Shown piece by piece: positions 1-64,000 of a stretch of DNA of 64,000 nucleotides (its first letter is position 1; each line of letters starts with the position of its first letter). Source of the DNA: Echinicola marina. Its GTDB lineage: Bacteria; Bacteroidota; Bacteroidia; Cytophagales; Cyclobacteriaceae. Made by a program: the position numbers and the translations under genes. The notes under the pieces were generated by a model, which did no database searches, was not told the origin of the DNA, and was given only the letters and a program-made list of their open reading frames with translations. The stretch spans positions 1,801,001 through 1,865,000 of the forward strand of contig NZ_CP080025.1 in the NCBI RefSeq assembly GCF_020463795.1, in the 5' to 3' direction.

Positions 1-96
1 ATATGATCGGCTTCACAGCTGATATATTTTTTGTTTTGTAAGTTCTTAAAACACAGAACAAAGTAATAATTAAGGAAATAACTATAATATAATAAA

Positions 97-1464
97 ATGA
101 AAAAACAGTATTTGATCGGTTTTTTAGCTGCTTTTATAGTCTCGGGGAGCGTATTTGCTCAGAACAAGTTTGAGGAGGGCGGTGTATTTACGCTCAAGGA
201 ATGTATTGACCTGGGCTTAAAGCACAATACCGAAATCAAAAAGGCCCAGCTGGATGAAGAAGCGGCAGATTTTCAGCGTAAGGAAATTACAGGTAGTGGT
301 TTGCCACAGATAGATGCTTATGGGCAGTATAATAATTTCTTGGATGTATATCCGCAGGCGATTCCTGGTGGGGTATTGAACCCAGAATCCGATCCGAATG
401 GAGTAGATGTGATCTCTTTTGGGGTGCCACAGAGCATGAAAGCTGGGTTTAAATTAAACCAGCTGGTATTCAGTCAATCCTATTTGGTTGGGCTAAAAGC
501 AGCCAAAACTTCCGAAGAATTCTACAGACTGCTCACCAGAATGACCGAAGAGGACATTATTTATGATATTTCTTTGAACTATTATAATGTAATCGCCACC
601 CAGCTTCAGATGGATAATCTTCAGGCCAACCATGATAAATTGAAGAAGCTTGAAGAAATCATCAAGGCCCAATATGAGAATGATCTGGCCAGAAAAGTGG
701 ATTATAACCGTGTGAAGGTCAATTTGACCACTTTGGAAACGCAGATGGACAATTTGGAGATTGTCACAGAACAAAGGACTAATTACTTGAAGCTGATGAT
801 GGGGATGCCAGTGGATCTCCCATTGGAACTGGCACCTTATAACTTTACGGACAAAGATTTGCCTTTGCAGGCCTTGCAATCCGACAGTGACTTGAGTGAG
901 CGATATGACCTCCAAGTGCTGGATAAGCAATTGGAGCTTCATTCCTTGAATATCAAGAATATCAAATCGGGGTATTATCCAACCTTGGCGGCTTTTGCTG
1001 ACGTAAATTACAATGCCTTCTCAAAGGAATTCGATTTTATTTCAGATAGCCATGTGTGGTATAGAGGAGCATTGATTGGCTTGCAATTGAATGTACCGAT
1101 CTTTGACGGCTTTCAGAAGAAGAACAGAATTGCGCAGGCAAAAGTGGAATCAGAAAAGGTCAAATATGATCAGTTTATGGCCGAGCAATCAGCAGAGGCA
1201 GAATACCTCAATGCTATCAAGAAACTTGGGAATAGTATCAAAAGCTTGAAGGCCCAAGAGTCCAATTTGGAACTTTCAGAGACTGTGTTTGATGAAACGG
1301 CTCAATTGTACAGGGAAGGACTTTCCCCTTTGACCGATCTATTAGATGCAGAAACGTCGCTCAGAGAAGCCCGGTCCACTTATTATCAGCAGATTATCAG
1401 TGTTAAGACAGCAGAGGCTGATTTGTATAAATCAAAAGGGCAGATTGAAAAAATCATTAAATAA
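97..1464 (+). CDS. TolC-family outer-membrane efflux protein
   Basis: This 455-aa protein is the outer-membrane channel of a tripartite exporter. It starts with a signal peptide (MKKQYLIGF...VFAQ, about 22 residues). It then shows the long amphipathic helices of outer membrane efflux repeats, including an ECIDLGLKHNTEI segment near residue 35 and LQLNVPIFDGFQKKN in the second repeat, where TolC proteins have the LxxPIFDGG-like turn. Length fits the family. It is followed after 50 bp by the adaptor and then the RND permease on the same strand, so the three probably form one operon and one pump. No regulator gene lies upstream within the window. Substrate cannot be told from sequence. Confidence 0.93.
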   Translation: MKKQYLIGFLAAFIVSGSVFAQNKFEEGGVFTLKECIDLGLKHNTEIKKAQLDEEAADFQRKEITGSGLPQIDAYGQYNNFLDVYPQAIPGGVLNPESDPNGVDVISFGVPQSMKAGFKLNQLVFSQSYLVGLKAAKTSEEFYRLLTRMTEEDIIYDISLNYYNVIATQLQMDNLQANHDKLKKLEEIIKAQYENDLARKVDYNRVKVNLTTLETQMDNLEIVTEQRTNYLKLMMGMPVDLPLELAPYNFTDKDLPLQALQSDSDLSERYDLQVLDKQLELHSLNIKNIKSGYYPTLAAFADVNYNAFSKEFDFISDSHVWYRGALIGLQLNVPIFDGFQKKNRIAQAKVESEKVKYDQFMAEQSAEAEYLNAIKKLGNSIKSLKAQESNLELSETVFDETAQLYREGLSPLTDLLDAETSLREARSTYYQQIISVKTAEADLYKSKGQIEKIIK

Positions 1465-1514
1465 TCAAACAAAGAACAAAAGAGGAGATTCCTCCAACCA
1501 TATCATCTAAAGTC

Positions 1515-2561
1515 ATGAAAAAACTTATAACACCATTAGTACTCATCATTATAGCTGCCTCGATTGGCTTTACACTTTTCAAAAACAAGCAAGAAATGGA
1601 GGTTAAGGCCGAGGAAGCGATGAAAATCAGTGAGTCTATTCCAGTAAAGACCACTAGGGTGAAAAAAGAGCCACATGAAATTGCTTTTTCATCCAATGGG
1701 ACTTTTGAGCCTAGTCAGGAACTTTCTTTAAAATCCGAAGCCAATGGAAAGGTGGTGAAGATCTATAAGAAAAAAGGAGCTTTTGTAAATACTGGTGATA
1801 TCATTGCCAAACTGGATGATGAGTTTATCCAACAGGAGTTGGCCATTGCAGAAATTAAACTTCAGCAGAATAAAAAGGATTTGGCGAGATATGAAAACTT
1901 GGCAGGTACTGAGGCCATCACAGAAAAGCAATTGGAAGAAATCCGTAATGCTACTAAAATGGCGGAAGCAGATGTCATCATGAAAAAGAAGCGGTTGGCC
2001 AATACCTTGATCAAAGCTCCCATTTCTGGCTATATCAATGAAGATTATACGGAAATAGGAACTCTGATGAGTCCTGGGATGAATGTGGTGGATATTGTAA
2101 ATATCAGACCGTTGAAATTGAATGTCAATGTTTCTGAATTGGAAATAGCTCGTATCAATACAGGAGATACGGTTGATGTAAAGGTAGGTGTATTGCCTGA
2201 AAAAGAATTTAAGGGCAAAGTTTCATTTACCAGCAAAAAGGGAGACGCTTCCTTGAGGTATGAAGTGGAAATAGAGCTAGAGGAAGGCTCTGAGCATATC
2301 AAGCCAGGAATGTTTGCCTATGCTTCTTTCCAATATCCTGCTGAAGAGGCCATGTTGATCGATAGAAAGTCTTTGGTGGGCGGGGTGAAAAATCCTGAGG
2401 TTTTTGTAGTCGAGAACGGCAAGGCAAAACTTAAAAAAGTGAAGTTGGCACAAGTAGGGGAAAACAAACTGGTAGTGCTTGAAGGATTGAAGGAAGGAGA
2501 AAAATTAGTGACTTCAGGACTGATCAATTTACGTGATGGAATTCCTGTGACAGAACTATAA
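1515..2561 (+). CDS. RND efflux periplasmic adaptor (membrane fusion protein)
   Basis: This 348-aa adaptor links the inner-membrane permease to the TolC-like channel. One N-terminal hydrophobic segment (residues about 4-22) has no lipobox cysteine, so it is likely membrane-anchored by that helix. The two half-lipoyl motifs are visible: GKVVKIYKKKGAFVNTGDII near residue 80, and APISGYINEDYTEIGTLMSP near 170, separated by a short coiled-coil hairpin rich in E, K and Q. A C-terminal beta-barrel and membrane-proximal domain follow. It ends 17 bp before the permease gene. The compact hairpin resembles the short adaptors typical of Bacteroidota HAE1 pumps. Confidence 0.93.
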   Translation: MKKLITPLVLIIIAASIGFTLFKNKQEMEVKAEEAMKISESIPVKTTRVKKEPHEIAFSSNGTFEPSQELSLKSEANGKVVKIYKKKGAFVNTGDIIAKLDDEFIQQELAIAEIKLQQNKKDLARYENLAGTEAITEKQLEEIRNATKMAEADVIMKKKRLANTLIKAPISGYINEDYTEIGTLMSPGMNVVDIVNIRPLKLNVNVSELEIARINTGDTVDVKVGVLPEKEFKGKVSFTSKKGDASLRYEVEIELEEGSEHIKPGMFAYASFQYPAEEAMLIDRKSLVGGVKNPEVFVVENGKAKLKKVKLAQVGENKLVVLEGLKEGEKLVTSGLINLRDGIPVTEL

Positions 2562-2578
2562 GTTAAAAAATCAAGGAA

Positions 2579-5500
2579 ATGCAAATAACGAAAGTATCCA
2601 TAAAAAGGTCCACCATTGTAGTGGTGCTGTTCACTATTTTGACATTGTTAGGACTATTTTCCTACAGTCAAATGTCCTATGAACTTTTGCCGAAGTTCTC
2701 ATCGAATGTAGTAACGGTTTCTACGCTTTATCCAGGGGCTGCCCCTTCTGAGGTGGAAAATTCAGTGACTAGAAAATTGGAAGATGCCTTGGCCTCTTTG
2801 GAGGGGATTGATGTGATGAAGTCCACTTCTTTGGAAAGTTTCTCCATTATAACCATTGAGTTGGATGATGATGTGGATGTAGATATTATACTACAGGATG
2901 CCCAAAGAAAAATTGATGCGGTATTGGGCGATCTTCCAGATGATGCAGATCCTCCATCGCTAGGAAAATTCAGTTTGGACGATATGCCTATTATGCAAAT
3001 GGGAGCCTATTCTTCCCTTAGTTCGACAGAATTCTATGATCTGATGGATCAACGGATCCAACCTACTTTGGCACAAATCGATGGAGTCGCGCAAGTTAAC
3101 CTTTTGGGAGGTACGGAAAGGGAAATTAAGGTCAATTTGGATTTGAACAAAATGGAGGCCTACGGGATTTCTCCCTTGCAGGTCAATCAAGCAATTGCAC
3201 AGGCCAATCTTGATTTCCCGACTGGGAAATTGAAAAGTGATGAGGAGCAAATTCTGATTCGATTAGCCGGAAAATTCAAATCTGTAACTGAAATTGGGGA
3301 TTTGATTGTCAGCTATACCGATGGATCACCTATAAAAATCCAAGATATCGCTGAGGTAGTGGATTCACAGAAGGACGATGAAGTGCTCAGTAGGCTGAAT
3401 GGAAATACGGCCATTGGGTTAAGTATTCAGAAGCAATCAGACGCCAATGCTGTGGATGTGGCAGAAAAGGTGAATAAAGCTTTGGCCCAATTGGAGACTA
3501 CTTACCAGTCTCAGGATTTGAAATTTGAGATTTCACAGGATTCTTCAGAGTTTACCTTGGAAGCGGCTAATGCCGTTATCCATGATTTGATCATCGCAGT
3601 GGTCTTGGTGGCAGTGATCATGTTGCTGTTCTTGCATAGTTTTAGGAATGCGATTATTGTGATGATTGCGGTACCGGCTTCCATCATCGCTACCTTTACA
3701 GTGATGTATATGGCAGGATTTACTCTCAATTTGATGAGTTTATTGGCTTTATCGCTGGTAGTGGGGATCTTGGTGGATGATGCCATTGTGGTGATTGAGA
3801 ATATTTATCGTCATATGGAAAAGGGAAAATCCGCGATTCAGGCGTCCTATGATGGCATTCGGGAGATCGGAGGTACTGTAACTTCTATTACTTTAGTAAT
3901 TGTAGTAGTGTTTGTGCCGCTTTCATTGACAGGAGGGATGATTTCGGGGATTTTGACCCAATTCAGTATTACGGTGGCTGTCGCAACGCTAATGAGTTTA
4001 TTGGTGGCGTTTACCTTGATTCCGCTGCTGACCTCTAGATTTTCCAAATTGGAACATATCAACCCCAAAAGCATTTTTGGAAGGATTGTAAATGGATTTG
4101 AAAAAATGCTGGATGGAGTGATTGCTTGGTTGACAGGAATTCTGAAATGGTCATTCAACCACAAGATCATTACTTTGGTGGTCACTTTTGTATTGTTTAT
4201 CTCTTCCTTTTTATTGGTAAGTAATGGGTTTATAGGAAGTGAGTTTGTGAGCCAAGGTGATAAGGGTGAGTTCATCATGCGCCTGGAATTACCAAAATCT
4301 GCCACTTTGGAAGAGACCAACTTTACCACTAGGGAAGTAGAAAATTTCATGATGAAATATCCTGAGGTGACTGATGTGTTTACTACAGTAGGCCAAACTT
4401 CAGGAACGATCGGTAATCAGGCTGCACCCTATGCTGCTGAAATTACTGTAAAAATGGTGGGGCCGGAGAGCAGAACCATGACGGCTCCTGAATTTTCTAA
4501 GGAAATGGAAATTGCTTTAGAGGAGAATATTGTAGGAGCTGAATTTACAGCCGTGCCTATCAGTATTATGGGTTCTGCCAATGATGCGCCCATTCAGGTC
4601 GTTGTTTCGGGTCCGGACTTGGCGGTGTTGAAAGAATTTTCAGATCAAGTAATGGCCAAGATGCAAGAGATTCCAGGAACAAGAAAAGTAGAAACTTCCA
4701 TGGAAGACGGAAACCCTGAGATTCGTGTAGAGGTAGACAGGGTCAAAATGGCTGATCTTGGATTAGACATGGCCATGGTCGGCGGCACCATGCAGGTGGC
4801 CTTTAATGGCAACACGGATACTAAATTCAGAGATGGTGATTATGAATATGATATCAATATCCGAATGGATGAATTTGATAGAAAATCCGTATCAGATATA
4901 GAAAACCTGGCATTTGTTAATAAGCGAGGGGAATCCATTCTTCTGAAGCAATTTGCTCAAACAATTCCTTCAGAAGGTCCTAGTAAGTTACAAAGGCAGG
5001 ATAGGATCAGTTCTGTAACCATCCAATCTCAGGTTTCAGGTAGACCGACAGGGACAGTGGGCACAGAGGTGAAGGAATTGATCAGTAAGATGGAATTGCC
5101 AAAAGAGGTTTCTGTGTCTTTTGATGGAGATCTGAAGAGGCAGGAAGATGGCTTTGGTAGTTTGGGGATTGCCTTGCTGGCGTCTATACTCCTGATTTAT
5201 TTGATAATGGTAGCTCTATACGATAATTACGTATATCCATTCGTAGTGATGTTTTCCTTGCCATTGGCGATCATTGGAGCACTGTTAGCTTTGGCATTGT
5301 CTGGATCTTCATTAAGCATTTTCAGTATTCTTGGGCTGATCATGCTGATGGGTTTGGTGGCGAAAAATGCGATTATGTTGGTGGACTTTACCAACCAATT
5401 AAAGGATGCGGGTATGGAGGTGAAGTCAGCTCTGTTCAAGGCCGTTGAGATTCGTTTTCGACCGATTCTAATGACCACATTGGCGATGGTGTTCGGGATG

Positions 5501-5734
5501 TTGCCGATCGCATTGGCTGCTGGAGCAGGTGCTGAGTGGAAAAATGGTTTGGCCTGGGCATTGATCGGTGGCTTGGTTTCTTCTATGTTCCTTACGATGG
5601 TGGTGGTACCAGTGATCTACTATATATTCGACAGAATCTTGGCGAAATTTGGTAGAGATAAGAAAAAGGAAATTCATATTGAGGAGGCTGAGCTTAATGA
5701 ATCGGAATCAGAGGTGGCTGAATATGTTTATTAA
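2579..5734 (+). CDS. RND multidrug efflux permease (HAE1/AcrB family)
   Basis: This 1051-aa inner-membrane pump has the usual RND layout: one N-terminal helix, a large periplasmic loop, a block of helices around residues 335-545, a second loop, and a last helix block around residues 860-1020. The proton-relay aspartates of helix 4 are present as the DD in VVGILVDDAIVVIENIY. The helix-10 lysine appears in GLVAKNAIMLVDF. These agree with D407/D408 and K940 of AcrB. The protein is full length for the HAE1 class and ends in an acidic tail. It should exchange protons for drugs or amphiphiles with its two upstream partners. Confidence 0.95.
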   Translation: MQITKVSIKRSTIVVVLFTILTLLGLFSYSQMSYELLPKFSSNVVTVSTLYPGAAPSEVENSVTRKLEDALASLEGIDVMKSTSLESFSIITIELDDDVDVDIILQDAQRKIDAVLGDLPDDADPPSLGKFSLDDMPIMQMGAYSSLSSTEFYDLMDQRIQPTLAQIDGVAQVNLLGGTEREIKVNLDLNKMEAYGISPLQVNQAIAQANLDFPTGKLKSDEEQILIRLAGKFKSVTEIGDLIVSYTDGSPIKIQDIAEVVDSQKDDEVLSRLNGNTAIGLSIQKQSDANAVDVAEKVNKALAQLETTYQSQDLKFEISQDSSEFTLEAANAVIHDLIIAVVLVAVIMLLFLHSFRNAIIVMIAVPASIIATFTVMYMAGFTLNLMSLLALSLVVGILVDDAIVVIENIYRHMEKGKSAIQASYDGIREIGGTVTSITLVIVVVFVPLSLTGGMISGILTQFSITVAVATLMSLLVAFTLIPLLTSRFSKLEHINPKSIFGRIVNGFEKMLDGVIAWLTGILKWSFNHKIITLVVTFVLFISSFLLVSNGFIGSEFVSQGDKGEFIMRLELPKSATLEETNFTTREVENFMMKYPEVTDVFTTVGQTSGTIGNQAAPYAAEITVKMVGPESRTMTAPEFSKEMEIALEENIVGAEFTAVPISIMGSANDAPIQVVVSGPDLAVLKEFSDQVMAKMQEIPGTRKVETSMEDGNPEIRVEVDRVKMADLGLDMAMVGGTMQVAFNGNTDTKFRDGDYEYDINIRMDEFDRKSVSDIENLAFVNKRGESILLKQFAQTIPSEGPSKLQRQDRISSVTIQSQVSGRPTGTVGTEVKELISKMELPKEVSVSFDGDLKRQEDGFGSLGIALLASILLIYLIMVALYDNYVYPFVVMFSLPLAIIGALLALALSGSSLSIFSILGLIMLMGLVAKNAIMLVDFTNQLKDAGMEVKSALFKAVEIRFRPILMTTLAMVFGMLPIALAAGAGAEWKNGLAWALIGGLVSSMFLTMVVVPVIYYIFDRILAKFGRDKKKEIHIEEAELNESESEVAEYVY

Positions 5735-5921
5735 TTGTGTGTGAATGGGCATGTACGGAAGTTGATCTGAATAAGTTGTTTGTTGAATACTGAAGTAGAT
5801 TAATTTTCCGTGCAGCCCTTTTTACTAAGGGTAAGGATGCATTAAGGTGTCTTCTTACTGAGTTGATTTACAAAACATTGAGACATAAATGGTTTTTGTC
5901 TCGTCTTAAAAATAAAAAGCT

Positions 5922-6167
5922 ATGAAAACCAATAATTACTCCAAGCTCAAAACTATCATTCAAGTGATGGGAAAATATGGCATAGCCCCGATCTCAAAAC
6001 AAAAGCGATCCAATTTTGTGGAAGATATGGGCTTTGATAAGGTGTTCCTTGATGGCCTTATTTATGATGTGGAAGATGCTTTAAAGGTGGAGTTACAGGA
6101 GGATGTGGCCCGGTCTTTAAGAAGTCCAGCGGAATTGATCAATCATATGCTTCAGTACCAAAATTGA
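5922..6167 (+). CDS. Acyl-carrier-like small protein lacking the phosphopantetheine serine
   Basis: This 81-aa protein aligns by eye with the helix II-III core of acyl carrier proteins. FVEDMGFDK..FLDGLIYDVEDAL at residues 32-56 matches [23 protein letters not shown] of ordinary ACPs, and RSPAELINHM matches the last helix. At the serine that carries phosphopantetheine (GADSL in ACP) it has lysine 40 (GFDKV). If the alignment is right it cannot be a normal acyl carrier. No synthase or ligase gene is adjacent; the RND operon lies upstream on the same strand with a 187-bp gap. It may be a structural or regulatory ACP relative. Function is unknown. Confidence 0.6.
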   Translation: MKTNNYSKLKTIIQVMGKYGIAPISKQKRSNFVEDMGFDKVFLDGLIYDVEDALKVELQEDVARSLRSPAELINHMLQYQN

Positions 6168-6306
6168 AGACTTGATTTAATGAAAAGTAAAATACTTTTT
6201 GTCAAAATCAGTTGATAGCTATAGGCGAATAGAATAACTAAAGTAGCAGTAAATGCTGTAAGATACTTAGTTTCATCGGCCAAATACTGTCTGAAAATAT
6301 TGTTAA

Positions 6307-6350
6307 AGCGCGCCATTTCTTTCAAGAGAAATGGCGCGCTGTTTTTTTTT
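6307..6350 (+). terminator. Strong rho-independent terminator
   Basis: A perfect 14-bp stem, agcgcgccatttct at 6307-6320 with its complement at 6327-6340, closes a 6-nt loop and is followed by a run of nine T. Confidence 0.9.
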
Positions 6351-6420
6351 ATTCATAATTCATTGGATCATGGTGCAGATTGAGGGGGAGTTCATTGACT
6401 TAAATAAATCGGTATATTTA

Positions 6421-6451
6421 TTGTCCTTATGGCCTAATTTTTGTATTTTTG
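6421..6451 (+). promoter_or_regulatory. Bacteroidota-type promoter for the GH29 gene
   Basis: TTG at 6421-6423 is followed after 20 nt by TATTTTTG at 6444-6451. This fits the -33 TTG / -7 TAnnTTTG consensus of this phylum. It predicts a 5' leader of about 150 nt before the fucosidase start. Confidence 0.45.
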
Positions 6452-6607
6452 ATAGTGCGGCTTTGAATTAATCATGATTGGGTTAATGATGTTTTACTCA
6501 TGTCTTAATTGATTGTCGAATACGAGAATGGAAGGCCCAAGTTGATATTATAAACTTTTAAATCGGTAGAAATGGGGCTTTGTAAATGCAATATAAAATA
6601 TATACCC

Positions 6608-8215
6608 ATGATGAAGAGTATTAGAATAGTATTGGTTTTGTTTGCTTTGTTGGGAAAGAACTGCTTTGCACAAGAAGCAGAAATCCCTTGGGAGGATTTA
6701 AGAAAAGAATATGAATTTCCAGCTTGGTACACTGAAGCAAGGTTTGGCATATGGGTACACTGGGGAGCTCAAACCGCGCCATTGCAAGGCGGAGGCTGGT
6801 ATGCCCGTCATATGTACCAACAAGATGTGGGCAATCAGGTTTGGGGAAAAAATGCATATCCCTATCATAATAAAACTTATGGTCATCCATCTGAAATAGG
6901 CTACAAGGATGTGTTGAATGAATGGAAAGCGGAGCGTTTGGATACTGATGCTTTGATCAGTTATTTCAAAAGTCTGGGAGCAAAATATTTCGTTGCACTG
7001 GCCAATCACCATGATCATTTTGATAATTTTAATTCCACTTATCACCCTTGGAATTCTGTTAATGTAGGACCAAAACGGGATATTATTAAAGAATTTGAGC
7101 TTTCCTGTAAGAAATATGATATTCCTTATGGTGTTAGTTCACATGATGACAGGTTTCTTTCATGGTGGCTTCCGGCTTTTGGTTCGGATACCTCAGGTAT
7201 TTATAAAGGGAAACCATATGATGGCTATATGACCTTAGAAGACGGAAAGGGAAAATGGTGGGAAGGATTGAACCCCGCCGATTTATACGGCTTGCCGCCT
7301 GAAAAACGAACTGCTGAATATGTAGAGCGTGTCAAAAAGAATTGGACGCTAAGGCATAAGGAGCTGGTGACGAAATATGATATTGATTTGCTTTGGTTTG
7401 ATGGTTATGGTTTCCCCTATGATGAGTTTGGTAAGGAAGTTTGCGAGGCTTTCTTTAATCACAGATTGGAAGAAAATGGGACAGTTGATGCTGTGATTGC
7501 AGGGAAAATCAGTGGGGAATCCATGGTGGTAAAAGATATTGAACGTGGTGGAGCTGATGAGATCTTATCCTATCCATGGCAAGGTATCACTACTCTCCGC
7601 ACATGGTTCTATAAAGAGGATCCTGAGAAAATGGATTACCAGCAAAATGCCAGAACCATCATAGAGATTTTGGCAGATTATATGAGTAAAAACGGGAACC
7701 TCTTGCTGAATGTGGAGTTGTTGGCGGATGGGACTATCCCGCCAGAACAAAAGGTGATGCTTGATAAGATCGGTGCTTGGGTCAATCTCAACAGTGAGGC
7801 CATTTATGCGAGTAAACCATGGCTTGTTTATGGGGATAATTTGAATTCATACCTTAAGGCTGGGGATTTGGGAGTCACAGAGACTGATATCAAAGCCTTG
7901 GAAGAGCAGAAAAAGTCCACCCATTTTAATGAAAGAACGATTAATAGCCCTGCTTATGGACATGATGAAGTAAGGTTTGTTACAAAAGGAGAGACCCTTT
8001 ATGTCATTGTATTAAATCCAAAATCTGGTGATATTGAATTGCCTGCTTTGGGGTTGAGATCTCCTCATAAGGTCGGAAAGATAACAGCTATCAAGATGAT
8101 TGGGGCTAATGATAAGATCAGTTACAGTCAATTGGATGAAAAGCTGGTGCTTAACGTTCCATCCAAAAGACCAAACGATCTTGCCACAGTCTTTAAATTG
8201 GAGGGGGCACTCTAA
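6608..8215 (+). CDS. Secreted alpha-L-fucosidase, GH29
   Basis: This enzyme of about 535 aa hydrolyses alpha-L-fucosides in the periplasm or outside the cell. The start is placed at ATG 6608 because it opens a clean signal peptide (MMKSIRIVLVLFALLGKNCFAQ); the open frame reaches back to 6572, but those extra 12 residues would precede the signal. GH29 features are clear: FGIWVHWGAQ near the N-terminus, ALANHHDHFDNFNS, and DIDLLWFDGYG, where the Asp of WFDG is the expected nucleophile. NGNLLLNVELLADGTIP and a small C-terminal beta domain follow. It stands alone between its own promoter and terminator and is not part of a SusCD cluster. Fucose catabolic genes are not visible; the nearest deoxy-sugar genes are the rha genes 24 kb away. 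Confidence 0.93.
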   Translation: MMKSIRIVLVLFALLGKNCFAQEAEIPWEDLRKEYEFPAWYTEARFGIWVHWGAQTAPLQGGGWYARHMYQQDVGNQVWGKNAYPYHNKTYGHPSEIGYKDVLNEWKAERLDTDALISYFKSLGAKYFVALANHHDHFDNFNSTYHPWNSVNVGPKRDIIKEFELSCKKYDIPYGVSSHDDRFLSWWLPAFGSDTSGIYKGKPYDGYMTLEDGKGKWWEGLNPADLYGLPPEKRTAEYVERVKKNWTLRHKELVTKYDIDLLWFDGYGFPYDEFGKEVCEAFFNHRLEENGTVDAVIAGKISGESMVVKDIERGGADEILSYPWQGITTLRTWFYKEDPEKMDYQQNARTIIEILADYMSKNGNLLLNVELLADGTIPPEQKVMLDKIGAWVNLNSEAIYASKPWLVYGDNLNSYLKAGDLGVTETDIKALEEQKKSTHFNERTINSPAYGHDEVRFVTKGETLYVIVLNPKSGDIELPALGLRSPHKVGKITAIKMIGANDKISYSQLDEKLVLNVPSKRPNDLATVFKLEGAL

Positions 8216-8222
8216 GCTCCAT

Positions 8223-8265
8223 AAGGTCATAAAGCAGTCTCTAATAATGGCTTTATGACCTTTTT
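8223..8265 (+). terminator. Terminator of the fucosidase gene
   Basis: A 13-bp stem, aaggtcataaagc at 8223-8235 with its complement at 8250-8262, is followed by a T run. It sits 8 bp after the stop codon. Confidence 0.85.
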
Positions 8266-8334
8266 ATAGTTATTTTTGATTGAGTGTAAGTTTTTGAGTG
8301 TGGTGTTAAGTCCCAAAGAAATACGGTTATTTTT

Positions 8335-8880
8335 TCACTTAAAATTTTGATTGGGCAATTGATTATATGCTAGGTCATTGCTTTTTATTATAGTCCAGGT
8401 CCAGTTGTCATCTGGCAATGCCCATGTAACTTCGCAAACTACGGGAATATTTATTCCGTTGATGGATCCAGTTTGGTTTGAAGTTACCGGCCATTCAGTG
8501 GGCCGCTCATCATCTTTTTCTTTGAATCTCAAGCAACTGAATTTTTCAAAATGACCATCTTTGTCAAGATGGAAAACCCTGGATGCTTTTGAGTCTTGAC
8601 TGTTTACCCCGCATTATGCATTAGCCTATCTATTACGACCTGAAACTACTTTAAAATCAGTCGCTTCGCTGCTGTTTTCGATTTCACCATAGCGATGCTA
8701 TGATTCAATCTCCAAACAGCCTGATTTTCTTGTAGTTTCAGTTCTCATAACGATTCCTAATGTATAATGCGGGTTTATGGTGGCTTTGGCGGTATTTTGG
8801 TTGATGGGTTACCAAGAAATAAAGGGTTGTAAGGCAGCAGATCGAAACCAGACCATTTCTACCAGAAACCATGATAAGAA
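8335..8880 (-). pseudogene. Broken DUF6544 (formerly DUF6920)-like gene
   Basis: Reading leftward from about 8880, the frame gives a DUF6544-like C-terminal half: VEMVWFRSAALQPFISW, then a stop, then PINQNTAKATIN; after the inserted element at 8607-8773 it continues SQDSKASRVFHLDKDGHFEK and ends with INGINIPVVCEVTWALPDDN and AYNQLPNQNFK. Family members have FxEDG..RF, the NGI.IP..eaiW motif and IxYN near the C-terminus, which are all recognisable. Three lesions are visible: the N-terminal half is missing beyond about 8880, TAA at 8811-8809 replaces the Glu codon expected in W-E-P-I, and a 167-bp fold-back element splits the frame. The rest of the frame is clean, so decay looks recent. Family assignment is from memory of the motif pattern. 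Confidence 0.8.
8607..8773. mobile_element. 167-bp fold-back (MITE-like) element in the DUF6544 pseudogene
   Basis: The ends are inverted repeats: cccgcattatgcattag at 8608-8624 and its near-complement ctaatgtataatgcggg at 8757-8773. Inside, tgaaactac / gtagtttca and aaaatcag / ctgatttt continue the pairing, then gctgttt / aaacagc and catagc / gctatg, so the whole element folds into one long imperfect hairpin. TTTA flanks both sides (8603-8606 and 8774-8777). Joining the flanks with a single TTTA restores the host frame exactly (A-T-I-N-S-Q-D-S). It has no coding capacity and must depend on a transposase in trans. No second copy was noticed in the window. Confidence 0.85.
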
Positions 8881-9042
8881 TCATCATAAAGAGTTTTGGT
8901 ATTAAATTCTTGAATACAGCGCGAATAGAATAAGTAAATTGTTAACTTTTAAAGAGGCTTTATTGAGTCAAAGCCAAATAGTATCTATTAAAGCAAATAT
9001 TGGTTTAATTGTCCTTTTTTGGTAGTTTATTAAGAGTATTGT

Positions 9043-9052
9043 ATTATTTAAT
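9043..9052. repeat. Direct repeat (target duplication), left copy
   Basis: ATTATTTAAT occurs here directly before the left IS end, and again at 10086-10095 directly after the right end. Confidence 0.8.
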
Positions 9053-10085
9053 ATGTGTATCCGTTTTACTGCACGTATGGGTAAGTGCCCGCAATAACGA
9101 GCCTTTCAAAGAGTCCTTTGCCAAAATATCTTCGGTTCAATCTGTAAACAAATTCATTTAAATAGTTCTGTAAATATTTATAAGTTATCATGTGATATAC
9201 CCCCAACAGCGTTCTTTTAAGATTACTGATTGCTTTGTGTACCCATTTTAAGGTGTCGTTTACGGACTCCTTTCCCGATGGAACGGCCAAATGGGTGGCC
9301 ACCACTTCCTCTATTTTCGAGTAGGCCGTGTTCTTGTCTGTAAACAGTACCACATCCCCTCCGGTATTGGCCCGGATAAAGGCATTGACACTCTCGCAGT
9401 CCACTTTGTCCATGACCCTCATTTTGAAATAGCCACAGCGCTTTGTTTTCTGCCCGGAATCCAGGTCTTCCAAGGGTACCGATTCGGCCGCCACCGCTAC
9501 TGCGGTCTGTTTCTGGCTGCCTTTTCCACGTTTAAGCTGACCCAAGATCTGGTTCTCCTGTACGGTTTCCATATAACACTCGTCATATTCAATCATGTCA
9601 CTGAGGATATAAAGCTCATCTCGTTGTCCCATGGCTGACCGTATCCTGTGCATCAGACGGAAAGTGGTCTCATATCGGCTAAGCCCCAGTTGCCGCTGGA
9701 GCTCAAGGCAGGAAAACCCTTTCTTGGTCGCCGACATAAACAGCATGGCCAACAGCCAGATACGGAGCGGAAGCTTGCTGTTTTCCATTACCGTCCCTGA
9801 TTTAAGAGAAGAACGTCTCCGACAACTGCTGCATTCGAAAAACCTGCCGTTGGCAAACCAATAGTGTCGGGTTATCTTCTCACAGTTTTTGCACCGTATA
9901 CCGCTTTTCTCACGGTATTTCTTGATGTATTGTTCACAACTTTCCTCATCTGGGAAATGGCCCGTAAATTCTATAAGGTTCATAGCTTTTCTTGTTTTTA
10001 TGCAAGAAAACAACTATCCTGATACCTTGAAATTTAATGACACGTATTGTCATATTTTATTACGTGCACTCTTACGGATACACAT
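9053..10085 (-). mobile_element. IS1595-family (ISXO2-like) insertion sequence, apparently complete
   Basis: This 1033-bp element is bounded by 24-bp imperfect inverted repeats: atgtgtatccgt...tgcacgt at 9053-9076 and its complement at 10062-10085, identical at 20 of 24 positions. It carries one full transposase gene whose stop codon lies inside the left repeat. It is flanked by 10-bp direct repeats; the family usually makes 8 bp, so two bases may match by chance. It sits 26 bp before the start codon of the outer-membrane gene at 10112 and near the 5' side of the DUF6544 remnant. Confidence 0.9.
9066..10013 (-). CDS. IS1595-family transposase
   Basis: This 315-aa transposase has an N-terminal zinc ribbon (CKNC...CSSC, about residues 37-60), a helix-turn-helix (FSCLELQRQLGLSRYETTFRLM) and a DDE_Tnp_ISXO2 core. 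Acidic residues are seen in MIEYDECYME and VVLFTDKNTAYS. In the third block, where many relatives read VEGFFSLLKR, this one reads VHKAISNLKR, so the usual Glu position appears to be His. Variants at that position are known in the family as far as I recall, so this need not mean loss of activity. The gene is intact and full length. Confidence 0.93.
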   Translation of the reverse strand: MFSCIKTRKAMNLIEFTGHFPDEESCEQYIKKYREKSGIRCKNCEKITRHYWFANGRFFECSSCRRRSSLKSGTVMENSKLPLRIWLLAMLFMSATKKGFSCLELQRQLGLSRYETTFRLMHRIRSAMGQRDELYILSDMIEYDECYMETVQENQILGQLKRGKGSQKQTAVAVAAESVPLEDLDSGQKTKRCGYFKMRVMDKVDCESVNAFIRANTGGDVVLFTDKNTAYSKIEEVVATHLAVPSGKESVNDTLKWVHKAISNLKRTLLGVYHMITYKYLQNYLNEFVYRLNRRYFGKGLFERLVIAGTYPYVQ

Positions 10086-10095
10086 ATTATTTAAT
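10086..10095. repeat. Direct repeat (target duplication), right copy
   Basis: Second copy of ATTATTTAAT, matching 9043-9052 and bracketing the insertion sequence. Confidence 0.8.
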
Positions 10096-10111
10096 GCTTA
10101 GTTTAAATTAG

Positions 10112-11182
10112 ATGAAGAAAAGTATGACAATACCTTATTTTACTAGGTTTTTTTCTGTTTCTATAATGCTGGTTTTTGTAGAACTAGCCCTTCTGCCTAG
10201 CTTGTCCATGGCCCAATAAACAGATAGTACACAATCTAAGGGAGAGTATCCTTATGTTTTGCCCTTTTTGGGGAAGAAGGCCTACGAAAGGGGCTATGAG
10301 TTGCCCTTGCCATTTGGACTAAATGTGGGTACCATTTTTAATCGACAAGGACTGGTGTTAGATGATTTTGAGATGGCCATTGCTGATCCTAATAGCCCAG
10401 AAGCTGACTTAACCTATAGGGACTTGTCCGGCATCCTTGATTTTGGGCCATCTGAGGGGAGAATTAATACTTTGAATATTCGGGGAGATGCTTTTATTCT
10501 TCCATTTTTAGCAGTAGGTGGTTATTATGGAAGGGTATGGGGAGAGCAAAGCATTAGTTTTAGTGTCGTAGGGAGCGATTATTTTAAAAGTACCACAGAT
10601 ATCAAAGGCCAGTATTATGGTTTAAGTTTATTGGGGCTTATTCCCCTTGGACCTGTCGTCTTAAGTGCAGATTATTCATGGTCTTGGACCACCAACAAAA
10701 ATTTGGATAAGCCAGTACTCGTGAAGGTTAGCGGTTTAAGGTTGATTAGAAGGATATTGACCAATAAGGAAAACAGGTATTTTGCCGTTTGGGCAGGGGT
10801 ACAATTCCAAAACCTGGATAACCGGAGTTCGGGTAATATCCGCTTGGATGAGGCTTTGGGGATTAGCGAAGAGGATAAAATGCGTTTAGAGGATCATTGG
10901 GAAATGTATACCAACAACGAGGTGCCCAATGGTAGAGGTGAATATTGGAGTGATTTGACCTTGGCCCAGCGTCTTGCCCAGCAGGCGGCCTATGATTTGG
11001 TCAAAGGTGTAGCTGATGATAATGTCTTTTATAAGTTCAACAAAAGACTGGAGTATGATTACAGCATGTTGTTGGGCTTGAATTACCAACATAATGCCAA
11101 GTGGCAGTTCAGGTCTGAATATGGCTTTTTGAAGACCAAGCAGCAACTGATGATCATGGCGACTTATAGATTTGGCTTGTAA
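10112..11182 (+). pseudogene. Outer-membrane beta-barrel-like gene with an early in-frame stop
   Basis: ATG at 10112 opens a signal peptide (MKKSMTIPYF...LSMAQ, 35 codons) that ends at TAA 10217-10219. The same frame then runs open to 11182 (TDSTQSKGEYPYVLPFLGKK onward), giving about 355 residues in total. The body has alternating aromatic strands, is rich in G, Y and W, and ends in MIMATYRFGL, typical of an outer-membrane barrel C-terminus. No good internal start exists (a TTG at 10259 would leave no signal peptide), so the gene is probably dead unless the stop is read through. An IS element ends 26 bp upstream and may have removed its promoter. The barrel family was not recognised. Confidence 0.7.
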
Positions 11183-11250
11183 GGCAGGCTATTGCTCTTT
11201 AGGAGCAGGTATTAGGTATTGCCCGTCTTTAGACCATTAAATAAAAAAAG

Positions 11251-11292
11251 AATAGGATGTCTTCTAAAATGAATGGAAGTCATCCTATTTTT
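11251..11292. terminator. Bidirectional terminator between convergent genes
   Basis: aataggatg at 11251-11259 pairs with catcctatt at 11281-11289, extended inward by tcttc/gaag. T-rich tails on both strands serve the convergent genes at 10112 and 11311. Confidence 0.8.
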
Positions 11293-11310
11293 CTCAATAC
11301 CATTTACTTT

Positions 11311-12042
11311 TTATTCAGAGCACCTGCCATTAAGCATATCCTCTAAGCTGGGATTGTATTTGTTTTGACGGGCTATAAATGAGGTTGATTCACTATTGTC
11401 TTTTAGGAAGTCGGTCAAGCTACAGAAATCACTAAGGGAATCATTGGAATCGATTCTCAGATCTGATGAGGAAGTGATTGAGCTGAGTTGGGTAATGTCT
11501 GTCAAGTTAATATTGTTGCCAATTAATAACTGTGGTACCTCCTTCAGTGTGTTAAGACCATTGAGGTTATGTAGGGATCTGTTATCAAAAATGAAAAGTT
11601 GGATATTGATTTTTGATAGGCTATTGAGCCCCTCTAAATTTTCCATTGCATCATTATTGTATAATCTAAATGATTTCTCTATCGATTCTAAATTATCCAG
11701 GCCATGTAGACTTTCCAGTGCAGGATTGTTTTCAATTTCTAAAAACTCAAGCGTTTTGAGTTTCTCCAGACCTTCCAGTGACTTTAGCTGACTATTTGAT
11801 TTGATGAAAATCCCCTTTACACTTTCTAGGTTTTTGAGTTGGTGGAGATCTGCAATGTCGTAAGTGTTGTTGATGGTAAGGTTGCCGTTGATGGTCTTAT
11901 AGGCCTGTATTTCCGGATTTTCTAAATCAGTCGCCGAATAAATCGTTAAATTACCTTCCAAGTGGCTGGGAAGTTCAATGTTTTCCTTTTCATCACAGGC
12001 AAAAAGACAAATGCTGATGGCGATTAGAAGAAGCTTTTTCAT
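11311..12042 (-). CDS. Leucine-rich-repeat surface lipoprotein
   Basis: This 243-aa protein has a lipoprotein signal (MKKLLLIAISICLFAC) followed directly by DEKEN, the kind of acidic +2 to +5 stretch that sends lipoproteins to the cell surface in Bacteroidota. The mature part has irregular repeats of about 22-25 residues such as LEGLEKLKTLEFLEIENNPAL and LHGLDNLESIEKSFRLYNNDAM, close to receptor L-domain or LRR repeats. A C-terminal cap holds two cysteines (FCSLTDF and NGRCSE). It is monocistronic. Such proteins often bind other proteins or polysaccharides; no ligand is inferable. Confidence 0.8.
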   Translation of the reverse strand: MKKLLLIAISICLFACDEKENIELPSHLEGNLTIYSATDLENPEIQAYKTINGNLTINNTYDIADLHQLKNLESVKGIFIKSNSQLKSLEGLEKLKTLEFLEIENNPALESLHGLDNLESIEKSFRLYNNDAMENLEGLNSLSKINIQLFIFDNRSLHNLNGLNTLKEVPQLLIGNNINLTDITQLSSITSSSDLRIDSNDSLSDFCSLTDFLKDNSESTSFIARQNKYNPSLEDMLNGRCSE

Positions 12043-12343
12043 GGTTGATTTAATCTTAAAGGTATTTTGCTTTTGGGTTGGTTTATTTTAATTGGAATCA
12101 AAAAAGACTACTGGAGCAAAGTTTATTTTGTTCAAACGACAAGCTGAGGATATAAAACTAACTAATGTTAGGTTTTTTGCAAAAAAATAGTCCAGCTGGT
12201 GTGCTGTGATTTTGATGAGTAAAAAGTCATTTGATTGAAAATCAGTATGAAATGAAAGGTCTTTTAAGTCTTCATTTAATGTTCATTCGGATTTACGGTA
12301 ATTCTTTATTCCTTTTCAAAATGAAATAGATGAAATTTTAAAA
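12043..12343. other. 301-bp AT-rich gap, no gene seen
   Basis: The stretch lies between the 5' end of the LRR lipoprotein gene and the 3' end of the beta-lactamase gene, both leftward. It should hold the LRR promoter. I saw no convincing TAnnTTTG motif, hairpin or open frame in it. Confidence 0.5.
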
Positions 12344-13084
12344 TTATCTGGCGTCTTCATCTTTAAATAAAGCTATTGTATAATCCAATAACTCTTTTCC
12401 CCCGGGAGTACCATGTCCCGGGATAATTATTTCAGCTTTTTCATATTGTTGTTTTATTGTGCTCACGGTTGTGGGCCATTCCACGGTATTGGCGTCTTCC
12501 AGGTTCCCTTTTCCGGCCCGCAGCTCCTTGATCAGGCAACCCCCAAAAAGTACATTTTCCTGGGGGAAATAACTGATGATATTGTCCTTGGTATGTCCTT
12601 CTCCTAGAAATTCATTGATCAATTCAGTTTTTCCAATTTTTAATTGGAGGATTCCCTCAAATCCATGCTGGGGGAAGATTTTATGGTTTTCTTTTGCTAG
12701 GTCAATTGTTCGTCTATTTGCATAGGAAGGGATGTCCTGACGATGGAATTCACCCAAACCACCAATACAGTCTGTGTGAAAATGTGTTGCAACAACTCCA
12801 ATTGGTTGGCATTTAAGGCTTGTTTTTATCCAATCGATCAATTCCTTCGAGTCGCCTTCTGTCACTGGTGTGTCCACGATCAAAGCTTCTCCATGATCAA
12901 TGACAATGAGTCCGTTACAGGGCACTTTTCCAAAATCGGTGGTTTCCAGATAGGAGACATGTAAAAAGCTGTTGGGGCTAAGCTGTTTGATGGACAGTGA
13001 TTCACTTTCGTATATGAATTCAGGCTTTTCGGAATTGCAGGCCAATGTAACGAGCAATATGAACAATAATAAATTGACTTTCAT
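12344..13084 (-). CDS. bla: Subclass B1 metallo-beta-lactamase, lipoprotein-type signal
   Basis: This 246-aa protein should hydrolyse beta-lactams, probably including carbapenems, in the periplasm. All six B1 zinc ligands are visible: H101, H103 and D105 in THFHTDCIGG, H164 in GEGHTKDN, C183 in FGGCLIKE, and H224 in PGHGTPGG. The C183 ligand separates B1 from B2 and B3 enzymes. The signal ends LLVTLAC-NSEK, so it is probably membrane-anchored like NDM-type enzymes. Chromosomal B1 enzymes are known from this phylum, including one from Echinicola. The gene stands alone, divergent from rluE, with no LysR-type regulator beside it, so it is likely a resident gene rather than an acquired cassette. 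Activity is inferred. Confidence 0.9.
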   Translation of the reverse strand: MKVNLLLFILLVTLACNSEKPEFIYESESLSIKQLSPNSFLHVSYLETTDFGKVPCNGLIVIDHGEALIVDTPVTEGDSKELIDWIKTSLKCQPIGVVATHFHTDCIGGLGEFHRQDIPSYANRRTIDLAKENHKIFPQHGFEGILQLKIGKTELINEFLGEGHTKDNIISYFPQENVLFGGCLIKELRAGKGNLEDANTVEWPTTVSTIKQQYEKAEIIIPGHGTPGGKELLDYTIALFKDEDAR

Positions 13085-13267
13085 TTTGATGAATGGGGAT
13101 AATCTTGATGGCAGAAAAGTTGAAGCGGATGACTATAGTTCCCTTCAAGCTATTTGACAAAAATACCGAAAAACGGCTCCTCTTTAATTATAAATATAAG
13201 CAATTTATTTGTGGTGTGCCCGTTTTTGTTTTTACCTGCATTATTGAGCAACTTTGTGCTTCTCTAA

Positions 13268-13933
13268 ATGACAGTGTTTATGCCCCGATATTTTGTGATA
13301 TACAAGCCTTTTGGCATTTTGAGTCAGTTTAGCGGCGAACAAGATACCTTGAAGGCCGTCGCGGATTTTCCTAAGGAGGTGTATCCTGTCGGTAGATTGG
13401 ATAAAGACAGTGAGGGACTGTTATTGATCACGGATGATAAAGCGCTAAATCATTATTTGCTCAATCCCCAGTTTGGTCACAAACGTTGTTATTTGGCGCA
13501 GGTGGAGGGTAAGCCGGATGAGAAAGCTTTACAGCAATTGGAGAAAGGAGTGGGGATTAAAGTGGAAGGAAAAGTATACCATACCAAGCCTGCAAAGGCG
13601 ACATTAAAAATAAATGCGCCTGAATTACCCGAAAGAGACCCACCAATTCGTTATCGTAAGAGCGTATCAGATTCTTGGTTGACCTTGACCTTGACCGAAG
13701 GTAAAAATAGGCAGGTTCGTAAAATGACCGCAGCAGTAGGGTATCCTACGCTTAGGTTGGTCAGGTGGTCCATGGAGAATTTGAATATTCAGGGCTTTGA
13801 AGTGGGGGAAGTGAGGGAGTTTGAGCAGACAGAAATTTACCGGCTTTTGAAGGTGGACCAAGGGAAGTTGGTAGCGAAAACCAATAAGCCTTTTCATAAA
13901 CGTGGAAAGGGTGTTTATAGGAAAAAAAGATAG
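13268..13933 (+). CDS. rluE: 23S rRNA pseudouridine synthase, RluE type
   Basis: This 221-aa RsuA/RluB/E/F-family synthase converts a uridine to pseudouridine in 23S rRNA; E. coli RluE acts at U2457. The catalytic aspartate is in the family motif VGRLDKDSEGLLLIT. YFVIYKPFGILSQF at the N-terminus, PPIRYRKS and WLTLTLTEGKNRQVRKM complete the pattern. There is no N-terminal S4 domain, as in RluE. Translation may begin at ATG 13280 (MPRYFVIYK), which fits homologues better than 13268. A basic tail (KRGKGVYRKKR) could help RNA binding. Confidence 0.9.
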   Translation: MTVFMPRYFVIYKPFGILSQFSGEQDTLKAVADFPKEVYPVGRLDKDSEGLLLITDDKALNHYLLNPQFGHKRCYLAQVEGKPDEKALQQLEKGVGIKVEGKVYHTKPAKATLKINAPELPERDPPIRYRKSVSDSWLTLTLTEGKNRQVRKMTAAVGYPTLRLVRWSMENLNIQGFEVGEVREFEQTEIYRLLKVDQGKLVAKTNKPFHKRGKGVYRKKR

Positions 13934-13967
13934 TGGCCATTCGTATGTATTTTCGGCCCTTGTTAAA

Positions 13968-13998
13968 TTGTGTTAAATGGCAATTTATTCTAATTTAG
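13968..13998 (+). promoter_or_regulatory. Possible promoter of the MoxR gene
   Basis: TTG at 13968-13970 is followed after 20 nt by TAATTTAG at 13991-13998, one base off the TAnnTTTG consensus. It lies 72 bp before the MoxR start. Confidence 0.3.
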
Positions 13999-14069
13999 GC
14001 TTCTTATTTTAGCAGGGAGCAATTGCCCTGAGAAAGAAACAGGAAAGAAAACATAAAAAAATCACAATA

Positions 14070-15041
14070 ATGCATCAGGAAAAGATTGAGCAAGTCATCA
14101 ATGAAGTGAAGAAAGTGGTGGTAGGTCAGGAGCGAATGGTTAATAGACTGTTGATTGGACTTTTTACCAATGGCCATATCTTGTTGGAAGGGGTGCCCGG
14201 TTTGGCCAAGACCCTTACCGTGAATACCTTGGCCAAAGTATTGCATTTGGATTTTAATAGGATACAGTTTACTCCGGATTTGTTGCCATCGGATTTGATC
14301 GGTACCATGATTTATAATCAGCAAAACGGTGATTTCGAAGTGAAGAAAGGGCCTATCTTTTCCAATTTGATATTGGCCGATGAAGTAAACCGTTCTCCAG
14401 CTAAGGTCCAGTCTGCCTTATTGGAGGCCATGCAGGAAAAACAAGTAACTATCGGGGAGAATACTTTCCAACTAGACAGACCTTTTTTGGTACTGGCCAC
14501 CCAAAACCCGGTAGACCAAGAAGGAACCTATCCGCTTCCAGAAGCCCAGGTAGATAGATTTATGATGAAGGTCCATATCGACTATCCGGAGAAATCAGAT
14601 GAACTGGAAGTCATGAGAAGGATGGCCAATATGAGTTATAAGGCTGATGTTCAGGCCATATTGTCTAAAGAGGATATCTTTGATATCCGAAATAAGATCA
14701 ATGAAGTTCAGGTGTCAGAGCCTTTGGAGCATTATATTATTGAATTGGTATTTGCGACCAGGTTCCCGGAACAGTATGGATTGCATGAAGAAGCCAAGTA
14801 CATTCAGTTTGGCGTTTCACCAAGGGCGAGTATCAATTTGAACCTTGCAGCTAGGGCAGTGGCCTTTATGGATGGTCGGGATTATGTGCTTCCGGAAGAT
14901 ATAAAAGAAGTGGCCGAAGATGTACTAAATCACCGTATAATCCTTAATTATGAGGCCGAAGCAGATAATGTGAACACCAGAGACCTCATTCAGATTATCT
15001 TGGACAAGATACCTATTAATAAAACGGTAACATTGAAATAA
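14070..15041 (+). CDS. MoxR-family AAA+ ATPase
   Basis: This 323-aa ATPase belongs to the MoxR group of AAA+ chaperones that help assemble or activate protein complexes. Walker A is GVPGLAKT at residues 41-48. Walker B is LILADEVNR near residue 110. The sensor region reads LATQNPVDQEGTYPLPEAQ followed by an arginine-finger-bearing helix, and a C-terminal lid follows. Full length for the family. Its usual partners (DUF58 protein, von Willebrand A proteins, TPR protein) are absent: the next gene is a surface lipoprotein after a terminator, so it is an orphan here. Confidence 0.93.
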   Translation: MHQEKIEQVINEVKKVVVGQERMVNRLLIGLFTNGHILLEGVPGLAKTLTVNTLAKVLHLDFNRIQFTPDLLPSDLIGTMIYNQQNGDFEVKKGPIFSNLILADEVNRSPAKVQSALLEAMQEKQVTIGENTFQLDRPFLVLATQNPVDQEGTYPLPEAQVDRFMMKVHIDYPEKSDELEVMRRMANMSYKADVQAILSKEDIFDIRNKINEVQVSEPLEHYIIELVFATRFPEQYGLHEEAKYIQFGVSPRASINLNLAARAVAFMDGRDYVLPEDIKEVAEDVLNHRIILNYEAEADNVNTRDLIQIILDKIPINKTVTLK

Positions 15042-15063
15042 GCTTATTTAACGTCTATACAAG

Positions 15064-15090
15064 GCCTTTGAGAGATCAAAGGCTTTTTTT
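15064..15090 (+). terminator. Terminator of the MoxR gene
   Basis: Stem gcctttga at 15064-15071 pairs with tcaaaggc at 15076-15083, followed by seven T. Confidence 0.85.
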
Positions 15091-15229
15091 GTGCTTTTTT
15101 GTTAATTAAATATTAATCCCGCCAAACTTTTTTTAAAAAATACATAATTGGAAAAATTCTTAAGCCCCGGAAAATTGATCCAGATTTGTGGAACAAAACA
15201 AGCAAAAAACACAAATCAATTTCATACTT

Positions 15230-16417
15230 ATGAAAAAGTTCAACTTATTATTTGCTGTACTATTGGGGTCCACGCTTGGATTTACTTCTTGTAGTGATGA
15301 AAACAATGATCCAATAGTAGATCCAACTGAAGATGAAAACATCATCAGTTCAAACATTACTCAAGATATGACTTGGAAAACTGGCGAAGTATATACACTT
15401 GCTGGTAGAATCGTTGTTGAAGCAGACGTTACTTTGACCATTGAGCCAGGTGTGATCGTAAAAGGTCAGGCAGGTTCTGGTTCAAATGCTACAGCATTGA
15501 TCATAGCTAGAAATGCTGATATTATGGCTGAAGGTACTGCTGAGCAGCCTATCATATTTACTTCTGTTGCTGATGAAATTCAGCCTGGTGAAATTGCCAG
15601 CCCTAACTTGGATCCTGATATTGATGGTCTTTGGGGTGGTCTTATAATCTTGGGTAATGCAAAAGCGTCTCTTGCAGGAGATGTTACTGAAACGCAGATT
15701 GAAGGTATTCCACCATCTGATACCAATGGTCTTTACGGTGGATCTGATGATGATGATAATTCAGGTGTGTTGAAATATGTTTCTATCCGTCATGGAGGAG
15801 CCAATATTGGTGAAGGTAATGAAATCAACGGCCTTACCCTTGGGGCAGTAGGTACTGCTACCAAAATCGAGAACATTGAGGTGATTTCTAATCAAGATGA
15901 TGGAATCGAATGGTTTGGTGGAACAGTTTCAGTAAAAAATGTAGTGTTCTGGAATGTAAAGGATGATGCTGTAGATGCTGACCAAGCATGGAATGGTACT
16001 TTGGATAACTTCATCGTTGCTCACTCTGAAGATACTGGTGACAACTGCTTTGAATTGGATGGTCCTGAAGGATCTTATGTAGAAGGAAATTATACCTTGA
16101 CTAATGGAACAGTGATCGCCGGTGGTTCTGCAAAATTGGTAGACAATGATGATAACACCAATGTGGACATGTCTAATATCTACTTCACAGGTATTACCAA
16201 TCAGGTATTTGATCAAATGCCAACTGTAGCTTCAAGCTTAAGCAATATTGAAGTAACCCTTCCTGAAGGAATCGTAATTACTGATTTGTTCCTGGGTGGT
16301 TCTGATGCCAATGTGACAGCTGTCGCTGAAGGTGAAAATACAGTGGGTGCTGACAAGTCTGTCTTTGCTGGATGGACATGGACTGCGGTATCAGGTACAC
16401 TTGATGGCTTGAAATAA
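15230..16417 (+). CDS. Surface lipoprotein with beta-helix-like repeats, paired with a TonB receptor
   Basis: The start is placed at ATG 15230 (MKKFNLLFAVLLGSTLGFTSC), giving 395 aa with a clean lipobox and an acidic SDENNDP tail after the cysteine. The open frame back to GTG 15188 would put 14 polar residues before the signal. The body reads like a right-handed beta-helix: ADVTLTIEPGVIVKG, TALIIARNADIMAEGTAEQP, GLWGGLIILGNAKA, LKYVSIRHGG and IENIEVISNQDDGIEWFGG. Homologues of this kind sit next to TonB receptors in many Bacteroidota, as here. It is likely a surface partner of the receptor at 16515. Ligand unknown. Confidence 0.8.
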   Translation: MKKFNLLFAVLLGSTLGFTSCSDENNDPIVDPTEDENIISSNITQDMTWKTGEVYTLAGRIVVEADVTLTIEPGVIVKGQAGSGSNATALIIARNADIMAEGTAEQPIIFTSVADEIQPGEIASPNLDPDIDGLWGGLIILGNAKASLAGDVTETQIEGIPPSDTNGLYGGSDDDDNSGVLKYVSIRHGGANIGEGNEINGLTLGAVGTATKIENIEVISNQDDGIEWFGGTVSVKNVVFWNVKDDAVDADQAWNGTLDNFIVAHSEDTGDNCFELDGPEGSYVEGNYTLTNGTVIAGGSAKLVDNDDNTNVDMSNIYFTGITNQVFDQMPTVASSLSNIEVTLPEGIVITDLFLGGSDANVTAVAEGENTVGADKSVFAGWTWTAVSGTLDGLK

Positions 16418-16437
16418 TAAAACTTTCTGAATTCTCA

Positions 16438-16460
16438 GAAGGAGCCTTTTAGGCTCCTTC
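16438..16460 (+). terminator. Hairpin between lipoprotein and receptor genes
   Basis: gaaggagcc at 16438-16446 pairs perfectly with ggctccttc at 16452-16460. It lacks an immediate T tract (taccctttacttttt follows), so it may attenuate rather than fully terminate transcription into the receptor gene. Confidence 0.5.
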
Positions 16461-16514
16461 TACCCTTTACTTTTTCATCTTTATACTCGTTAGCTGTAAC
16501 TTAAAAACACAAAA

Positions 16515-19394
16515 ATGAACAAACTTATTGTGGCTATTGCCCTTGTGGTATTTGCTGCTCTTCCCACCCTTACCTTTGCGCAAGAAGGTACTCTAAGAGG
16601 AAATATTATCGATGAAGGTTTAGGAGAACCTTTAATTGGGGTTTCTGTTTTAGTAAAAGAAACACAAACCGGTGCTGTTACGGACTTGGATGGAACGTTT
16701 GAAATCAAATTGGCTCCAGGAACTTATACTATTGTTGCTTCATTTATCTCATTCAATAAATTAGAAATCAGTGCTGTGGAGGTGAAACCTGGTGAGGTGA
16801 CCCTTCTGTCTGATTTGAAAATGGGGGAAAGCACTGCGGAGCTTGAATCTGTCGTGGTTTCTGCACAGGCCATCAGAACCACTGAAGCGGCTTTGATGAC
16901 GGTAAAAAGAAATGCTGCCAATATGATTGACGGTATTTCGGCATCTACTTTTAAGAAAATAGGTGACAGTGATGCTGCTTCGGCCATCAAAAGAGTGACC
17001 GGAGTTTCTATCGAAGGCGGAAAATATGTTTATATCCGTGGACTTGGAGACCGTTATACCAAAACCGTCTTGAACGGGGTGGATATTCCTGGTCTTGACC
17101 CTGATAGGAATTCTATTCAAATGGATATTTTCCCTACCAATGTAGTGGACAATATCATTGTATCTAAATCCTTTACCAGTAACCTGCCTGCTGACTTTAC
17201 CGGTGGTGTAGTGGATATTGAAACCAAGGATTTTCCAGAAGAAAAGACATTTAAAGTAAGTGTAAGTGGTGGGTATAATCCATCCATGCACTTTAATAGT
17301 AACTATTTGAGCATCCAGGGATCCTCTACGGATTTCCTAGGATTTGATAACGGATACAGAGATATCCCAACTGGCGGAAGAACTGATATCCCTCAATATG
17401 CAGAAGTAGTAGGTAACCCTAACGGGGCTAAAGGCCAGGAATACCAGTCCATCCTAAGGGGGTTTAACCCAACTATGGGTGGAGAGCGCAAAAGTAGTTT
17501 GATGGACATGAGTGTGGGTGTTTCTTTTGGTAACCAAGTAGCTGTAGGCGCCAATAAACTGGGATATAACTTTGCTTTGACCTATAGCAATGAGACTTCT
17601 TTCTTCCAAGATACCGAATATAACCTTTATGGTAAGGCGAGTGATGGAAATGAGTATGATTTGGTAGGGCTTGAAAAGCAAAAAGGTGATTATGGTGTCA
17701 ATAATGTGTTGTTAGGCGGGCTTGCTGGTGTGGCTTATAAAACCGGACTTTCCAAGTTTAAGCTAAATTTATTGAGACTCCAAAATGGTGAATCCAAAGT
17801 AGGCGAGTTTGATTTTGAGAGCAATAATGTGGGAACTACTTTTAATGCCAATCAATATAATATAGAATATAGCGAAAGATCTCTGACCAATATCCTTTTA
17901 AGTGGTGAGCACAAATTAGGCCCTACAAACGATTGGTCAGTAAACTGGAAATTATCGCCTACCAGATCGGTGATCAATGATCCTGATGTACGCTTCGTAA
18001 GGTTCAGAACAACTAATAATTCTATTTCAACAGAAGTAGGATTGCCAGAAAGAATTTGGAGATCTTTGGAAGAGGATAATGCAGTAGGTAAGGTGGATAT
18101 CACAAAGGACTTTACCTTCAATGACCAAATGGCTAAGCTGGGATTTGGAGCTAGCTATGCATATAAGCAAAGAGATTTCTTGATTCAAAGCTTCCAGTTC
18201 GCAGTAGGTAATACCACCTTCAGTGGAGATCCCAATGAGATTTTTATGGAGGAGAACTTGTTCTCTGCAGATAATATCAACGGCGTAAGGTATAGCCCAT
18301 TGTTTATCCCTAACAATCCTAATGAATACAATGCCAGTGTCAATAATATTGGAGCTTATGTAAATGCAGAAATTAATCCTGCAGAAAAATTGAAGGCAAT
18401 TGTAGGGCTGAGAATGGAAAAGTATGATCAGTTTTATACAGGTAGTAACCAAAATAGATCGATTGTATTTGACAATGAAAAAGTATTGGATGACTTGGAC
18501 CTTTTCCCAACTCTGAACTTGATCTACAGTGTTTTGGATAACCAGAATTTAAGGTTCTCTTATTCTAGAACAATCGCCAGACCGTCCTTCAAAGAGCTTT
18601 CTTTTGCAGAAATTCTTGACCCGATTACGGGTAGAACCTTTATTGGTGGATTGTTTGAGGAAAGAACAAACGGAGGCAAAGAGATTCTTTGGGATGGTGA
18701 TCTTCAGGCTACCAGAGTGAATAACTTTGATGCAAGGTGGGAAGTATTCCCTAAGCGAGGAGAGATTTTCTCTGCCAGTGCATTCTATAAAATGTTCGCT
18801 GACCCTATCGAGATGGTTCAGTTCCTTTCTGATCCAGGTGCATTCCAGCCAAGAAACGTTGGTGATGGTTCAGTAGCAGGTTTGGAATTGGAGTTGAGAA
18901 AATCTTTGGATATCATCAGTCCAGCGGCGGAGAATTTCTTCTTCAATGCCAATGTTACTTTGGCCAAGTCCACTATTCAAATGTCTGAATCTGAATTGAG
19001 GTCTAGACAGCTTTCTGCTAGAGAGGGAGAGGAAGTTTCCTCAACAAGGGATATGGCTGGTCAAGCTCCTTATATCATCAATACCGGTATAGCTTATGAA
19101 AGTTGGGAAAAAGGACTTGAAGCTGGAATATTTTATAACGTTCAAGGGCCAACTTTGACTTATATTGGTTTTGGTAATAGAACGGATACTTATACCGTAC
19201 CTTTCCATAGCCTTAACTTGAATATCAATAAGAGCTTCGGTGCTGATGAAAGGATCCAGACTGGTCTGAAAGTGAGCAACCTGCTTAACCAAGAGAGAAA
19301 AGAAGTGTTTAAATCTTACCAAGCGGAAGATCAAATATTCAGCAGAATTCAGCCTGGCACTAAGATCAGTGTGAAATTTGCATACTCTTTCTAA
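16515..19394 (+). CDS. TonB-dependent outer-membrane receptor with CarboxypepD_reg domain
   Basis: This 959-aa receptor imports a ligand across the outer membrane using TonB energy. It has a signal peptide ending TFAQ (residue 23), a CarboxypepD_reg-like domain (GTLRGNIIDEGLGEPLIGVS, residues about 25-105), a plug (SDAASAIKRVTGVSIEGGKY, YIRGLGDRYTKTVLNGV) and a large barrel ending in KISVKFAYSF. It is not a SusC-type protein: it lacks the SusC length and a SusD partner. Instead it follows the beta-helix lipoprotein by 98 bp, a pairing common in this phylum. Substrate is not inferable from sequence. Confidence 0.92.
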   Translation: MNKLIVAIALVVFAALPTLTFAQEGTLRGNIIDEGLGEPLIGVSVLVKETQTGAVTDLDGTFEIKLAPGTYTIVASFISFNKLEISAVEVKPGEVTLLSDLKMGESTAELESVVVSAQAIRTTEAALMTVKRNAANMIDGISASTFKKIGDSDAASAIKRVTGVSIEGGKYVYIRGLGDRYTKTVLNGVDIPGLDPDRNSIQMDIFPTNVVDNIIVSKSFTSNLPADFTGGVVDIETKDFPEEKTFKVSVSGGYNPSMHFNSNYLSIQGSSTDFLGFDNGYRDIPTGGRTDIPQYAEVVGNPNGAKGQEYQSILRGFNPTMGGERKSSLMDMSVGVSFGNQVAVGANKLGYNFALTYSNETSFFQDTEYNLYGKASDGNEYDLVGLEKQKGDYGVNNVLLGGLAGVAYKTGLSKFKLNLLRLQNGESKVGEFDFESNNVGTTFNANQYNIEYSERSLTNILLSGEHKLGPTNDWSVNWKLSPTRSVINDPDVRFVRFRTTNNSISTEVGLPERIWRSLEEDNAVGKVDITKDFTFNDQMAKLGFGASYAYKQRDFLIQSFQFAVGNTTFSGDPNEIFMEENLFSADNINGVRYSPLFIPNNPNEYNASVNNIGAYVNAEINPAEKLKAIVGLRMEKYDQFYTGSNQNRSIVFDNEKVLDDLDLFPTLNLIYSVLDNQNLRFSYSRTIARPSFKELSFAEILDPITGRTFIGGLFEERTNGGKEILWDGDLQATRVNNFDARWEVFPKRGEIFSASAFYKMFADPIEMVQFLSDPGAFQPRNVGDGSVAGLELELRKSLDIISPAAENFFFNANVTLAKSTIQMSESELRSRQLSAREGEEVSSTRDMAGQAPYIINTGIAYESWEKGLEAGIFYNVQGPTLTYIGFGNRTDTYTVPFHSLNLNINKSFGADERIQTGLKVSNLLNQERKEVFKSYQAEDQIFSRIQPGTKISVKFAYSF

Positions 19395-19421
19395 TAGAAG
19401 TAATTAACCTTTATATAATGT

Positions 19422-19450
19422 AAACGCGGGCAGTAATGTCCGCGTTTTTT
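19422..19450 (+). terminator. Terminator of the receptor gene
   Basis: aaacgcgg at 19422-19429 pairs with ccgcgttt at 19440-19447, followed by T residues. Confidence 0.85.
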
Positions 19451-19556
19451 ATTACTGGTCTTTAGTTTTTTATATATTTGATAAGCCCTGAAGTTTTTTG
19501 TTGATATTACAGGACAATATTTCCAGGGGCGTCAGTTTATTTTTCCCTAAAACCCA

Positions 19557-22500
19557 ATGATTATGTTGAAGAGATTAACCAAACTCATAGGGCTGGTCAT
19601 ATTGGTTCCTTGTCTAGGTCATGCCCAGGTGGATGCTAAAATTGCCCAATATCCAGATGTTTCCCAAAGCCAGATTACTTTCAGCTATGGAGGTGATATA
19701 TGGGTAGTGCCCAAAACAGGTGGGCAGGCCTATAGGCTTACTTCCTCCAAGGGAACGGAAGCTTTTCCCAAGTTTTCGCCTGATGGTAGTAAGGTGGCAT
19801 TTAGTGGGATCTATAATGGAAATGTAGATGTATATGTCATTTCCTCAAAAGGGGGACTTCCTGAAAGGCTTACCTACCACGGGATGAGTGACCGTATGAC
19901 CGATTGGTATGCAGACGGAAAACACTTGTTGTTTACTTCATCAAGAGAAAGTGAAAAGCAGCGCTTCAGTCAATTTTACAAAGTGGGAGTTCACGGAGGA
20001 TTGCCAGAAAAGCTGCCCATTCCCTATGGGGAATTTGGTATGACTTCTCCAGACGGGCAACAGATAGCTTTTACACCGAAAAGTCGGGCATTCAGGACAT
20101 GGAAGCGATATAAAGGAGGGATGGCCACCGATATTTTTGTGTTCAATCTGGAAAGCCATGCTTCAGAAAATATTAGCAATAGTATTTACAATGATGAATT
20201 CCCTATGTGGACCGAGGAGAAAATCTACTTTCTCTCAGATCGTGGACCTGCACAGCGAAACAATATTTTCAGCTATGACCTGAAAAGCAAAGTCATCGAG
20301 CAGGTGACTGACTTTACAGATTTCGATGTGATGTTTCCTAGTATGGGTCCTGAAGAAATCGTGTTCACCGCTGGAGGGAAGATTTATTTGTTGGACCTTG
20401 CATCAGAAGACTATCAAGAAGTGTCTGTGCAAGTAAGTACAGATGTGGCCACCCTGATGCCAAGAAGGGTGGCAGTGAAAGATTATATCCAAAATGCCTG
20501 GCCATCCTATGATGGAAATCGGGCGGTCTTTGAAGCTAGAGGGGAAATCTTTTCTGTTCCGGCCAAGGATGGGCCAGTTATCAACCTGACCCAGTCCTCT
20601 GGAGTGGCTGAGCGATACCCTGCTTGGTCTCCGGATGGGAAGTATTTGGCTTATTGGAGTGATCGTTCCGGTGAATATGAACTTGCTATAAAGGACCTGG
20701 AAACGGGGACAGTGGAGAAAACACTTACTGCTTATGGGGAAGGTTATCGGTATCAGCTGTTTTGGTCCCCGGACAGTAAAAAGTTGGCTTTTGTAGATAA
20801 GGCCATGGATATTTATATCTATGACCGAGAAAGTGATGTAACTACTCATGTCGACAAACAAAAATACTTGTATCAATATTCCTTGGCCAACTATGCATTA
20901 TCCTGGTCGGCGGATAGCCGCTATCTTGCCTTTGAGAAAAATCTCAATAATCTGCATAATGCTATTGCCCTTTTCGATACCAAAGAGGAGCAGCTTCATC
21001 AAATCACTTCTGGTTTTTATAATGATAGAAATCCGGTGTTTGATCCTGAAGGCAAGTACCTCTACTTTTTGACCAATAGGGATTTTGATCCTATTTACAG
21101 TGATTTTGAGGGTACTTGGGTGTATGCAAATGCGACGGAAATAGCAGCCATTCCATTGAGTAAAGCAACTGGTTCTCCTTTGGCTCCCAAAAATGATACC
21201 ACCAGTGTCAAAAATGAGGAGCCAGCAGAAAAGAAGAATAAAAAAGAAGAGAAGAAAAGGGACGAGGAAAGTAAGGAGGACAAGGCTTCTGTGGACATAG
21301 ATTGGGATGGACTGGAACAGCGAATGGTTATCCTTCCTCCTTCAGCAGGGAATTACAGCCAGCTTGCCGCGGTAAAAGGAAAAGTACTTTACCTCAAACG
21401 CCCGACAAATGGGGATGAATCCAATAAGGTGGCCTTGGCCTATTATGATATCTCAAATCGGGAAGAAAAAACAGTAATCGAAAATGTTCGTGATTATCGT
21501 GTAGCTGCAAATGGTGAAAAAGCCTTGGTGGTTTCCAATGGTTCTTTTGGTATGATTGAAATCGGAGAGGGGAAAAAGCTGGAAGATAAGATGCCAGTGG
21601 AAAAGATGGAGATGACTTTGGTGCCAAAGGAAGAGTGGAGACAATTATTCAACGAGGCTTGGCGATTAGAACGGGATTTCTTTTATGATCCCAATATGCA
21701 TGGAGTGGATTGGGATGCTATGAGGGACCATTATGGTCAGCTGATAGACCATGCCATTACCCGGGAGGATGTGAATTATATTATTGGTGAATTGATCGGA
21801 GAGATCAGTGCCTCGCACACTTATAGGGGTGGGGGAGATTCAGAAAGGGTATCGACAAAGTCTGTCGGGTATTTGGGCATTGATTGGGGAGTCAAAGACG
21901 AGGCCTATTATGTGAAGAAGATCGTTCGTGGGGCCCCTTGGGACAATGAGGCGCGTTCGCCTTTGGACGAAGCTGGTGTGGATATCAGTGAAGGTGATTT
22001 TATTCTTGCTGTCAATGGTGTCCCTATGGACATGGAAAAAGCCCCCTGGGCGGCTTTTGAAGACCTGGCTGAGGAAACTGTCGAGCTGACAGTTAATGAT
22101 CGTGCAAGCTTGACCGGGGCCAGAAAAGTGATCGTAAAGACCTTAAAGGATGAAACTCGTTTGAGGAATCTGGCTTGGATAGAATCCAATAGAAAAAGAG
22201 TAGAGGAAGCTACAGATGGACAGATAGGTTATATCTACGTACCCAGTACAGGTCTGGATGGGCAGCAGGAACTGGCGAGGATGTTTTATGCCCAGCATGA
22301 TAAAAAAGGCTTGATTGTGGATGAGCGATTCAATAATGGCGGACAGATCCCTGACCGTTTTATTGAGTTATTGAACAGAAAGCCATTGGCTTTTTGGGCG
22401 GTAAGGGATGGTGCTACTTGGCAGTGGCCTCAGGTGGCCAATTTTGGACCGAAGGTCATGCTGATCAATGGATGGAGCGGGTCTGGTGGGGATGCCTTTC

Positions 22501-22817
22501 CAGACTATTTCAGAAAGTCAGGATTAGGGCCATTGATCGGTACCAGAACCTGGGGAGGCCTGATAGGCATATCTGGTGCACCTTCACTAATCGACGGTGG
22601 TGGGGTTACTGTACCTACCTTCAGGATGTTTGATGCAGAAGGTAAATGGTTTGAAGAAGGCCATGGTGTAGATCCGGACATTGAAGTAGAAGAAGATCCT
22701 ACCGCCTTGTCAAACGGCGTTGACCCACAATTGGAAAAGGCCATAGAGGAAGTGATGAAAAGGCTTGGGGAAAATCCTCCTGCTGCACCTCAGGTACCAG
22801 ATTATGAGGTGAAATAA
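19557..22817 (+). CDS. Tricorn-like S41 protease, exported
   Basis: This 1086-aa protein resembles tricorn protease. A signal peptide (MIMLKRLTKLIGLVILVPCLGHAQ) is followed by beta-propeller repeats with TolB/WD-like motifs (PKFSPDGSKVAFSG, PAWSPDGKYLAYWS, LFWSPDSKKLAFVD), then a very charged Lys/Glu linker around residues 545-575. Next come a tricorn core, a PDZ domain (YLGIDWGVKDEAYYVKKIV) and an S41 protease domain with GWSGSGGDAFPDYFRK near residue 975 supplying the likely nucleophilic serine. Length matches tricorn. Bacterial homologues are thought to trim peptides in the periplasm. It has its own terminator and no co-transcribed gene. Confidence 0.92.
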   Translation: MIMLKRLTKLIGLVILVPCLGHAQVDAKIAQYPDVSQSQITFSYGGDIWVVPKTGGQAYRLTSSKGTEAFPKFSPDGSKVAFSGIYNGNVDVYVISSKGGLPERLTYHGMSDRMTDWYADGKHLLFTSSRESEKQRFSQFYKVGVHGGLPEKLPIPYGEFGMTSPDGQQIAFTPKSRAFRTWKRYKGGMATDIFVFNLESHASENISNSIYNDEFPMWTEEKIYFLSDRGPAQRNNIFSYDLKSKVIEQVTDFTDFDVMFPSMGPEEIVFTAGGKIYLLDLASEDYQEVSVQVSTDVATLMPRRVAVKDYIQNAWPSYDGNRAVFEARGEIFSVPAKDGPVINLTQSSGVAERYPAWSPDGKYLAYWSDRSGEYELAIKDLETGTVEKTLTAYGEGYRYQLFWSPDSKKLAFVDKAMDIYIYDRESDVTTHVDKQKYLYQYSLANYALSWSADSRYLAFEKNLNNLHNAIALFDTKEEQLHQITSGFYNDRNPVFDPEGKYLYFLTNRDFDPIYSDFEGTWVYANATEIAAIPLSKATGSPLAPKNDTTSVKNEEPAEKKNKKEEKKRDEESKEDKASVDIDWDGLEQRMVILPPSAGNYSQLAAVKGKVLYLKRPTNGDESNKVALAYYDISNREEKTVIENVRDYRVAANGEKALVVSNGSFGMIEIGEGKKLEDKMPVEKMEMTLVPKEEWRQLFNEAWRLERDFFYDPNMHGVDWDAMRDHYGQLIDHAITREDVNYIIGELIGEISASHTYRGGGDSERVSTKSVGYLGIDWGVKDEAYYVKKIVRGAPWDNEARSPLDEAGVDISEGDFILAVNGVPMDMEKAPWAAFEDLAEETVELTVNDRASLTGARKVIVKTLKDETRLRNLAWIESNRKRVEEATDGQIGYIYVPSTGLDGQQELARMFYAQHDKKGLIVDERFNNGGQIPDRFIELLNRKPLAFWAVRDGATWQWPQVANFGPKVMLINGWSGSGGDAFPDYFRKSGLGPLIGTRTWGGLIGISGAPSLIDGGGVTVPTFRMFDAEGKWFEEGHGVDPDIEVEEDPTALSNGVDPQLEKAIEEVMKRLGENPPAAPQVPDYEVK

Positions 22818-22848
22818 TTCAGTGAATTGAGTTATTGTTTTTAAGTAA

Positions 22849-22886
22849 ATTCATGCCATGGCAGCAGGTCATGGCATGAATTTTTA
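22849..22886 (+). terminator. Terminator of the tricorn-like gene
   Basis: attcatgccatg at 22849-22860 pairs with catggcatgaat at 22870-22881 and is followed by a T run. Confidence 0.8.
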
Positions 22887-22951
22887 TGTTCAGATTGATG
22901 GTGCTATTTATTTTCGTTAATTTAAATGAAGATTCCATCTATTTAGCTTCT

Positions 22952-24016
22952 ATGACCTTATTGATTCTTTATCTCTTTTTGGCAATTGGTATTTCATTTT
23001 TATGTTCAGCCTTAGAAGCGGCATTGCTCAGTATCACTCCTTCCTATATTGCTACCCAAGAGCAAAGAGGAAAAAAATATGCCAAACAGCTCAAGCATCT
23101 CAAAGAAAATATCAACCAGCCCTTGGCGGCGATACTCTCTTTCAATACCATCGCGCATACTGTGGGGGCTGCTGGAGTGGGCGCTCAAGCGGTGGAGGTT
23201 TTTGGCCAGCAGTATTTTGGATGGATTTCTGCAGGTCTGACCCTGGCCATATTGGTTTTTTCTGAAATTATCCCCAAATCCATTGGAGCTAATTATTGGA
23301 AGCAGCTGGCCCCGTTTATTGGGGGGATCTTGCGGTTGATGATCTTTGGCCTCTATCCTTTGGTCAAAGCCTCTGAGCTACTTACCCGGGTTTTCAAATC
23401 CGAAGAACAGCATACCATGAGCAGGGAGGAATTGTCTGCAATGGCCAGCATTGCTACCAAGGAGGGAGTGTTTCAGGAAGGAGAATCGAAAATCATCCAA
23501 AATCTAATAAGGTTTCGTTCGATTTTGGTGAGCAGTGTGATGACACCGCGCACAGTGACCGTGGCGATGGAAGAAAACGAAACCGTAAAGGATTTTTATG
23601 CCATGCCTGATTCGAAACGGTTTTCCCGATTTCCTATTTATAGCAAAACCATTGACAATATTACAGGTTATATCATCAAGCATGATGTGCTTGAAGCTAT
23701 GGCCGAGGACCATTTTTCCATGCAGCTGAAGGAGTTGAGCCGGGAAATTGCCCTGGTGTATGAGCAATATCCCATTCCTCGTGTATTGGAAATGATGCTG
23801 AATAAAAGAGAACATATTGCTTTGGTGGTGGATAAATATGGGGGCATGTCTGGGATTGTTACACTGGAGGATATTTTGGAGACGCTATTGGGGCTAGAGA
23901 TTCAGGATGAGAGTGATGAAGAGACGGATATGCAGGTATTGGCCAGAAACAAATGGGAAGAGCGTGCCAAGAAAATGGGCTTGATAATTAATCATCCCGG
24001 TGAAAATATTGACTAA
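22952..24016 (+). CDS. CNNM/CorC-type transporter with DUF21 and CBS domains
   Basis: The likely start is ATG 22952 (MTLLILYLFLAIGISFLC), giving 354 aa; the frame back to 22886 overlaps the preceding terminator. The N-terminal DUF21 has four hydrophobic helices, including ALEAALLSITPSY, ILSFNTIAHTVGAAGVG and LAILVFSEIIPKSIGANYWK. A paired CBS module follows (VMTPRTVTVAMEENE to YGGMSGIVTLEDILETLLG). It ends soon after the CBS pair, without the C-terminal CorC_HlyC domain of longer relatives. Proteins of this type export Mg2+ or Na+ or set ion balance; older annotation as hemolysin is misleading. Confidence 0.88.
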   Translation: MTLLILYLFLAIGISFLCSALEAALLSITPSYIATQEQRGKKYAKQLKHLKENINQPLAAILSFNTIAHTVGAAGVGAQAVEVFGQQYFGWISAGLTLAILVFSEIIPKSIGANYWKQLAPFIGGILRLMIFGLYPLVKASELLTRVFKSEEQHTMSREELSAMASIATKEGVFQEGESKIIQNLIRFRSILVSSVMTPRTVTVAMEENETVKDFYAMPDSKRFSRFPIYSKTIDNITGYIIKHDVLEAMAEDHFSMQLKELSREIALVYEQYPIPRVLEMMLNKREHIALVVDKYGGMSGIVTLEDILETLLGLEIQDESDEETDMQVLARNKWEERAKKMGLIINHPGENID

Positions 24017-24142
24017 TTTTAAGTAATATTTGTGTGGGGTTTGAGATTTTAAGGAAGGGTGCCTCAGGTAAGGGAAGGTGTTGGGTATGAGTTTTGATTA
24101 TAAGGTTCATTGTACTGAAATATTTAATAAGCCATTATTTAT

Positions 24143-25258
24143 ATGGAGAAAAAATATCCGAGTAGTATTATACTTGCAGCCAAGTTGATAGTTTTATTTT
24201 TGACGATAGCTCTGGCTTATTTCCTTAAGGGAGTGTTAGTGCCGTTGATGTTTGCATTGATTATTTCCATCATGCTTTATCCCTTGTGTAATTTGTTGGA
24301 GAGGTGGAGGTTTCCCCGTGCAGCAGCTTCTCTGGTTTCTGTGATTTTGGCTTCTTTGGTGCTTTCTGGTGTGATTTATTTTATCGTTCATCAAGTAATC
24401 ATTATTGGCAAGGATGGAAGTGAAATAGCTTCAAATTTTGGGAATATTTATAATAAGGTCAAGGTTTGGTTTGAAGCGACTTTTGGTCTTCAGCTGGGAG
24501 AACTGGCCAACAGGCTTAAGGATGAAGCAGAGAGTTCCATTGCCAATATTGGTAAGTATATCACCTCTGTTTTCAGTTCTGCTGGGGGGACCTTAGCCAA
24601 TGGTGTATTGATTCCCTTGTATGCTTTTTTCTTATTGTACTATAGGGATTTCTTTAGGGATTTTCTGATCCAATCTGCAAAGGGGGCTCCAGCAAAAAGG
24701 GTTATAGAAACCTTGGAGCGGGTATATCATGTGATCCAAAGCTATCTGTTGGGCTTATTGATCGTGATGGGAATAGTGGCTGTTTTGAACACCGCAGGGC
24801 TTTTAATTATGGGGATTGAGCATGCTTGGTTTTTTGGGACCTTGGCAGCTTTTCTAATTTTACTGCCCTATATTGGTGTAGCCATTGGTTCGATCATTCC
24901 CGCGATTTTTGCCTTGGCCACCATGGACAGTTATTGGTATGCACTGGGTGTGATCGGCTGGTTTCAGGTAGTACAGTTTTTGGAAGGTAATTTTATTACT
25001 CCGAACATTGTAGGGGGAAGTGTAAGTTTGAATCCTTTGGTGGCCATTATTTCTCTGATTTTGGGTGGAATGCTTTTTGGCTTGGCAGGATTGATCCTTG
25101 CTATTCCTATGGTCGCGGTGATCAAAATAGTGTTTGATATGACTGAAGCCACCCAAGCTTTCAGTTTTTTGATAGGAGAACCCGATGAAGATCATCTCAA
25201 GCTGGACAGTGATGATTTTATTCGAAAAAAATATGGTTTGGAAGAAAAGAGAAAATAA
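24143..25258 (+). CDS. AI-2E family inner-membrane transporter (PerM-like)
   Basis: This 371-aa protein has seven or eight predicted membrane helices, with a soluble segment around residues 90-150 and the family's conserved stretches GVLIPLYAFFLLYYRD, ILLPYIGVAIGSIIPA and FLEGNFITPNIVGGSVSLNP. The family name comes from TqsA, an autoinducer-2 exporter, but many members are not signal exporters; related proteins act as Na+/H+ antiporters. It lies among ion-handling genes here. Transport substrate is open. Confidence 0.88.
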   Translation: MEKKYPSSIILAAKLIVLFLTIALAYFLKGVLVPLMFALIISIMLYPLCNLLERWRFPRAAASLVSVILASLVLSGVIYFIVHQVIIIGKDGSEIASNFGNIYNKVKVWFEATFGLQLGELANRLKDEAESSIANIGKYITSVFSSAGGTLANGVLIPLYAFFLLYYRDFFRDFLIQSAKGAPAKRVIETLERVYHVIQSYLLGLLIVMGIVAVLNTAGLLIMGIEHAWFFGTLAAFLILLPYIGVAIGSIIPAIFALATMDSYWYALGVIGWFQVVQFLEGNFITPNIVGGSVSLNPLVAIISLILGGMLFGLAGLILAIPMVAVIKIVFDMTEATQAFSFLIGEPDEDHLKLDSDDFIRKKYGLEEKRK

Positions 25259-25295
25259 TTTTGACCAGTAAAATATTATATAAGATCAAAGTATT

Positions 25296-25466
25296 ATGAA
25301 AAGTATCATCAGAATTTTATTTGCAGTTTTACTTCCTCCGATTGGCGTGTTTTTGACTGTGGGCTTAGGGAAGTCTTTTTGGATCAACGTTATATTGACC
25401 TTGCTGGGATTTATTCCTGGTATAATCCATGCAGTATGGGTGATCGCTAAAAATAGTGAGAGCTAA
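25296..25466 (+). CDS. Pmp3/YqaE (UPF0057) small membrane protein
   Basis: This 56-aa gene starts at ATG 25296. It encodes two hydrophobic helices joined by a short loop, with the Pmp3 pattern LLPPIGVFLTVGLGKSFWIN and LTLLGFIPGIIHAVWVI. Family members are stress-induced membrane proteins linked to salt tolerance and membrane potential in yeast and plants. Its position between an AI-2E transporter (38 bp upstream) and a K+ channel (32 bp downstream) supports a role in ion or osmotic homeostasis and a shared transcript. Confidence 0.88.
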   Translation: MKSIIRILFAVLLPPIGVFLTVGLGKSFWINVILTLLGFIPGIIHAVWVIAKNSES

Positions 25467-25498
25467 AATTGACTATTGTTTATTAATCAGGTGTTTTT

Positions 25499-26308
25499 AT
25501 GGGATTGACCAGGAAGCGACTGGCACATATAGTATTTGAATCGGACGATGCCGCATCAAAGCGTTTTGATGTGGTTTTGTTGATTGCGATTCTTGGGAGC
25601 GTAACTATAGCTGTTTTGGATTCTGTCAGGTCGCTTCATGAGTCATATGGTACTATTTTTTACCTTTTGGAATGGATGTTCACCCTGTTATTTACTGTTG
25701 AATATCTTTTAAGGGTTTGGCTAAGCAGGCGTACGGCAGGTTATGTCTTTAGTTTTTATGGCATGGTTGATTTGCTGGCGATTTTGCCGACCTATATCAG
25801 CTTGTTGGTGGTCAACAGTCATTTTTTGACTGTAGTGAGGGCCTTGCGCTTTTTGCGGGTTTTGAGGGTCCTTAAGCTTGGCCGCTATATGCGAGAAGCA
25901 CAGGTGCTTTCCGATGCTTTGTACAATAGCAGGATGAAAATCCAGATATTTTTAGGTTCAGTGGTGACCATTGTTTTGGTCATGGGAACGGTTATGTTCT
26001 TTATTGAAGGGCCGGAAAGTGGTTTTACAAGTATCCCAATGGCCATGTACTGGGCCATTGTAACCCTTACCACTGTGGGCTATGGAGATATTTCTCCAAT
26101 GACTCCATTGGGACAGTTTATGGCTTCCTTGATCATGCTGTTGGGATATGCCATCATTGCTGTTCCTACAGGGATAGTTTCTTCAGAAATTACCGCGGTA
26201 AACACCAAAAACAAATTGGCCGAGGAGCAACGCGCTTGTCATGTTTGTCATGCTACAGGACATGATAAGGACGCTTATCACTGTAAGTATTGTGGGGGAA
26301 GGTTATAG
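25499..26308 (+). CDS. Voltage-gated-like K+ channel with C-terminal zinc ribbon
   Basis: This 269-aa six-helix channel has an S4 segment with spaced arginines (LRFLRVLRVLKLGRYM, residues about 112-130) and a K+ selectivity filter TLTTVGYGD near residues 188-196. The cytoplasmic tail ends in a zinc-ribbon-like CHVC...CKYCGG motif from about residue 245, which is not part of the core channel fold and may bind metal or help tetramerise. Start at ATG 25499. It belongs to a run of K+ genes with ktrB and ktrA downstream and could balance uptake with efflux. Confidence 0.9.
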   Translation: MGLTRKRLAHIVFESDDAASKRFDVVLLIAILGSVTIAVLDSVRSLHESYGTIFYLLEWMFTLLFTVEYLLRVWLSRRTAGYVFSFYGMVDLLAILPTYISLLVVNSHFLTVVRALRFLRVLRVLKLGRYMREAQVLSDALYNSRMKIQIFLGSVVTIVLVMGTVMFFIEGPESGFTSIPMAMYWAIVTLTTVGYGDISPMTPLGQFMASLIMLLGYAIIAVPTGIVSSEITAVNTKNKLAEEQRACHVCHATGHDKDAYHCKYCGGRL

Positions 26309-26362
26309 TTTTGTGCAAAATGGTCAATTGATTTTATATCTTTATGCCTTCGAAAATTAGTT

Positions 26363-28141
26363 ATGATCCCTAATAAAGCACTGATAAAAAAGATTCTTGA
26401 AAAGACTTTATTGGCATTGAGTATAATAGGTTTTTTCTTGGTGATCTATGAAGAAGGTTTTAAGAAGCCTTTTCTTTCAATGTCAGACTCTCACTTTGTC
26501 CTGAAAGTGATTCTTACTTTGGTTTGGACTGGCTATATTGGTCAGTTTTTTCTCTTTAAGTGGGTGAAAGTTAATTTCAAGAAACTTGTAGCAGAGATTT
26601 TGTTGATTTTTCTGATCAGTACTGTACTGTTTTTTATTTTTTCCGAGTTTAAGCTGCCGGGATTGGATGCCCAAACAGCAATTACTTCAGATCGGTTTTT
26701 GGTGGATTTCTTGGTTACCGTGGTCTTTCTGATAGAATTATCCAAATTAAGTCTGGGGGTAGGAGGACTAAAGCTAAATCCCCAAATGATATTTATTCTG
26801 AGTTTTTTGACTTTGATTGGAGTAGGGACGATATTGTTGATGCTGCCCAAAGCCACCAATGCACCGATTCATTTGGTGGATGCCCTTTTTACAGCTACGA
26901 GTGCAGTATGTGTTACAGGTCTGATCGTTTTGGATACGGCTAAGGATTTCACCCTGTTTGGTCAATTTATCATTATGATACTGTTCCAGATAGGAGGTTT
27001 GGGCATGATGACTTTTACCAGTTTCTTTGGTTTCTTTTTCAAAGGGAATTTTAGTTTTCAAAACCAACTGTTTTTGAAGGATTTTATTAATGAGGAACGT
27101 TTCGGGCAGGTTTTCAATACTCTGTTGAAGGTAATTACTTTTACTTTTTTGGTAGAGGGAATGGGGGCATTGTTTATATATATTAGTCTGGATGAGGCGC
27201 TTTTTGATGGCCCTATGGATATGATTTTCTTTTCCGTTTTCCACAGTGTTTCAGGATTCTGTAATGCGGGCTTTAGTATATTGAGTGATGGGCTTTATCA
27301 GGAAGGATTTAGACAAAACTACGATATGCATTTGGTCATTGCGTTGACCATCGTATTTGGTGGTATTGGATTTCCGGTTGTTTTGAGCTACTACCAATAT
27401 CTAAAACACTTGGTCAAAGGCTTTTATAGAAAAGTGGTTTTTGGCGAAAACTATAGGCATGTTCCCCGAGTGGTGAATATTGGAACCCGGCTGGTAGTGA
27501 TCACGACAGGAATTTTATTGTTGATAGGTTTTGTGACATTTTGGGTTTTTGAAGAAGATTACACGCTAAAGGGAATGGAGGGCTACGGAAAGGTGGTTAC
27601 AGCATTTTTTGGGGCCGTTACACCTAGGACGGCAGGATTTAATACGGTGGATATGACCGCTATGGCAGGTCCGACAATATTACTGTATCTTTTGCTCATG
27701 TGGGTAGGAGCCTCTCCAGGTTCTACCGGAGGGGGCTTAAAGACCAGTACCTTTGCCGTGGCCATTTTGAGCACATTGAGCATTGCCAAAGGCAAGGACC
27801 GAGTGGAGGTCTTCAGAAGGGAAATATCCAATACCACTTTGAGAAAGGCTTTTGCCGTGACTTTCCTTTCTATAATGATGATGGGCGGAACGGTTTTTCT
27901 GTTGAAATTATTTGATAGTGAGTTGCCATTGACCAGTGTAGTGTTTGAAGCATTTTCTGCCTTCTCCACGGTGGGTTTAAGTTTAGGGATTACCTCAGGA
28001 CTGAGCTTTGGTAGTAAGATGGTACTGATTGTGACCATGTTTGTAGGAAGAATCGGGATTCTCACCTTTTTGATTGGGCTGAGTAGAGGGGTGAAAACCC
28101 TAAGCTATCGATACCCTGAGGAGTCGGTGTTTATCACCTAA
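26363..28141 (+). CDS. ktrB: KtrB/TrkH-type K+ uptake channel subunit
   Basis: This 592-aa membrane subunit of a K+/Na+-coupled uptake system has four pore loops with their conserved glycines: SAVCVTGLIV, VSGFCNAGFS, VTPRTAGFNT and SAFSTVGLSLG. GASPGSTGGGLKTST, also typical, is present. It is longer than classic KtrB (about 450 aa) because of an N-terminal extension of roughly 130 residues with four extra hydrophobic segments. The RCK partner KtrA follows after 27 bp. Confidence 0.93.
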   Translation: MIPNKALIKKILEKTLLALSIIGFFLVIYEEGFKKPFLSMSDSHFVLKVILTLVWTGYIGQFFLFKWVKVNFKKLVAEILLIFLISTVLFFIFSEFKLPGLDAQTAITSDRFLVDFLVTVVFLIELSKLSLGVGGLKLNPQMIFILSFLTLIGVGTILLMLPKATNAPIHLVDALFTATSAVCVTGLIVLDTAKDFTLFGQFIIMILFQIGGLGMMTFTSFFGFFFKGNFSFQNQLFLKDFINEERFGQVFNTLLKVITFTFLVEGMGALFIYISLDEALFDGPMDMIFFSVFHSVSGFCNAGFSILSDGLYQEGFRQNYDMHLVIALTIVFGGIGFPVVLSYYQYLKHLVKGFYRKVVFGENYRHVPRVVNIGTRLVVITTGILLLIGFVTFWVFEEDYTLKGMEGYGKVVTAFFGAVTPRTAGFNTVDMTAMAGPTILLYLLLMWVGASPGSTGGGLKTSTFAVAILSTLSIAKGKDRVEVFRREISNTTLRKAFAVTFLSIMMMGGTVFLLKLFDSELPLTSVVFEAFSAFSTVGLSLGITSGLSFGSKMVLIVTMFVGRIGILTFLIGLSRGVKTLSYRYPEESVFIT

Positions 28142-28168
28142 ATTAGAAGAATTAAAAATATCAATCAT

Positions 28169-28861
28169 ATGAAGTTTATCATAGTAGGTTTGGGCAATTT
28201 TGGCGCTTATTTGGCAGCAAGGCTCACAGACAACGGTCATGAGGTGATCGGCATAGATAGTGATATGGCCAAGGTGGATAGTGCGAAGGAAAAAATCACT
28301 CATACCATCTGTCTCAATGCCACTGATAAGAATGTGGTAAGGAATCTGCCTGTCTCGGATACGGATGTGGTGCTGATCGCCATTGGTGAGGATATGGGGG
28401 CTTCCATTATGGCCACAGCTGTTTTTAAGGAATTGAAAGCCAAGAGGATCATCAGCCGGGCCATTACCAATACTCATGAAACAGTGATCAGGGCCATTGG
28501 AGTAGATGAGATCATTCATCCGGAGGAGGAAACAGCAGAGCGTCTGTCCAAAAAGCTGGAGATGAAAGGCGTGATTGACAGTTTTGATATCTCAGATGGC
28601 TATAATATTGTGGAAGTGACCGCTCCTAAGGAATTTGTGGGAAAGACTATCGGGGAAACTGCGGTTAGGAATCGATTCAACGTAAATATCCTGACCATTA
28701 TCAAGATGAGGAACAGGCCCAATATTTTTGGTAATATGCAAGAAAGACAAAAGGTGCTGGGCGTGGTCAGTGCCCAGACTATGATTGAAGATAAGGATGT
28801 TTTGGTACTCTTCGGGGAAATGAATGATATCCAGAAGATATTGGACTTGAACGAAGAATAG
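28169..28861 (+). CDS. ktrA: KtrA/TrkA-type regulatory subunit of K+ uptake
   Basis: This 230-aa cytoplasmic RCK protein gates KtrB. RCK_N shows a Rossmann nucleotide motif (IIVGLGNFGAYLAARL) and an acidic end to strand 2 (GIDSD), expected to bind NAD(H) or ATP/ADP. RCK_C follows from about residue 140 (NIVEVTAPKEFVGKTIGETA). Single RCK unit length fits KtrA rather than the duplicated TrkA of E. coli. Translationally close to ktrB (27 bp), so one operon. Confidence 0.93.
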   Translation: MKFIIVGLGNFGAYLAARLTDNGHEVIGIDSDMAKVDSAKEKITHTICLNATDKNVVRNLPVSDTDVVLIAIGEDMGASIMATAVFKELKAKRIISRAITNTHETVIRAIGVDEIIHPEEETAERLSKKLEMKGVIDSFDISDGYNIVEVTAPKEFVGKTIGETAVRNRFNVNILTIIKMRNRPNIFGNMQERQKVLGVVSAQTMIEDKDVLVLFGEMNDIQKILDLNEE

Positions 28862-28925
28862 GGAAGGCGGCATCAGGATTAAGTAGAGAGCTGCTAAGAT
28901 TAGAACATGGTATATCAGAAAAAAT

Positions 28926-28962
28926 AAAACGGCCAATCCACAAAAAATGGATTGGCCGTTTT
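28926..28962. terminator. Bidirectional terminator between ktrA and lutC
   Basis: aaaacggccaatcca at 28926-28940 pairs with tggattggccgtttt at 28948-28962. A-rich and T-rich ends allow use from both convergent sides. Confidence 0.88.
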
Positions 28963-28983
28963 GGTCAGTTCTGATTTAATCCT

Positions 28984-29562
28984 TTAATCCATCAAAAACA
29001 CAGTCAAGCTTCTTGGACCATGAGCACCAATTACCAAGGATTGTTCGATGTCGGCAGTCTTGGAAGGGCCAGCTATAAAAACACCATATCCATGGTCGTT
29101 CACTTTTACTTTTTCATAGGCTTGATGCATATTGGTCAATAAAGTATCCTTTTTCAGAATAATGATCAGGTGTTGGGCGATAAAGGGCAATACCCTGTGG
29201 ACTACATTTTTTTCTGGCATCCAGATTGCGCCATTTTCTGCTACTCCTAACTCACCTTGGAGCACAGCGAGTTCCACATGTTCCAGATCATGGGGATCGG
29301 AAATATTATTGACATCTATATTGCCCTCTACACCTTCAACCAAGGACGCTTTAAGTTGTTCCCGGGGGAAGTTGGCCTCTATATAATCTTGGACATTCTT
29401 AATTGCTGTCACCTGCATGAGTTGGCCGCCATTTCCGCTCAATCCTTTTTCATATTTTTCTACCAAATTGGGCTCATCAGGAAAGGAAAGTAAGTCCGGT
29501 AAAGGGCTTGCTACAGGCTTGTTTTTCTGAATAGCCGCTAGTATGGATGCTTTGCTGCTCAT
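28984..29562 (-). CDS. lutC: LutC, LUD-domain lactate utilisation protein
   Basis: LutC is the third protein of the LutABC L-lactate oxidase system. This 192-aa protein starts at ATG 29562 (MSSKASILAAIQKNKP), overlapping the lutB stop as ATGA; the frame extends 8 codons further, into lutB. The LUD domain is visible in ENGAIWMPEKN, LPFIAQHLIIILKK and FIAGPSKTADIEQSLVIGAHGPR. Order lutA-lutB-lutC and tight spacing support one operon. Its role here is probably to oxidise the L-lactate made by the divergent rhamnose pathway. Confidence 0.92.
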   Translation of the reverse strand: MSSKASILAAIQKNKPVASPLPDLLSFPDEPNLVEKYEKGLSGNGGQLMQVTAIKNVQDYIEANFPREQLKASLVEGVEGNIDVNNISDPHDLEHVELAVLQGELGVAENGAIWMPEKNVVHRVLPFIAQHLIIILKKDTLLTNMHQAYEKVKVNDHGYGVFIAGPSKTADIEQSLVIGAHGPRSLTVFLMD

Positions 29563-30932
29563 GATTTTCTGTTTTTCTGGTACCACTCTTTAAAACTCTC
29601 CTTAGGAACATCTGGCAAATCACGATGTTTTCCCCAAACATTGAGGCTACTGTATACCAAGCTATCGGGAGTGATTTTTAAGGCTGTTCTGGCCATTTTT
29701 CCTGCAAGGTCATAAAGCACAGGTTTGCCAAAGGTGTACCCGGCCACTTTCATGGCCAATTTTTTACTGGCATCGACATCTGTGTTTTCGGTAATTACCT
29801 GCCGCCATTTATAAAGCTGCTCATGAATATTGATTTTTACCGGGCAGACATCGGAGCAAGATCCACATAGGGTGGAGGCAAATGGCAGAGTGCTGTATTT
29901 TTTGAGGTCTTTGCCAGGAGAGAGTATTGATCCTATAGGTCCGGGAACGGTAGAATTATAACTATAGCCACCACTTCTTCTGTAAATTGGGCAAGTATTC
30001 ATACAAGCACCGCAGCGAATACATTTTAGGCTGTTTTTGAAATCCTCACGGCCCAACTGTTCTGTGCGGCCATTGTCCACTAGAATGATGTACAGTTTTT
30101 TGCCGGGTGCAGGTTTATGAAAATGGGAGGAATAATTGGTGATGCTTTGTCCAGTGGCGCTTCTGGCCAGAAGCCTGAGGAACACCCCTAGATCCGTAGC
30201 CCTTGGAATCAGCTTTTCTATCCCCATACAAGCAATGTGAATGTCTGCCAAATGGGTACCCATATCAGCATTACCCTCATTGGTACAGACCACAAATCCA
30301 CCAGTTTCAGCAATACCAAAGTTTACTCCAGTAATGGCAGCATTGGCTTCCACAAATTTCTTTCGAAGGTGCTGTCTTGCCGCTTCAGTAAGGTATTTAG
30401 GGTCGCTGGCTCCTTTTTCTGTGCCAATATGTTCATGGAAAATTTCCCCAATATCCTGTTTTTTCAGGTGAATGGCTGGAAGAACAATATGGCTAGGCGC
30501 CTGCTTGGCAAATTGAATGATACGCTCCCCAAGGTCAGTATCTACCACATCATAACCCTTATCCTCTAAGTAATGGTTTAGTCCACATTCTTCGGTAAGG
30601 ATAGATTTACTTTTAACAATATTGGAAACCTTGTTTTCCTGAAGGATTCTGTATACATGTTCATTATGTTCTTGGGCGTCTTTGGCCCAAAGGACTTCTA
30701 TTCCATTGGCCAATGCATTGGTTTCGAACTGTTCCAAGAGTTCTCCCAAGTGGGAAAGTACATAATCTTTGGTAGCAGAGGCTGTATCCCTGAGGGTTTC
30801 CCATTCAGGAATCCCCTGTGCGGAAAGGTCCCTTTTTTGGCGTACATGCCATAGGGTTTCATCGTGCCAATGGGTTCTGGCATCGTCTTTTATAAATTCT
30901 GCTGCCGCTTGGGCATGGCTTTGCGTTTTCAT
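29559..30932 (-). CDS. lutB: LutB, iron-sulfur LUD-domain protein
   Basis: This 457-aa protein has an N-terminal LUD domain (residues about 70-295; ETGGFVVCTNEGNADMGT) and a ferredoxin-like region with two cysteine clusters, CIRCGACMNTCP and CGSCSDVCP, for two [4Fe-4S] centres. A C-terminal DUF3390-type tail follows. It transfers electrons in the LutABC complex that converts L-lactate to pyruvate. It starts 6 bp after lutA and overlaps lutC by 4 bp. Confidence 0.94.
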   Translation of the reverse strand: MKTQSHAQAAAEFIKDDARTHWHDETLWHVRQKRDLSAQGIPEWETLRDTASATKDYVLSHLGELLEQFETNALANGIEVLWAKDAQEHNEHVYRILQENKVSNIVKSKSILTEECGLNHYLEDKGYDVVDTDLGERIIQFAKQAPSHIVLPAIHLKKQDIGEIFHEHIGTEKGASDPKYLTEAARQHLRKKFVEANAAITGVNFGIAETGGFVVCTNEGNADMGTHLADIHIACMGIEKLIPRATDLGVFLRLLARSATGQSITNYSSHFHKPAPGKKLYIILVDNGRTEQLGREDFKNSLKCIRCGACMNTCPIYRRSGGYSYNSTVPGPIGSILSPGKDLKKYSTLPFASTLCGSCSDVCPVKINIHEQLYKWRQVITENTDVDASKKLAMKVAGYTFGKPVLYDLAGKMARTALKITPDSLVYSSLNVWGKHRDLPDVPKESFKEWYQKNRKS

Positions 30933-30938
30933 AATTGC

Positions 30939-31664
30939 TTATTCGACAGGGTTTCCATTGAGGATTTCAGCGATGTGCATCACCTTAATAGGGCTATTTT
31001 GGCGTTTGATCAAGCCTTGTAGGTGCATAAGGCAGGACATATCGGCACCTGTCAATACTTCCACCCCATTTTTTGTGTGATCCGCTAAGCGGTCATTGCC
31101 CATGGTGATAGAGACCGCCTCTTCAGCTACAGCAAAGGTGCCGCCAAATCCACAGCATTCATCTTTACGGTCCAATTCTATCATTTCTATGTCCTTCACC
31201 TGTTTTAATAAGGAAAGAGGTTTATTGAATTCAGGATCCATTCGCTCAGAGCACTTTGCCAGTCTGAGGCCTCTCAGACCATGACAGGAGGAATGAAAGC
31301 CTACTTTGTGCGGGAAAGTGGATGCAATATTGTTGACTCTCAGTACATCGGTCAGGAATTCACAGAGTTCGTAGATCTTCGGGGCATTTTCTTCTTTGGG
31401 AAGGACATGGTCTTTGACGTGAAGGGTGCAGCTGCCAGAAGGAGCAACGATATAGTCAAATCCACCAAAGTTCTTCATGAAAAGTTCAGATGATGCTTTG
31501 CCATATCTTTCATATCCGGAGTTGGCCATGGGCTGTCCACAACAAGTTTGGGATAGCGGGTAATCCACTTCCACGCCATGTTTTTCCAATAATTCTAGGG
31601 TAGCCTTTGCCACACCAGGGTAAAACTGGTCGACGTAACAAGGTATAAAGAGTCCTACTCGCAT
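30939..31664 (-). CDS. lutA: LutA, CCG-domain iron-sulfur protein
   Basis: The start is set at ATG 31664 (MRVGLFIPCYVDQFYPG), as in LutA proteins, giving 241 aa; an upstream in-frame ATG adds five residues. Two CCG cysteine-rich domains are visible: SQTCCGQPMANSGY near residue 60 and DECCGFGGTFAV near residue 185, likely ligands of an Fe-S cluster as in glycolate oxidase GlpC/GlcF relatives. First gene of lutABC, divergent from rhaEW across a 618-bp gap. Confidence 0.93.
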   Translation of the reverse strand: MRVGLFIPCYVDQFYPGVAKATLELLEKHGVEVDYPLSQTCCGQPMANSGYERYGKASSELFMKNFGGFDYIVAPSGSCTLHVKDHVLPKEENAPKIYELCEFLTDVLRVNNIASTFPHKVGFHSSCHGLRGLRLAKCSERMDPEFNKPLSLLKQVKDIEMIELDRKDECCGFGGTFAVAEEAVSITMGNDRLADHTKNGVEVLTGADMSCLMHLQGLIKRQNSPIKVMHIAEILNGNPVE

Positions 31665-32282
31665 AGTTTTTAATTTCAAATTCCCAATTTATAGGCTTCC
31701 ATTTACATCTTTATCCTGCACCATGCTGTTTCGTCCAGACAGCCTTTTGCAGGAAAGTCAAGCGCAGTCTATTGGGTGTAAAGGATTATGATTCCAATAT
31801 ATGGCTGCATAATGGACATAGGCAACCAGAGGATAAAGTTACCTCAATAAAAGTAAAATAATCAATTTATAGCTTTAGGATATTAAACGTTTCTTTGCAG
31901 CTTTTTTCCTTTTCTTGACCCAAACGAATCTTTTATAGAGGCGGGAGACATCCGCTCGTCTAAAGGAAAATCATACTGCAATCTCTTATCCAATCCTCCT
32001 TTTTAGGATCTAAGTGGAGTATCCATTTCCGGAAGTTTAACAGTAGGTGATAGACTTGTCCAAGATAAATGAAGTCTTGTCCGCATGTGGAAAGTAATAG
32101 GAGTATTGAACATGGGGGAAAGGCCGGATTGATATAAAAATAGTTTAGCTACTATAAATTGATAACCGTGCAAAAACTGTTATAAATGGTTTTATCAGCA
32201 CACAACAGGACAGTATTTCTATTTGAAAAAAATAAATTCGCTATCACATACTAGAAGATTGTAATCAAAAAAATCAAATATA
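31665..32282. promoter_or_regulatory. 618-bp divergent control region between lutABC and rhaEW
   Basis: No gene was recognised. The region must contain both promoters, but I did not find an exact TTG-N20-TAnnTTTG. Near the rha side, 32155-32205 contains TGATAA...TTATCA inverted segments around ctgttataaatggttttatcag, a possible operator. Around 31905-31965 an imperfect hairpin is formed by cttttatagaggcgg and ccgctcgtctaaag. A short basic reading frame on the minus strand at about 31880-31975 has no start codon and was not called. Confidence 0.5.
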
Positions 32283-34391
32283 ATGAGCACAGCAGAGCGT
32301 ACATTTAAGCATGTAAATTACCTTTGGGATGAGCAAAAGGCCCAGGAATTGGAGGGAGATGAGGTATCCCTTTTGATCTATAGATCAAATATCTTGGGAG
32401 CGGACCTAAGGATAACCAATTATGGCGGTGGCAATACCAGCTGTAAAACGACGGAGATCGACCCACTGACAAAGAATGAAACAGAGGTGATGTGGGTAAA
32501 AGGTTCTGGTGGAGACATTGGTACTTTGACCAAGAGCGGATTGGCTGGGTTGTATGTGGAGAAATTACATGCCCTGAAAAATGTGTACAGAGGGTTGGAG
32601 TTTGAAGATGAGATGGTAGGCTTGTTCAACCATTGTATTTATGACTTGGATTCCAAGGCGCCTTCTATCGATACGCCGCTGCATGCCTTCCTTCCATTTA
32701 AGCATATTGACCACCTTCATCCTGATGCCGCGATTGCCATTGCAGCAGCCAAGGACGGTGAGCAGATTACCCAAGAGCTTTTTGAAGGACAGATTGCGTG
32801 GGTGCCTTGGCAAAAGCCGGGCTTTGATTTGGCCTTGCAATTGGAGAAAGCCTTGAATGATAATCCTGGCATCCGTGGCATCATGTTGGGTGGCCATGGG
32901 TTGTTCACTTGGGGAGACACGGCTTATGAGTGCTATATCAATAGCTTGGAAGTAATAGATAAAGCTTCTCAGTACCTAGAAGATAATTACGGTAAAAACC
33001 GTCCGGTATTTGGCGGTCAGAAAATCGAATCATTGGCTCCTGAGGCACGTTTGGACCAGGCAGCCATCATTGCACCTGTTTTGAGAGGCTTGGCATCCGG
33101 ATACAATAGAATGGTAGGTCATTTTACCGATGATGAGCGTGTATTGCAGTTTGCCAATAGCCATGATCTGGAAAAATTGGCACCACTGGGAACCAGCTGC
33201 CCTGACCATTTCCTTAGAACCAAAATCAGGCCTTTGGTATTGGATTTTCCTGCTGATATTGACCTGAGCAATACTGAAGAGATCAAAGCCAAGCTGGAAA
33301 AGGACTTTGAAGATTACAGAGCTTACTATAAAAAATATTACGAGGACCATAAGCGGGATAACAGTCCTGCCATGCGTGATCCAAACCCTGTGATCATTAT
33401 TTGGCCAGGAGTGGGAATGTTCTCTTATGCCAAAAATAAGCAGACTGCCCGTGTAGCCAGTGAATTTTACATCAATGCCATCAATGTGATGCGTGGTGCG
33501 GAAGCCGTATCCTCATATGTTGCTTTGCCATTGCAGGAAGCATTTGATATTGAGTACTGGTTATTGGAGGAAGCCAAGCTTCAAAGAATGCCAAAGGAGC
33601 AGCCTTTGTCTAGAAAAGTGGCGTTGGTGACTGGTGGTGCCGGAGGTATCGGTAAGGCCATTGCTGACAAGTTGGCCAAAGAAGGTGCTTGCGTGTTTAT
33701 TACAGATATTAACCAGGACAGATTGGATGAGGCCGTAGCTACTTACTCCAAGGATGTAGGAGCTGGAGCGGTCATGGACGTGACTAAGGGAGATGATATC
33801 CTGACCGCTTATAAAGCTGCTGTTTTGAAATTCGGTGGGGTGGATATCATCGTCAACTGTGCCGGATTGGCCATTTCCAAGCCTATTGAACAGACTTCGG
33901 CCCAAGATTGGGATTTGCTGCAGGATATTTTGGTAAAAGGACAATTTGCAGTTTCCAAAGCAGGTGTGGAAGTACTTAGGGCTCAAAACCTAGGAGGTGA
34001 TATCATCAATATTGCCAGTAAGAATGCTTTGGTTTCTGGCCCTAATAATGTGGGATATGGTACCGCAAAAGCGGCTCAGGTACACATGAGCCGACTCTTG
34101 GCTGCTGAGCTAGGTAAAGATAAAATCCGCGTGAATGTAGTGAATCCAGATGCAGTCATTGAAGGAAGTAAAATTTGGGAAGGTGAATGGGCTGCAGGAA
34201 GAGCAAAAGCATATGGCATCAAAGTGGAAGAATTACCAGCTTTTTACGCCAAAAGGACTATATTGAATGAGATCATTGGGGTAGATGATATTGCTAACGG
34301 TGTGTTTGCCTTTGTCGGTGGGGACCTTAGCAAATGTACTGGTAATATTCTAAATGTAGACGGCGGTGTAGCTGCTGCTTTTGTAAGGTAA
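32283..34391 (+). CDS. rhaEW: Bifunctional rhamnulose-1-phosphate aldolase / lactaldehyde dehydrogenase
   Basis: This 702-aa fusion cleaves L-rhamnulose-1-phosphate to DHAP and L-lactaldehyde, then oxidises lactaldehyde to L-lactate. The N-terminal class II aldolase domain (about 1-430) shows NYGGGNTSCKT, the metal-binding histidine cluster FKHIDHLHPDAA and GGHGLFTWG. The C-terminal short-chain dehydrogenase (about 437-702) has the NAD motif TGGAGGIGKAIA, NCAGLA and the active-site YGTAKAA. This architecture is known as RhaEW in Bacteroidota and Bacillus. It precedes rhaI by 2 bp. The product L-lactate is the substrate of the divergent lutABC. Confidence 0.95.
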   Translation: MSTAERTFKHVNYLWDEQKAQELEGDEVSLLIYRSNILGADLRITNYGGGNTSCKTTEIDPLTKNETEVMWVKGSGGDIGTLTKSGLAGLYVEKLHALKNVYRGLEFEDEMVGLFNHCIYDLDSKAPSIDTPLHAFLPFKHIDHLHPDAAIAIAAAKDGEQITQELFEGQIAWVPWQKPGFDLALQLEKALNDNPGIRGIMLGGHGLFTWGDTAYECYINSLEVIDKASQYLEDNYGKNRPVFGGQKIESLAPEARLDQAAIIAPVLRGLASGYNRMVGHFTDDERVLQFANSHDLEKLAPLGTSCPDHFLRTKIRPLVLDFPADIDLSNTEEIKAKLEKDFEDYRAYYKKYYEDHKRDNSPAMRDPNPVIIIWPGVGMFSYAKNKQTARVASEFYINAINVMRGAEAVSSYVALPLQEAFDIEYWLLEEAKLQRMPKEQPLSRKVALVTGGAGGIGKAIADKLAKEGACVFITDINQDRLDEAVATYSKDVGAGAVMDVTKGDDILTAYKAAVLKFGGVDIIVNCAGLAISKPIEQTSAQDWDLLQDILVKGQFAVSKAGVEVLRAQNLGGDIINIASKNALVSGPNNVGYGTAKAAQVHMSRLLAAELGKDKIRVNVVNPDAVIEGSKIWEGEWAAGRAKAYGIKVEELPAFYAKRTILNEIIGVDDIANGVFAFVGGDLSKCTGNILNVDGGVAAAFVR

Positions 34392-34393
34392 TT

Positions 34394-35677
34394 ATGCGTA
34401 TAGATCAGCAAAAAATAAAACAGTTGAATGATCAGGCTCTCTCGGAACATCGGGAGAGTTTTGATCATTTGACCAAAGTACTTGGACGAAAAAATATCAA
34501 TGTTAATGGCATTATAGAAAAGCTAAAAGCATTTCAAGTGGCCGTACCCAGCTGGGCTTTGGGAACGGGTGGTACCCGCTTTGGCCGTTTTTCAGGAGGG
34601 GGAGAGCCCGGTACCTTGGAAGACAAGATTGCCGATGTGGGCTTACTGCATCATTTGAGCCAATCGGCAGGAGCCATTTCCTTACATATTCCTTGGGATA
34701 TCCCTCAGGATGTCAATGCCATCAAACAATTGGCCGCTTCCCATGGGCTGGCATTTGATGCCGTGAATTCCAATACTTTCCAAGATCAAGCAGACCACAA
34801 ACTTTCCTACAAATTTGGTTCACTCTGCCATGTGGACAAAGCGGTACGTCAGCAGGCCATTGACCATAATTTGGAAGTGATCAAATATGGTGATGCCCTA
34901 GGATCAAAGTCATTGACGGTTTGGTTGGCAGATGGTTCCTCCTTCCCGGGGCAGTTGAACTTCAAGAAAGCATTTCAGCGAACTTTGGAGTCCCTTCAAG
35001 AGATTTATGCAGGAATGCCATCCGACTGGAAGATGTTTGTGGAATATAAGCCATACGAGCCGAATTTCTACTCAACTGTAATTCAGGACTGGGGTTCTTC
35101 TCATATGTTGGCAGACAAGCTAGGAGATAGGGCTTATAGTTTGGTGGATCTGGGCCATCACTTGCCCAATACCAATATCGAGCAGATTGTAGCCACCTTA
35201 ATGATGGTTGGTAAATTGGGTGGCTTTCACTTCAATGATTCCAAATACGGTGATGATGATTTGACGGTAGGTTCATTGAAACCATATCAACTGTTTTTGA
35301 TCTTCAATGAACTGGTGGATGGGATGGAAGATCCAACTTCCAATAATCCTTATCCAGCTTGGATGATAGATGCCAGCCATAACTTGAAGGATCCATTGGA
35401 GGACTTATTGCAGTCATTGGAGGCAATTAAGCTGGCCTATGCCCAAGCATTACTGGTGGACAGGGCTGCTTTGGAAGAGGCTAGGGAAAACAATGATCCC
35501 TCTTTGGCCCAGGAAATCCTTCAAGGTGCTTACAGGACGGACGTTCGTCCTTTGCTGGCTGAGGCAAGGCTTCAGGCAGATGGAGCATTGGATCCAATAG
35601 GAGCTTATAGAAGGTTGAATATTAGAAAAGAGTTGATCGCCCAGCGAGGAGCCAAAACTGTATCTACAGGATTGTAA
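34394..35677 (+). CDS. rhaI: L-rhamnose isomerase, RhaI type
   Basis: This 427-aa TIM-barrel sugar isomerase converts L-rhamnose to L-rhamnulose. Conserved stretches include GTGGTRFGRFSGGGEPGTLE near the N-terminus, SLTVWLADGSSFPGQ, FVEYKPYEPNFY and the metal-site loop GFHFNDSKYGDDDLTVGS. It is of the Pseudomonas RhaI kind rather than E. coli RhaA. Its start lies 2 bp after the rhaEW stop, so the two genes are translationally linked. Confidence 0.94.
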   Translation: MRIDQQKIKQLNDQALSEHRESFDHLTKVLGRKNINVNGIIEKLKAFQVAVPSWALGTGGTRFGRFSGGGEPGTLEDKIADVGLLHHLSQSAGAISLHIPWDIPQDVNAIKQLAASHGLAFDAVNSNTFQDQADHKLSYKFGSLCHVDKAVRQQAIDHNLEVIKYGDALGSKSLTVWLADGSSFPGQLNFKKAFQRTLESLQEIYAGMPSDWKMFVEYKPYEPNFYSTVIQDWGSSHMLADKLGDRAYSLVDLGHHLPNTNIEQIVATLMMVGKLGGFHFNDSKYGDDDLTVGSLKPYQLFLIFNELVDGMEDPTSNNPYPAWMIDASHNLKDPLEDLLQSLEAIKLAYAQALLVDRAALEEARENNDPSLAQEILQGAYRTDVRPLLAEARLQADGALDPIGAYRRLNIRKELIAQRGAKTVSTGL

Positions 35678-35693
35678 TTAATAATCATAAGCA

Positions 35694-35727
35694 GGGAACT
35701 GTTCCTTTTCATTGATGGGAAGTTCCC
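35694..35727 (+). other. Hairpin in the rhaI-rhaB gap
   Basis: gggaact at 35694-35700 pairs with agttccc at 35721-35727; the first arm can alternatively pair locally as ggaac-t-gttcc. There is no T tract. It may process or tune the rha transcript in the 201-bp gap between isomerase and kinase. Confidence 0.35.
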
Positions 35728-35878
35728 AAAACCACTCACTATTATTATTGTTTCCGGTAATCCTTTCATTTCTCTATTTATGGGTTTAATAGGTTTGAAA
35801 ATTTTCTCAAAAGGAAATGAATTGGGTTGCCGGTTTTGTATCTTATTTTCCATAGGGAAAGTGTCATTAACATAGTCC

Positions 35879-37228
35879 ATGATGCCATTACAGGTAATAG
35901 CCATATTTGATATAGGAAAGACCAATAAAAAATTCTTCTTGTTTGATGAACACATGAACGAAATCAAGCAGGAATACATCAAAATCCCACTTGCTGTGGA
36001 TGAAGATGGTTTTGAATGTGATGATTTGGCCGCATTGACCAATTGGATAAAATCCACTATCGATGGTATCTGTAAATCTCCAGATTATAAGCTAAAGGGG
36101 ATAAACTTTTCTACTTATGGTGCCTCATTTGTACATATAGGGGAAGATGGAGGACCTTTGACCCCGCTTTATAATTACCTTAAGGAGATTCCAAAGGAAG
36201 TTATAGACGAGTTTTACCGGTCCTATCCAGCGGAAAAGAATAATCTTGAAACGGCCTCGCCGTCACTGGGTATGTTGAACTCTGGCTTGCAGCTTTACTG
36301 GTTAAAAAAAACCAAGCCTGGACTGTTCAGTAAAATCAAATATTCTCTACATTTTCCTCAATACTTAAGTTACCTCTTTACGGGTAAAGCAGTCAGTGAA
36401 CCTACTTCGATTGGTTGTCATACCAGGCTTTGGGATTTTGAAAAAGGGGAATATCACCAATGGGTGAAGCAGGAAGGAATCGATGGTATACTTCCGGAGA
36501 TTGTCCCCACTGGTAAAAGCTTTGTCTCTCAACTTTGCGGCCATGATGTTCAAGTAGGTGTGGGCATCCATGATAGTTCTTCTGCACTGGCATCTTACCT
36601 GGTAAGGATCAAGGAGCCTTTTTTATTGATATCAACCGGGACCTGGAGCATTTCTTTGAATCCTTTTACCCAGGATCCACTGACACAAGAGGAATTGCAA
36701 GATGATTGCTTGAACTTTCTTAGTATTGAGGGTAATCCAGTGAAGGCCTCTCGTTTTTTCATGGGCTATGAATTCAATGACCAGATTGATCGCATTAACA
36801 AGCATTTCAATAAGCCGGATAAATATTATAAAACCCTTACTGCTGACCAGTCCATTTTAGGACAGATCAAGGAAGGAAAAGCAAAGTGTACTTTTTATCC
36901 GAAACATATTGCAGCGACTCCTTTGGTGCAATCACTTTTTGAAGGCAATGAATGGAAGCCAGAAGAATTTGGCTCTTACGAAGAAGCCTATCACCATTTG
37001 ATTTGGGGGGTAACATTACTACAAGTGGCTTCATTGAAACTGGCCCAGGGAAGTGCTGAAATCAGTAAAGTATTTATTGATGGCGGCTTTGTGCACAATG
37101 AGGTGTTTATGGACCTGTTGCAGCATTATTTGTCGGGCTATGAATTGGAGTTTTCTGATTTTCCTCTTGGCTCTGCTTATGGAGCGGCTTTGGTGCTGGG
37201 GCAGAAAAGTAGGGTTGGTGTGAAGTGA
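35879..37228 (+). CDS. rhaB: FGGY-family kinase, probable rhamnulokinase
   Basis: This 449-aa sugar kinase has the ASKHA/FGGY layout: phosphate-1 motif AIFDIGKTNKKFFLFD, STGTWSISLNPF in the middle and GGFVHNEVFMDLLQHYLSG with GSAYGAALVLG at the C-terminus. It should phosphorylate L-rhamnulose at C1. Substrate is inferred from its place after rhaEW and rhaI; the FGGY fold alone would also allow other ketoses. Start may be ATG 35879 or the next codon, ATG 35882. It ends shortly before a perfect terminator. Confidence 0.88.
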   Translation: MMPLQVIAIFDIGKTNKKFFLFDEHMNEIKQEYIKIPLAVDEDGFECDDLAALTNWIKSTIDGICKSPDYKLKGINFSTYGASFVHIGEDGGPLTPLYNYLKEIPKEVIDEFYRSYPAEKNNLETASPSLGMLNSGLQLYWLKKTKPGLFSKIKYSLHFPQYLSYLFTGKAVSEPTSIGCHTRLWDFEKGEYHQWVKQEGIDGILPEIVPTGKSFVSQLCGHDVQVGVGIHDSSSALASYLVRIKEPFLLISTGTWSISLNPFTQDPLTQEELQDDCLNFLSIEGNPVKASRFFMGYEFNDQIDRINKHFNKPDKYYKTLTADQSILGQIKEGKAKCTFYPKHIAATPLVQSLFEGNEWKPEEFGSYEEAYHHLIWGVTLLQVASLKLAQGSAEISKVFIDGGFVHNEVFMDLLQHYLSGYELEFSDFPLGSAYGAALVLGQKSRVGVK

Positions 37229-37273
37229 AAACTGTTTTAACCACGGAGCGCAGGAAGGATTTTTCGAATACAG

Positions 37274-37300
37274 GTCTAAGTCTTCAGACTTAGACTTTTT
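37274..37300 (+). terminator. Terminator of the rha operon
   Basis: gtctaagtc at 37274-37282 pairs with gacttagac at 37287-37295 around a TTCA loop, followed by five T. Confidence 0.88.
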
Positions 37301-37432
37301 GAAACGCTTATACGGATGTGAGCGAGTTTTTTTATTCGATTCGTCTAAGCCTTTAGAGAAGGCCTGCTAGTTAATTTTACATTTATTGATGCAAAATAAG
37401 TAAGGGTTAGTCTTTTTGTGAAATGTAGGTTT

Positions 37433-37459
37433 TAAAAGTTTACAGTTTGTAAACTTTTA
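37433..37459. promoter_or_regulatory. Perfect 11-bp inverted repeat upstream of higB
   Basis: taaaagtttac at 37433-37443 and gtaaactttta at 37449-37459 are exact complements around agttt. It ends 29 bp before the toxin start, where autoregulatory operators of higBA systems lie. Probable HigA/HigBA binding site, inferred from position. Confidence 0.55.
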
Positions 37460-37488
37460 TTTAAATTCAGTTGTTTAACTGACATGAA

Positions 37489-37794
37489 TTGAAAAATATC
37501 ATTGCAGTCAAAAATATCGTTGAGTTTTATCAAAAGCACCCTGATTCAAGGATAAGCTTAGAAAACTGGATGGCTATTACAAAGTACGCTATATGGAATA
37601 AACCATCTGATGTGGTATTGGATTTTCCAGATGCTGACCCAATTAAAAATAACAGAGTGATATTTAATATTGCGGGCAATAAGTATCGGCTGATTGTTCA
37701 AATCAGTTATATCAGACAATGGGTATTTGTTAAATTTATAGGCACACATGCGGAGTATGATAAAGTTGATGCCAATACTGTTGAGCAGTATTAA
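37489..37794 (+). CDS. higB: HigB-type toxin (mRNA interferase)
   Basis: This 101-aa toxin opens with TTG at 37489 (KNIIAVKNIVEFYQKHPDSRI), since no in-frame ATG precedes the conserved N-terminus. HigB features are ENWMAITKYAIWNKPSDVV, NRVIFNIAGNKYRLIVQISY and VFVKFIGTHAEYDKVD, where the final H-x-E-Y-D block is the family signature. HigB cleaves mRNA on the ribosome. The antitoxin follows 15 bp downstream, giving the inverted toxin-first order typical of hig loci. Confidence 0.9.
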   Translation: MKNIIAVKNIVEFYQKHPDSRISLENWMAITKYAIWNKPSDVVLDFPDADPIKNNRVIFNIAGNKYRLIVQISYIRQWVFVKFIGTHAEYDKVDANTVEQY

Positions 37795-37809
37795 AAATTT
37801 GAGAAGAAT

Positions 37810-38199
37810 ATGAAATGGGATAAAGTAATTACTTCGGAAATGGAATATCAGAACGCCTTAAAACGCTTATCTGAAATATTTGACGCTGTTCCCGATACAC
37901 CAGAAGGTATGGAGGCGGAATTGCTGGTGACCTTGATCGAAAAGTATGAAAAGGAGCATTTCCCAGTTTCAATGCCGGAACCTATAGCTGCTATTCGCGA
38001 AGTGATGGAAAGAAAGGGGATTAAAGATAAAGATTTGATTCCTGTGATGGGGAGTAAGTCTGCAGTCAGCCTTGTACTCAATAGAAAAAGACCTCTTACT
38101 ATAGATATGATTAGAAATTTATCTGATTTTTTAGGGCTTCCTGTTGAAGTCTTAATACAGCCTTATGAAATCAATGGAGATCGGAAAGTAGGAGTTTGA
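37810..38199 (+). CDS. higA: HigA-type antitoxin, XRE helix-turn-helix
   Basis: This 129-aa antitoxin has an N-terminal helical region for toxin binding and an XRE-type helix-turn-helix (about residues 60-120: IREVMERKGIKDKDLIPVMG, SKSAVSLVLNRKRPLTIDMI). It should neutralise HigB and repress the operon, probably through the inverted repeat at 37433. The long form with a leading EAELLVTLIEKYE helix is usual for Bacteroidota HigA. Confidence 0.9.
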   Translation: MKWDKVITSEMEYQNALKRLSEIFDAVPDTPEGMEAELLVTLIEKYEKEHFPVSMPEPIAAIREVMERKGIKDKDLIPVMGSKSAVSLVLNRKRPLTIDMIRNLSDFLGLPVEVLIQPYEINGDRKVGV

Positions 38200-38246
38200 G
38201 AATTTGAAGAGCCAACCCAGGTTAAAAATCTGTCAGCGAAGAAAAC

Positions 38247-38276
38247 ACAAAGCCTCACTTTTGGGTGAGGCTTTGT
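38247..38276. terminator. Hairpin terminator between higA and susB (convergent)
   Basis: acaaagcctcac at 38247-38258 pairs with gtgaggctttgt at 38265-38276. T content after either arm is modest, so termination strength is uncertain. Confidence 0.65.
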
Positions 38277-38308
38277 AGGTTTAATAGGTAGGTAGATAAA
38301 GGAATGGA

Positions 38309-40450
<2,142 letters not shown>

Positions 40451-40477
40451 TTAATCTCTCTATCTTTTGGGATGAGC

Positions 40478-41245
40478 TTATTGCTTGTCAAACGAGATGG
40501 TTCCTCCCTGTAAGTTTACCGTTACTAAATAATTACCAGCATTTTCTGGGCTAATCATCCATTTATTATCAGGAGAGGAACAAACACCAACCACAAATTG
40601 ATCAGGTTCTGATATGGATTTAGCTGCCTGAGAGGCAAAAAGCCATTCTCCATCACACCAGTCTCCTATGAAGCCTGCTATTTTTATTTCACCTGCGAAT
40701 AATGGGCCTTGGTAGGTAAATATGGCTTCATCTGAGGGACTTTGTGTCATGGTTGATGAAGCCTGGGGATTCCATCCTGCAGGAGAACCATTGCCAACCA
40801 AACCTAGGTAGTTAAATTTCTTAAAGGCAGTAAGCAATAGCTGAAAATCCATTTGATTGGTATTTCCATTGATGTCATTCAATGAAATCGAAATATCATA
40901 AGTGAAGTTTGTAGTTAAATGATCCACGGCAATTACTTCATGCATCAGTTTATAGTCCAATTGATTTACTTCATAGGTATAAACTTCTTGTCCTAATGAA
41001 TCAATGTTTATCAAATAATCTGACATGCCCCTGTTATCTGATATGATCATTTCAATAAATGTGTTCGCTTCTTTCCATTCCAGAGACATTAATGCATTAT
41101 CATCTATTCCAGACAGCTCAATTAGAGGTATCCGTGTATCTTCTGGTTCATCTTCCACACAGGAGGAAATACTGAATAGGCAGGTAGTCAATACCATTAT
41201 TACGATAGTAATATGGTGTAGGCCATCATTTATTATCTTTTTCAT
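40478..41245 (-). CDS. susE: SusE/SusF-like outer-membrane starch-binding lipoprotein
   Basis: The start is chosen at ATG 41245 (MKKIINDGL...SISSCVEDEPED), giving 255 aa with a lipobox; the longer frame to 41314 overlaps susD and adds a non-signal leader. The N-terminal part is an Ig-like domain. The C-terminal part (NYLGLVGNGSPAGWNPQ, IKIAGFIGDWCDGEWLFAS, GNYLVTVNLQGGTISF) looks like the SusE/SusF carbohydrate-binding module. It is short compared with SusE, with only one such module. Position between susD and susB supports a surface glucan-binding role. Confidence 0.75.
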   Translation of the reverse strand: MKKIINDGLHHITIVIMVLTTCLFSISSCVEDEPEDTRIPLIELSGIDDNALMSLEWKEANTFIEMIISDNRGMSDYLINIDSLGQEVYTYEVNQLDYKLMHEVIAVDHLTTNFTYDISISLNDINGNTNQMDFQLLLTAFKKFNYLGLVGNGSPAGWNPQASSTMTQSPSDEAIFTYQGPLFAGEIKIAGFIGDWCDGEWLFASQAAKSISEPDQFVVGVCSSPDNKWMISPENAGNYLVTVNLQGGTISFDKQ

Positions 41246-41310
41246 ACGATTAGTTCTATTGTTGAGAATTACTTTTTGGGCTGATTGAATAGGTAAATTG
41301 AAACACCTTA

Positions 41311-43020
41311 TCAATTATAGCCAGGGTTTTGAACCAATTGGGGATTTACATTAAGTACATTTCTTCCCAATGGGAAAATTCTCAGATGTGTGGAATTATC
41401 AGGTTCCTTATCCCACCAATTTCCCGTGGTGAACTTTCCAAAGCGGATCAAATCAGTTCTTCTCCTTCCTTCTGCTAGAAATTCTCTTCCCCATTCGTCC
41501 AAAAGTTCCTGTTCAGTTAGCTCGCTACCGTCCAATGCATAAAGACTTTCCGATCCTTGTGGATAATACCTCCCTCTTACCTCATTCAATAAGGTCGATG
41601 CTTCTGATAAATTCCCATTTCTAAACTTACATTCAGCCAACATATAGTATGCTTCCGCCATACGAATTTCTACATAATCTGATTCGATTTTGTTTGGGGA
41701 TTCATCAGGATAGAAGGGGTATTTGACTGGATAGATTCCGGAGTTTTGGTCTGCATGATTCATGTTAGATTCTTTATCTGCCAGTTCCTGACCAGGCTTT
41801 AGATCTTCGAAATGTCCTACTTGATCCCGGATATAAAGGTTATAGCCTCTGGAAGACTTGACAGTGTCTTGATTATCGTTATAAGTGAGGTAACCCATAA
41901 GAAACATACCTTCTCTGGTGCTATGGCCTATGTTTTTATATTTCTTTATGCGGATGTCATCAGGGTATTTTTGGAATTTGACAAATGGTTTTCCAAGGTT
42001 AAAGCTGTATTCCACATTGTCTACATCCTTTCCAGGCTGCATGCTAAACCTCGGGTTAGAGCCTCCAAATTCCGAGAAACCAAAATATTTGTCCACATTA
42101 TAGGGAGCCATCCACCAATACATGCCCTCAGTATATTGCCAGTGGGATCTACCAAAAGTGCCAGGGAAAGCAAAAATGGTTTCTTTACTATCGTCATTAT
42201 TGTAATCAAAAGGCGCATCCCATCTTTCTTCTATTCCATATTCTCCATAAACGCCATTGATTAAATCCTGACAAATTTGTGCACATTCCGCATATTTATC
42301 TTCTCCAATATAGACTTGAGCATTTAGGTAGAGCCTTGCTAATAATGCCATAGCTCCCGCTTTGGTCCACCGACCATCAAAAGCCGCTGTTCCTGGATCA
42401 CCTTTGCTCAATAAATCAGGAAGGGCATCCTTCAACTCGGTTTCAATAAAAGAAAAAGTCTCTTGAGGAGTGGATTGGGGTTTACCTTTAGTTTCTCCTT
42501 TTACAGCAGTGATGATTTCAATATTTCTGTAAAAATCAAATAGTCTAAGGTAATACCATGCCCTCATGGTTTTCAATTCTGCCAATAATTGCATTTGCTC
42601 TGCTTCATTCATCCCAAACTTTGTCGGATCTAATGCTGCGATATCCTCCATGGAATTCGTCGCTTGAACGATACCCGTATAAAGATTCCCCCAGGCATTA
42701 TTGACATAAGCGTCCTCCGGTGTCCATTCATGTTTGTGGGCGCGGATATAAGTGCCACCGTCAAACCAATCTCCCTGACGGTTAGGGGTCATCATTTGAT
42801 CAGCTGAAAGCTCCTGTAGAATGTACTGATCACCTTGGACAGTCCAATAACCGTGTTCGAAGGTCCTTAGAAAGGTCCTGTAAACGTCATCGCGCGTCTG
42901 GATGAAATTCTCAGACGTCACCCTGTCGTATAATTCCTCGTCCAAATCGGTACAAGCCATCATCAAGATGGAAGAAAATACTAATACTATTGCTTTAATG
43001 ATATATTTTCTGGTATTCAT
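41311..43020 (-). CDS. susD: SusD-like surface glycan-binding lipoprotein
   Basis: The start is set at ATG 43020 (MNTRKYIIKAIVLVFSSILMMAC), giving 569 aa with a lipobox and TDLDEEL after the cysteine; the frame back to 43059 overlaps susC. SusD hallmarks are NAWGNLYTGIVQATNSMEDI, LKTMRAWYYLRLFDFYRN, DYVEIRMAEAYYMLAECKFR and EFLAEGRRRTDLIRFGKF. It forms the lid of the SusC transporter. It starts 16 bp after the susC stop. Confidence 0.94.
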   Translation of the reverse strand: MNTRKYIIKAIVLVFSSILMMACTDLDEELYDRVTSENFIQTRDDVYRTFLRTFEHGYWTVQGDQYILQELSADQMMTPNRQGDWFDGGTYIRAHKHEWTPEDAYVNNAWGNLYTGIVQATNSMEDIAALDPTKFGMNEAEQMQLLAELKTMRAWYYLRLFDFYRNIEIITAVKGETKGKPQSTPQETFSFIETELKDALPDLLSKGDPGTAAFDGRWTKAGAMALLARLYLNAQVYIGEDKYAECAQICQDLINGVYGEYGIEERWDAPFDYNNDDSKETIFAFPGTFGRSHWQYTEGMYWWMAPYNVDKYFGFSEFGGSNPRFSMQPGKDVDNVEYSFNLGKPFVKFQKYPDDIRIKKYKNIGHSTREGMFLMGYLTYNDNQDTVKSSRGYNLYIRDQVGHFEDLKPGQELADKESNMNHADQNSGIYPVKYPFYPDESPNKIESDYVEIRMAEAYYMLAECKFRNGNLSEASTLLNEVRGRYYPQGSESLYALDGSELTEQELLDEWGREFLAEGRRRTDLIRFGKFTTGNWWDKEPDNSTHLRIFPLGRNVLNVNPQLVQNPGYN

Positions 43021-43036
43021 GGTTTCAAGAGTTTGG

Positions 43037-46000
43037 TTAGAATCTAAAGTTTGCACCAAAAATCACCTGTGAGGTAGATGGATAATATGCTCTGGAGGCA
43101 TTGATTCCTGGATAAAGCCCATTGACGGGATATGCATCTGGATCTCCTCCTTTAAATGATGTAAAAGTCGCCAAGTTCCTGGCTGCACCATAAAACCTTA
43201 TCGAACGGACATACTTTGACTGAACATCAAAGGTATAACCTAGTGAAATATTGTCAAGTTTGACAAAATCTCCCTTTTCAAGAAAATAATCTGAAAGAAC
43301 CGCTGAGGTGCTACTGCTAGTCAGTCGAGAATATTTTTCTCCATCATAAGCCGTTTCCAAGACATTGGCTTCTGACTGTGTAGCAGGAGTACCTATATAA
43401 AAGGCCAGTGTATTGAAAATTTCATAACCAAAATTACCCCTTAGGAATATACTTGCATCCCAGTTCTTATAGGTGAAGTTATTGCCAATACTGCCGGTAA
43501 ATCGCGGCAAACCGTTTCCTACATATCGTTTGTCTTCATCAGACGCTCTGTCAGCAGTAATTACATCACCTTCATTGTTATAGACTAGAAGTTCACCATT
43601 GTCACTCACCCCTGCTGATTCTAGCATATAAAATGATCCCACTCTTCTGCCTTCTTCTAATCTTTGGGCTGTTCCTGGAGAACCAGGGGCTGGCATGCCC
43701 ACCACATCGAGGAAGCTTTGTCCTTCAAATTGATCATTTGAGAACGAAACGAATTTGTTCTGGTTGGTTGCGCCAACAAAGGACATTTGGTATCTAAAGT
43801 CACCTTGATCGACGATGGTGGCATTTAACTGAATTTCAAGTCCTGAATTCTCCATGGTACCTACATTGGCATAGGTAGAACCAACGAGGTTCGGGGGAAG
43901 TTGGACATTGTAATACCCTAAAAGATCTTCGTTTTTTCTGTTATAATAATTGATGCTACCAGATATTTTATTGTCCCAAAGACCAAAATCCAATCCGACA
44001 TTAAAGTTTTTGGCAGTCTCCCATCTGAGGTTATAGTTGGTGTTTTGGTTTGGCCCCCATACTTGGTAAAATTCGCCATTGATAGGGTAGTAACCATAGC
44101 CAGTATAAGTGTCCAAAGAAAGGTAATTGCCAAAATTTTGGTTTCCGGTCACACCATAGTCAGCCCTTATCTTCAAATCCTCAAGCCATGAAATGCCTTG
44201 AGCAAAGGCTTCATCACTAATCCTCCAGCCTACAGATAATGCAGGAAAACTTCCCCATTTATTATCATAACCAAACTTGGATGATCCCTCATGCCGCAAA
44301 CTGGCTGAGGCCATGTATTTTCCTTTGAAGGAATAGTTTACTCTTCCAAAAAAGGCAATGAGTTTAGAGGAGTTTTTATAACTGCCCATTCCCAGTCTTC
44401 CTTCTTCCTGATTATACAATCCTGTTCCAATATTATTATAGGTAAAAGCATCACTTGGGAAATCCCTGTTAGAAATATTGATGCCGGAATTTTCAAAGTA
44501 CTGATAGGAATAACCGGCAAGGGCTTTTAGATCATGCTTATCATTGCTGAAATAATAGTTGCCTATCCATTCAAAACTACGGGTATCGTTTTTATTATAA
44601 TTTCGCGATGCGGAGTTGTCGCCACCTTCGTTGTTAATAGCATAGGTGGAATAAGAAGGTCTAAAGAAAAAGTCAAAATAATCAGCAGTGGATTGACCCA
44701 AGGTGATTTTAGTATCTAAAGTAGGTAGGATGTTCAGGGTAAAACTTCCGTTCCAATCAATTACCTTTTCCTCACTTCCACTCAATTCCAAATCCAATCT
44801 TTCCCGAATATTATAGGGCGCACTATAGCCACTTTGAATGTTAAAATAACTGGATGGGCTGTCAGGATCCCTTACAGGAATCGTAGGATTGAGGGTGAGA
44901 GCTTGGTTAAACACGTCATAATCAGCATTTCTTCTCTTGGTAAAGCGAGGTGCAACATTGATATTTACTTTGTATAAATTACTTTTTGCTGTATGTTGGT
45001 ACATCAACCTTGCACCATATTCATTTCTCTTTGACCGGGTATCTATCCCTTCACCATCTCTATAGTCTATAGTTGCTCTGAAACTATTTCGGCTATCTCC
45101 GCCTGACAAGGACAAGGTGTGCTGCTGTGTCAATGCATAATCTCTGGTCACTTCATTTAACCAATTAGTTTGGTAACCATAATCATTCCCCCTTTCATGG
45201 GCTACAAATTCTTCCGCAGAGAGGGATCTCAATGGCTTATTTAGAAAATCAAATGAGGTATATCCATTATATTCGGCACTAGATTCTCCTTTTCCCGATT
45301 TGGTAGTAATGATAATTACCCCATTGCTTCCTCTAGTTCCATAAATAGCTGATGCTGCACCGCCTTTTAAGACATCAATTGATTCAATATCATTTTGATT
45401 AATATTTTCCAAACTCCCGCCCGGGAAACCATTGATGACAATTAAAGGGCCTAGTCCAGCATCCCGAGAGGAAACACCTCTAAGTTGGATACTAGGGCCT
45501 GAATTAGGATCTGCACTAGCCGAATTAGAAATGCTCAAACCAGCAACTTTTCCTTGTAAGGACATTAAGGGATTATTAGCAGCGACTGTTAAGAGTTCTT
45601 CACTACTAACATGTGTAACGGCACTGGTTAGTTCTTTTTTGTCCAAGGTACCGTAACCTACAACGACTACTTCTCCCAGAGTTTCTAATGTTTGCGAAAG
45701 CGTTACATTAATTTCAGATCGTCCATCAATTGATAATTCCTGAGTTTCGTAACCCAAAAAACTAAAAATTAATTTTCCATCAATATCAGATGATGAGATA
45801 CTTAACTCATAAAGCCCATCTATATTGGTAACAGTTCCCCGGCTTGTTCCCTTAATCAAGACACTTACACCAGGCAATGCATCTCCTTTGTCATCTTTTA
45901 CAAGTCCTTTTACTATCGATTGAGCAAAGGAAGCATTGGCATTGATTAAAAATAAACTTATAAGAAGTAAAACAATTTTGGGCAATATCCTGATTGGACA

Positions 46001-46051
46001 GAAATTAGGAAGTACCTTGTTACTCCCTCGATTGCGTAGAGTTTGGTCCAT
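43037..46051 (-). CDS. susC: SusC-like TonB-dependent glycan importer
   Basis: This 1004-aa outer-membrane importer has a signal (…LLLISLFLINANASFAQ), a CarboxypepD_reg domain (SIVKGLVKDDKGDALPGVSV), the SusC/RagA marker GEVVVVGYGTLDKKEL, a plug (IQLRGVSSRDAGLGPLIVIN, KGGAASAIYGTRGSNGVII) and a large barrel ending SQVIFGANFRF. It moves malto-oligosaccharides into the periplasm with SusD; the glucan substrate is inferred from the SusB partner. A strong promoter lies 50 bp upstream. Confidence 0.95.
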   Translation of the reverse strand: MDQTLRNRGSNKVLPNFCPIRILPKIVLLLISLFLINANASFAQSIVKGLVKDDKGDALPGVSVLIKGTSRGTVTNIDGLYELSISSSDIDGKLIFSFLGYETQELSIDGRSEINVTLSQTLETLGEVVVVGYGTLDKKELTSAVTHVSSEELLTVAANNPLMSLQGKVAGLSISNSASADPNSGPSIQLRGVSSRDAGLGPLIVINGFPGGSLENINQNDIESIDVLKGGAASAIYGTRGSNGVIIITTKSGKGESSAEYNGYTSFDFLNKPLRSLSAEEFVAHERGNDYGYQTNWLNEVTRDYALTQQHTLSLSGGDSRNSFRATIDYRDGEGIDTRSKRNEYGARLMYQHTAKSNLYKVNINVAPRFTKRRNADYDVFNQALTLNPTIPVRDPDSPSSYFNIQSGYSAPYNIRERLDLELSGSEEKVIDWNGSFTLNILPTLDTKITLGQSTADYFDFFFRPSYSTYAINNEGGDNSASRNYNKNDTRSFEWIGNYYFSNDKHDLKALAGYSYQYFENSGINISNRDFPSDAFTYNNIGTGLYNQEEGRLGMGSYKNSSKLIAFFGRVNYSFKGKYMASASLRHEGSSKFGYDNKWGSFPALSVGWRISDEAFAQGISWLEDLKIRADYGVTGNQNFGNYLSLDTYTGYGYYPINGEFYQVWGPNQNTNYNLRWETAKNFNVGLDFGLWDNKISGSINYYNRKNEDLLGYYNVQLPPNLVGSTYANVGTMENSGLEIQLNATIVDQGDFRYQMSFVGATNQNKFVSFSNDQFEGQSFLDVVGMPAPGSPGTAQRLEEGRRVGSFYMLESAGVSDNGELLVYNNEGDVITADRASDEDKRYVGNGLPRFTGSIGNNFTYKNWDASIFLRGNFGYEIFNTLAFYIGTPATQSEANVLETAYDGEKYSRLTSSSTSAVLSDYFLEKGDFVKLDNISLGYTFDVQSKYVRSIRFYGAARNLATFTSFKGGDPDAYPVNGLYPGINASRAYYPSTSQVIFGANFRF

Positions 46052-46100
46052 AATTTTGGGTTTTGGTTAATAATTGAAAATGTGGAAAATACCACCTGAA

Positions 46101-46131
46101 CAAAATTAACTTGGTCAAAACCCTACATCAA
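46101..46131 (-). promoter_or_regulatory. Promoter of the susCDE-B operon
   Basis: On the minus strand TTG (46131-46129) is followed after exactly 20 nt by TAATTTTG (46108-46101), a full match to the Bacteroidota consensus. Predicted leader is about 45 nt before the susC start. Confidence 0.55.
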
Positions 46132-46275
46132 TTCAGTGATAAAAAAGGTAAATCAAGGAAAAATTAACTGCCTTAATATCAGGTTGTTAAGCTATTTTTG
46201 GAAATAGTTTAGGTAAATGCTTGGTAAATGATTTTTTAACAGTTAGCCTTTTAGATAAAACCATTATGCCTAAAA

Positions 46276-47883
46276 TTACGAGATGGATAACGCCTTGATG
46301 TTCATTACTGCATTGTCAAATTCATCATTGGGAAGTATGGATTTACTTTTTACTTTATTTTTATAGTTATATATAGTTCTTAAAGAATAATTAAGGATAC
46401 CAGCTATCTTTTCGTAGTCCCTTATTCCCAAGCGCATCAATGCAAAAATTCTAATTTCCGAAGGTAGTTGATTACTGTCTTTTATTAAAAACTGATCTTC
46501 AGGCTCAAAGAATGTGTTGAAGCTTTCTAGAAAATGCGGGAAAATAGAAAGAAAAACATGATCCAAGTCTTTGTAAAAATTAGCCGTTTTATCCTTTAAT
46601 TGAAGAGAATCAATAATAGAATGAATATCATCGAATTTCCTATCCAAAAGTTTCCTATTGATAGATCGACTTACCATTTCCAGTTTTTTTAAGTGCTGTG
46701 CTTCCTTGTCAAAAGAATAAACAATATACTCTTCTTTAATTTTATTGGACTCTAACAGTTCATCGTTAGCGGCAACTAGTTTTGTATTGGAATTGGCTAA
46801 TTCTTTCCTTGCAGTTTTTAGTTTTTTGTTTTGTCGATAAATCGTAAAAAGGAAAAATGCTATTATAATTCCTACTCCTAATAATACCAATGTAATAAAG
46901 AGAAGTTGGTTATTTTTATATTTGATTTCAGCTTGCCTGTAAGCTTCTATTTCAGGTAATATTTGAGCGACTTGCAACTTTCGCTGTTTTGAACCATAAA
47001 AACTTGCATCCTCAGCAGCTTGTTGAATAAAATTATAAGCCCTTTCAGTTTCTCCTTTCCGAAATAGTAATGTCGATAAATTCATCAGCGCTACGGTTTC
47101 CTTTGTGTTAGAATGAATATCATAGATCGCTGCTTTTATAAAATATAACTCAGCAATTTCTTCATCACCCACAGACCAGTAAGACTGACCGATAGAATTA
47201 TTGGCTCTTGCTAATTCATGTTTTGTCAATCTGAAGTTATGCAACAAATACTTATAGGAATCTTTGATTGCTTCTGGTGCCCAATCGGCTTCAGCCAAAG
47301 ATCCCGTAATCCAACTATACTGTGCTTGTGTAATATTTAAAAACTGGAGTGCTTTTTTAAGACTATCTATTCCGTTCTGCCTATAAATGGGGGAGTAAAA
47401 ATTGTCACCAATGTAATCGGTCAAATTCAGATAAGTTCTTGCAGACTCTTCCAGAAATCCTATCCTGCTACTATCATTCAAAATGGAAATATCTATGCTT
47501 TTTAATGAATCAAGCGCTTCCTTAAATAAGCCTCCAGACCGGAGAACAAAAATATTATCAAGTTTAGCCTCGAATATTTCCTGCTCATCTTCGATATCTA
47601 GCGCCAGACTGATTCTTCGAGAGGCATATTTCAAGGCTGAATCGTACCGATAAGCTTGATATTCTTTGCTCAACATTTTAGTCAAACGGTAACGATCCTC
47701 TAATGATGAGGTGCTTTTTAATCTATCTTTTATTAAAATAATTTTGTTCGTTTTATGACTGGTAAAACTATCAATTTTTATTAAAGACCATTCCAATTGG
47801 CGTATTAAACTATCTCTATCCTCTTGCCCAGAGGAATTATGGCACACTATAAAAAGAGAAAATAATATCAGTAAATTCTTCAT
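46276..47883 (-). CDS. Membrane-tethered TPR/LuxR-type regulator (DUF6377, SusR-like)
   Basis: With start ATG 47883 (MKNLLILFSLFIVCHNSSGQ) this is a 535-aa protein. It has an export signal, TPR-like helical repeats to about residue 330, one membrane helix (LLFITLVLLGVGIIIAFFLF), a coiled coil (KKLKTARKELANSNTKLVAA) and a C-terminal DNA-binding part (IRIFALMRLGIRDYEKIAGI, LNYSLRTIYNYKNKVKSKS). The layout puts the sensor outside and the DNA-binding domain inside the cell, like SusR of B. thetaiotaomicron. It lies directly upstream of susC in the same direction and probably activates the operon in response to maltose-type sugars. Own promoter candidate at 47914-47942. Confidence 0.85.
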   Translation of the reverse strand: MKNLLILFSLFIVCHNSSGQEDRDSLIRQLEWSLIKIDSFTSHKTNKIILIKDRLKSTSSLEDRYRLTKMLSKEYQAYRYDSALKYASRRISLALDIEDEQEIFEAKLDNIFVLRSGGLFKEALDSLKSIDISILNDSSRIGFLEESARTYLNLTDYIGDNFYSPIYRQNGIDSLKKALQFLNITQAQYSWITGSLAEADWAPEAIKDSYKYLLHNFRLTKHELARANNSIGQSYWSVGDEEIAELYFIKAAIYDIHSNTKETVALMNLSTLLFRKGETERAYNFIQQAAEDASFYGSKQRKLQVAQILPEIEAYRQAEIKYKNNQLLFITLVLLGVGIIIAFFLFTIYRQNKKLKTARKELANSNTKLVAANDELLESNKIKEEYIVYSFDKEAQHLKKLEMVSRSINRKLLDRKFDDIHSIIDSLQLKDKTANFYKDLDHVFLSIFPHFLESFNTFFEPEDQFLIKDSNQLPSEIRIFALMRLGIRDYEKIAGILNYSLRTIYNYKNKVKSKSILPNDEFDNAVMNIKALSIS

Positions 47884-48267
47884 GTAATGATTGTAAATGA
47901 ACTGAATCAAAAACAAAAGTAACCATTTGTGACTAACAACAAATAGGAGCCAGAAAAAAAGCCATTCACGTAAGAAGATGTCCTTTTTATATCTGAATCA
48001 AAGAATTAATTGCATTTCCTAAATCATTCTCTAGTGCTAAAGGTGGATTGGTACTTATAGTTTATGCAGGTATGAATATCATTTTTCCCTTAACCTGAAA
48101 AGTGCAAAGGGAAATAGGGATGAAGAAAAGTATGGAAGGGCTTTTCAATCTATAAAACAACTACTCCAATTATTTACTTTATTTGTCATTGCTGTAAAAC
48201 GTAGTAAAATATTCTATTGTATTATTGCTACACAGCCTAATATTATTTAATATTCCTTTTTTAAACC
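47884..48267. other. 384-bp divergent gap between susR-like and heme-binding genes
   Basis: No gene was seen. A leftward promoter candidate is TACTTTTG (minus strand, 47921-47914) with TTG 18 nt upstream (47942-47940), giving the regulator gene a leader of about 25 nt. The right side is AT-rich and must hold the promoter of the heme-binding gene, with no clear -7 element. Confidence 0.4.
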
Positions 48268-48666
48268 ATGAACCATCTTATGAAAAAATTATTCTTACTT
48301 CCATTGGCCGCAATCATTGGCCTATTGTTCTTTCAGGGAACCCAAAAATCTGAGTTGAGCAGTAATCCAGAATTAGAGGTAGCTGGGAAAAAAATCCCCA
48401 AAAAAGTAATGGCAGTAGTAGATCAAAAATGCTATGGATGCCATAACCCAGATGCTAGAAGTGAAAAAGCAAAGTCCAAGTTGGATTGGGATGCTTTACA
48501 GACTCTAAGTAAATCCGAGCAGTCAGAAGCAAAAGATAAAATCTACGAGGTACTTTCCGAAGGCAATATGCCTCCTAGAAAATTCTTGGAAAACAAGCCT
48601 GAAGGCAAATTATCAGAGGACGAATTGGCCCTGCTTATGAAATGGAGCAAGACCAAAAGGAAGTAA
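48268..48666 (+). CDS. Exported heme-binding (CXXCH) protein
   Basis: This 132-aa protein has an N-terminal hydrophobic segment (MNHLMKKLFLLPLAAIIGLLFFQ) and one CYGCH heme motif at residues 54-58 within KVMAVVDQKCYGCHNPDARS. GNMPPRKFLENKPEGKLSEDE follows, the methionine side of small haem_bd domain proteins. Start may be ATG 48268 or 48280. It is monocistronic between a divergent regulator and a convergent oxidoreductase. A periplasmic electron-transfer or heme-binding role is expected; partner unknown. Confidence 0.82.
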   Translation: MNHLMKKLFLLPLAAIIGLLFFQGTQKSELSSNPELEVAGKKIPKKVMAVVDQKCYGCHNPDARSEKAKSKLDWDALQTLSKSEQSEAKDKIYEVLSEGNMPPRKFLENKPEGKLSEDELALLMKWSKTKRK

Positions 48667-48691
48667 TTGGGAGCTAGACCTGACTCTTGTT

Positions 48692-48730
48692 ATAAAGCTG
48701 TTCGGGATTTGTAAGCCCAAACAGCTTTAT
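48692..48730. terminator. Hairpin between convergent genes at 48666 and 48733
   Basis: ataaagctgtt-ggg at 48692-48706 pairs with ccc-aacagctttat at 48716-48730, one internal mismatch. No long T tract, so a weak or bidirectional terminator. Confidence 0.55.
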
Positions 48731-48732
48731 GA

Positions 48733-49641
48733 TTAAAAATTTTCTTGAACCAGCTCCATATTCACTACGGCTCCGGCAATATTTCCCTTCGCTACAGCAT
48801 TGGCCACAGAGCGCATTCCAGTGCTATTATCCCCACAGGCCAACACTCCCTCGACACTTGTTTTCTGCATTCCATCAACCTTGATATAGCCATCTTCACT
48901 TATTTCACAGCCCAATGAAGCGGGGATATTGGAATGCTGGCTGAAGGGAATCGTTGCATATAAGGCTTCGAAGTCTTCACTACTTCCGTCCTTAAAAACT
49001 ACATGTTTGATTTGGCCGTTTTCATGAACGAATTCAGCTATTTCCTTTTCAATAATGCTAATATGGTGCTTTTCGAGCTTTGAAAGCTGCTCTTTGTCCA
49101 AGTTGGCCTCTCCAGTGGTCAATATGCTTAGTTTATCGGTGAGATTAGCGACCAACGGACTTATGTGCATTGCCTTTTCTCCATTTGCCATGATCCCTGT
49201 TTTCTTTTGGCGGATTTCAAAGCCATGGCAATAGGGACAATGAACCACTGAAATACCCCAACAATCCGCAAAACCTTTAATATCAGGCATAATGTCTTTT
49301 ATGCCTGTTGCAAAGATGAGTTTTTTTGCGGTGTATGCATTTCCTTTGGCCGTGCGAATTAAAAAAGAGCCTTTGAGTTGCTGTCCTTCAGTGGCTATGT
49401 CTTCCAAGAATTGTACGGTTCTATATTCTAAAACCTGAGTTTTGGCTTTGACAGCAATTTCACTGGGCTTTACACCGTCTTGCGTAATGAAATTATGGGA
49501 ATGTGGGCTTTGTCTATTGCAGGGGAGACCACTGTCTATGACCAGTACTTTTCTTAATGATCTCCCTAGGCTCATGGCCGCAGAAAGCCCGGCATAGCTG
49601 CCTCCAATGATAATTACTTCGAAATTGTTTTGAATATCCAT
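48733..49641 (-). CDS. Thioredoxin-reductase-like flavin disulfide oxidoreductase (CPYC type)
   Basis: This 302-aa FAD protein has the N-terminal dinucleotide motif IIIGGSYAGLSAAMSLGRS, the ATGIKDIMPDIKG loop, a redox motif CPYCHGFE near residue 135 and the C-terminal FAD motif GVLACGDNSTGMRSVANAVA. True thioredoxin reductases have CATC; CPYCHG is shared with the dithiol-oxidase branch (GliT/HlmI/DepH kind) and many uncharacterised bacterial proteins. The second nucleotide site has lost a clear GxGxxA NADPH motif (IMANGEKAMHIS), as expected for an oxidase using oxygen. Substrate unknown. Two matching 17-bp palindromes lie 60 and 113 bp before its start. Confidence 0.82.
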   Translation of the reverse strand: MDIQNNFEVIIIGGSYAGLSAAMSLGRSLRKVLVIDSGLPCNRQSPHSHNFITQDGVKPSEIAVKAKTQVLEYRTVQFLEDIATEGQQLKGSFLIRTAKGNAYTAKKLIFATGIKDIMPDIKGFADCWGISVVHCPYCHGFEIRQKKTGIMANGEKAMHISPLVANLTDKLSILTTGEANLDKEQLSKLEKHHISIIEKEIAEFVHENGQIKHVVFKDGSSEDFEALYATIPFSQHSNIPASLGCEISEDGYIKVDGMQKTSVEGVLACGDNSTGMRSVANAVAKGNIAGAVVNMELVQENF

Positions 49642-49700
49642 AAGATGATGCTGTGAAAATTATAAGTGTTTTATCGACTAATCAGAATTGCAGATGCTTA

Positions 49701-49770
49701 TTGCAACAATGTAGCAAACAATTATAGCACAAACACAGACCCCGCTAAATAAGTTGCAATATTGTTGCAA
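49701..49770 (-). promoter_or_regulatory. Two matching 17-bp operators upstream of the disulfide oxidoreductase
   Basis: TTGCAACAATGTAGCAA at 49701-49717 and TTGCAATATTGTTGCAA at 49754-49770 share TTGC-N9-GCAA and are identical at 14 of 17 positions. Their centres are 53 bp apart, close to five helix turns. The second sits in the loop side of the hairpin at 49741-49783. Probable binding sites of one dimeric repressor or activator. Confidence 0.6.
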
Positions 49771-49783
49771 ATTGTTTAGCGGG
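49741..49783 (-). terminator. Hairpin after the outer-membrane barrel gene
   Basis: cccgctaaa at 49741-49749 pairs with tttagcggg near 49775-49783, with further pairing through ttgcaa. No T tract on either side, so the terminator role is tentative. Confidence 0.4.
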
Positions 49784-49849
49784 ACTGCATCTTATGAGTG
49801 GAGGTAAAGGTTAATTAATTGGGCTCCACATAAAAAATATCAGCTGATG

Positions 49850-50617
49850 TTACCTCAAAGAAAAGGTCAGTTTAAATTGGACAGAAGAGAGGGGGACTTC
49901 CACCATTCCTTCGCCATCATTTTCCGATTCATAAGGCATGTTGACATTTTGTTTAAAATAATCAACAGATAGGCCTATTGCTTTACGTCTGATGGTAAGC
50001 CCAAAACTTGGATACAAGGACATGTCTGACATGGCTCCTTCAAGACCGTCTCCAGCAAACATGGTAAAGTAATCTTCTGTTGATTCATCATAATAATCCA
50101 CGAGCATGGCATGGTAGGATAATCCCAGCTGAGCCCTGAAATCAACTATCAATTCTTCTACAGGATTATAGCTTATTACGGGGCCCAGTTTTGTAGACAA
50201 ACTTGCTCCATGAAAGATATCAGGGTCTCCTGATTGACCAGTACTGGACTCAATATACTCCGCCCAATCAAGTTCAGTATAGCTTAAGTTGATAATCGTC
50301 CAGTCCAAACCATATTTTAAGGAGCTATAACTCCTTTTATTGAAATAGAAATTCCTTCCCCATTCAAAGGTATAGCCTTTGGAAGCACCGATTTTACCAT
50401 CTCTCACATTGTCGTAAGGGGACATGGAAGAATTTAATTCACTGTCGGAAACATTATTGAGTCCTAATCTTATATAACTCCCCCTGAAGTCTGTGGGGAA
50501 ACTTTGCTGGTGAGCCACTTGGACTTGAGTACTGTCTTGTGCATAGCTATAGGTAGAAGTAAAGAAGACTAATTGGAGCAATGCCAAATAAAATAAATTG
50601 ATTTTTCGTTTATTCAT
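49850..50617 (-). CDS. Outer-membrane beta-barrel protein, unrecognised family
   Basis: This 255-aa protein has a signal peptide (MNKRKINLFY...STYSYAQ, about 27 residues) and then alternating polar/aromatic strands: FRGSYIRLGLNNVSD, YTFEWGRNFYFN, LIVDFRAQLGLSYHAM, SLYPSFGLTIRRKAIGLSVD, ending SVQFKLTFSLR. That is a typical small outer-membrane barrel. No family name can be given. It is the upstream member of a leftward pair with the disulfide oxidoreductase but separated by a hairpin and operators, so probably independent. Confidence 0.7.
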   Translation of the reverse strand: MNKRKINLFYLALLQLVFFTSTYSYAQDSTQVQVAHQQSFPTDFRGSYIRLGLNNVSDSELNSSMSPYDNVRDGKIGASKGYTFEWGRNFYFNKRSYSSLKYGLDWTIINLSYTELDWAEYIESSTGQSGDPDIFHGASLSTKLGPVISYNPVEELIVDFRAQLGLSYHAMLVDYYDESTEDYFTMFAGDGLEGAMSDMSLYPSFGLTIRRKAIGLSVDYFKQNVNMPYESENDGEGMVEVPLSSVQFKLTFSLR

Positions 50618-51175
50618 GTCGTTGTGTTTTTGATGAGTGTAATAGGTATTTGATTAAAGTGATTATTTTCAAGGGGCTAAACCCTTGGAAATAATCATTG
50701 ATAAGTTGTCTGTTTTGTTTTCCTTACCTAAGCTATATGCTTCCATGATTTGCTATCAGTAAAGTCTTTGGAGAAAGGGGATCAGGATTTGGGAAAAGTA
50801 ATGGTCCATTAATATTTGTTTTGAAATTGTAGCCTCGGCATTCTTAATGTATCATGTGCAAAAATTAATTTTCTCAAAATTATCGTTTTAGACTTTGCTT
50901 GTAAATACTCAAAAATGAGTATTTTTCACTGATCAAAACCTACTTTGTACTTGCGCTTATATTGGGGATTAGGACATGAATAAGCGATTTAATCATGGTG
51001 ATTAAGGATGATTTTTGCGATAGCATGTTTTTAAAATTTCCTTATCATGGGGCTATAAGCTGATAAAAATTGGATTTACTGTTTTTTATCATTAAAAATA
51101 TCCTCCAGTCTCTACTATGTTTGGTCAGTAATCTATATCTTAGAATTCATTCCTTTTTATAACCTAATCCCCAAA
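50618..51175. other. 558-bp divergent gap with two hairpins
   Basis: No gene was seen. A long hairpin at 50660-50697 (tgattattttcaaggg with cccttggaaataatca, one G-T pair) lies in the leader of the barrel gene at 50617. A second palindrome at 50903-50924 (aaatactca-aaaa-tgagtattt) is followed by T residues and could be a terminator or operator. The remaining bases up to the regulator at 51176 are AT-rich with no clear consensus promoter. Confidence 0.5.
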
Positions 51176-52225
51176 ATGATCGCAACATCATCATCCATAC
51201 GAATTGATTCTGAATCGAGGATTCCAAAATACCAGCAAATCATCAATTCCATTATTGAGGATATCGAGAAAGGTGTACTTTCCGTAGGGGAAAAAATCCC
51301 TTCCATCAATGAAATAAGTGAGGGGCATTACCTCTCGAGAGATACAGTCGAAAAGGCCTACGGTCAGCTTAAGAAAAAGAAAATTATCATTTCGGTAAAA
51401 GGTAAAGGCTACTATGTAGCCAGGAACGTGTCCCAGTCCCAAACCAAAGTAATCTTTTTACTTAATAAGCTATCCAATTACAAACTGCGGATTTATAATT
51501 CGTTTGTTAATAGCCTAGGGCCCGATTCCCAAGTGGATTTAAACGTATATCATTGCGATCCGCAGCATCTTATTAACCTTTTGAAAGAGAATACTGGAGC
51601 TTATGATTATTATGTGATCATGCCCCATTTCAAGGATAAGGAATTACATCATCTTAATTATGATCAAAAGGTCATCAAAAGTATAAAGGAAATTCCTGCC
51701 GAAAAGGTGATCATCATGGATAATCATCTTCCTGATGCAGGTTTGGATACTGCAGCGATTTATCAGGATTTTAGGATGGATATTTATCAGGCACTCAAAG
51801 AGGGAATCGCCAGGATCAAAAAATATGAGAAGCTGATTTTGGTGTATCCGGACAAGGTCATTTATCCTTATCCAAGTGAAATCAAGCAGGGATTTAAGAA
51901 ATTTTGTGTGGAATTTGGGATCAACTTCGAGATCATTGACACGATTTATCCAGATATGGAACTGGACCAACACGATGCATATATCTTAATCGAGGAAAAT
52001 GACCTGATCAATCTGATGAAGCAAATCAGGGAAAATGACTATGAACTCGGAGAAGATATTGGGGTGATATCCTATAATGATACACCACTGAAGGAGCTTT
52101 TGGGTATCACGGTCATGTCTACCGATTTTAAAGTGATGGGGGAAACGGCTGCCTATATGATCAAAAAGCATAAAAAAGAGGTGGTAAAAAATGTCTTCAA
52201 CTTTATTGATCGAGGTTCTATTTGA
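51176..52225 (+). CDS. GntR-type HTH regulator with sugar-binding (FucR/AraR-like) domain
   Basis: This 349-aa regulator has an N-terminal winged helix of the GntR family (residues about 8-78: SRIPKYQQIINSIIEDIEKG, LSRDTVEKAYGQLKKKKII) and a C-terminal periplasmic-binding-protein-like effector domain (IFLLNKLSNYKLRIYNSF, YYVIMPHFK, VIIMDNHLPD, EDIGVISYNDTPLKELLGIT). This is the design of FucR in Bacteroides and AraR in Bacillus. It has a close paralogue at 55106. The permease gene starts 95 bp downstream on the same strand. It probably responds to a sugar or sugar acid; the effector is unknown. Confidence 0.85.
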   Translation: MIATSSSIRIDSESRIPKYQQIINSIIEDIEKGVLSVGEKIPSINEISEGHYLSRDTVEKAYGQLKKKKIIISVKGKGYYVARNVSQSQTKVIFLLNKLSNYKLRIYNSFVNSLGPDSQVDLNVYHCDPQHLINLLKENTGAYDYYVIMPHFKDKELHHLNYDQKVIKSIKEIPAEKVIIMDNHLPDAGLDTAAIYQDFRMDIYQALKEGIARIKKYEKLILVYPDKVIYPYPSEIKQGFKKFCVEFGINFEIIDTIYPDMELDQHDAYILIEENDLINLMKQIRENDYELGEDIGVISYNDTPLKELLGITVMSTDFKVMGETAAYMIKKHKKEVVKNVFNFIDRGSI

Positions 52226-52320
52226 TGATGGAATTGGTGGTCGTCCATAACAGTACAGGACAGCTGTTTCTTTGAACTTTTTTATTTTCACCTTTACCCA
52301 AAATACGAAAAGATAGAAAT

Positions 52321-53769
52321 ATGTCCCAAGAGAATAACCTTGTAAAGAAGCTCGAAGCCGTCAATGAATATGAAAGAGAGCCCATTCCACAGCATAAGCT
52401 AAAGAGTTGGAAAAGCTTTGTCGGTACCTATGCGGGTGAACATACTGCAGGAACTGAATTTGTTTTGGGACCGCTGTTTGTGGCTCACGGTGCCAGTGCC
52501 ATTGATTTGGTTACAGGGCTTTTGGTTGGGAATATTTTGGCTGTTTTGAGCTGGGCCTTTCTTACTGGAAAAGCTGCTACCAAGACCCGTCACACCCTTT
52601 ACTTTCAACTTGAGAAAATAGCAGGAAGTAGATTTACCATGATATATAATCTGGTCAATGCCGTGGCATTTTGCTTTCTGGCAGGGGCAATGATTACCGT
52701 GGCAGCAACGGCAGTGGGGATTCCTTTTGATATGGCCATGCCAGCCCTCAATGATACATTACCTACCAGCATTGGTTTTGTACTGACGGTTTTTGTAGTC
52801 GGGGCCATCACCACAGTCATTGCCATGTTTGGCTTTAACCAAGTGGTGAAGTTTGCCAATATTGCCGCGCCTTGGATGATCATGATCTTTGTTGCTGCAG
52901 CCGTGGCCGTTTTGCCACGTTTGGGCATTCACTCTATCAGTGACTTTTGGCCGGTGGCAAAGGAAACCATTTGGTCAGGAGTTCCATTGGAGGGAAATAC
53001 CAAATTCACCTTCTGGCATATCATGTTCTTTGCTTGGTTTTGTAATATGGCCATGCATATCGGAATGGCTGATATGTCTATTCTAAGGTATGCCAAAAAG
53101 TGGACTGCTGGTTTTGCGACTTCTACAGGCGTATTTCTGGGGCATTATGTTGCATGGATTGCCTCAGGTATACTTTATTCACTTTTCTTGCTGGAATCAG
53201 ATAATAGCCTGGTATTCGCTCCAGGTCCAATCGCTTATGAGGCAGTGGGAATTGCCGGGGCCGTTTGTGTGATCATTGCCGGATGGACCACCGCTAATCC
53301 AACATTGTACCGTGCCGGTCTCGCCATTCAATCGATCAATCCCAAGTGGAAAACATGGAAAGTAACCTTATTTGTAGGTTTGATTACGACGATTGCAGCT
53401 TGTTTTCCGGCATTAATGATGCAGTTGTTGGATTTTGTGGCGCTTTATGGTTTGGTACTGATGCCATTGGGAGCGGTCATCTTTATGGATATTTTCCTTT
53501 TGCCAAAAATGGGTATGAGGTCCAACTTTGCGGAAGTGAATAAAAGTGCTTTCAATCCCGCTGTGGGCATTACCTGGTTGGTGACCTTGGTTTTCTGTGT
53601 AGGACTTAACCTCTTCGGAGAAATCGAGATCTTCTTTCTAGGGCTTCCAGGATGGTTTGTGGCGGTGATTGTGTATTTGATCAGTAGTAAACTGGTCCAA
53701 AGGAATTATAAGGAGGTGCCCAGTCCAACAGTGGTCCACAAATCAAGAAAAACAGTTCCCATTTCCTAA
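52321..53769 (+). CDS. NCS1-family (purine-cytosine permease-like) transporter
   Basis: This 482-aa permease has about 12 membrane helices with NCS1 features: FVGTYAGEHTAGTEFVLGPL in helix 1, GLLVGNILAVLSWAFLTG, and WHIMFFAWFCNMAMHIGMAD. NCS1 proteins usually take up nucleobases, allantoin or hydantoins, but related genes in Bacteroidota sit in sugar clusters under FucR-like control, as here. It is followed by a 60-aa membrane protein after 11 bp. The substrate is likely the ligand of the flanking regulators; rhamnose, whose catabolic genes in this window lack a transporter, is one candidate. Confidence 0.85.
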   Translation: MSQENNLVKKLEAVNEYEREPIPQHKLKSWKSFVGTYAGEHTAGTEFVLGPLFVAHGASAIDLVTGLLVGNILAVLSWAFLTGKAATKTRHTLYFQLEKIAGSRFTMIYNLVNAVAFCFLAGAMITVAATAVGIPFDMAMPALNDTLPTSIGFVLTVFVVGAITTVIAMFGFNQVVKFANIAAPWMIMIFVAAAVAVLPRLGIHSISDFWPVAKETIWSGVPLEGNTKFTFWHIMFFAWFCNMAMHIGMADMSILRYAKKWTAGFATSTGVFLGHYVAWIASGILYSLFLLESDNSLVFAPGPIAYEAVGIAGAVCVIIAGWTTANPTLYRAGLAIQSINPKWKTWKVTLFVGLITTIAACFPALMMQLLDFVALYGLVLMPLGAVIFMDIFLLPKMGMRSNFAEVNKSAFNPAVGITWLVTLVFCVGLNLFGEIEIFFLGLPGWFVAVIVYLISSKLVQRNYKEVPSPTVVHKSRKTVPIS

Positions 53770-53780
53770 AATGACTTAAC

Positions 53781-53963
53781 ATGAACAATATATTTAAAAT
53801 CATTTCTTTCATTTCTTTAGGCCTGACCATAGTACCTTCCTTTTTAGTGTTTTCAGGTTCGATTACTGCAGATCTTTGTAAAACATTAATGTTTGTTGGT
53901 ACAGTGGTATGGTTTGTAACAGCGCCAAAATGGATGAATAAAAAGGAGGAAGTTGAAGTATGA
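53781..53963 (+). CDS. 60-aa two-helix membrane protein next to the permease
   Basis: MNNIFKIISFISLGLTIVPS begins a first helix; KTLMFVGTVVWFVTAPKWM forms a second, followed by a charged NKKEEVEV tail. Start 11 bp after the permease stop implies co-translation. Small proteins of this look accompany sugar transporters in other Bacteroidota, from memory. It may be an accessory or stability subunit. Function unproven. Confidence 0.75.
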   Translation: MNNIFKIISFISLGLTIVPSFLVFSGSITADLCKTLMFVGTVVWFVTAPKWMNKKEEVEV

Positions 53964-54056
53964 AGGTGTTCGTATTCAATTTGTAAGGAATAAATTTGTG
54001 CTTCCAAAAGTAAAATGATTATCTTTTGCGCTTCTTAAGTAAAACAATAATGCCCA

Positions 54057-54965
54057 ATGCCTAGAGTCCAATACATAATAGCCTGTCTTTTGATGGTGAT
54101 ACCTTTTCTCGGATATGCCCAACAGGAGACTTTTCCCCTTTATTCGAAAGAAGCTCCTAATACAAAGGCACTATTGGAAAAGGATGTGATTGGCAATGGG
54201 GGAAGAATAGAAAGAGTTGCTGTGCCCCAGATTACAGTTTACAGACCTCAAAAAACAGCGAGTAACGGTAAAGCCATATTGATATGTCCAGGTGGAGGAT
54301 ATGGAATTATAGCCATACAGCATGAAGGACACCAAATAGCAAGATGGTATAGTGATAGAGGCTATACTGCCGCTGTCCTTAAGTACAGGCTTCCGGAAGA
54401 AGATCTGCTTAATGAATCTTGGGAAGTCCCCTTAATGGATGCAGAAGAAGGAATTCGCTTCTTAAGAAAAAGAGCAAAAAAATGGCACTATGACAGTGAT
54501 AAGATAGGTGTTTTAGGTTTTTCCGCTGGGGGGCACCTTGCTTCATCTGTCTCTGTGCATAACCATGCGGCAGAAGGAAAGGAGCCTAGTTCTAGACCAG
54601 ACTTTAGTGTATTGATTTATCCGGTTATCAGCATGGATACGAGTGTTACCCATCAGGGGTCAAGACGTAATTTGTTAGGTGAAAAGCTTAACACAGATCT
54701 GGAAAATTACTTCTCCAATGAAACGCAAATAAATCATACTACACCTCCTGCTTTCTTGGTGCACAGTTGGGATGATACCGCTGTTCCACCGGAGAATTCC
54801 ATAAGATATGCCAAGGCCCTAAATCAAAAGGGTATAAAGTGTGAACTTCACCTCTTCGAAAAAGGCGGCCATGGTTATGGTAGAGGAAATATCGAAAGTC
54901 ATGGAAATGCTTCCACTTGGCTTGAAATGAGTGATCAATGGATCTCAGATTTGTTTTCTGAATAA
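54057..54965 (+). CDS. Secreted alpha/beta-hydrolase, carbohydrate-esterase-like
   Basis: This 302-aa hydrolase has a signal peptide (MPRVQYIIACLLMVIPFLGYAQ) and the fold's landmarks: oxyanion stretch ICPGGGYGIIAIQHEG, nucleophile elbow VLGFSAGGHLASS, acid in HSWDDTAVPPENS and histidine in EKGGHGYG. It resembles the acetyl-xylan esterase / BD-FAE-type group often called xylanase B-like. Deacetylation of a plant or algal polysaccharide in the periplasm is likely. It lies in the module bracketed by the two FucR-like regulators and may act on their target substrate. Confidence 0.85.
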   Translation: MPRVQYIIACLLMVIPFLGYAQQETFPLYSKEAPNTKALLEKDVIGNGGRIERVAVPQITVYRPQKTASNGKAILICPGGGYGIIAIQHEGHQIARWYSDRGYTAAVLKYRLPEEDLLNESWEVPLMDAEEGIRFLRKRAKKWHYDSDKIGVLGFSAGGHLASSVSVHNHAAEGKEPSSRPDFSVLIYPVISMDTSVTHQGSRRNLLGEKLNTDLENYFSNETQINHTTPPAFLVHSWDDTAVPPENSIRYAKALNQKGIKCELHLFEKGGHGYGRGNIESHGNASTWLEMSDQWISDLFSE

Positions 54966-54986
54966 AAAATAATATATTATAATTGG

Positions 54987-55006
54987 GGTAAGCGTAGAAG
55001 CTTACC
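54987..55006 (+). other. Short hairpin after the esterase gene
   Basis: ggtaagc at 54987-54993 pairs with gcttacc at 55000-55006. There is no T tract, so it may be a weak terminator or an operator. Confidence 0.3.
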
Positions 55007-55046
55007 AGAGTTGTTAACCCTAAGCTTATTTAATTCTAGTACTTGA

Positions 55047-55062
55047 CGGTGCCATGGCATCG
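55047..55062. promoter_or_regulatory. Palindrome upstream of the second FucR-like regulator
   Basis: cggTGCCATGGCAtcg has a perfect 10-bp core and extends to 16 bp with one G-T-type mismatch. It lies 44 bp before the start at 55106 and could be an autoregulatory operator. Confidence 0.4.
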
Positions 55063-55105
55063 TGCATGAAGAATTATGTTTTATCGTTAACAAACTCCCA
55101 AAATT

Positions 55106-56167
55106 ATGATTTTAGTTGAAAAAGGCCTCTTATTAAAAATTGATGGCAAATCCCGGATTCCAAAATACCAGCAAATTGTAGATTCCATAATCAGAAATAT
55201 AGAGAATGGCTCCTTGATGGTCGGGGATAAACTCCCTTCCATAAATGACATCAGTGAGGAGTACTACCTGAGCCGCGATACTGTAGTAAGGGCTTATAAC
55301 CTCCTCCGTGAAAAGAAAATCATTACCTCTGTGGTCAGTAAGGGCTTTTATGTAAATAAAGCCGTCAACAGTTCCAACCACAAAACACTGTTTATTCTTA
55401 ATAAGCTTAGTAATTATAAGCTGGAAATCTTCAATACCTTTGTCAATAGCATGGGCTCTGATAACCAGATAGATCTACGCATCTATCACTGTGATGCTCA
55501 ATTACTGGTGAATATTTTAGAAGAGAATATGGGGGCTTATGATCATTTTGTGTTGATGCCTCATTTTAAAAAGGAATCCGGAAACCATGCGCATATCCAT
55601 TGCAATGAACAGGTGCTGGAATGTTTGAAAAAGATTCCAAAGGATAAATTGGTGATCATGGACAATTACCTACCGGAATTGGGTGAAGATATTGCCTGTA
55701 TCTATCAGGATTTCAAACAGGATATATACCAAGCCATGGAAGAAGCATTGCAAAAATTGAAGAAGTACAATAAGCTTATCCTGGCTTTTCCTGATAATCC
55801 TATTTATCCTTATCCAAAAGAAATCAAGCAGGGCTTTTTGAATTTCTGCCATACCCATGATTTTGATGCGGAAGTGCTCGATAAGATCTATCCGGATATG
55901 GAGTTGCAGGAAAAAGATGCTTATATCATTATTGACGAAAATGACTTGGTGAGTTTGGTGAAGCAAACACGTGATAGGCAATTTGAAATTGGAAAGGATA
56001 TTGGTGTGGTTTCCTATAATGACACGCCACTCAAAGAGTTATTTGAAATCACCGTCATTTCTACAGACTTTGAATTGATGGCAGAATCGGCTGCCTATAT
56101 GATCAAAAAACATAAACAAGAGGTGGTTTCGAACATCTTTAGATTTATAGATCGGGGATCGTTATAG
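55106..56167 (+). CDS. GntR-type HTH regulator with sugar-binding domain, paralogue of 51176
   Basis: This 353-aa protein matches the regulator at 51176 along its full length: SRIPKYQQIVDSIIRNIENG, YLSRDTVVRAYNLLREKKII, FILNKLSNYKLEIFNTF, IVMPHFK-like FVLMPHFKKE, IYPYPKEIKQGF, KDIGVVSYNDTPLKELFEIT and a shared ending RFIDRGS. The pair probably arose by duplication. The divergent recognition helices (RDTVEKAYGQLKKK versus RDTVVRAYNLLREK) suggest partly different operators. It ends 5 bp before the convergent lipoprotein gene. Confidence 0.85.
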   Translation: MILVEKGLLLKIDGKSRIPKYQQIVDSIIRNIENGSLMVGDKLPSINDISEEYYLSRDTVVRAYNLLREKKIITSVVSKGFYVNKAVNSSNHKTLFILNKLSNYKLEIFNTFVNSMGSDNQIDLRIYHCDAQLLVNILEENMGAYDHFVLMPHFKKESGNHAHIHCNEQVLECLKKIPKDKLVIMDNYLPELGEDIACIYQDFKQDIYQAMEEALQKLKKYNKLILAFPDNPIYPYPKEIKQGFLNFCHTHDFDAEVLDKIYPDMELQEKDAYIIIDENDLVSLVKQTRDRQFEIGKDIGVVSYNDTPLKELFEITVISTDFELMAESAAYMIKKHKQEVVSNIFRFIDRGSL

Positions 56168-56171
56168 TCAT

Positions 56172-57302
56172 TTATTCCCCGATTGATGCAAACACTATGA
56201 CAGGGTTATCATCCACTTCAATGTCTGATAAGTCATTGGAGTGGATCCTTAAAGTCTTTGCTTTCATTAAAACTTGTGGATGTACCAAAAACATAAATTG
56301 ACCACTGTTTTCATCAAAGCCTATTGGTTTGTGCCAAAGGGATGCTTCAGTTAGTTCATTTCTTTTCAATGCCCCAGTGCTTTTATTGTACAAGACCAGT
56401 TCATGGTTCATCTTACCTTGTTCTTGGACTGAAATATGAAACAGGACCCAGTCTTTACCTTCGAAATAGTCTTCAATAAAGGCAAATCCTTTTTCATTGA
56501 TCAATTGGAAGCCTTCCATAAAATCTAGCTCCCAAAATTCCGATGGAATTGAAAAAGGGCTGGAATTCATCTCAAAGGTGGGGTTTAAGGTGTCTGAGAC
56601 GGAATAAACTTTAGGATTAAAGGCTTCTTTGAAAGAGATTTTTCCCTCGTAAAGGCTAAAATTTCTTTCCTGCACAGGAATCAATTTTCCCGTATAATCA
56701 TTGTGCAAATAAGAAGCTAAAATATTGCCTTTCGGATCAGTTTCAATAAGCCTTTCCTGTACTATCGGCGCATTATAACCACCATAAAACAGGTAATTCC
56801 CATTCGTTTTTTTTATGAAAGTATCTACTAAAAAGTTGAACTTCTTGGTCGTCTTTTTGCTTCCAGAAAACGAAAATATTTCAATCGAACTTTCTTGACC
56901 ATTTGAGACCAATACTTCCACCTGATCATTATCGACGATATAATCTTTAATATTGGGTAATTCATTAGGACCTTCTCCGACTGAAATGATTTTTCCTAAG
57001 TAGTTTCCTTCTCTGTCAAAATGGTGAATGCCAAATTGAGACAAATCCTTTCCTCTTTGCCGTTCATCTTTTACTAGGTATCCTTCATGGTATTTTCTAA
57101 TTAGTAGTTGGGTACTTAATAAATTATCCGAAGTGGTTTTAAGGGGAACAATACCATCGACTATAAATGGCAAACTATCTTTTTCTATCGTATCTGGAGA
57201 AATTAAGATGACTTGTTTGTCTGTTGATTTTTGGCTGCAAGATGTAATAAAAGCGATTGCTAAAAAAGCAATATTGATAAACAAGAAACGGTACAAAAGC
57301 AT
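56172..57302 (-). CDS. Six-bladed beta-propeller lipoprotein
   Basis: This 376-aa protein has a lipoprotein signal (MLLYRFLFINIAFLAIAFITSC-SQKS) and a repetitive beta-rich body, FGIHHFDREGNYLGKIISVG, EGPNELPNIKDYIVDNDQV and GNILASYLHNDYTGK, resembling the BF3164/6-bladed propeller lipoproteins of Bacteroidota. FDREGNYLGKI followed by GEGPNE is the typical NHL-like blade signature. Members often sit alone or in gut two-component loci. A 28-bp perfect palindrome lies directly before its start codon. Ligand unknown. Confidence 0.78.
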   Translation of the reverse strand: MLLYRFLFINIAFLAIAFITSCSQKSTDKQVILISPDTIEKDSLPFIVDGIVPLKTTSDNLLSTQLLIRKYHEGYLVKDERQRGKDLSQFGIHHFDREGNYLGKIISVGEGPNELPNIKDYIVDNDQVEVLVSNGQESSIEIFSFSGSKKTTKKFNFLVDTFIKKTNGNYLFYGGYNAPIVQERLIETDPKGNILASYLHNDYTGKLIPVQERNFSLYEGKISFKEAFNPKVYSVSDTLNPTFEMNSSPFSIPSEFWELDFMEGFQLINEKGFAFIEDYFEGKDWVLFHISVQEQGKMNHELVLYNKSTGALKRNELTEASLWHKPIGFDENSGQFMFLVHPQVLMKAKTLRIHSNDLSDIEVDDNPVIVFASIGE

Positions 57303-57310
57303 ATATCTAA

Positions 57311-57338
57311 AAATTTAACTATGAATATAGTTAAATTT
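57311..57338. promoter_or_regulatory. Perfect 12-bp inverted repeat in front of the propeller lipoprotein gene
   Basis: aaatttaactat at 57311-57322 and atagttaaattt at 57327-57338 are exact complements around GAAT. It lies 9-36 bp before the start codon, so it may be an operator or a leader hairpin that limits translation. Confidence 0.5.
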
Positions 57339-57441
57339 AATTCAATACGAATTCTTTTCCAAACATATTTGAGAGATAATCATCTTTATTACGAATGATT
57401 CATGATATACATTTTGGAGATTTCCTTGTTCTTATTTTCTA

Positions 57442-58743
57442 TCATTCCAGTTTTCCTAAGCTTTTTCCTTTATTATGCTCTAATGAACTGTGTTTGGGAG
57501 ATCCGATGACCTGTGAGCCGTAGATGCCTGAATGTCCACTGAACAAATAGGCCACCACACAGGCCAGGCCAACATAAACGCCAGAATCCGCGCCGAAAAG
57601 TTCTATTCCCATTAGGGTACATGAGAGTGGTGTATTGGTGGCACCAGAGAATACAGCCACAAAGCCCATTCCTGCCAATAGGGCCATAGGCAAAGGTATT
57701 GCTCCTGAAAGCATATTTCCCAAGGTAGCACCAGTGTAGAATAGGGGAGTTACCTCTCCTCCTTTAAATCCTGCCCCTAAGGTCAGGGAAGTGAAGCCTA
57801 TCTTGGCGAGAAAATCGTACCACGGAAGTTGGGAATTAAATGCCTCTACAATAGAGGGGACTCCCAGTCCAATGTATTTGGTGGTACCAATCAAAAATAC
57901 CAAAATGGACACCAAGGCCCCGCCCGCTACAGGTCTCAAAGGGGGGTAATGTATTAGCTTTTTAAATATCTCTGCCCAGAAGGTGGTGGCTTTGGCAAAT
58001 AACCTTCCGGCTAGTCCAAAACAAATTCCTGCTGGTATAATCCAAAGCACATTGACCAAATTTAAATCAGGAATAAACGGGATTTCATAATGGGTATGAT
58101 GTGCTGCCCAGAAATCCGTACAGGCATAATCAGCGACATAAGCCCCCAAAAAAGCCGGCAAGATGGATTCATACCTCACCCTACCAATCATCAGCCATTC
58201 CAAGGCAAAAATCGCCCCAGCCAAAGGGGTCCCAAAAACAGATGCAAATCCTGCTGCTACCCCAAGTGTAATGACAGTTTTTCTGTCAATGGGCTTTAAT
58301 TTAAACCATTTGGTGAATTGGTCTGCAATGGCCCCACCCATTTGTACGGCTGTTCCCTCTCGGCCTGCAGAGCCCCCAAAAAGGTGGGTCGCGATCGTAC
58401 CAAAGAGAACTAATGGAGCCATGCGAAGTGGGATGGGTTTTAAGGGATTATAAAATTCCTCCAACAATTGGTTATTGCCCTTCACTACTGATTCGCCAAA
58501 GCGGTAGTAGACCCAGCCTATAATAAATCCGCCCAGCGGTAATAAAGCAATAATATATAAATTTTCTTCTCTGTAATCTGTCGCCCATTGCAGGGCAAAG
58601 AGAAAGAAAGCTGAGGCAGAACCTACCAACAATCCAATAAAAATGGCCAAAACCAACCATTTTATCGTGTAAATTAAGCTTGGATAGAATTCAGTTTGGA
58701 TGAAACGCTTAAAATGTATTAATTCTCGTGCCCTCTCCAACAT
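57442..58743 (-). CDS. CLC-family transporter, probable fluoride/H+ antiporter (CLC-F)
   Basis: This 433-aa membrane protein has the CLC fold with GGSAGREGTAVQMGG (the gating glutamate motif) and GAGFKGGEVTPLFYTGA. Where chloride CLCs have the GSGIP loop, it reads VVKGNNQLLEEF, lacking the chloride-coordinating serine; an Asn-type replacement at this loop is the feature described for fluoride-exporting CLC-F proteins. The strongest support is a fluoride riboswitch just upstream. It probably expels fluoride from the cytoplasm in exchange for protons. No crcB/fluc gene is visible here. Confidence 0.88.
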   Translation of the reverse strand: MLERARELIHFKRFIQTEFYPSLIYTIKWLVLAIFIGLLVGSASAFFLFALQWATDYREENLYIIALLPLGGFIIGWVYYRFGESVVKGNNQLLEEFYNPLKPIPLRMAPLVLFGTIATHLFGGSAGREGTAVQMGGAIADQFTKWFKLKPIDRKTVITLGVAAGFASVFGTPLAGAIFALEWLMIGRVRYESILPAFLGAYVADYACTDFWAAHHTHYEIPFIPDLNLVNVLWIIPAGICFGLAGRLFAKATTFWAEIFKKLIHYPPLRPVAGGALVSILVFLIGTTKYIGLGVPSIVEAFNSQLPWYDFLAKIGFTSLTLGAGFKGGEVTPLFYTGATLGNMLSGAIPLPMALLAGMGFVAVFSGATNTPLSCTLMGIELFGADSGVYVGLACVVAYLFSGHSGIYGSQVIGSPKHSSLEHNKGKSLGKLE

Positions 58744-58779
58744 ATGTATATCAGACTAAATTAAGTTTTCAGATGAGTT

Positions 58780-58838
58780 GAAGTAGGAGTCATCAGCACT
58801 GAAAAATCAGAGCGGTTAAAGGTGGTACCCCATCACCT
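58780..58838 (-). promoter_or_regulatory. Fluoride riboswitch (crcB motif)
   Basis: Read on the minus strand from 58838: aGGTGATGG, then a pairing TACCACC, then TTTAACCGCTCTGA, a short stem loop, and GCTGATGACTCCTAC. These are the conserved blocks of the fluoride aptamer (GATGG near the 5' side, AACCGCT, and the closing GATGACTCCTAC). It ends about 38 nt before the CLC start codon with no T-run terminator between, so control is probably translational. Confidence 0.92.
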
Positions 58839-58904
58839 GATGGCAAATATAGACTTTTTTCTTAACTTAAATCGATCAGCATAGTTATTGAAGAAAAAGC
58901 ACTT

Positions 58905-59798
58905 ATGAAAAATATTTTGATCACAGGAGGTTCTGGATTAGTTGGACAAAAGCTCACCAAGGTCCTAGAGAAGACAGGATACCAAGTGGCCTGGCTGAGC
59001 CGCTTTCCGGAAAAACAGTCCCAAAAATCCTTTAGCTGGGATATTAATCAGATGAAAATTGATCGGCAGGCATTGGAATGGGCGGATGCTATAGTCCATT
59101 TGGCAGGTGCTGGCGTGGCGGAGAAACGTTGGACTGCGGCAAGGAAAAAGTTGATTTTGGAAAGCAGGACACTTTCCGCCCAGTTGATCTTTGATGAACT
59201 GAGAACAATGGAGAAGAAACCAGAGGTACTGGTCTCTGCCAGTGGGGCTAATTATTATGGTCTGGACAATGGTGAAAAATGGCTCACTGAGGCAGATCCT
59301 GCAGGGCATGATTTTTTAGCGGAAGTGGTCGTCAAATGGGAAAGGTCGGTAGAGCAGTTTAATAGTCTTGGTATTCGAACGGTGACTTTGAGGACTGGAA
59401 TAGTATTGGCAAAGGACGGCGGGGCTTTGCCCCAGATGTTACAGCCGCCTGTGGCAGCCCCCCTTGGTGATGGAAAACAATATATGAGTTGGATCCATAT
59501 ACAGGATTTGGTGGATATGTTTAGCTATGCCTTGGAACACAAAAACCTTAAAGGGCCGTACAATGCAGTTTCCCCACTTCCAGTGAGCAATAAAGTGCTT
59601 ACACAGCAGGCGGCTAAGTTGAGCGGAAAACCGTTTGTGTCCCTGCCTGCCCCCGGTTTTCTATTGAAAATTGTTTTAGGGGAAATGGCGGGAATGATAT
59701 TGGGAGGCAATAGAATCTCTTCAGACAAAATGATCAGTGCAGGTTATAAATTCAAATTCACTGAAATAGCACATGCCCTTAAAGATCTGTATCCATAA
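58905..59798 (+). CDS. TIGR01777-family NAD(P)-binding epimerase-like protein (YfcH/SDR39U1)
   Basis: This 297-aa atypical short-chain dehydrogenase shows the Rossmann motif ILITGGSGLVGQKLTKVL, the DAIVHLAGAGVAEKRWT stretch typical of TIGR01777, SASGANYYG with the active-site tyrosine region, and a C-terminal DUF1731 end (NRISSDKMISAGYKFKF). Members bind NADP(H); their substrate is not established. Divergent from the CLC gene. Confidence 0.9.
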   Translation: MKNILITGGSGLVGQKLTKVLEKTGYQVAWLSRFPEKQSQKSFSWDINQMKIDRQALEWADAIVHLAGAGVAEKRWTAARKKLILESRTLSAQLIFDELRTMEKKPEVLVSASGANYYGLDNGEKWLTEADPAGHDFLAEVVVKWERSVEQFNSLGIRTVTLRTGIVLAKDGGALPQMLQPPVAAPLGDGKQYMSWIHIQDLVDMFSYALEHKNLKGPYNAVSPLPVSNKVLTQQAAKLSGKPFVSLPAPGFLLKIVLGEMAGMILGGNRISSDKMISAGYKFKFTEIAHALKDLYP

Positions 59799-59808
59799 GT
59801 TCACCTGT

Positions 59809-59985
59809 TCATAATACAGCTCTGCCCCTTCCGATCAGGAACCAAAGCAAAGTTCCCAGTCCGGGTAAAATGATAACAATGATCAACCAGGTCACTTTAT
59901 CCTTATCTTTGTGAAAGCGACTGTTGATGACATCAAAAACGGTAAAAACATAAATGATAATTCCAATGGAACCAAGTCCTAACAT
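59809..59985 (-). CDS. PLDc_N-domain small membrane protein
   Basis: This 58-aa gene begins at ATG 59985 (MLGLGSIGIIIYVFTVFDVI) and ends at TGA 59811-59809. It has two hydrophobic helices joined by NSRFHKDKDKVTWL, then the PGLGTLLWFLIGRGRAVL ending. This is the phospholipase D-nuclease N-terminal motif (W..i....pllG.l.wl..G) found as a stand-alone mini-protein in many bacteria. The role is unknown. Convergent with the epimerase gene, 10 bp apart. Confidence 0.85.
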   Translation of the reverse strand: MLGLGSIGIIIYVFTVFDVINSRFHKDKDKVTWLIIVIILPGLGTLLWFLIGRGRAVL

Positions 59986-60118
59986 AGGTGAACGTTTAAT
60001 CGATGAGAAAATTAACTTTAATTCGTTTATTTTACCTTCAGAATGAAATTACCTAATTTTTGTGAGAATTTAAGGAGAATTGAGTCGCACAGACTCAACT
60101 CTCAAAATATTTAATCCT

Positions 60119-62683
60119 ATGATCAAAAGAATATTCACCCTCTGTTTGGGACTTTTGGCACTTTCTGCTTCGGCCCAAGAAGAAGTAGATCTTTCCTATT
60201 ATCTGAGACCCGGATACAGTTATAATCCAGCTATTCCTACTCCTGCTGCGGTATTAGGCTTTGAAATTGGAGAATGGCATGTCAGTCATGACCAAGTGTA
60301 TATGTACATGGAGAAATTGGCCGCAGCCTCTGATAGGGTCAACCTGGAAATTATCGGTAGGACCTATGAAAATAGGCCTTTGATGATGCTGACCATTAGC
60401 CATCCGGATAACCTGAACAGGCTGAATGCCATTAAATTTCAGCGGGCCCAGCTAAGAGACCCTTCCCAATCCGGGGAGGTAGATATAGAAAGTGCTCCAG
60501 TAGTTGCCTATATGGGCTATTCTGTTCATGGCAATGAGCCTAGCGGGGTCAATGCTTCCTTGCTTGCTGCATACCATTTTGCAGCAGCCAATGAGTTAGA
60601 GGAAGACTTACAAAATATAGTGATCCTGATAGAACCGGGGATCAATCCGGACGGGATCAATCGGTTTGCCTCCTGGGTAAATTCCAATAGAAGCATCCAT
60701 ATGAATGGAGATCCCTTGAACAGGGAACTGAATGAAGCATGGCCTCGGGGAAGAACCAATCATTACTGGTTTGACCTTAACCGAGATTGGCTACCTGTAC
60801 AGCATCCGGAGTCCAGGGCCAGAATTGAGAAGATTCAGGAATGGAAACCTAATTTGGTTTTAGACTTTCATGAAATGGGGACGAATAGTACCTTTTTCTT
60901 TCAACCTGGAATCCCAAGCAGGAACCATCCCCTTACACCTAGGAAAAATTTTGAACTGACAGAGAAAGTAGCACAGTATCATGCGAAATATCTTGATGAA
61001 ATAGGTTCTCTTTATTTTACACAGGAAAATTATGATGACTTCTACTATGGAAAAGGTTCTACCTATCCGGATGTCCAAGGGCAAATCGGGATTTTATTTG
61101 AACAGGCTTCTTCCAGGGGACATTTGCAGGAAAGTGTGAATGGGCCATTAAGCTTTCCATTTACCATCAGAAACCAGTTTACCGCCACGCTTTCTTCTTT
61201 TGAAGCGGCCGTGTCCATGAGAAAGGAGCTGAATACTTATATGAGGGATTTTTATCTCGATGCCAAAAAGGAAGCGGATAATGATACCAACAAGGCCTAT
61301 ATCTTTGGTACTCCAAATGACAAGGGAAGAACCAATCATTTGGCCGATATAATCCTCCAGCACGATATCAAAGTATATGGGCTCAAAGAGAATATCAATA
61401 TCAATGGTGTTGACTTCAAGGCCAATCAGTCTTATATCGTTCCTCTTAACCAACCACAATACAGATTGATCAGGGGAATGTTTGAGACCAGAACTGAATT
61501 TCAGGACAGCTTATTTTATGACGTATCGGCCTGGACATTGCCGATGGCATTTGACATGCGTTTTATGACTGTCAATAGCAGGATCTTAAACCTGGCCAAT
61601 GTGGAAGAGGTAAAAAGGGTGCCTCAGCATCCTGCAGGAGAACTAAAAGGAGCTGCTGGGGCATATGCTTATGCATTCGAATGGGGAGAATATTATGCCC
61701 CCAAGGCTTTATATCAATTGATGGAAAAGGGCTATAATCTAAGGGTCAGCCATAAAGAATTTGAGGAAGGCGCTGATAAGAAATTTAGCCGTGGGACGAT
61801 TTTAATTGACAAAGGCCGCAAGCAAGTTACGGATCAGGACTTTTTTGAGGACCTGCAAGAGGTGGCCAGGCAAACAGGAATAGTCATCTCTGCTATCAAT
61901 ACAGGCTATACAGGGGGGATCAACTTGGGTTCACCAAGCATTTCTGTTTTGCAAAAGCCAGAAGTGGCATTATTGGTAGAAGATGGTGTTTCAAGTAGTG
62001 AAGCAGGTGAGATTTGGCATTTATTGGATCAAAGAATGGAAATGCCCATCACCCTTTTGCCCTCCAGCCTTTTTTCTAATGCCGATCTACAGCGATATAA
62101 TGTGATCATCATGCCAAATGGCAATTATTCTGGAATCAACCAAGCTGGATCAGAATCCCTGAAAAGCTGGGTAAGAAATGGAGGAACCCTGATCGCCAGA
62201 GGAGCTGCCCTGAATTGGATCAACCAAAATAAAATAGGGGAGTTTAGTTTCAAAAATGAAACAGAAAAGGACAGTACCTTACAGAAGCGATATGCAGACA
62301 TGGCCAATATCCAAGGTGCAAAAGTAACTGGTGGGGCGATCTTTAAAGTGAAATTGGACCTGACCCATCCCTTGGGCTATGGTTACCAAGATGAAAATCT
62401 CTTTACTTTTAGGAACAGTAATCAGTTTATGCTGCCTTCTGGCAATCCTTTTGCCAATCCTTTGATTTACACAGACAGCCCTTTGGCCAGTGGTTATGTT
62501 TATCCATTTAATTTGGAACAAATGAAAAACACCGCCATGATTCGCGTTTCGGCCAATGGAAAAGGAAAGGTCATAGGTTTTGTGGATAACCCTAATTTTA
62601 GGGCTTTCTGGTTTGGAACGAACAAACTCTTTTTGAATAGTATTTTCTTTGGAAGTACTATATCCAGTAGCTCTGCCAGATAA
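60119..62683 (+). CDS. Secreted M14-family zinc carboxypeptidase
   Basis: The start is set at ATG 60119 (MIKRIFTLCLGLLALSASAQ), giving 854 aa; the longer TTG frame only adds 13 non-signal residues. The M14 catalytic domain shows the zinc motif SVHGNEPSGVN (H and E near residues 136-139), LNRDW for substrate binding, LDFHEMGTN with a further zinc histidine, and ILFEQASSRG with the likely catalytic Glu. A long C-terminal part (about 430-854) holds a class I glutamine-amidotransferase-like beta-alpha region (EVALLVEDGVSSSEAGE, NVIIMPNGNYSGI, LKSWVRNGGTLIARG). Periplasmic or secreted peptide trimming is expected. Confidence 0.9.
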   Translation: MIKRIFTLCLGLLALSASAQEEVDLSYYLRPGYSYNPAIPTPAAVLGFEIGEWHVSHDQVYMYMEKLAAASDRVNLEIIGRTYENRPLMMLTISHPDNLNRLNAIKFQRAQLRDPSQSGEVDIESAPVVAYMGYSVHGNEPSGVNASLLAAYHFAAANELEEDLQNIVILIEPGINPDGINRFASWVNSNRSIHMNGDPLNRELNEAWPRGRTNHYWFDLNRDWLPVQHPESRARIEKIQEWKPNLVLDFHEMGTNSTFFFQPGIPSRNHPLTPRKNFELTEKVAQYHAKYLDEIGSLYFTQENYDDFYYGKGSTYPDVQGQIGILFEQASSRGHLQESVNGPLSFPFTIRNQFTATLSSFEAAVSMRKELNTYMRDFYLDAKKEADNDTNKAYIFGTPNDKGRTNHLADIILQHDIKVYGLKENININGVDFKANQSYIVPLNQPQYRLIRGMFETRTEFQDSLFYDVSAWTLPMAFDMRFMTVNSRILNLANVEEVKRVPQHPAGELKGAAGAYAYAFEWGEYYAPKALYQLMEKGYNLRVSHKEFEEGADKKFSRGTILIDKGRKQVTDQDFFEDLQEVARQTGIVISAINTGYTGGINLGSPSISVLQKPEVALLVEDGVSSSEAGEIWHLLDQRMEMPITLLPSSLFSNADLQRYNVIIMPNGNYSGINQAGSESLKSWVRNGGTLIARGAALNWINQNKIGEFSFKNETEKDSTLQKRYADMANIQGAKVTGGAIFKVKLDLTHPLGYGYQDENLFTFRNSNQFMLPSGNPFANPLIYTDSPLASGYVYPFNLEQMKNTAMIRVSANGKGKVIGFVDNPNFRAFWFGTNKLFLNSIFFGSTISSSSAR

Positions 62684-62989
62684 TAGTTGGGCTAGGATTT
62701 TAGTTGAATAGTATCAATGGTTCTGTTTTAAATAATAATGTTGATAATTATATGATCATTCTCGGGTATCTTCATTTTCAGGTTATTTGGAGCTTTTAAG
62801 ATGGAGATGATCGAGGGAGTGTAATTGGAAGATACAACTGGCACATGCACCAATGGAAGTTCAAAGATATTTGGACTTCCATTTTTTTACTTTTACTGAA
62901 GTTTTGATATTCCAAAAAGAGCTGTTTTTTCCCTTTTGATTTTGCTCATAAAAACGTAATTTGCGCCATAATTTTCGCTAAGCAAAGTA
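62684..62989. other. 306-bp gap with a late terminator
   Basis: No gene was seen. The main element is the terminator at 62852-62888, placed about 170 nt after the peptidase stop, so the transcript may have a long 3' UTR or the stretch may encode a small RNA. Confidence 0.45.
62852..62888 (+). terminator. Terminator downstream of the M14 peptidase
   Basis: aatggaagttcaaa starting at 62852 pairs with ttggacttccatt (one G-T pair) and is followed by a run of T. Confidence 0.8.
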
Positions 62990-63493
62990 ATGATTCAAAA
63001 GCTATTTCCCTTAGATAAAAACTACATCCTCAGACAGGCTCAGTCAAGCATGGAGGATAAGCTATTGGAAGTAATGGTGAGCGAACTTAAAATTTCTTAC
63101 AAATCCCTTTACAATCCACTTGGCTTAGTAGAAAGTACTTACCAACAAATCCTGGAAACAGATACATTTCCGACAGACAGGATTAGGGTAATCTATCAGC
63201 AACTTTCAGGCATTTATAGGTTCAAATATGGTTCTAACCAACTGGAATTTCTGTTTGATGGTCGTAGTCATTTTGAGAAATACCAAGAAGACTGGCAGGA
63301 ACATTTTGTGCTTTGGCTGAGAAAATTGGGCAGACACGAATCCTATGTGAAGTGCATGTTGAGAATGACTTTGCTATATGATACTGAAAATAGGGCTGAG
63401 TTTGCTGAAAACCGATGCAAAAGTTTTATCAACGAATTTTTTGATCTAAAGATCATCAAAAGAAAAGGTGAACTGAAACTGAAAATAGCCTGA
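62990..63493 (+). CDS. Unrecognised 167-aa soluble protein
   Basis: I do not recognise this family. The protein is mostly helical by composition, with no signal peptide or membrane helix. Charged and aromatic segments stand out (IYRFKYGSNQLEFLFDGRSH, YQEDWQEHFVLWLRKLGRHE). Codon use resembles the neighbours, arguing against recent transfer. It stands alone between a terminator and a convergent acylphosphatase gene. Confidence 0.6.
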   Translation: MIQKLFPLDKNYILRQAQSSMEDKLLEVMVSELKISYKSLYNPLGLVESTYQQILETDTFPTDRIRVIYQQLSGIYRFKYGSNQLEFLFDGRSHFEKYQEDWQEHFVLWLRKLGRHESYVKCMLRMTLLYDTENRAEFAENRCKSFINEFFDLKIIKRKGELKLKIA

Positions 63494-63545
63494 TATTGCT
63501 CCAATCAATTATTGAAGCAAATCCTTCACTATTAATTTCTTGTTC

Positions 63546-63812
63546 CTATTTGATCTCAAAGGATACAAATTGAAGATTGTAACCTTCTTCCAGGACCATT
63601 AATTCTGAAACCTGGGATCTAGGTGGGCCTACTTTCAGCCAAGCTTCCATTAATTTCAAAGGCTCCTCTTCTCCTTGGATGATGGCCAGGACTGATCCAT
63701 CAGATTCATTTCGCACCCAGCCTTTTAAGCCGAGCTCCATTGCCTTGTCCTGTGTGGATTTTCTGAAAAAGACACCTTGAACTTTTCCTAAAACTTTGAA
63801 TTTTTTGTACAT
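63546..63812 (-). CDS. acyP: Acylphosphatase
   Basis: This 88-aa enzyme hydrolyses acyl phosphates. The start is ATG 63812 (MYKKFKVLGKVQGVFFRKST), which matches the family; the longer frame to 63839 adds nine residues. The catalytic Arg is in GKVQGVFFRKST and the catalytic Asn in GWVRNESDGSVLA, with the C-terminal strand YNLQFVSFEIK. Convergent with the unrecognised gene. Confidence 0.92.
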   Translation of the reverse strand: MYKKFKVLGKVQGVFFRKSTQDKAMELGLKGWVRNESDGSVLAIIQGEEEPLKLMEAWLKVGPPRSQVSELMVLEEGYNLQFVSFEIK

Positions 63813-63839
63813 GGATTTTAAAAATTTCTCTTTACACAA

Positions 63840-64000
63840 AGTTAAGAAAGATCAATTTCTTTCCCAGATGATTATTTGTAACTTAAATGAGGTGTAAGTT
63901 ATCGGTGATTTAGCCTTTACCACGCATGGTAAAGTTGCGCAATGACGGATGGATGAAAGGATAGTATTTCTATGAGTAACTTGGGCGAGGACAGGTTTAC
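63840..64000. other. Window edge, no gene seen
   Basis: The last 161 bases hold the upstream region of acyP and a small inverted repeat (ctttaccacgcatggtaaag) near 63916. No coding frame reaching the edge could be supported. Confidence 0.4.

Follow-up and report, generated by a model that had tools for sequence, protein, structure and literature searches.

The window, the 64-kb stretch of DNA that we analysed, carries at positions 8608-8773 a copy of a MITE that very probably owes its movement to an IS1380-family DDE transposase acting in trans, with cutting at TTNAA and a 5-bp target duplication. The four features by which MITEs are recognised are all present: the element is short and without a transposase gene, it is bounded by inverted repeats, its duplications have a constant length, and its copies are dispersed and matched by empty sites. 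The family is new, as judged by its absence from the literature searched, and its kind is well known.

An earlier note on this DNA had described a non-coding element of 167 bp at 8607-8773 with 17-bp terminal inverted repeats and nested pairing. The location stands, but the element is 166 bp long (8608-8773) and base 8607 belongs to the flank. The limits of this plus-strand copy, a member of subfamily A with at least 48 match rows in its own genome, are set by the CCCG...CGGG ends found throughout the family. Both the repeats and the pairing were found. The terminal repeats are 17 bp long and 94% identical, with CCCGCATTATGCATTAG on the left (8608-8624, plus strand, by repeat comparison and genome motif count) and CCCGCATTATACATTAG, as read on the minus strand, on the right (8757-8773). 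When up to two mismatches are allowed, the end motif CCCGNNNTATGCATTAG occurs at 56+52 sites in the genome, compared with 6+6 for the reversed pattern. Inside the ends lies a hairpin whose 5' and 3' arms (8637-8660 and 8721-8744) are recognised by nested pairing and by two-sided base changes across the family. Stop codons occur in all six frames, in agreement with the claim that the element is non-coding. As single-stranded DNA the window copy folds with -35.4 kcal/mol (z -9.4) and as RNA with -62.1 (z -10.8), and 0 of 200 shuffles were equally good in either case. A search of Rfam up to E 1 gave nothing overlapping the MITE; we rejected a known RNA family, as the sole match was below threshold and outside the element.

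The target was read from the flanks of 38 copies in this genome. Identical 5-bp flanks were found in 31 of these 38 copies, and all 31 are TTNAA (13 TTTAA, 13 TTAAA, 3 TTGAA and 2 TTCAA). The family duplication is therefore a 5-bp TTNAA, and we rejected the 4-bp TTTA-type duplication that had been proposed earlier. The seven exceptions include the window copy itself, whose flanks TTTAC (8603-8607) and TTTAT (8774-8778), as read from the sequence, share 4 of 5 letters and form an imperfect duplication. Also among them are one 5'-truncated copy, one copy with TTTAA/TTAAA and two with the common flanks TATAA/TTTAA. The exceptional copies L047 and L029 give TTTAA/TTTAA and TTGAA/TTGAA after one end is shifted by one to four bases by eye.

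Empty sites in relatives were sought at two places besides the window locus, with 4 of 4 congener loci found at L024 and 7 of 9 at L041; the element was matched in 0 of the 4 and 0 of the 7 congener loci compared. In the congener G001 both places gave exact empty sites. At L024 the G001 sequence matches the two flanks with 95.6% and 95.4% identity, their overlap being exactly the 5 bases of one TTAAA; at L041 the identities are 79.0% and 81.6%, again with a single TTAAA. The G003 locus at L041 holds ~500 other bases between the flanks.

In its own genome (one contig of 5.69 Mb) the MITE has at least 48 match rows, which correspond to roughly 40 places; the count is a minimum since 40 of 60 candidates were scored, three of the rows repeat places already matched on the other strand, and several others are parts of split copies. 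The element thus recurs, which disposes of the possibility that there were no other copies anywhere. The copies read fall into two subfamilies, A (CCCGCATTATGCATTAGCC..., including the window copy) and B (CCCGAAATATGCATTAGCT..., with a right end that is mostly CCCGGATTATGCATTAG). Among the 166-bp copies, a single substitution separates the window copy from its closest sister; five other A copies differ from it at 4-7 bases and the closest B copies at 22. Together, the roughly 40 places, the 5-bp duplications, the two empty sites and the single substitution bear out the earlier description of a genuine, non-autonomous and fairly recent transposable element.

Length variants among the copies read span 186-248 bp, and one place of 376 bp has a B copy, flanked by a TTAAA duplication of its own, nested inside an A copy. 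We also read six shorter forms (52, 52, 70, 103, 103 and 143 bp), four of which have identical TTNAA on both sides. The 52-bp forms lie at L090 and L092. Shortened copies in the congener G006 include two identical ones of 123 bp (L150 501-623 and L151 474-596), each with a matching duplication that differs from the other's (TTAAA and TTTAA), and a 51-bp form (L149 540-590) with the non-matching flanks TTGAA/TTTAA. The 123-bp and 51-52-bp forms suggest that internally deleted derivatives of the MITE still move, and those of 51-52 bp hint that movement does not need the inner stem. At L035 (1722455-1722688 of the window's genome) two MITE copies, one at 1056-1221 and one from 1227 onward, abut with one TTCAA between them, and the second looks as if it had inserted into the target duplicate of the first.

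We considered the IS1380 family as a source of the transposase because of the TTNAA target and the CCC ends, which we take to point to this family. When the 11 genus genomes were searched with PF13701, one match exceeded the cut-off, in the congener G004. This helper candidate is an IS1380-family element of 1403 bp (L074 1376-2778) with TTCAA on both sides and the ends CCGTGATTATGCAATAG and CCCGGATTATGCATTAG. Its 440-aa transposase scores 259.7 bits against the NCBIfam model transpos_IS1380 (NF033539; cut-off 180) and 153.9 bits against PF13701 (cut-off 34.7). The right end of this IS agrees with the usual right end of subfamily B in 17 of 17 letters and with the A end in 16 of 17; the 17-bp ends and the 5-bp TTNAA duplication of the MITE match those of this IS1380 element. 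Where the earlier note could name no helper, G004 offers a candidate with matching ends and target. The MITE differs from the IS in that it is 166 bp long, has no transposase gene and has an unrelated interior, and in that both of its ends resemble the right end of the IS. In blastn comparisons of A and B copies with the G004 IS, two relics and L132, similarity was confined to the 17-bp end, which gives no sign of a MITE interior derived from the IS by deletion. A 5-bp duplication is described for IS1247 of the IS1380 family in the available part of its report (PMC3281130).

The G004 IS (L074 1371-2783) sits in a frame that appears to resemble a heavy-metal P-type ATPase. Weak PF13701 matches, all below the cut-off, occurred in 411-aa frames of G004 (6) and G006 (4); these were set aside, as a TTNAA-CCC / GGG-TTNAA pair around the frame was absent in 10 of 10 loci.

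Relatives of the G004 transposase with 72-95% identity were found at eleven loci from 8 named genomes, which include Algoriphagus, Fulvivirga, Chitinophagales, Aquimarina and Ulvibacter. Among 148 sampled genomes of the family, 20 had a transposase match, several of them weak, and a search by sequence for relatives among solved structures gave none up to E 0.1. At 10 of the 11 named loci the gene is flanked left and right by a similar end motif, with no more than 2 substitutions; L131 is truncated at one side. Only L134 among the named IS loci has the identical TTNAA at either end; L132 and L133 have TTAAA/TTTAA, L129, L135 and L136 have a non-TTNAA sequence on one side, and the others are cut by contig ends.

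TGCAATAG is the predominant left end of these IS1380 elements and TGCATTAG the predominant right end; L134 carries TGCAATAG on both sides. The left end TGCAATAG is unlike both MITE ends in the window's genome and is absent among the end sites listed there at 0 and 1 mismatch. MITE copies in G007 and G024 have CAATAG at both ends. An origin of the MITE ends by inverted duplication of one IS end fits these observations.

Under the mechanism that we propose, two 17-bp ends, predicted to bind transposase, would enclose a non-coding hairpin. An IS1380-family DDE transposase, of the G004 type or from a lost close relative, would move this unit in trans and would cut TTNAA with a 5-base stagger, leaving the 5-bp TTNAA duplication. 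The right end of such an IS would be the source of both MITE ends, and the host lineage may have lost its helper after bursts of movement, so stranding the copies.

MITE matches were found in 13 of 39 related genomes, including 10 of the 11 genomes of the genus, G002 being without any. For this family there is now a helper candidate, along with an exact rule for the target, TTNAA. Plasmid-borne copies were rejected, as a search of 72,556 plasmid records gave no match. The exact TTNAA+CCCGNNNTATGCATTAG pattern occurs in 9 of the 11 genus genomes, and the reversed control has 0 in all 11. Forward and reverse counts of these exact ends are 31+29 in the window's genome, 129+148 in G010, 38+37 in G006, 3+4 in G001, 3+4 in G003, 2+2 in G009, 0+5 in G004, 0+1 in G008, 1+0 in G007 and 0 in G002 and G005. 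Copy number does not track helper presence: the intact IS is in G004, where these ends number 0+5, compared with 129+148 and 38+37 in G010 and G006, which have no intact helper. In G010, the 277 exact ends represent a very high copy number, and an intact helper was absent by protein search.

Of the 11 genus genomes, only G004 yielded a full-length IS1380 transposase. Relics occur in G005 (two places) and in G010, where a 36-codon end piece runs straight into a MITE copy; a relic split by the MITE was rejected, as no relic lies beyond the MITE and the two merely abut. Because an intact helper was detected in only 1 of 11 genomes, the MITE family seems to have outlived its helper in most of the genus. 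In the single contig of the window's genome, neither profile nor protein search found an IS1380 transposase, and a helper resident there was rejected on these grounds. Because no such transposase was detected in the host, the copies in this genome look orphaned.

The absence of a helper from the window's genome and the disagreement between helper presence and copy number across the genus are also what would be seen if an unsampled transposase outside the IS1380 family, with similar ends and target, moved the MITE. We consider this improbable, given that an IS1380 element of the same genus has 17 identical end letters and TTNAA precisely at its boundary, and that in other named Bacteroidota genomes IS1380 elements have similar ends. 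Further, among the end sites listed for the window's genome, one facing pair lies 1-3 kb apart (2684876 / 2686489); it starts at a MITE that has its own right end, and the two frames that it encloses are not transposase-like by eye.

The inner hairpin is not part of the 17-bp ends common to the MITE and the IS. We analysed its covariation in 27 oriented copies without large inserts (26 distinct; 16 from the window's genome and the rest from eight other genomes). In a structure of 52 pairs, 92.9% of cells pair across these copies, a figure favoured by the fact that the structure was taken from the window copy. Two-sided changes occur in 15 of the 52 pairs (mean of 500 shuffles 4.8, none of which reached 15; best slid control 7) and further pair types number 27 (shuffled mean 22.1), with related rows inflating both counts. 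Two of the strongest covarying pairs change from C-G to A-U and from A-U to G-C, in 10 sequences each. The inner helices are 91.5-98.7% paired, compared with 87.8% for the end repeat, a gap that arises mainly because of three end positions (5-7) that are variable in the IS too.

Either selection or arm-to-arm correction could have produced this covariation. It is conceivable, and in our judgement rather doubtful, that the inner hairpin is actively maintained, whether as a bidirectional transcript-end hairpin or as a cruciform for transposition or arm-to-arm correction; this reading draws on the joint changes of the arms across species and on the gathering of copies at stop codons and between converging genes. 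If it were, the hairpin would confer something, tolerated or used by the host or serving transposition. With its covarying inner stem, this family allows the question why the interiors of MITEs are hairpins at all to be tested.

To assess where the copies lie, we let frames of 110 codons or more stand for genes and considered 43 places (37 copies and 6 short forms). Only 1 of the 43 MITE places lies inside a frame, compared with 387 of 519 TTNAA sites in the window (Fisher p 3e-22), a background that is one 64-kb window with heuristic genes and in which a copy in a since-decayed gene, the window copy included, counts as intergenic. The ratio of convergent to divergent positions is 15:3 at MITE places and 21:28 in this background (Fisher p 0.005), with one region duplicated (L050/L051). 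A stop codon is no more than 15 nt away at 11 of the other 42 MITE places, compared with 11 of 132 window sites outside frames (Fisher p 0.006). In a cruder count, none of 37 fell in a frame, and the convergent to divergent ratio was 15:2. Purifying selection against insertions in genes and promoters is the plain explanation. High copy number without harm may have a reason in the target itself, because TTNAA often holds the stop codon TAA, which the duplication re-creates at a gene end.

Y1 transposition is not known to make a target duplication, and the consistent 5-bp duplications and exact empty sites consequently make it extremely unlikely that a Y1 single-strand (RAYT/IS200-like) transposase spread the element as a palindrome of the REP/BIME type, even though its strong hairpin with covarying arms, the small palindromic inserts in some copies and the preference for gene ends would suit such a palindrome. 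An origin as a conserved host RNA or regulatory hairpin, rather than a mobile element, would agree with a stem kept by two-sided base changes and with the many places at 3' gene ends (15 of 43 between converging frames), but has next to no chance of being correct, as Rfam gave no match up to E 1 over the element and as the empty sites in a congener, which refute it, and the target duplications mark an insertion; later use as a terminator is possible.

The MITE copy of the window lies in the remains of a minus-strand DUF6544 gene. Pfam PF20181 matches window positions 8335-8604 with 47.0 bits (cut-off 25), which upholds the earlier placement of the insertion within a DUF6544-like frame. Downstream of the insertion is a C-terminal remnant (8353-8602), defined by PF20181 and by intact orthologues in G009 and G001; upstream is a short remnant with an in-frame TAA (8779-8877), defined by comparison with the orthologues. 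Among the 11 genus genomes, the DUF6544 flank was matched, besides in its own genome, only in G009 and G001, where the orthologues are uninterrupted open segments of 388 and 379 codons in the same neighbourhood and lack the MITE. We therefore rejected the MITE as normal DUF6544 coding sequence. By hand count, the codons flanking the insertion align to both orthologues with length unchanged, so that the earlier claim that removal of the element restores the frame holds locally; it does not hold for the gene, which is truncated and has an in-frame TAA. Only its last 116-118 codons are retained, and the preceding 261-271 (by the two orthologues) were found nowhere in the 64-kb window. Lacking these 5' codons and having a TAA in frame ahead of the insertion, the gene is a truncated pseudogene that loss of the MITE would not revive.

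Our literature search, which covered open titles and abstract starts and had subscription journals and ISfinder outside its scope, found no IS1380-driven MITE and nothing on MITEs of Cyclobacterium or Algoriphagus. MITEs related to other IS families are known, one of them from Cardinium, which belongs to the Bacteroidota. This element, MITECca01, is ~240 bp long, is derived from IS982 and has ends like those of a resident IS; it differs from the present MITE in its IS family and in that the intact parental IS remains in the Cardinium genome, according to the available part of the report (PMC9769881). The accessible text on MITEPye1 of Paracoccus yeei describes an IS1182-related MITE that, like ours, forms a hairpin, has terminal and direct repeats and is mostly intergenic; it differs in its IS family and in having 1-3 copies per chromosome (PMC11578231). 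For piggyBac, the portion of the source at hand gives a TTAA target, CCC/GGG as the usual first bases of the terminal inverted repeats, and a distant relationship to IS1380 transposases (PMC10140906). This eukaryotic system differs in its 4-bp TTAA target and in a transposase of ~580 aa, and its likeness to the MITE may be taken as an analogy only.

The palindromic insert TACCTGGCGGWAGACAGGT has 18 sites when up to two mismatches are allowed, 13 of which are inside MITE copies. The other 5 (L142-L146; G000:C1:719718, 1592078, 2487317, 2911982 and 4743049) appear by eye to belong to a second dispersed repeat family, and the loops of the MITE apparently have pieces in common with other repeats.
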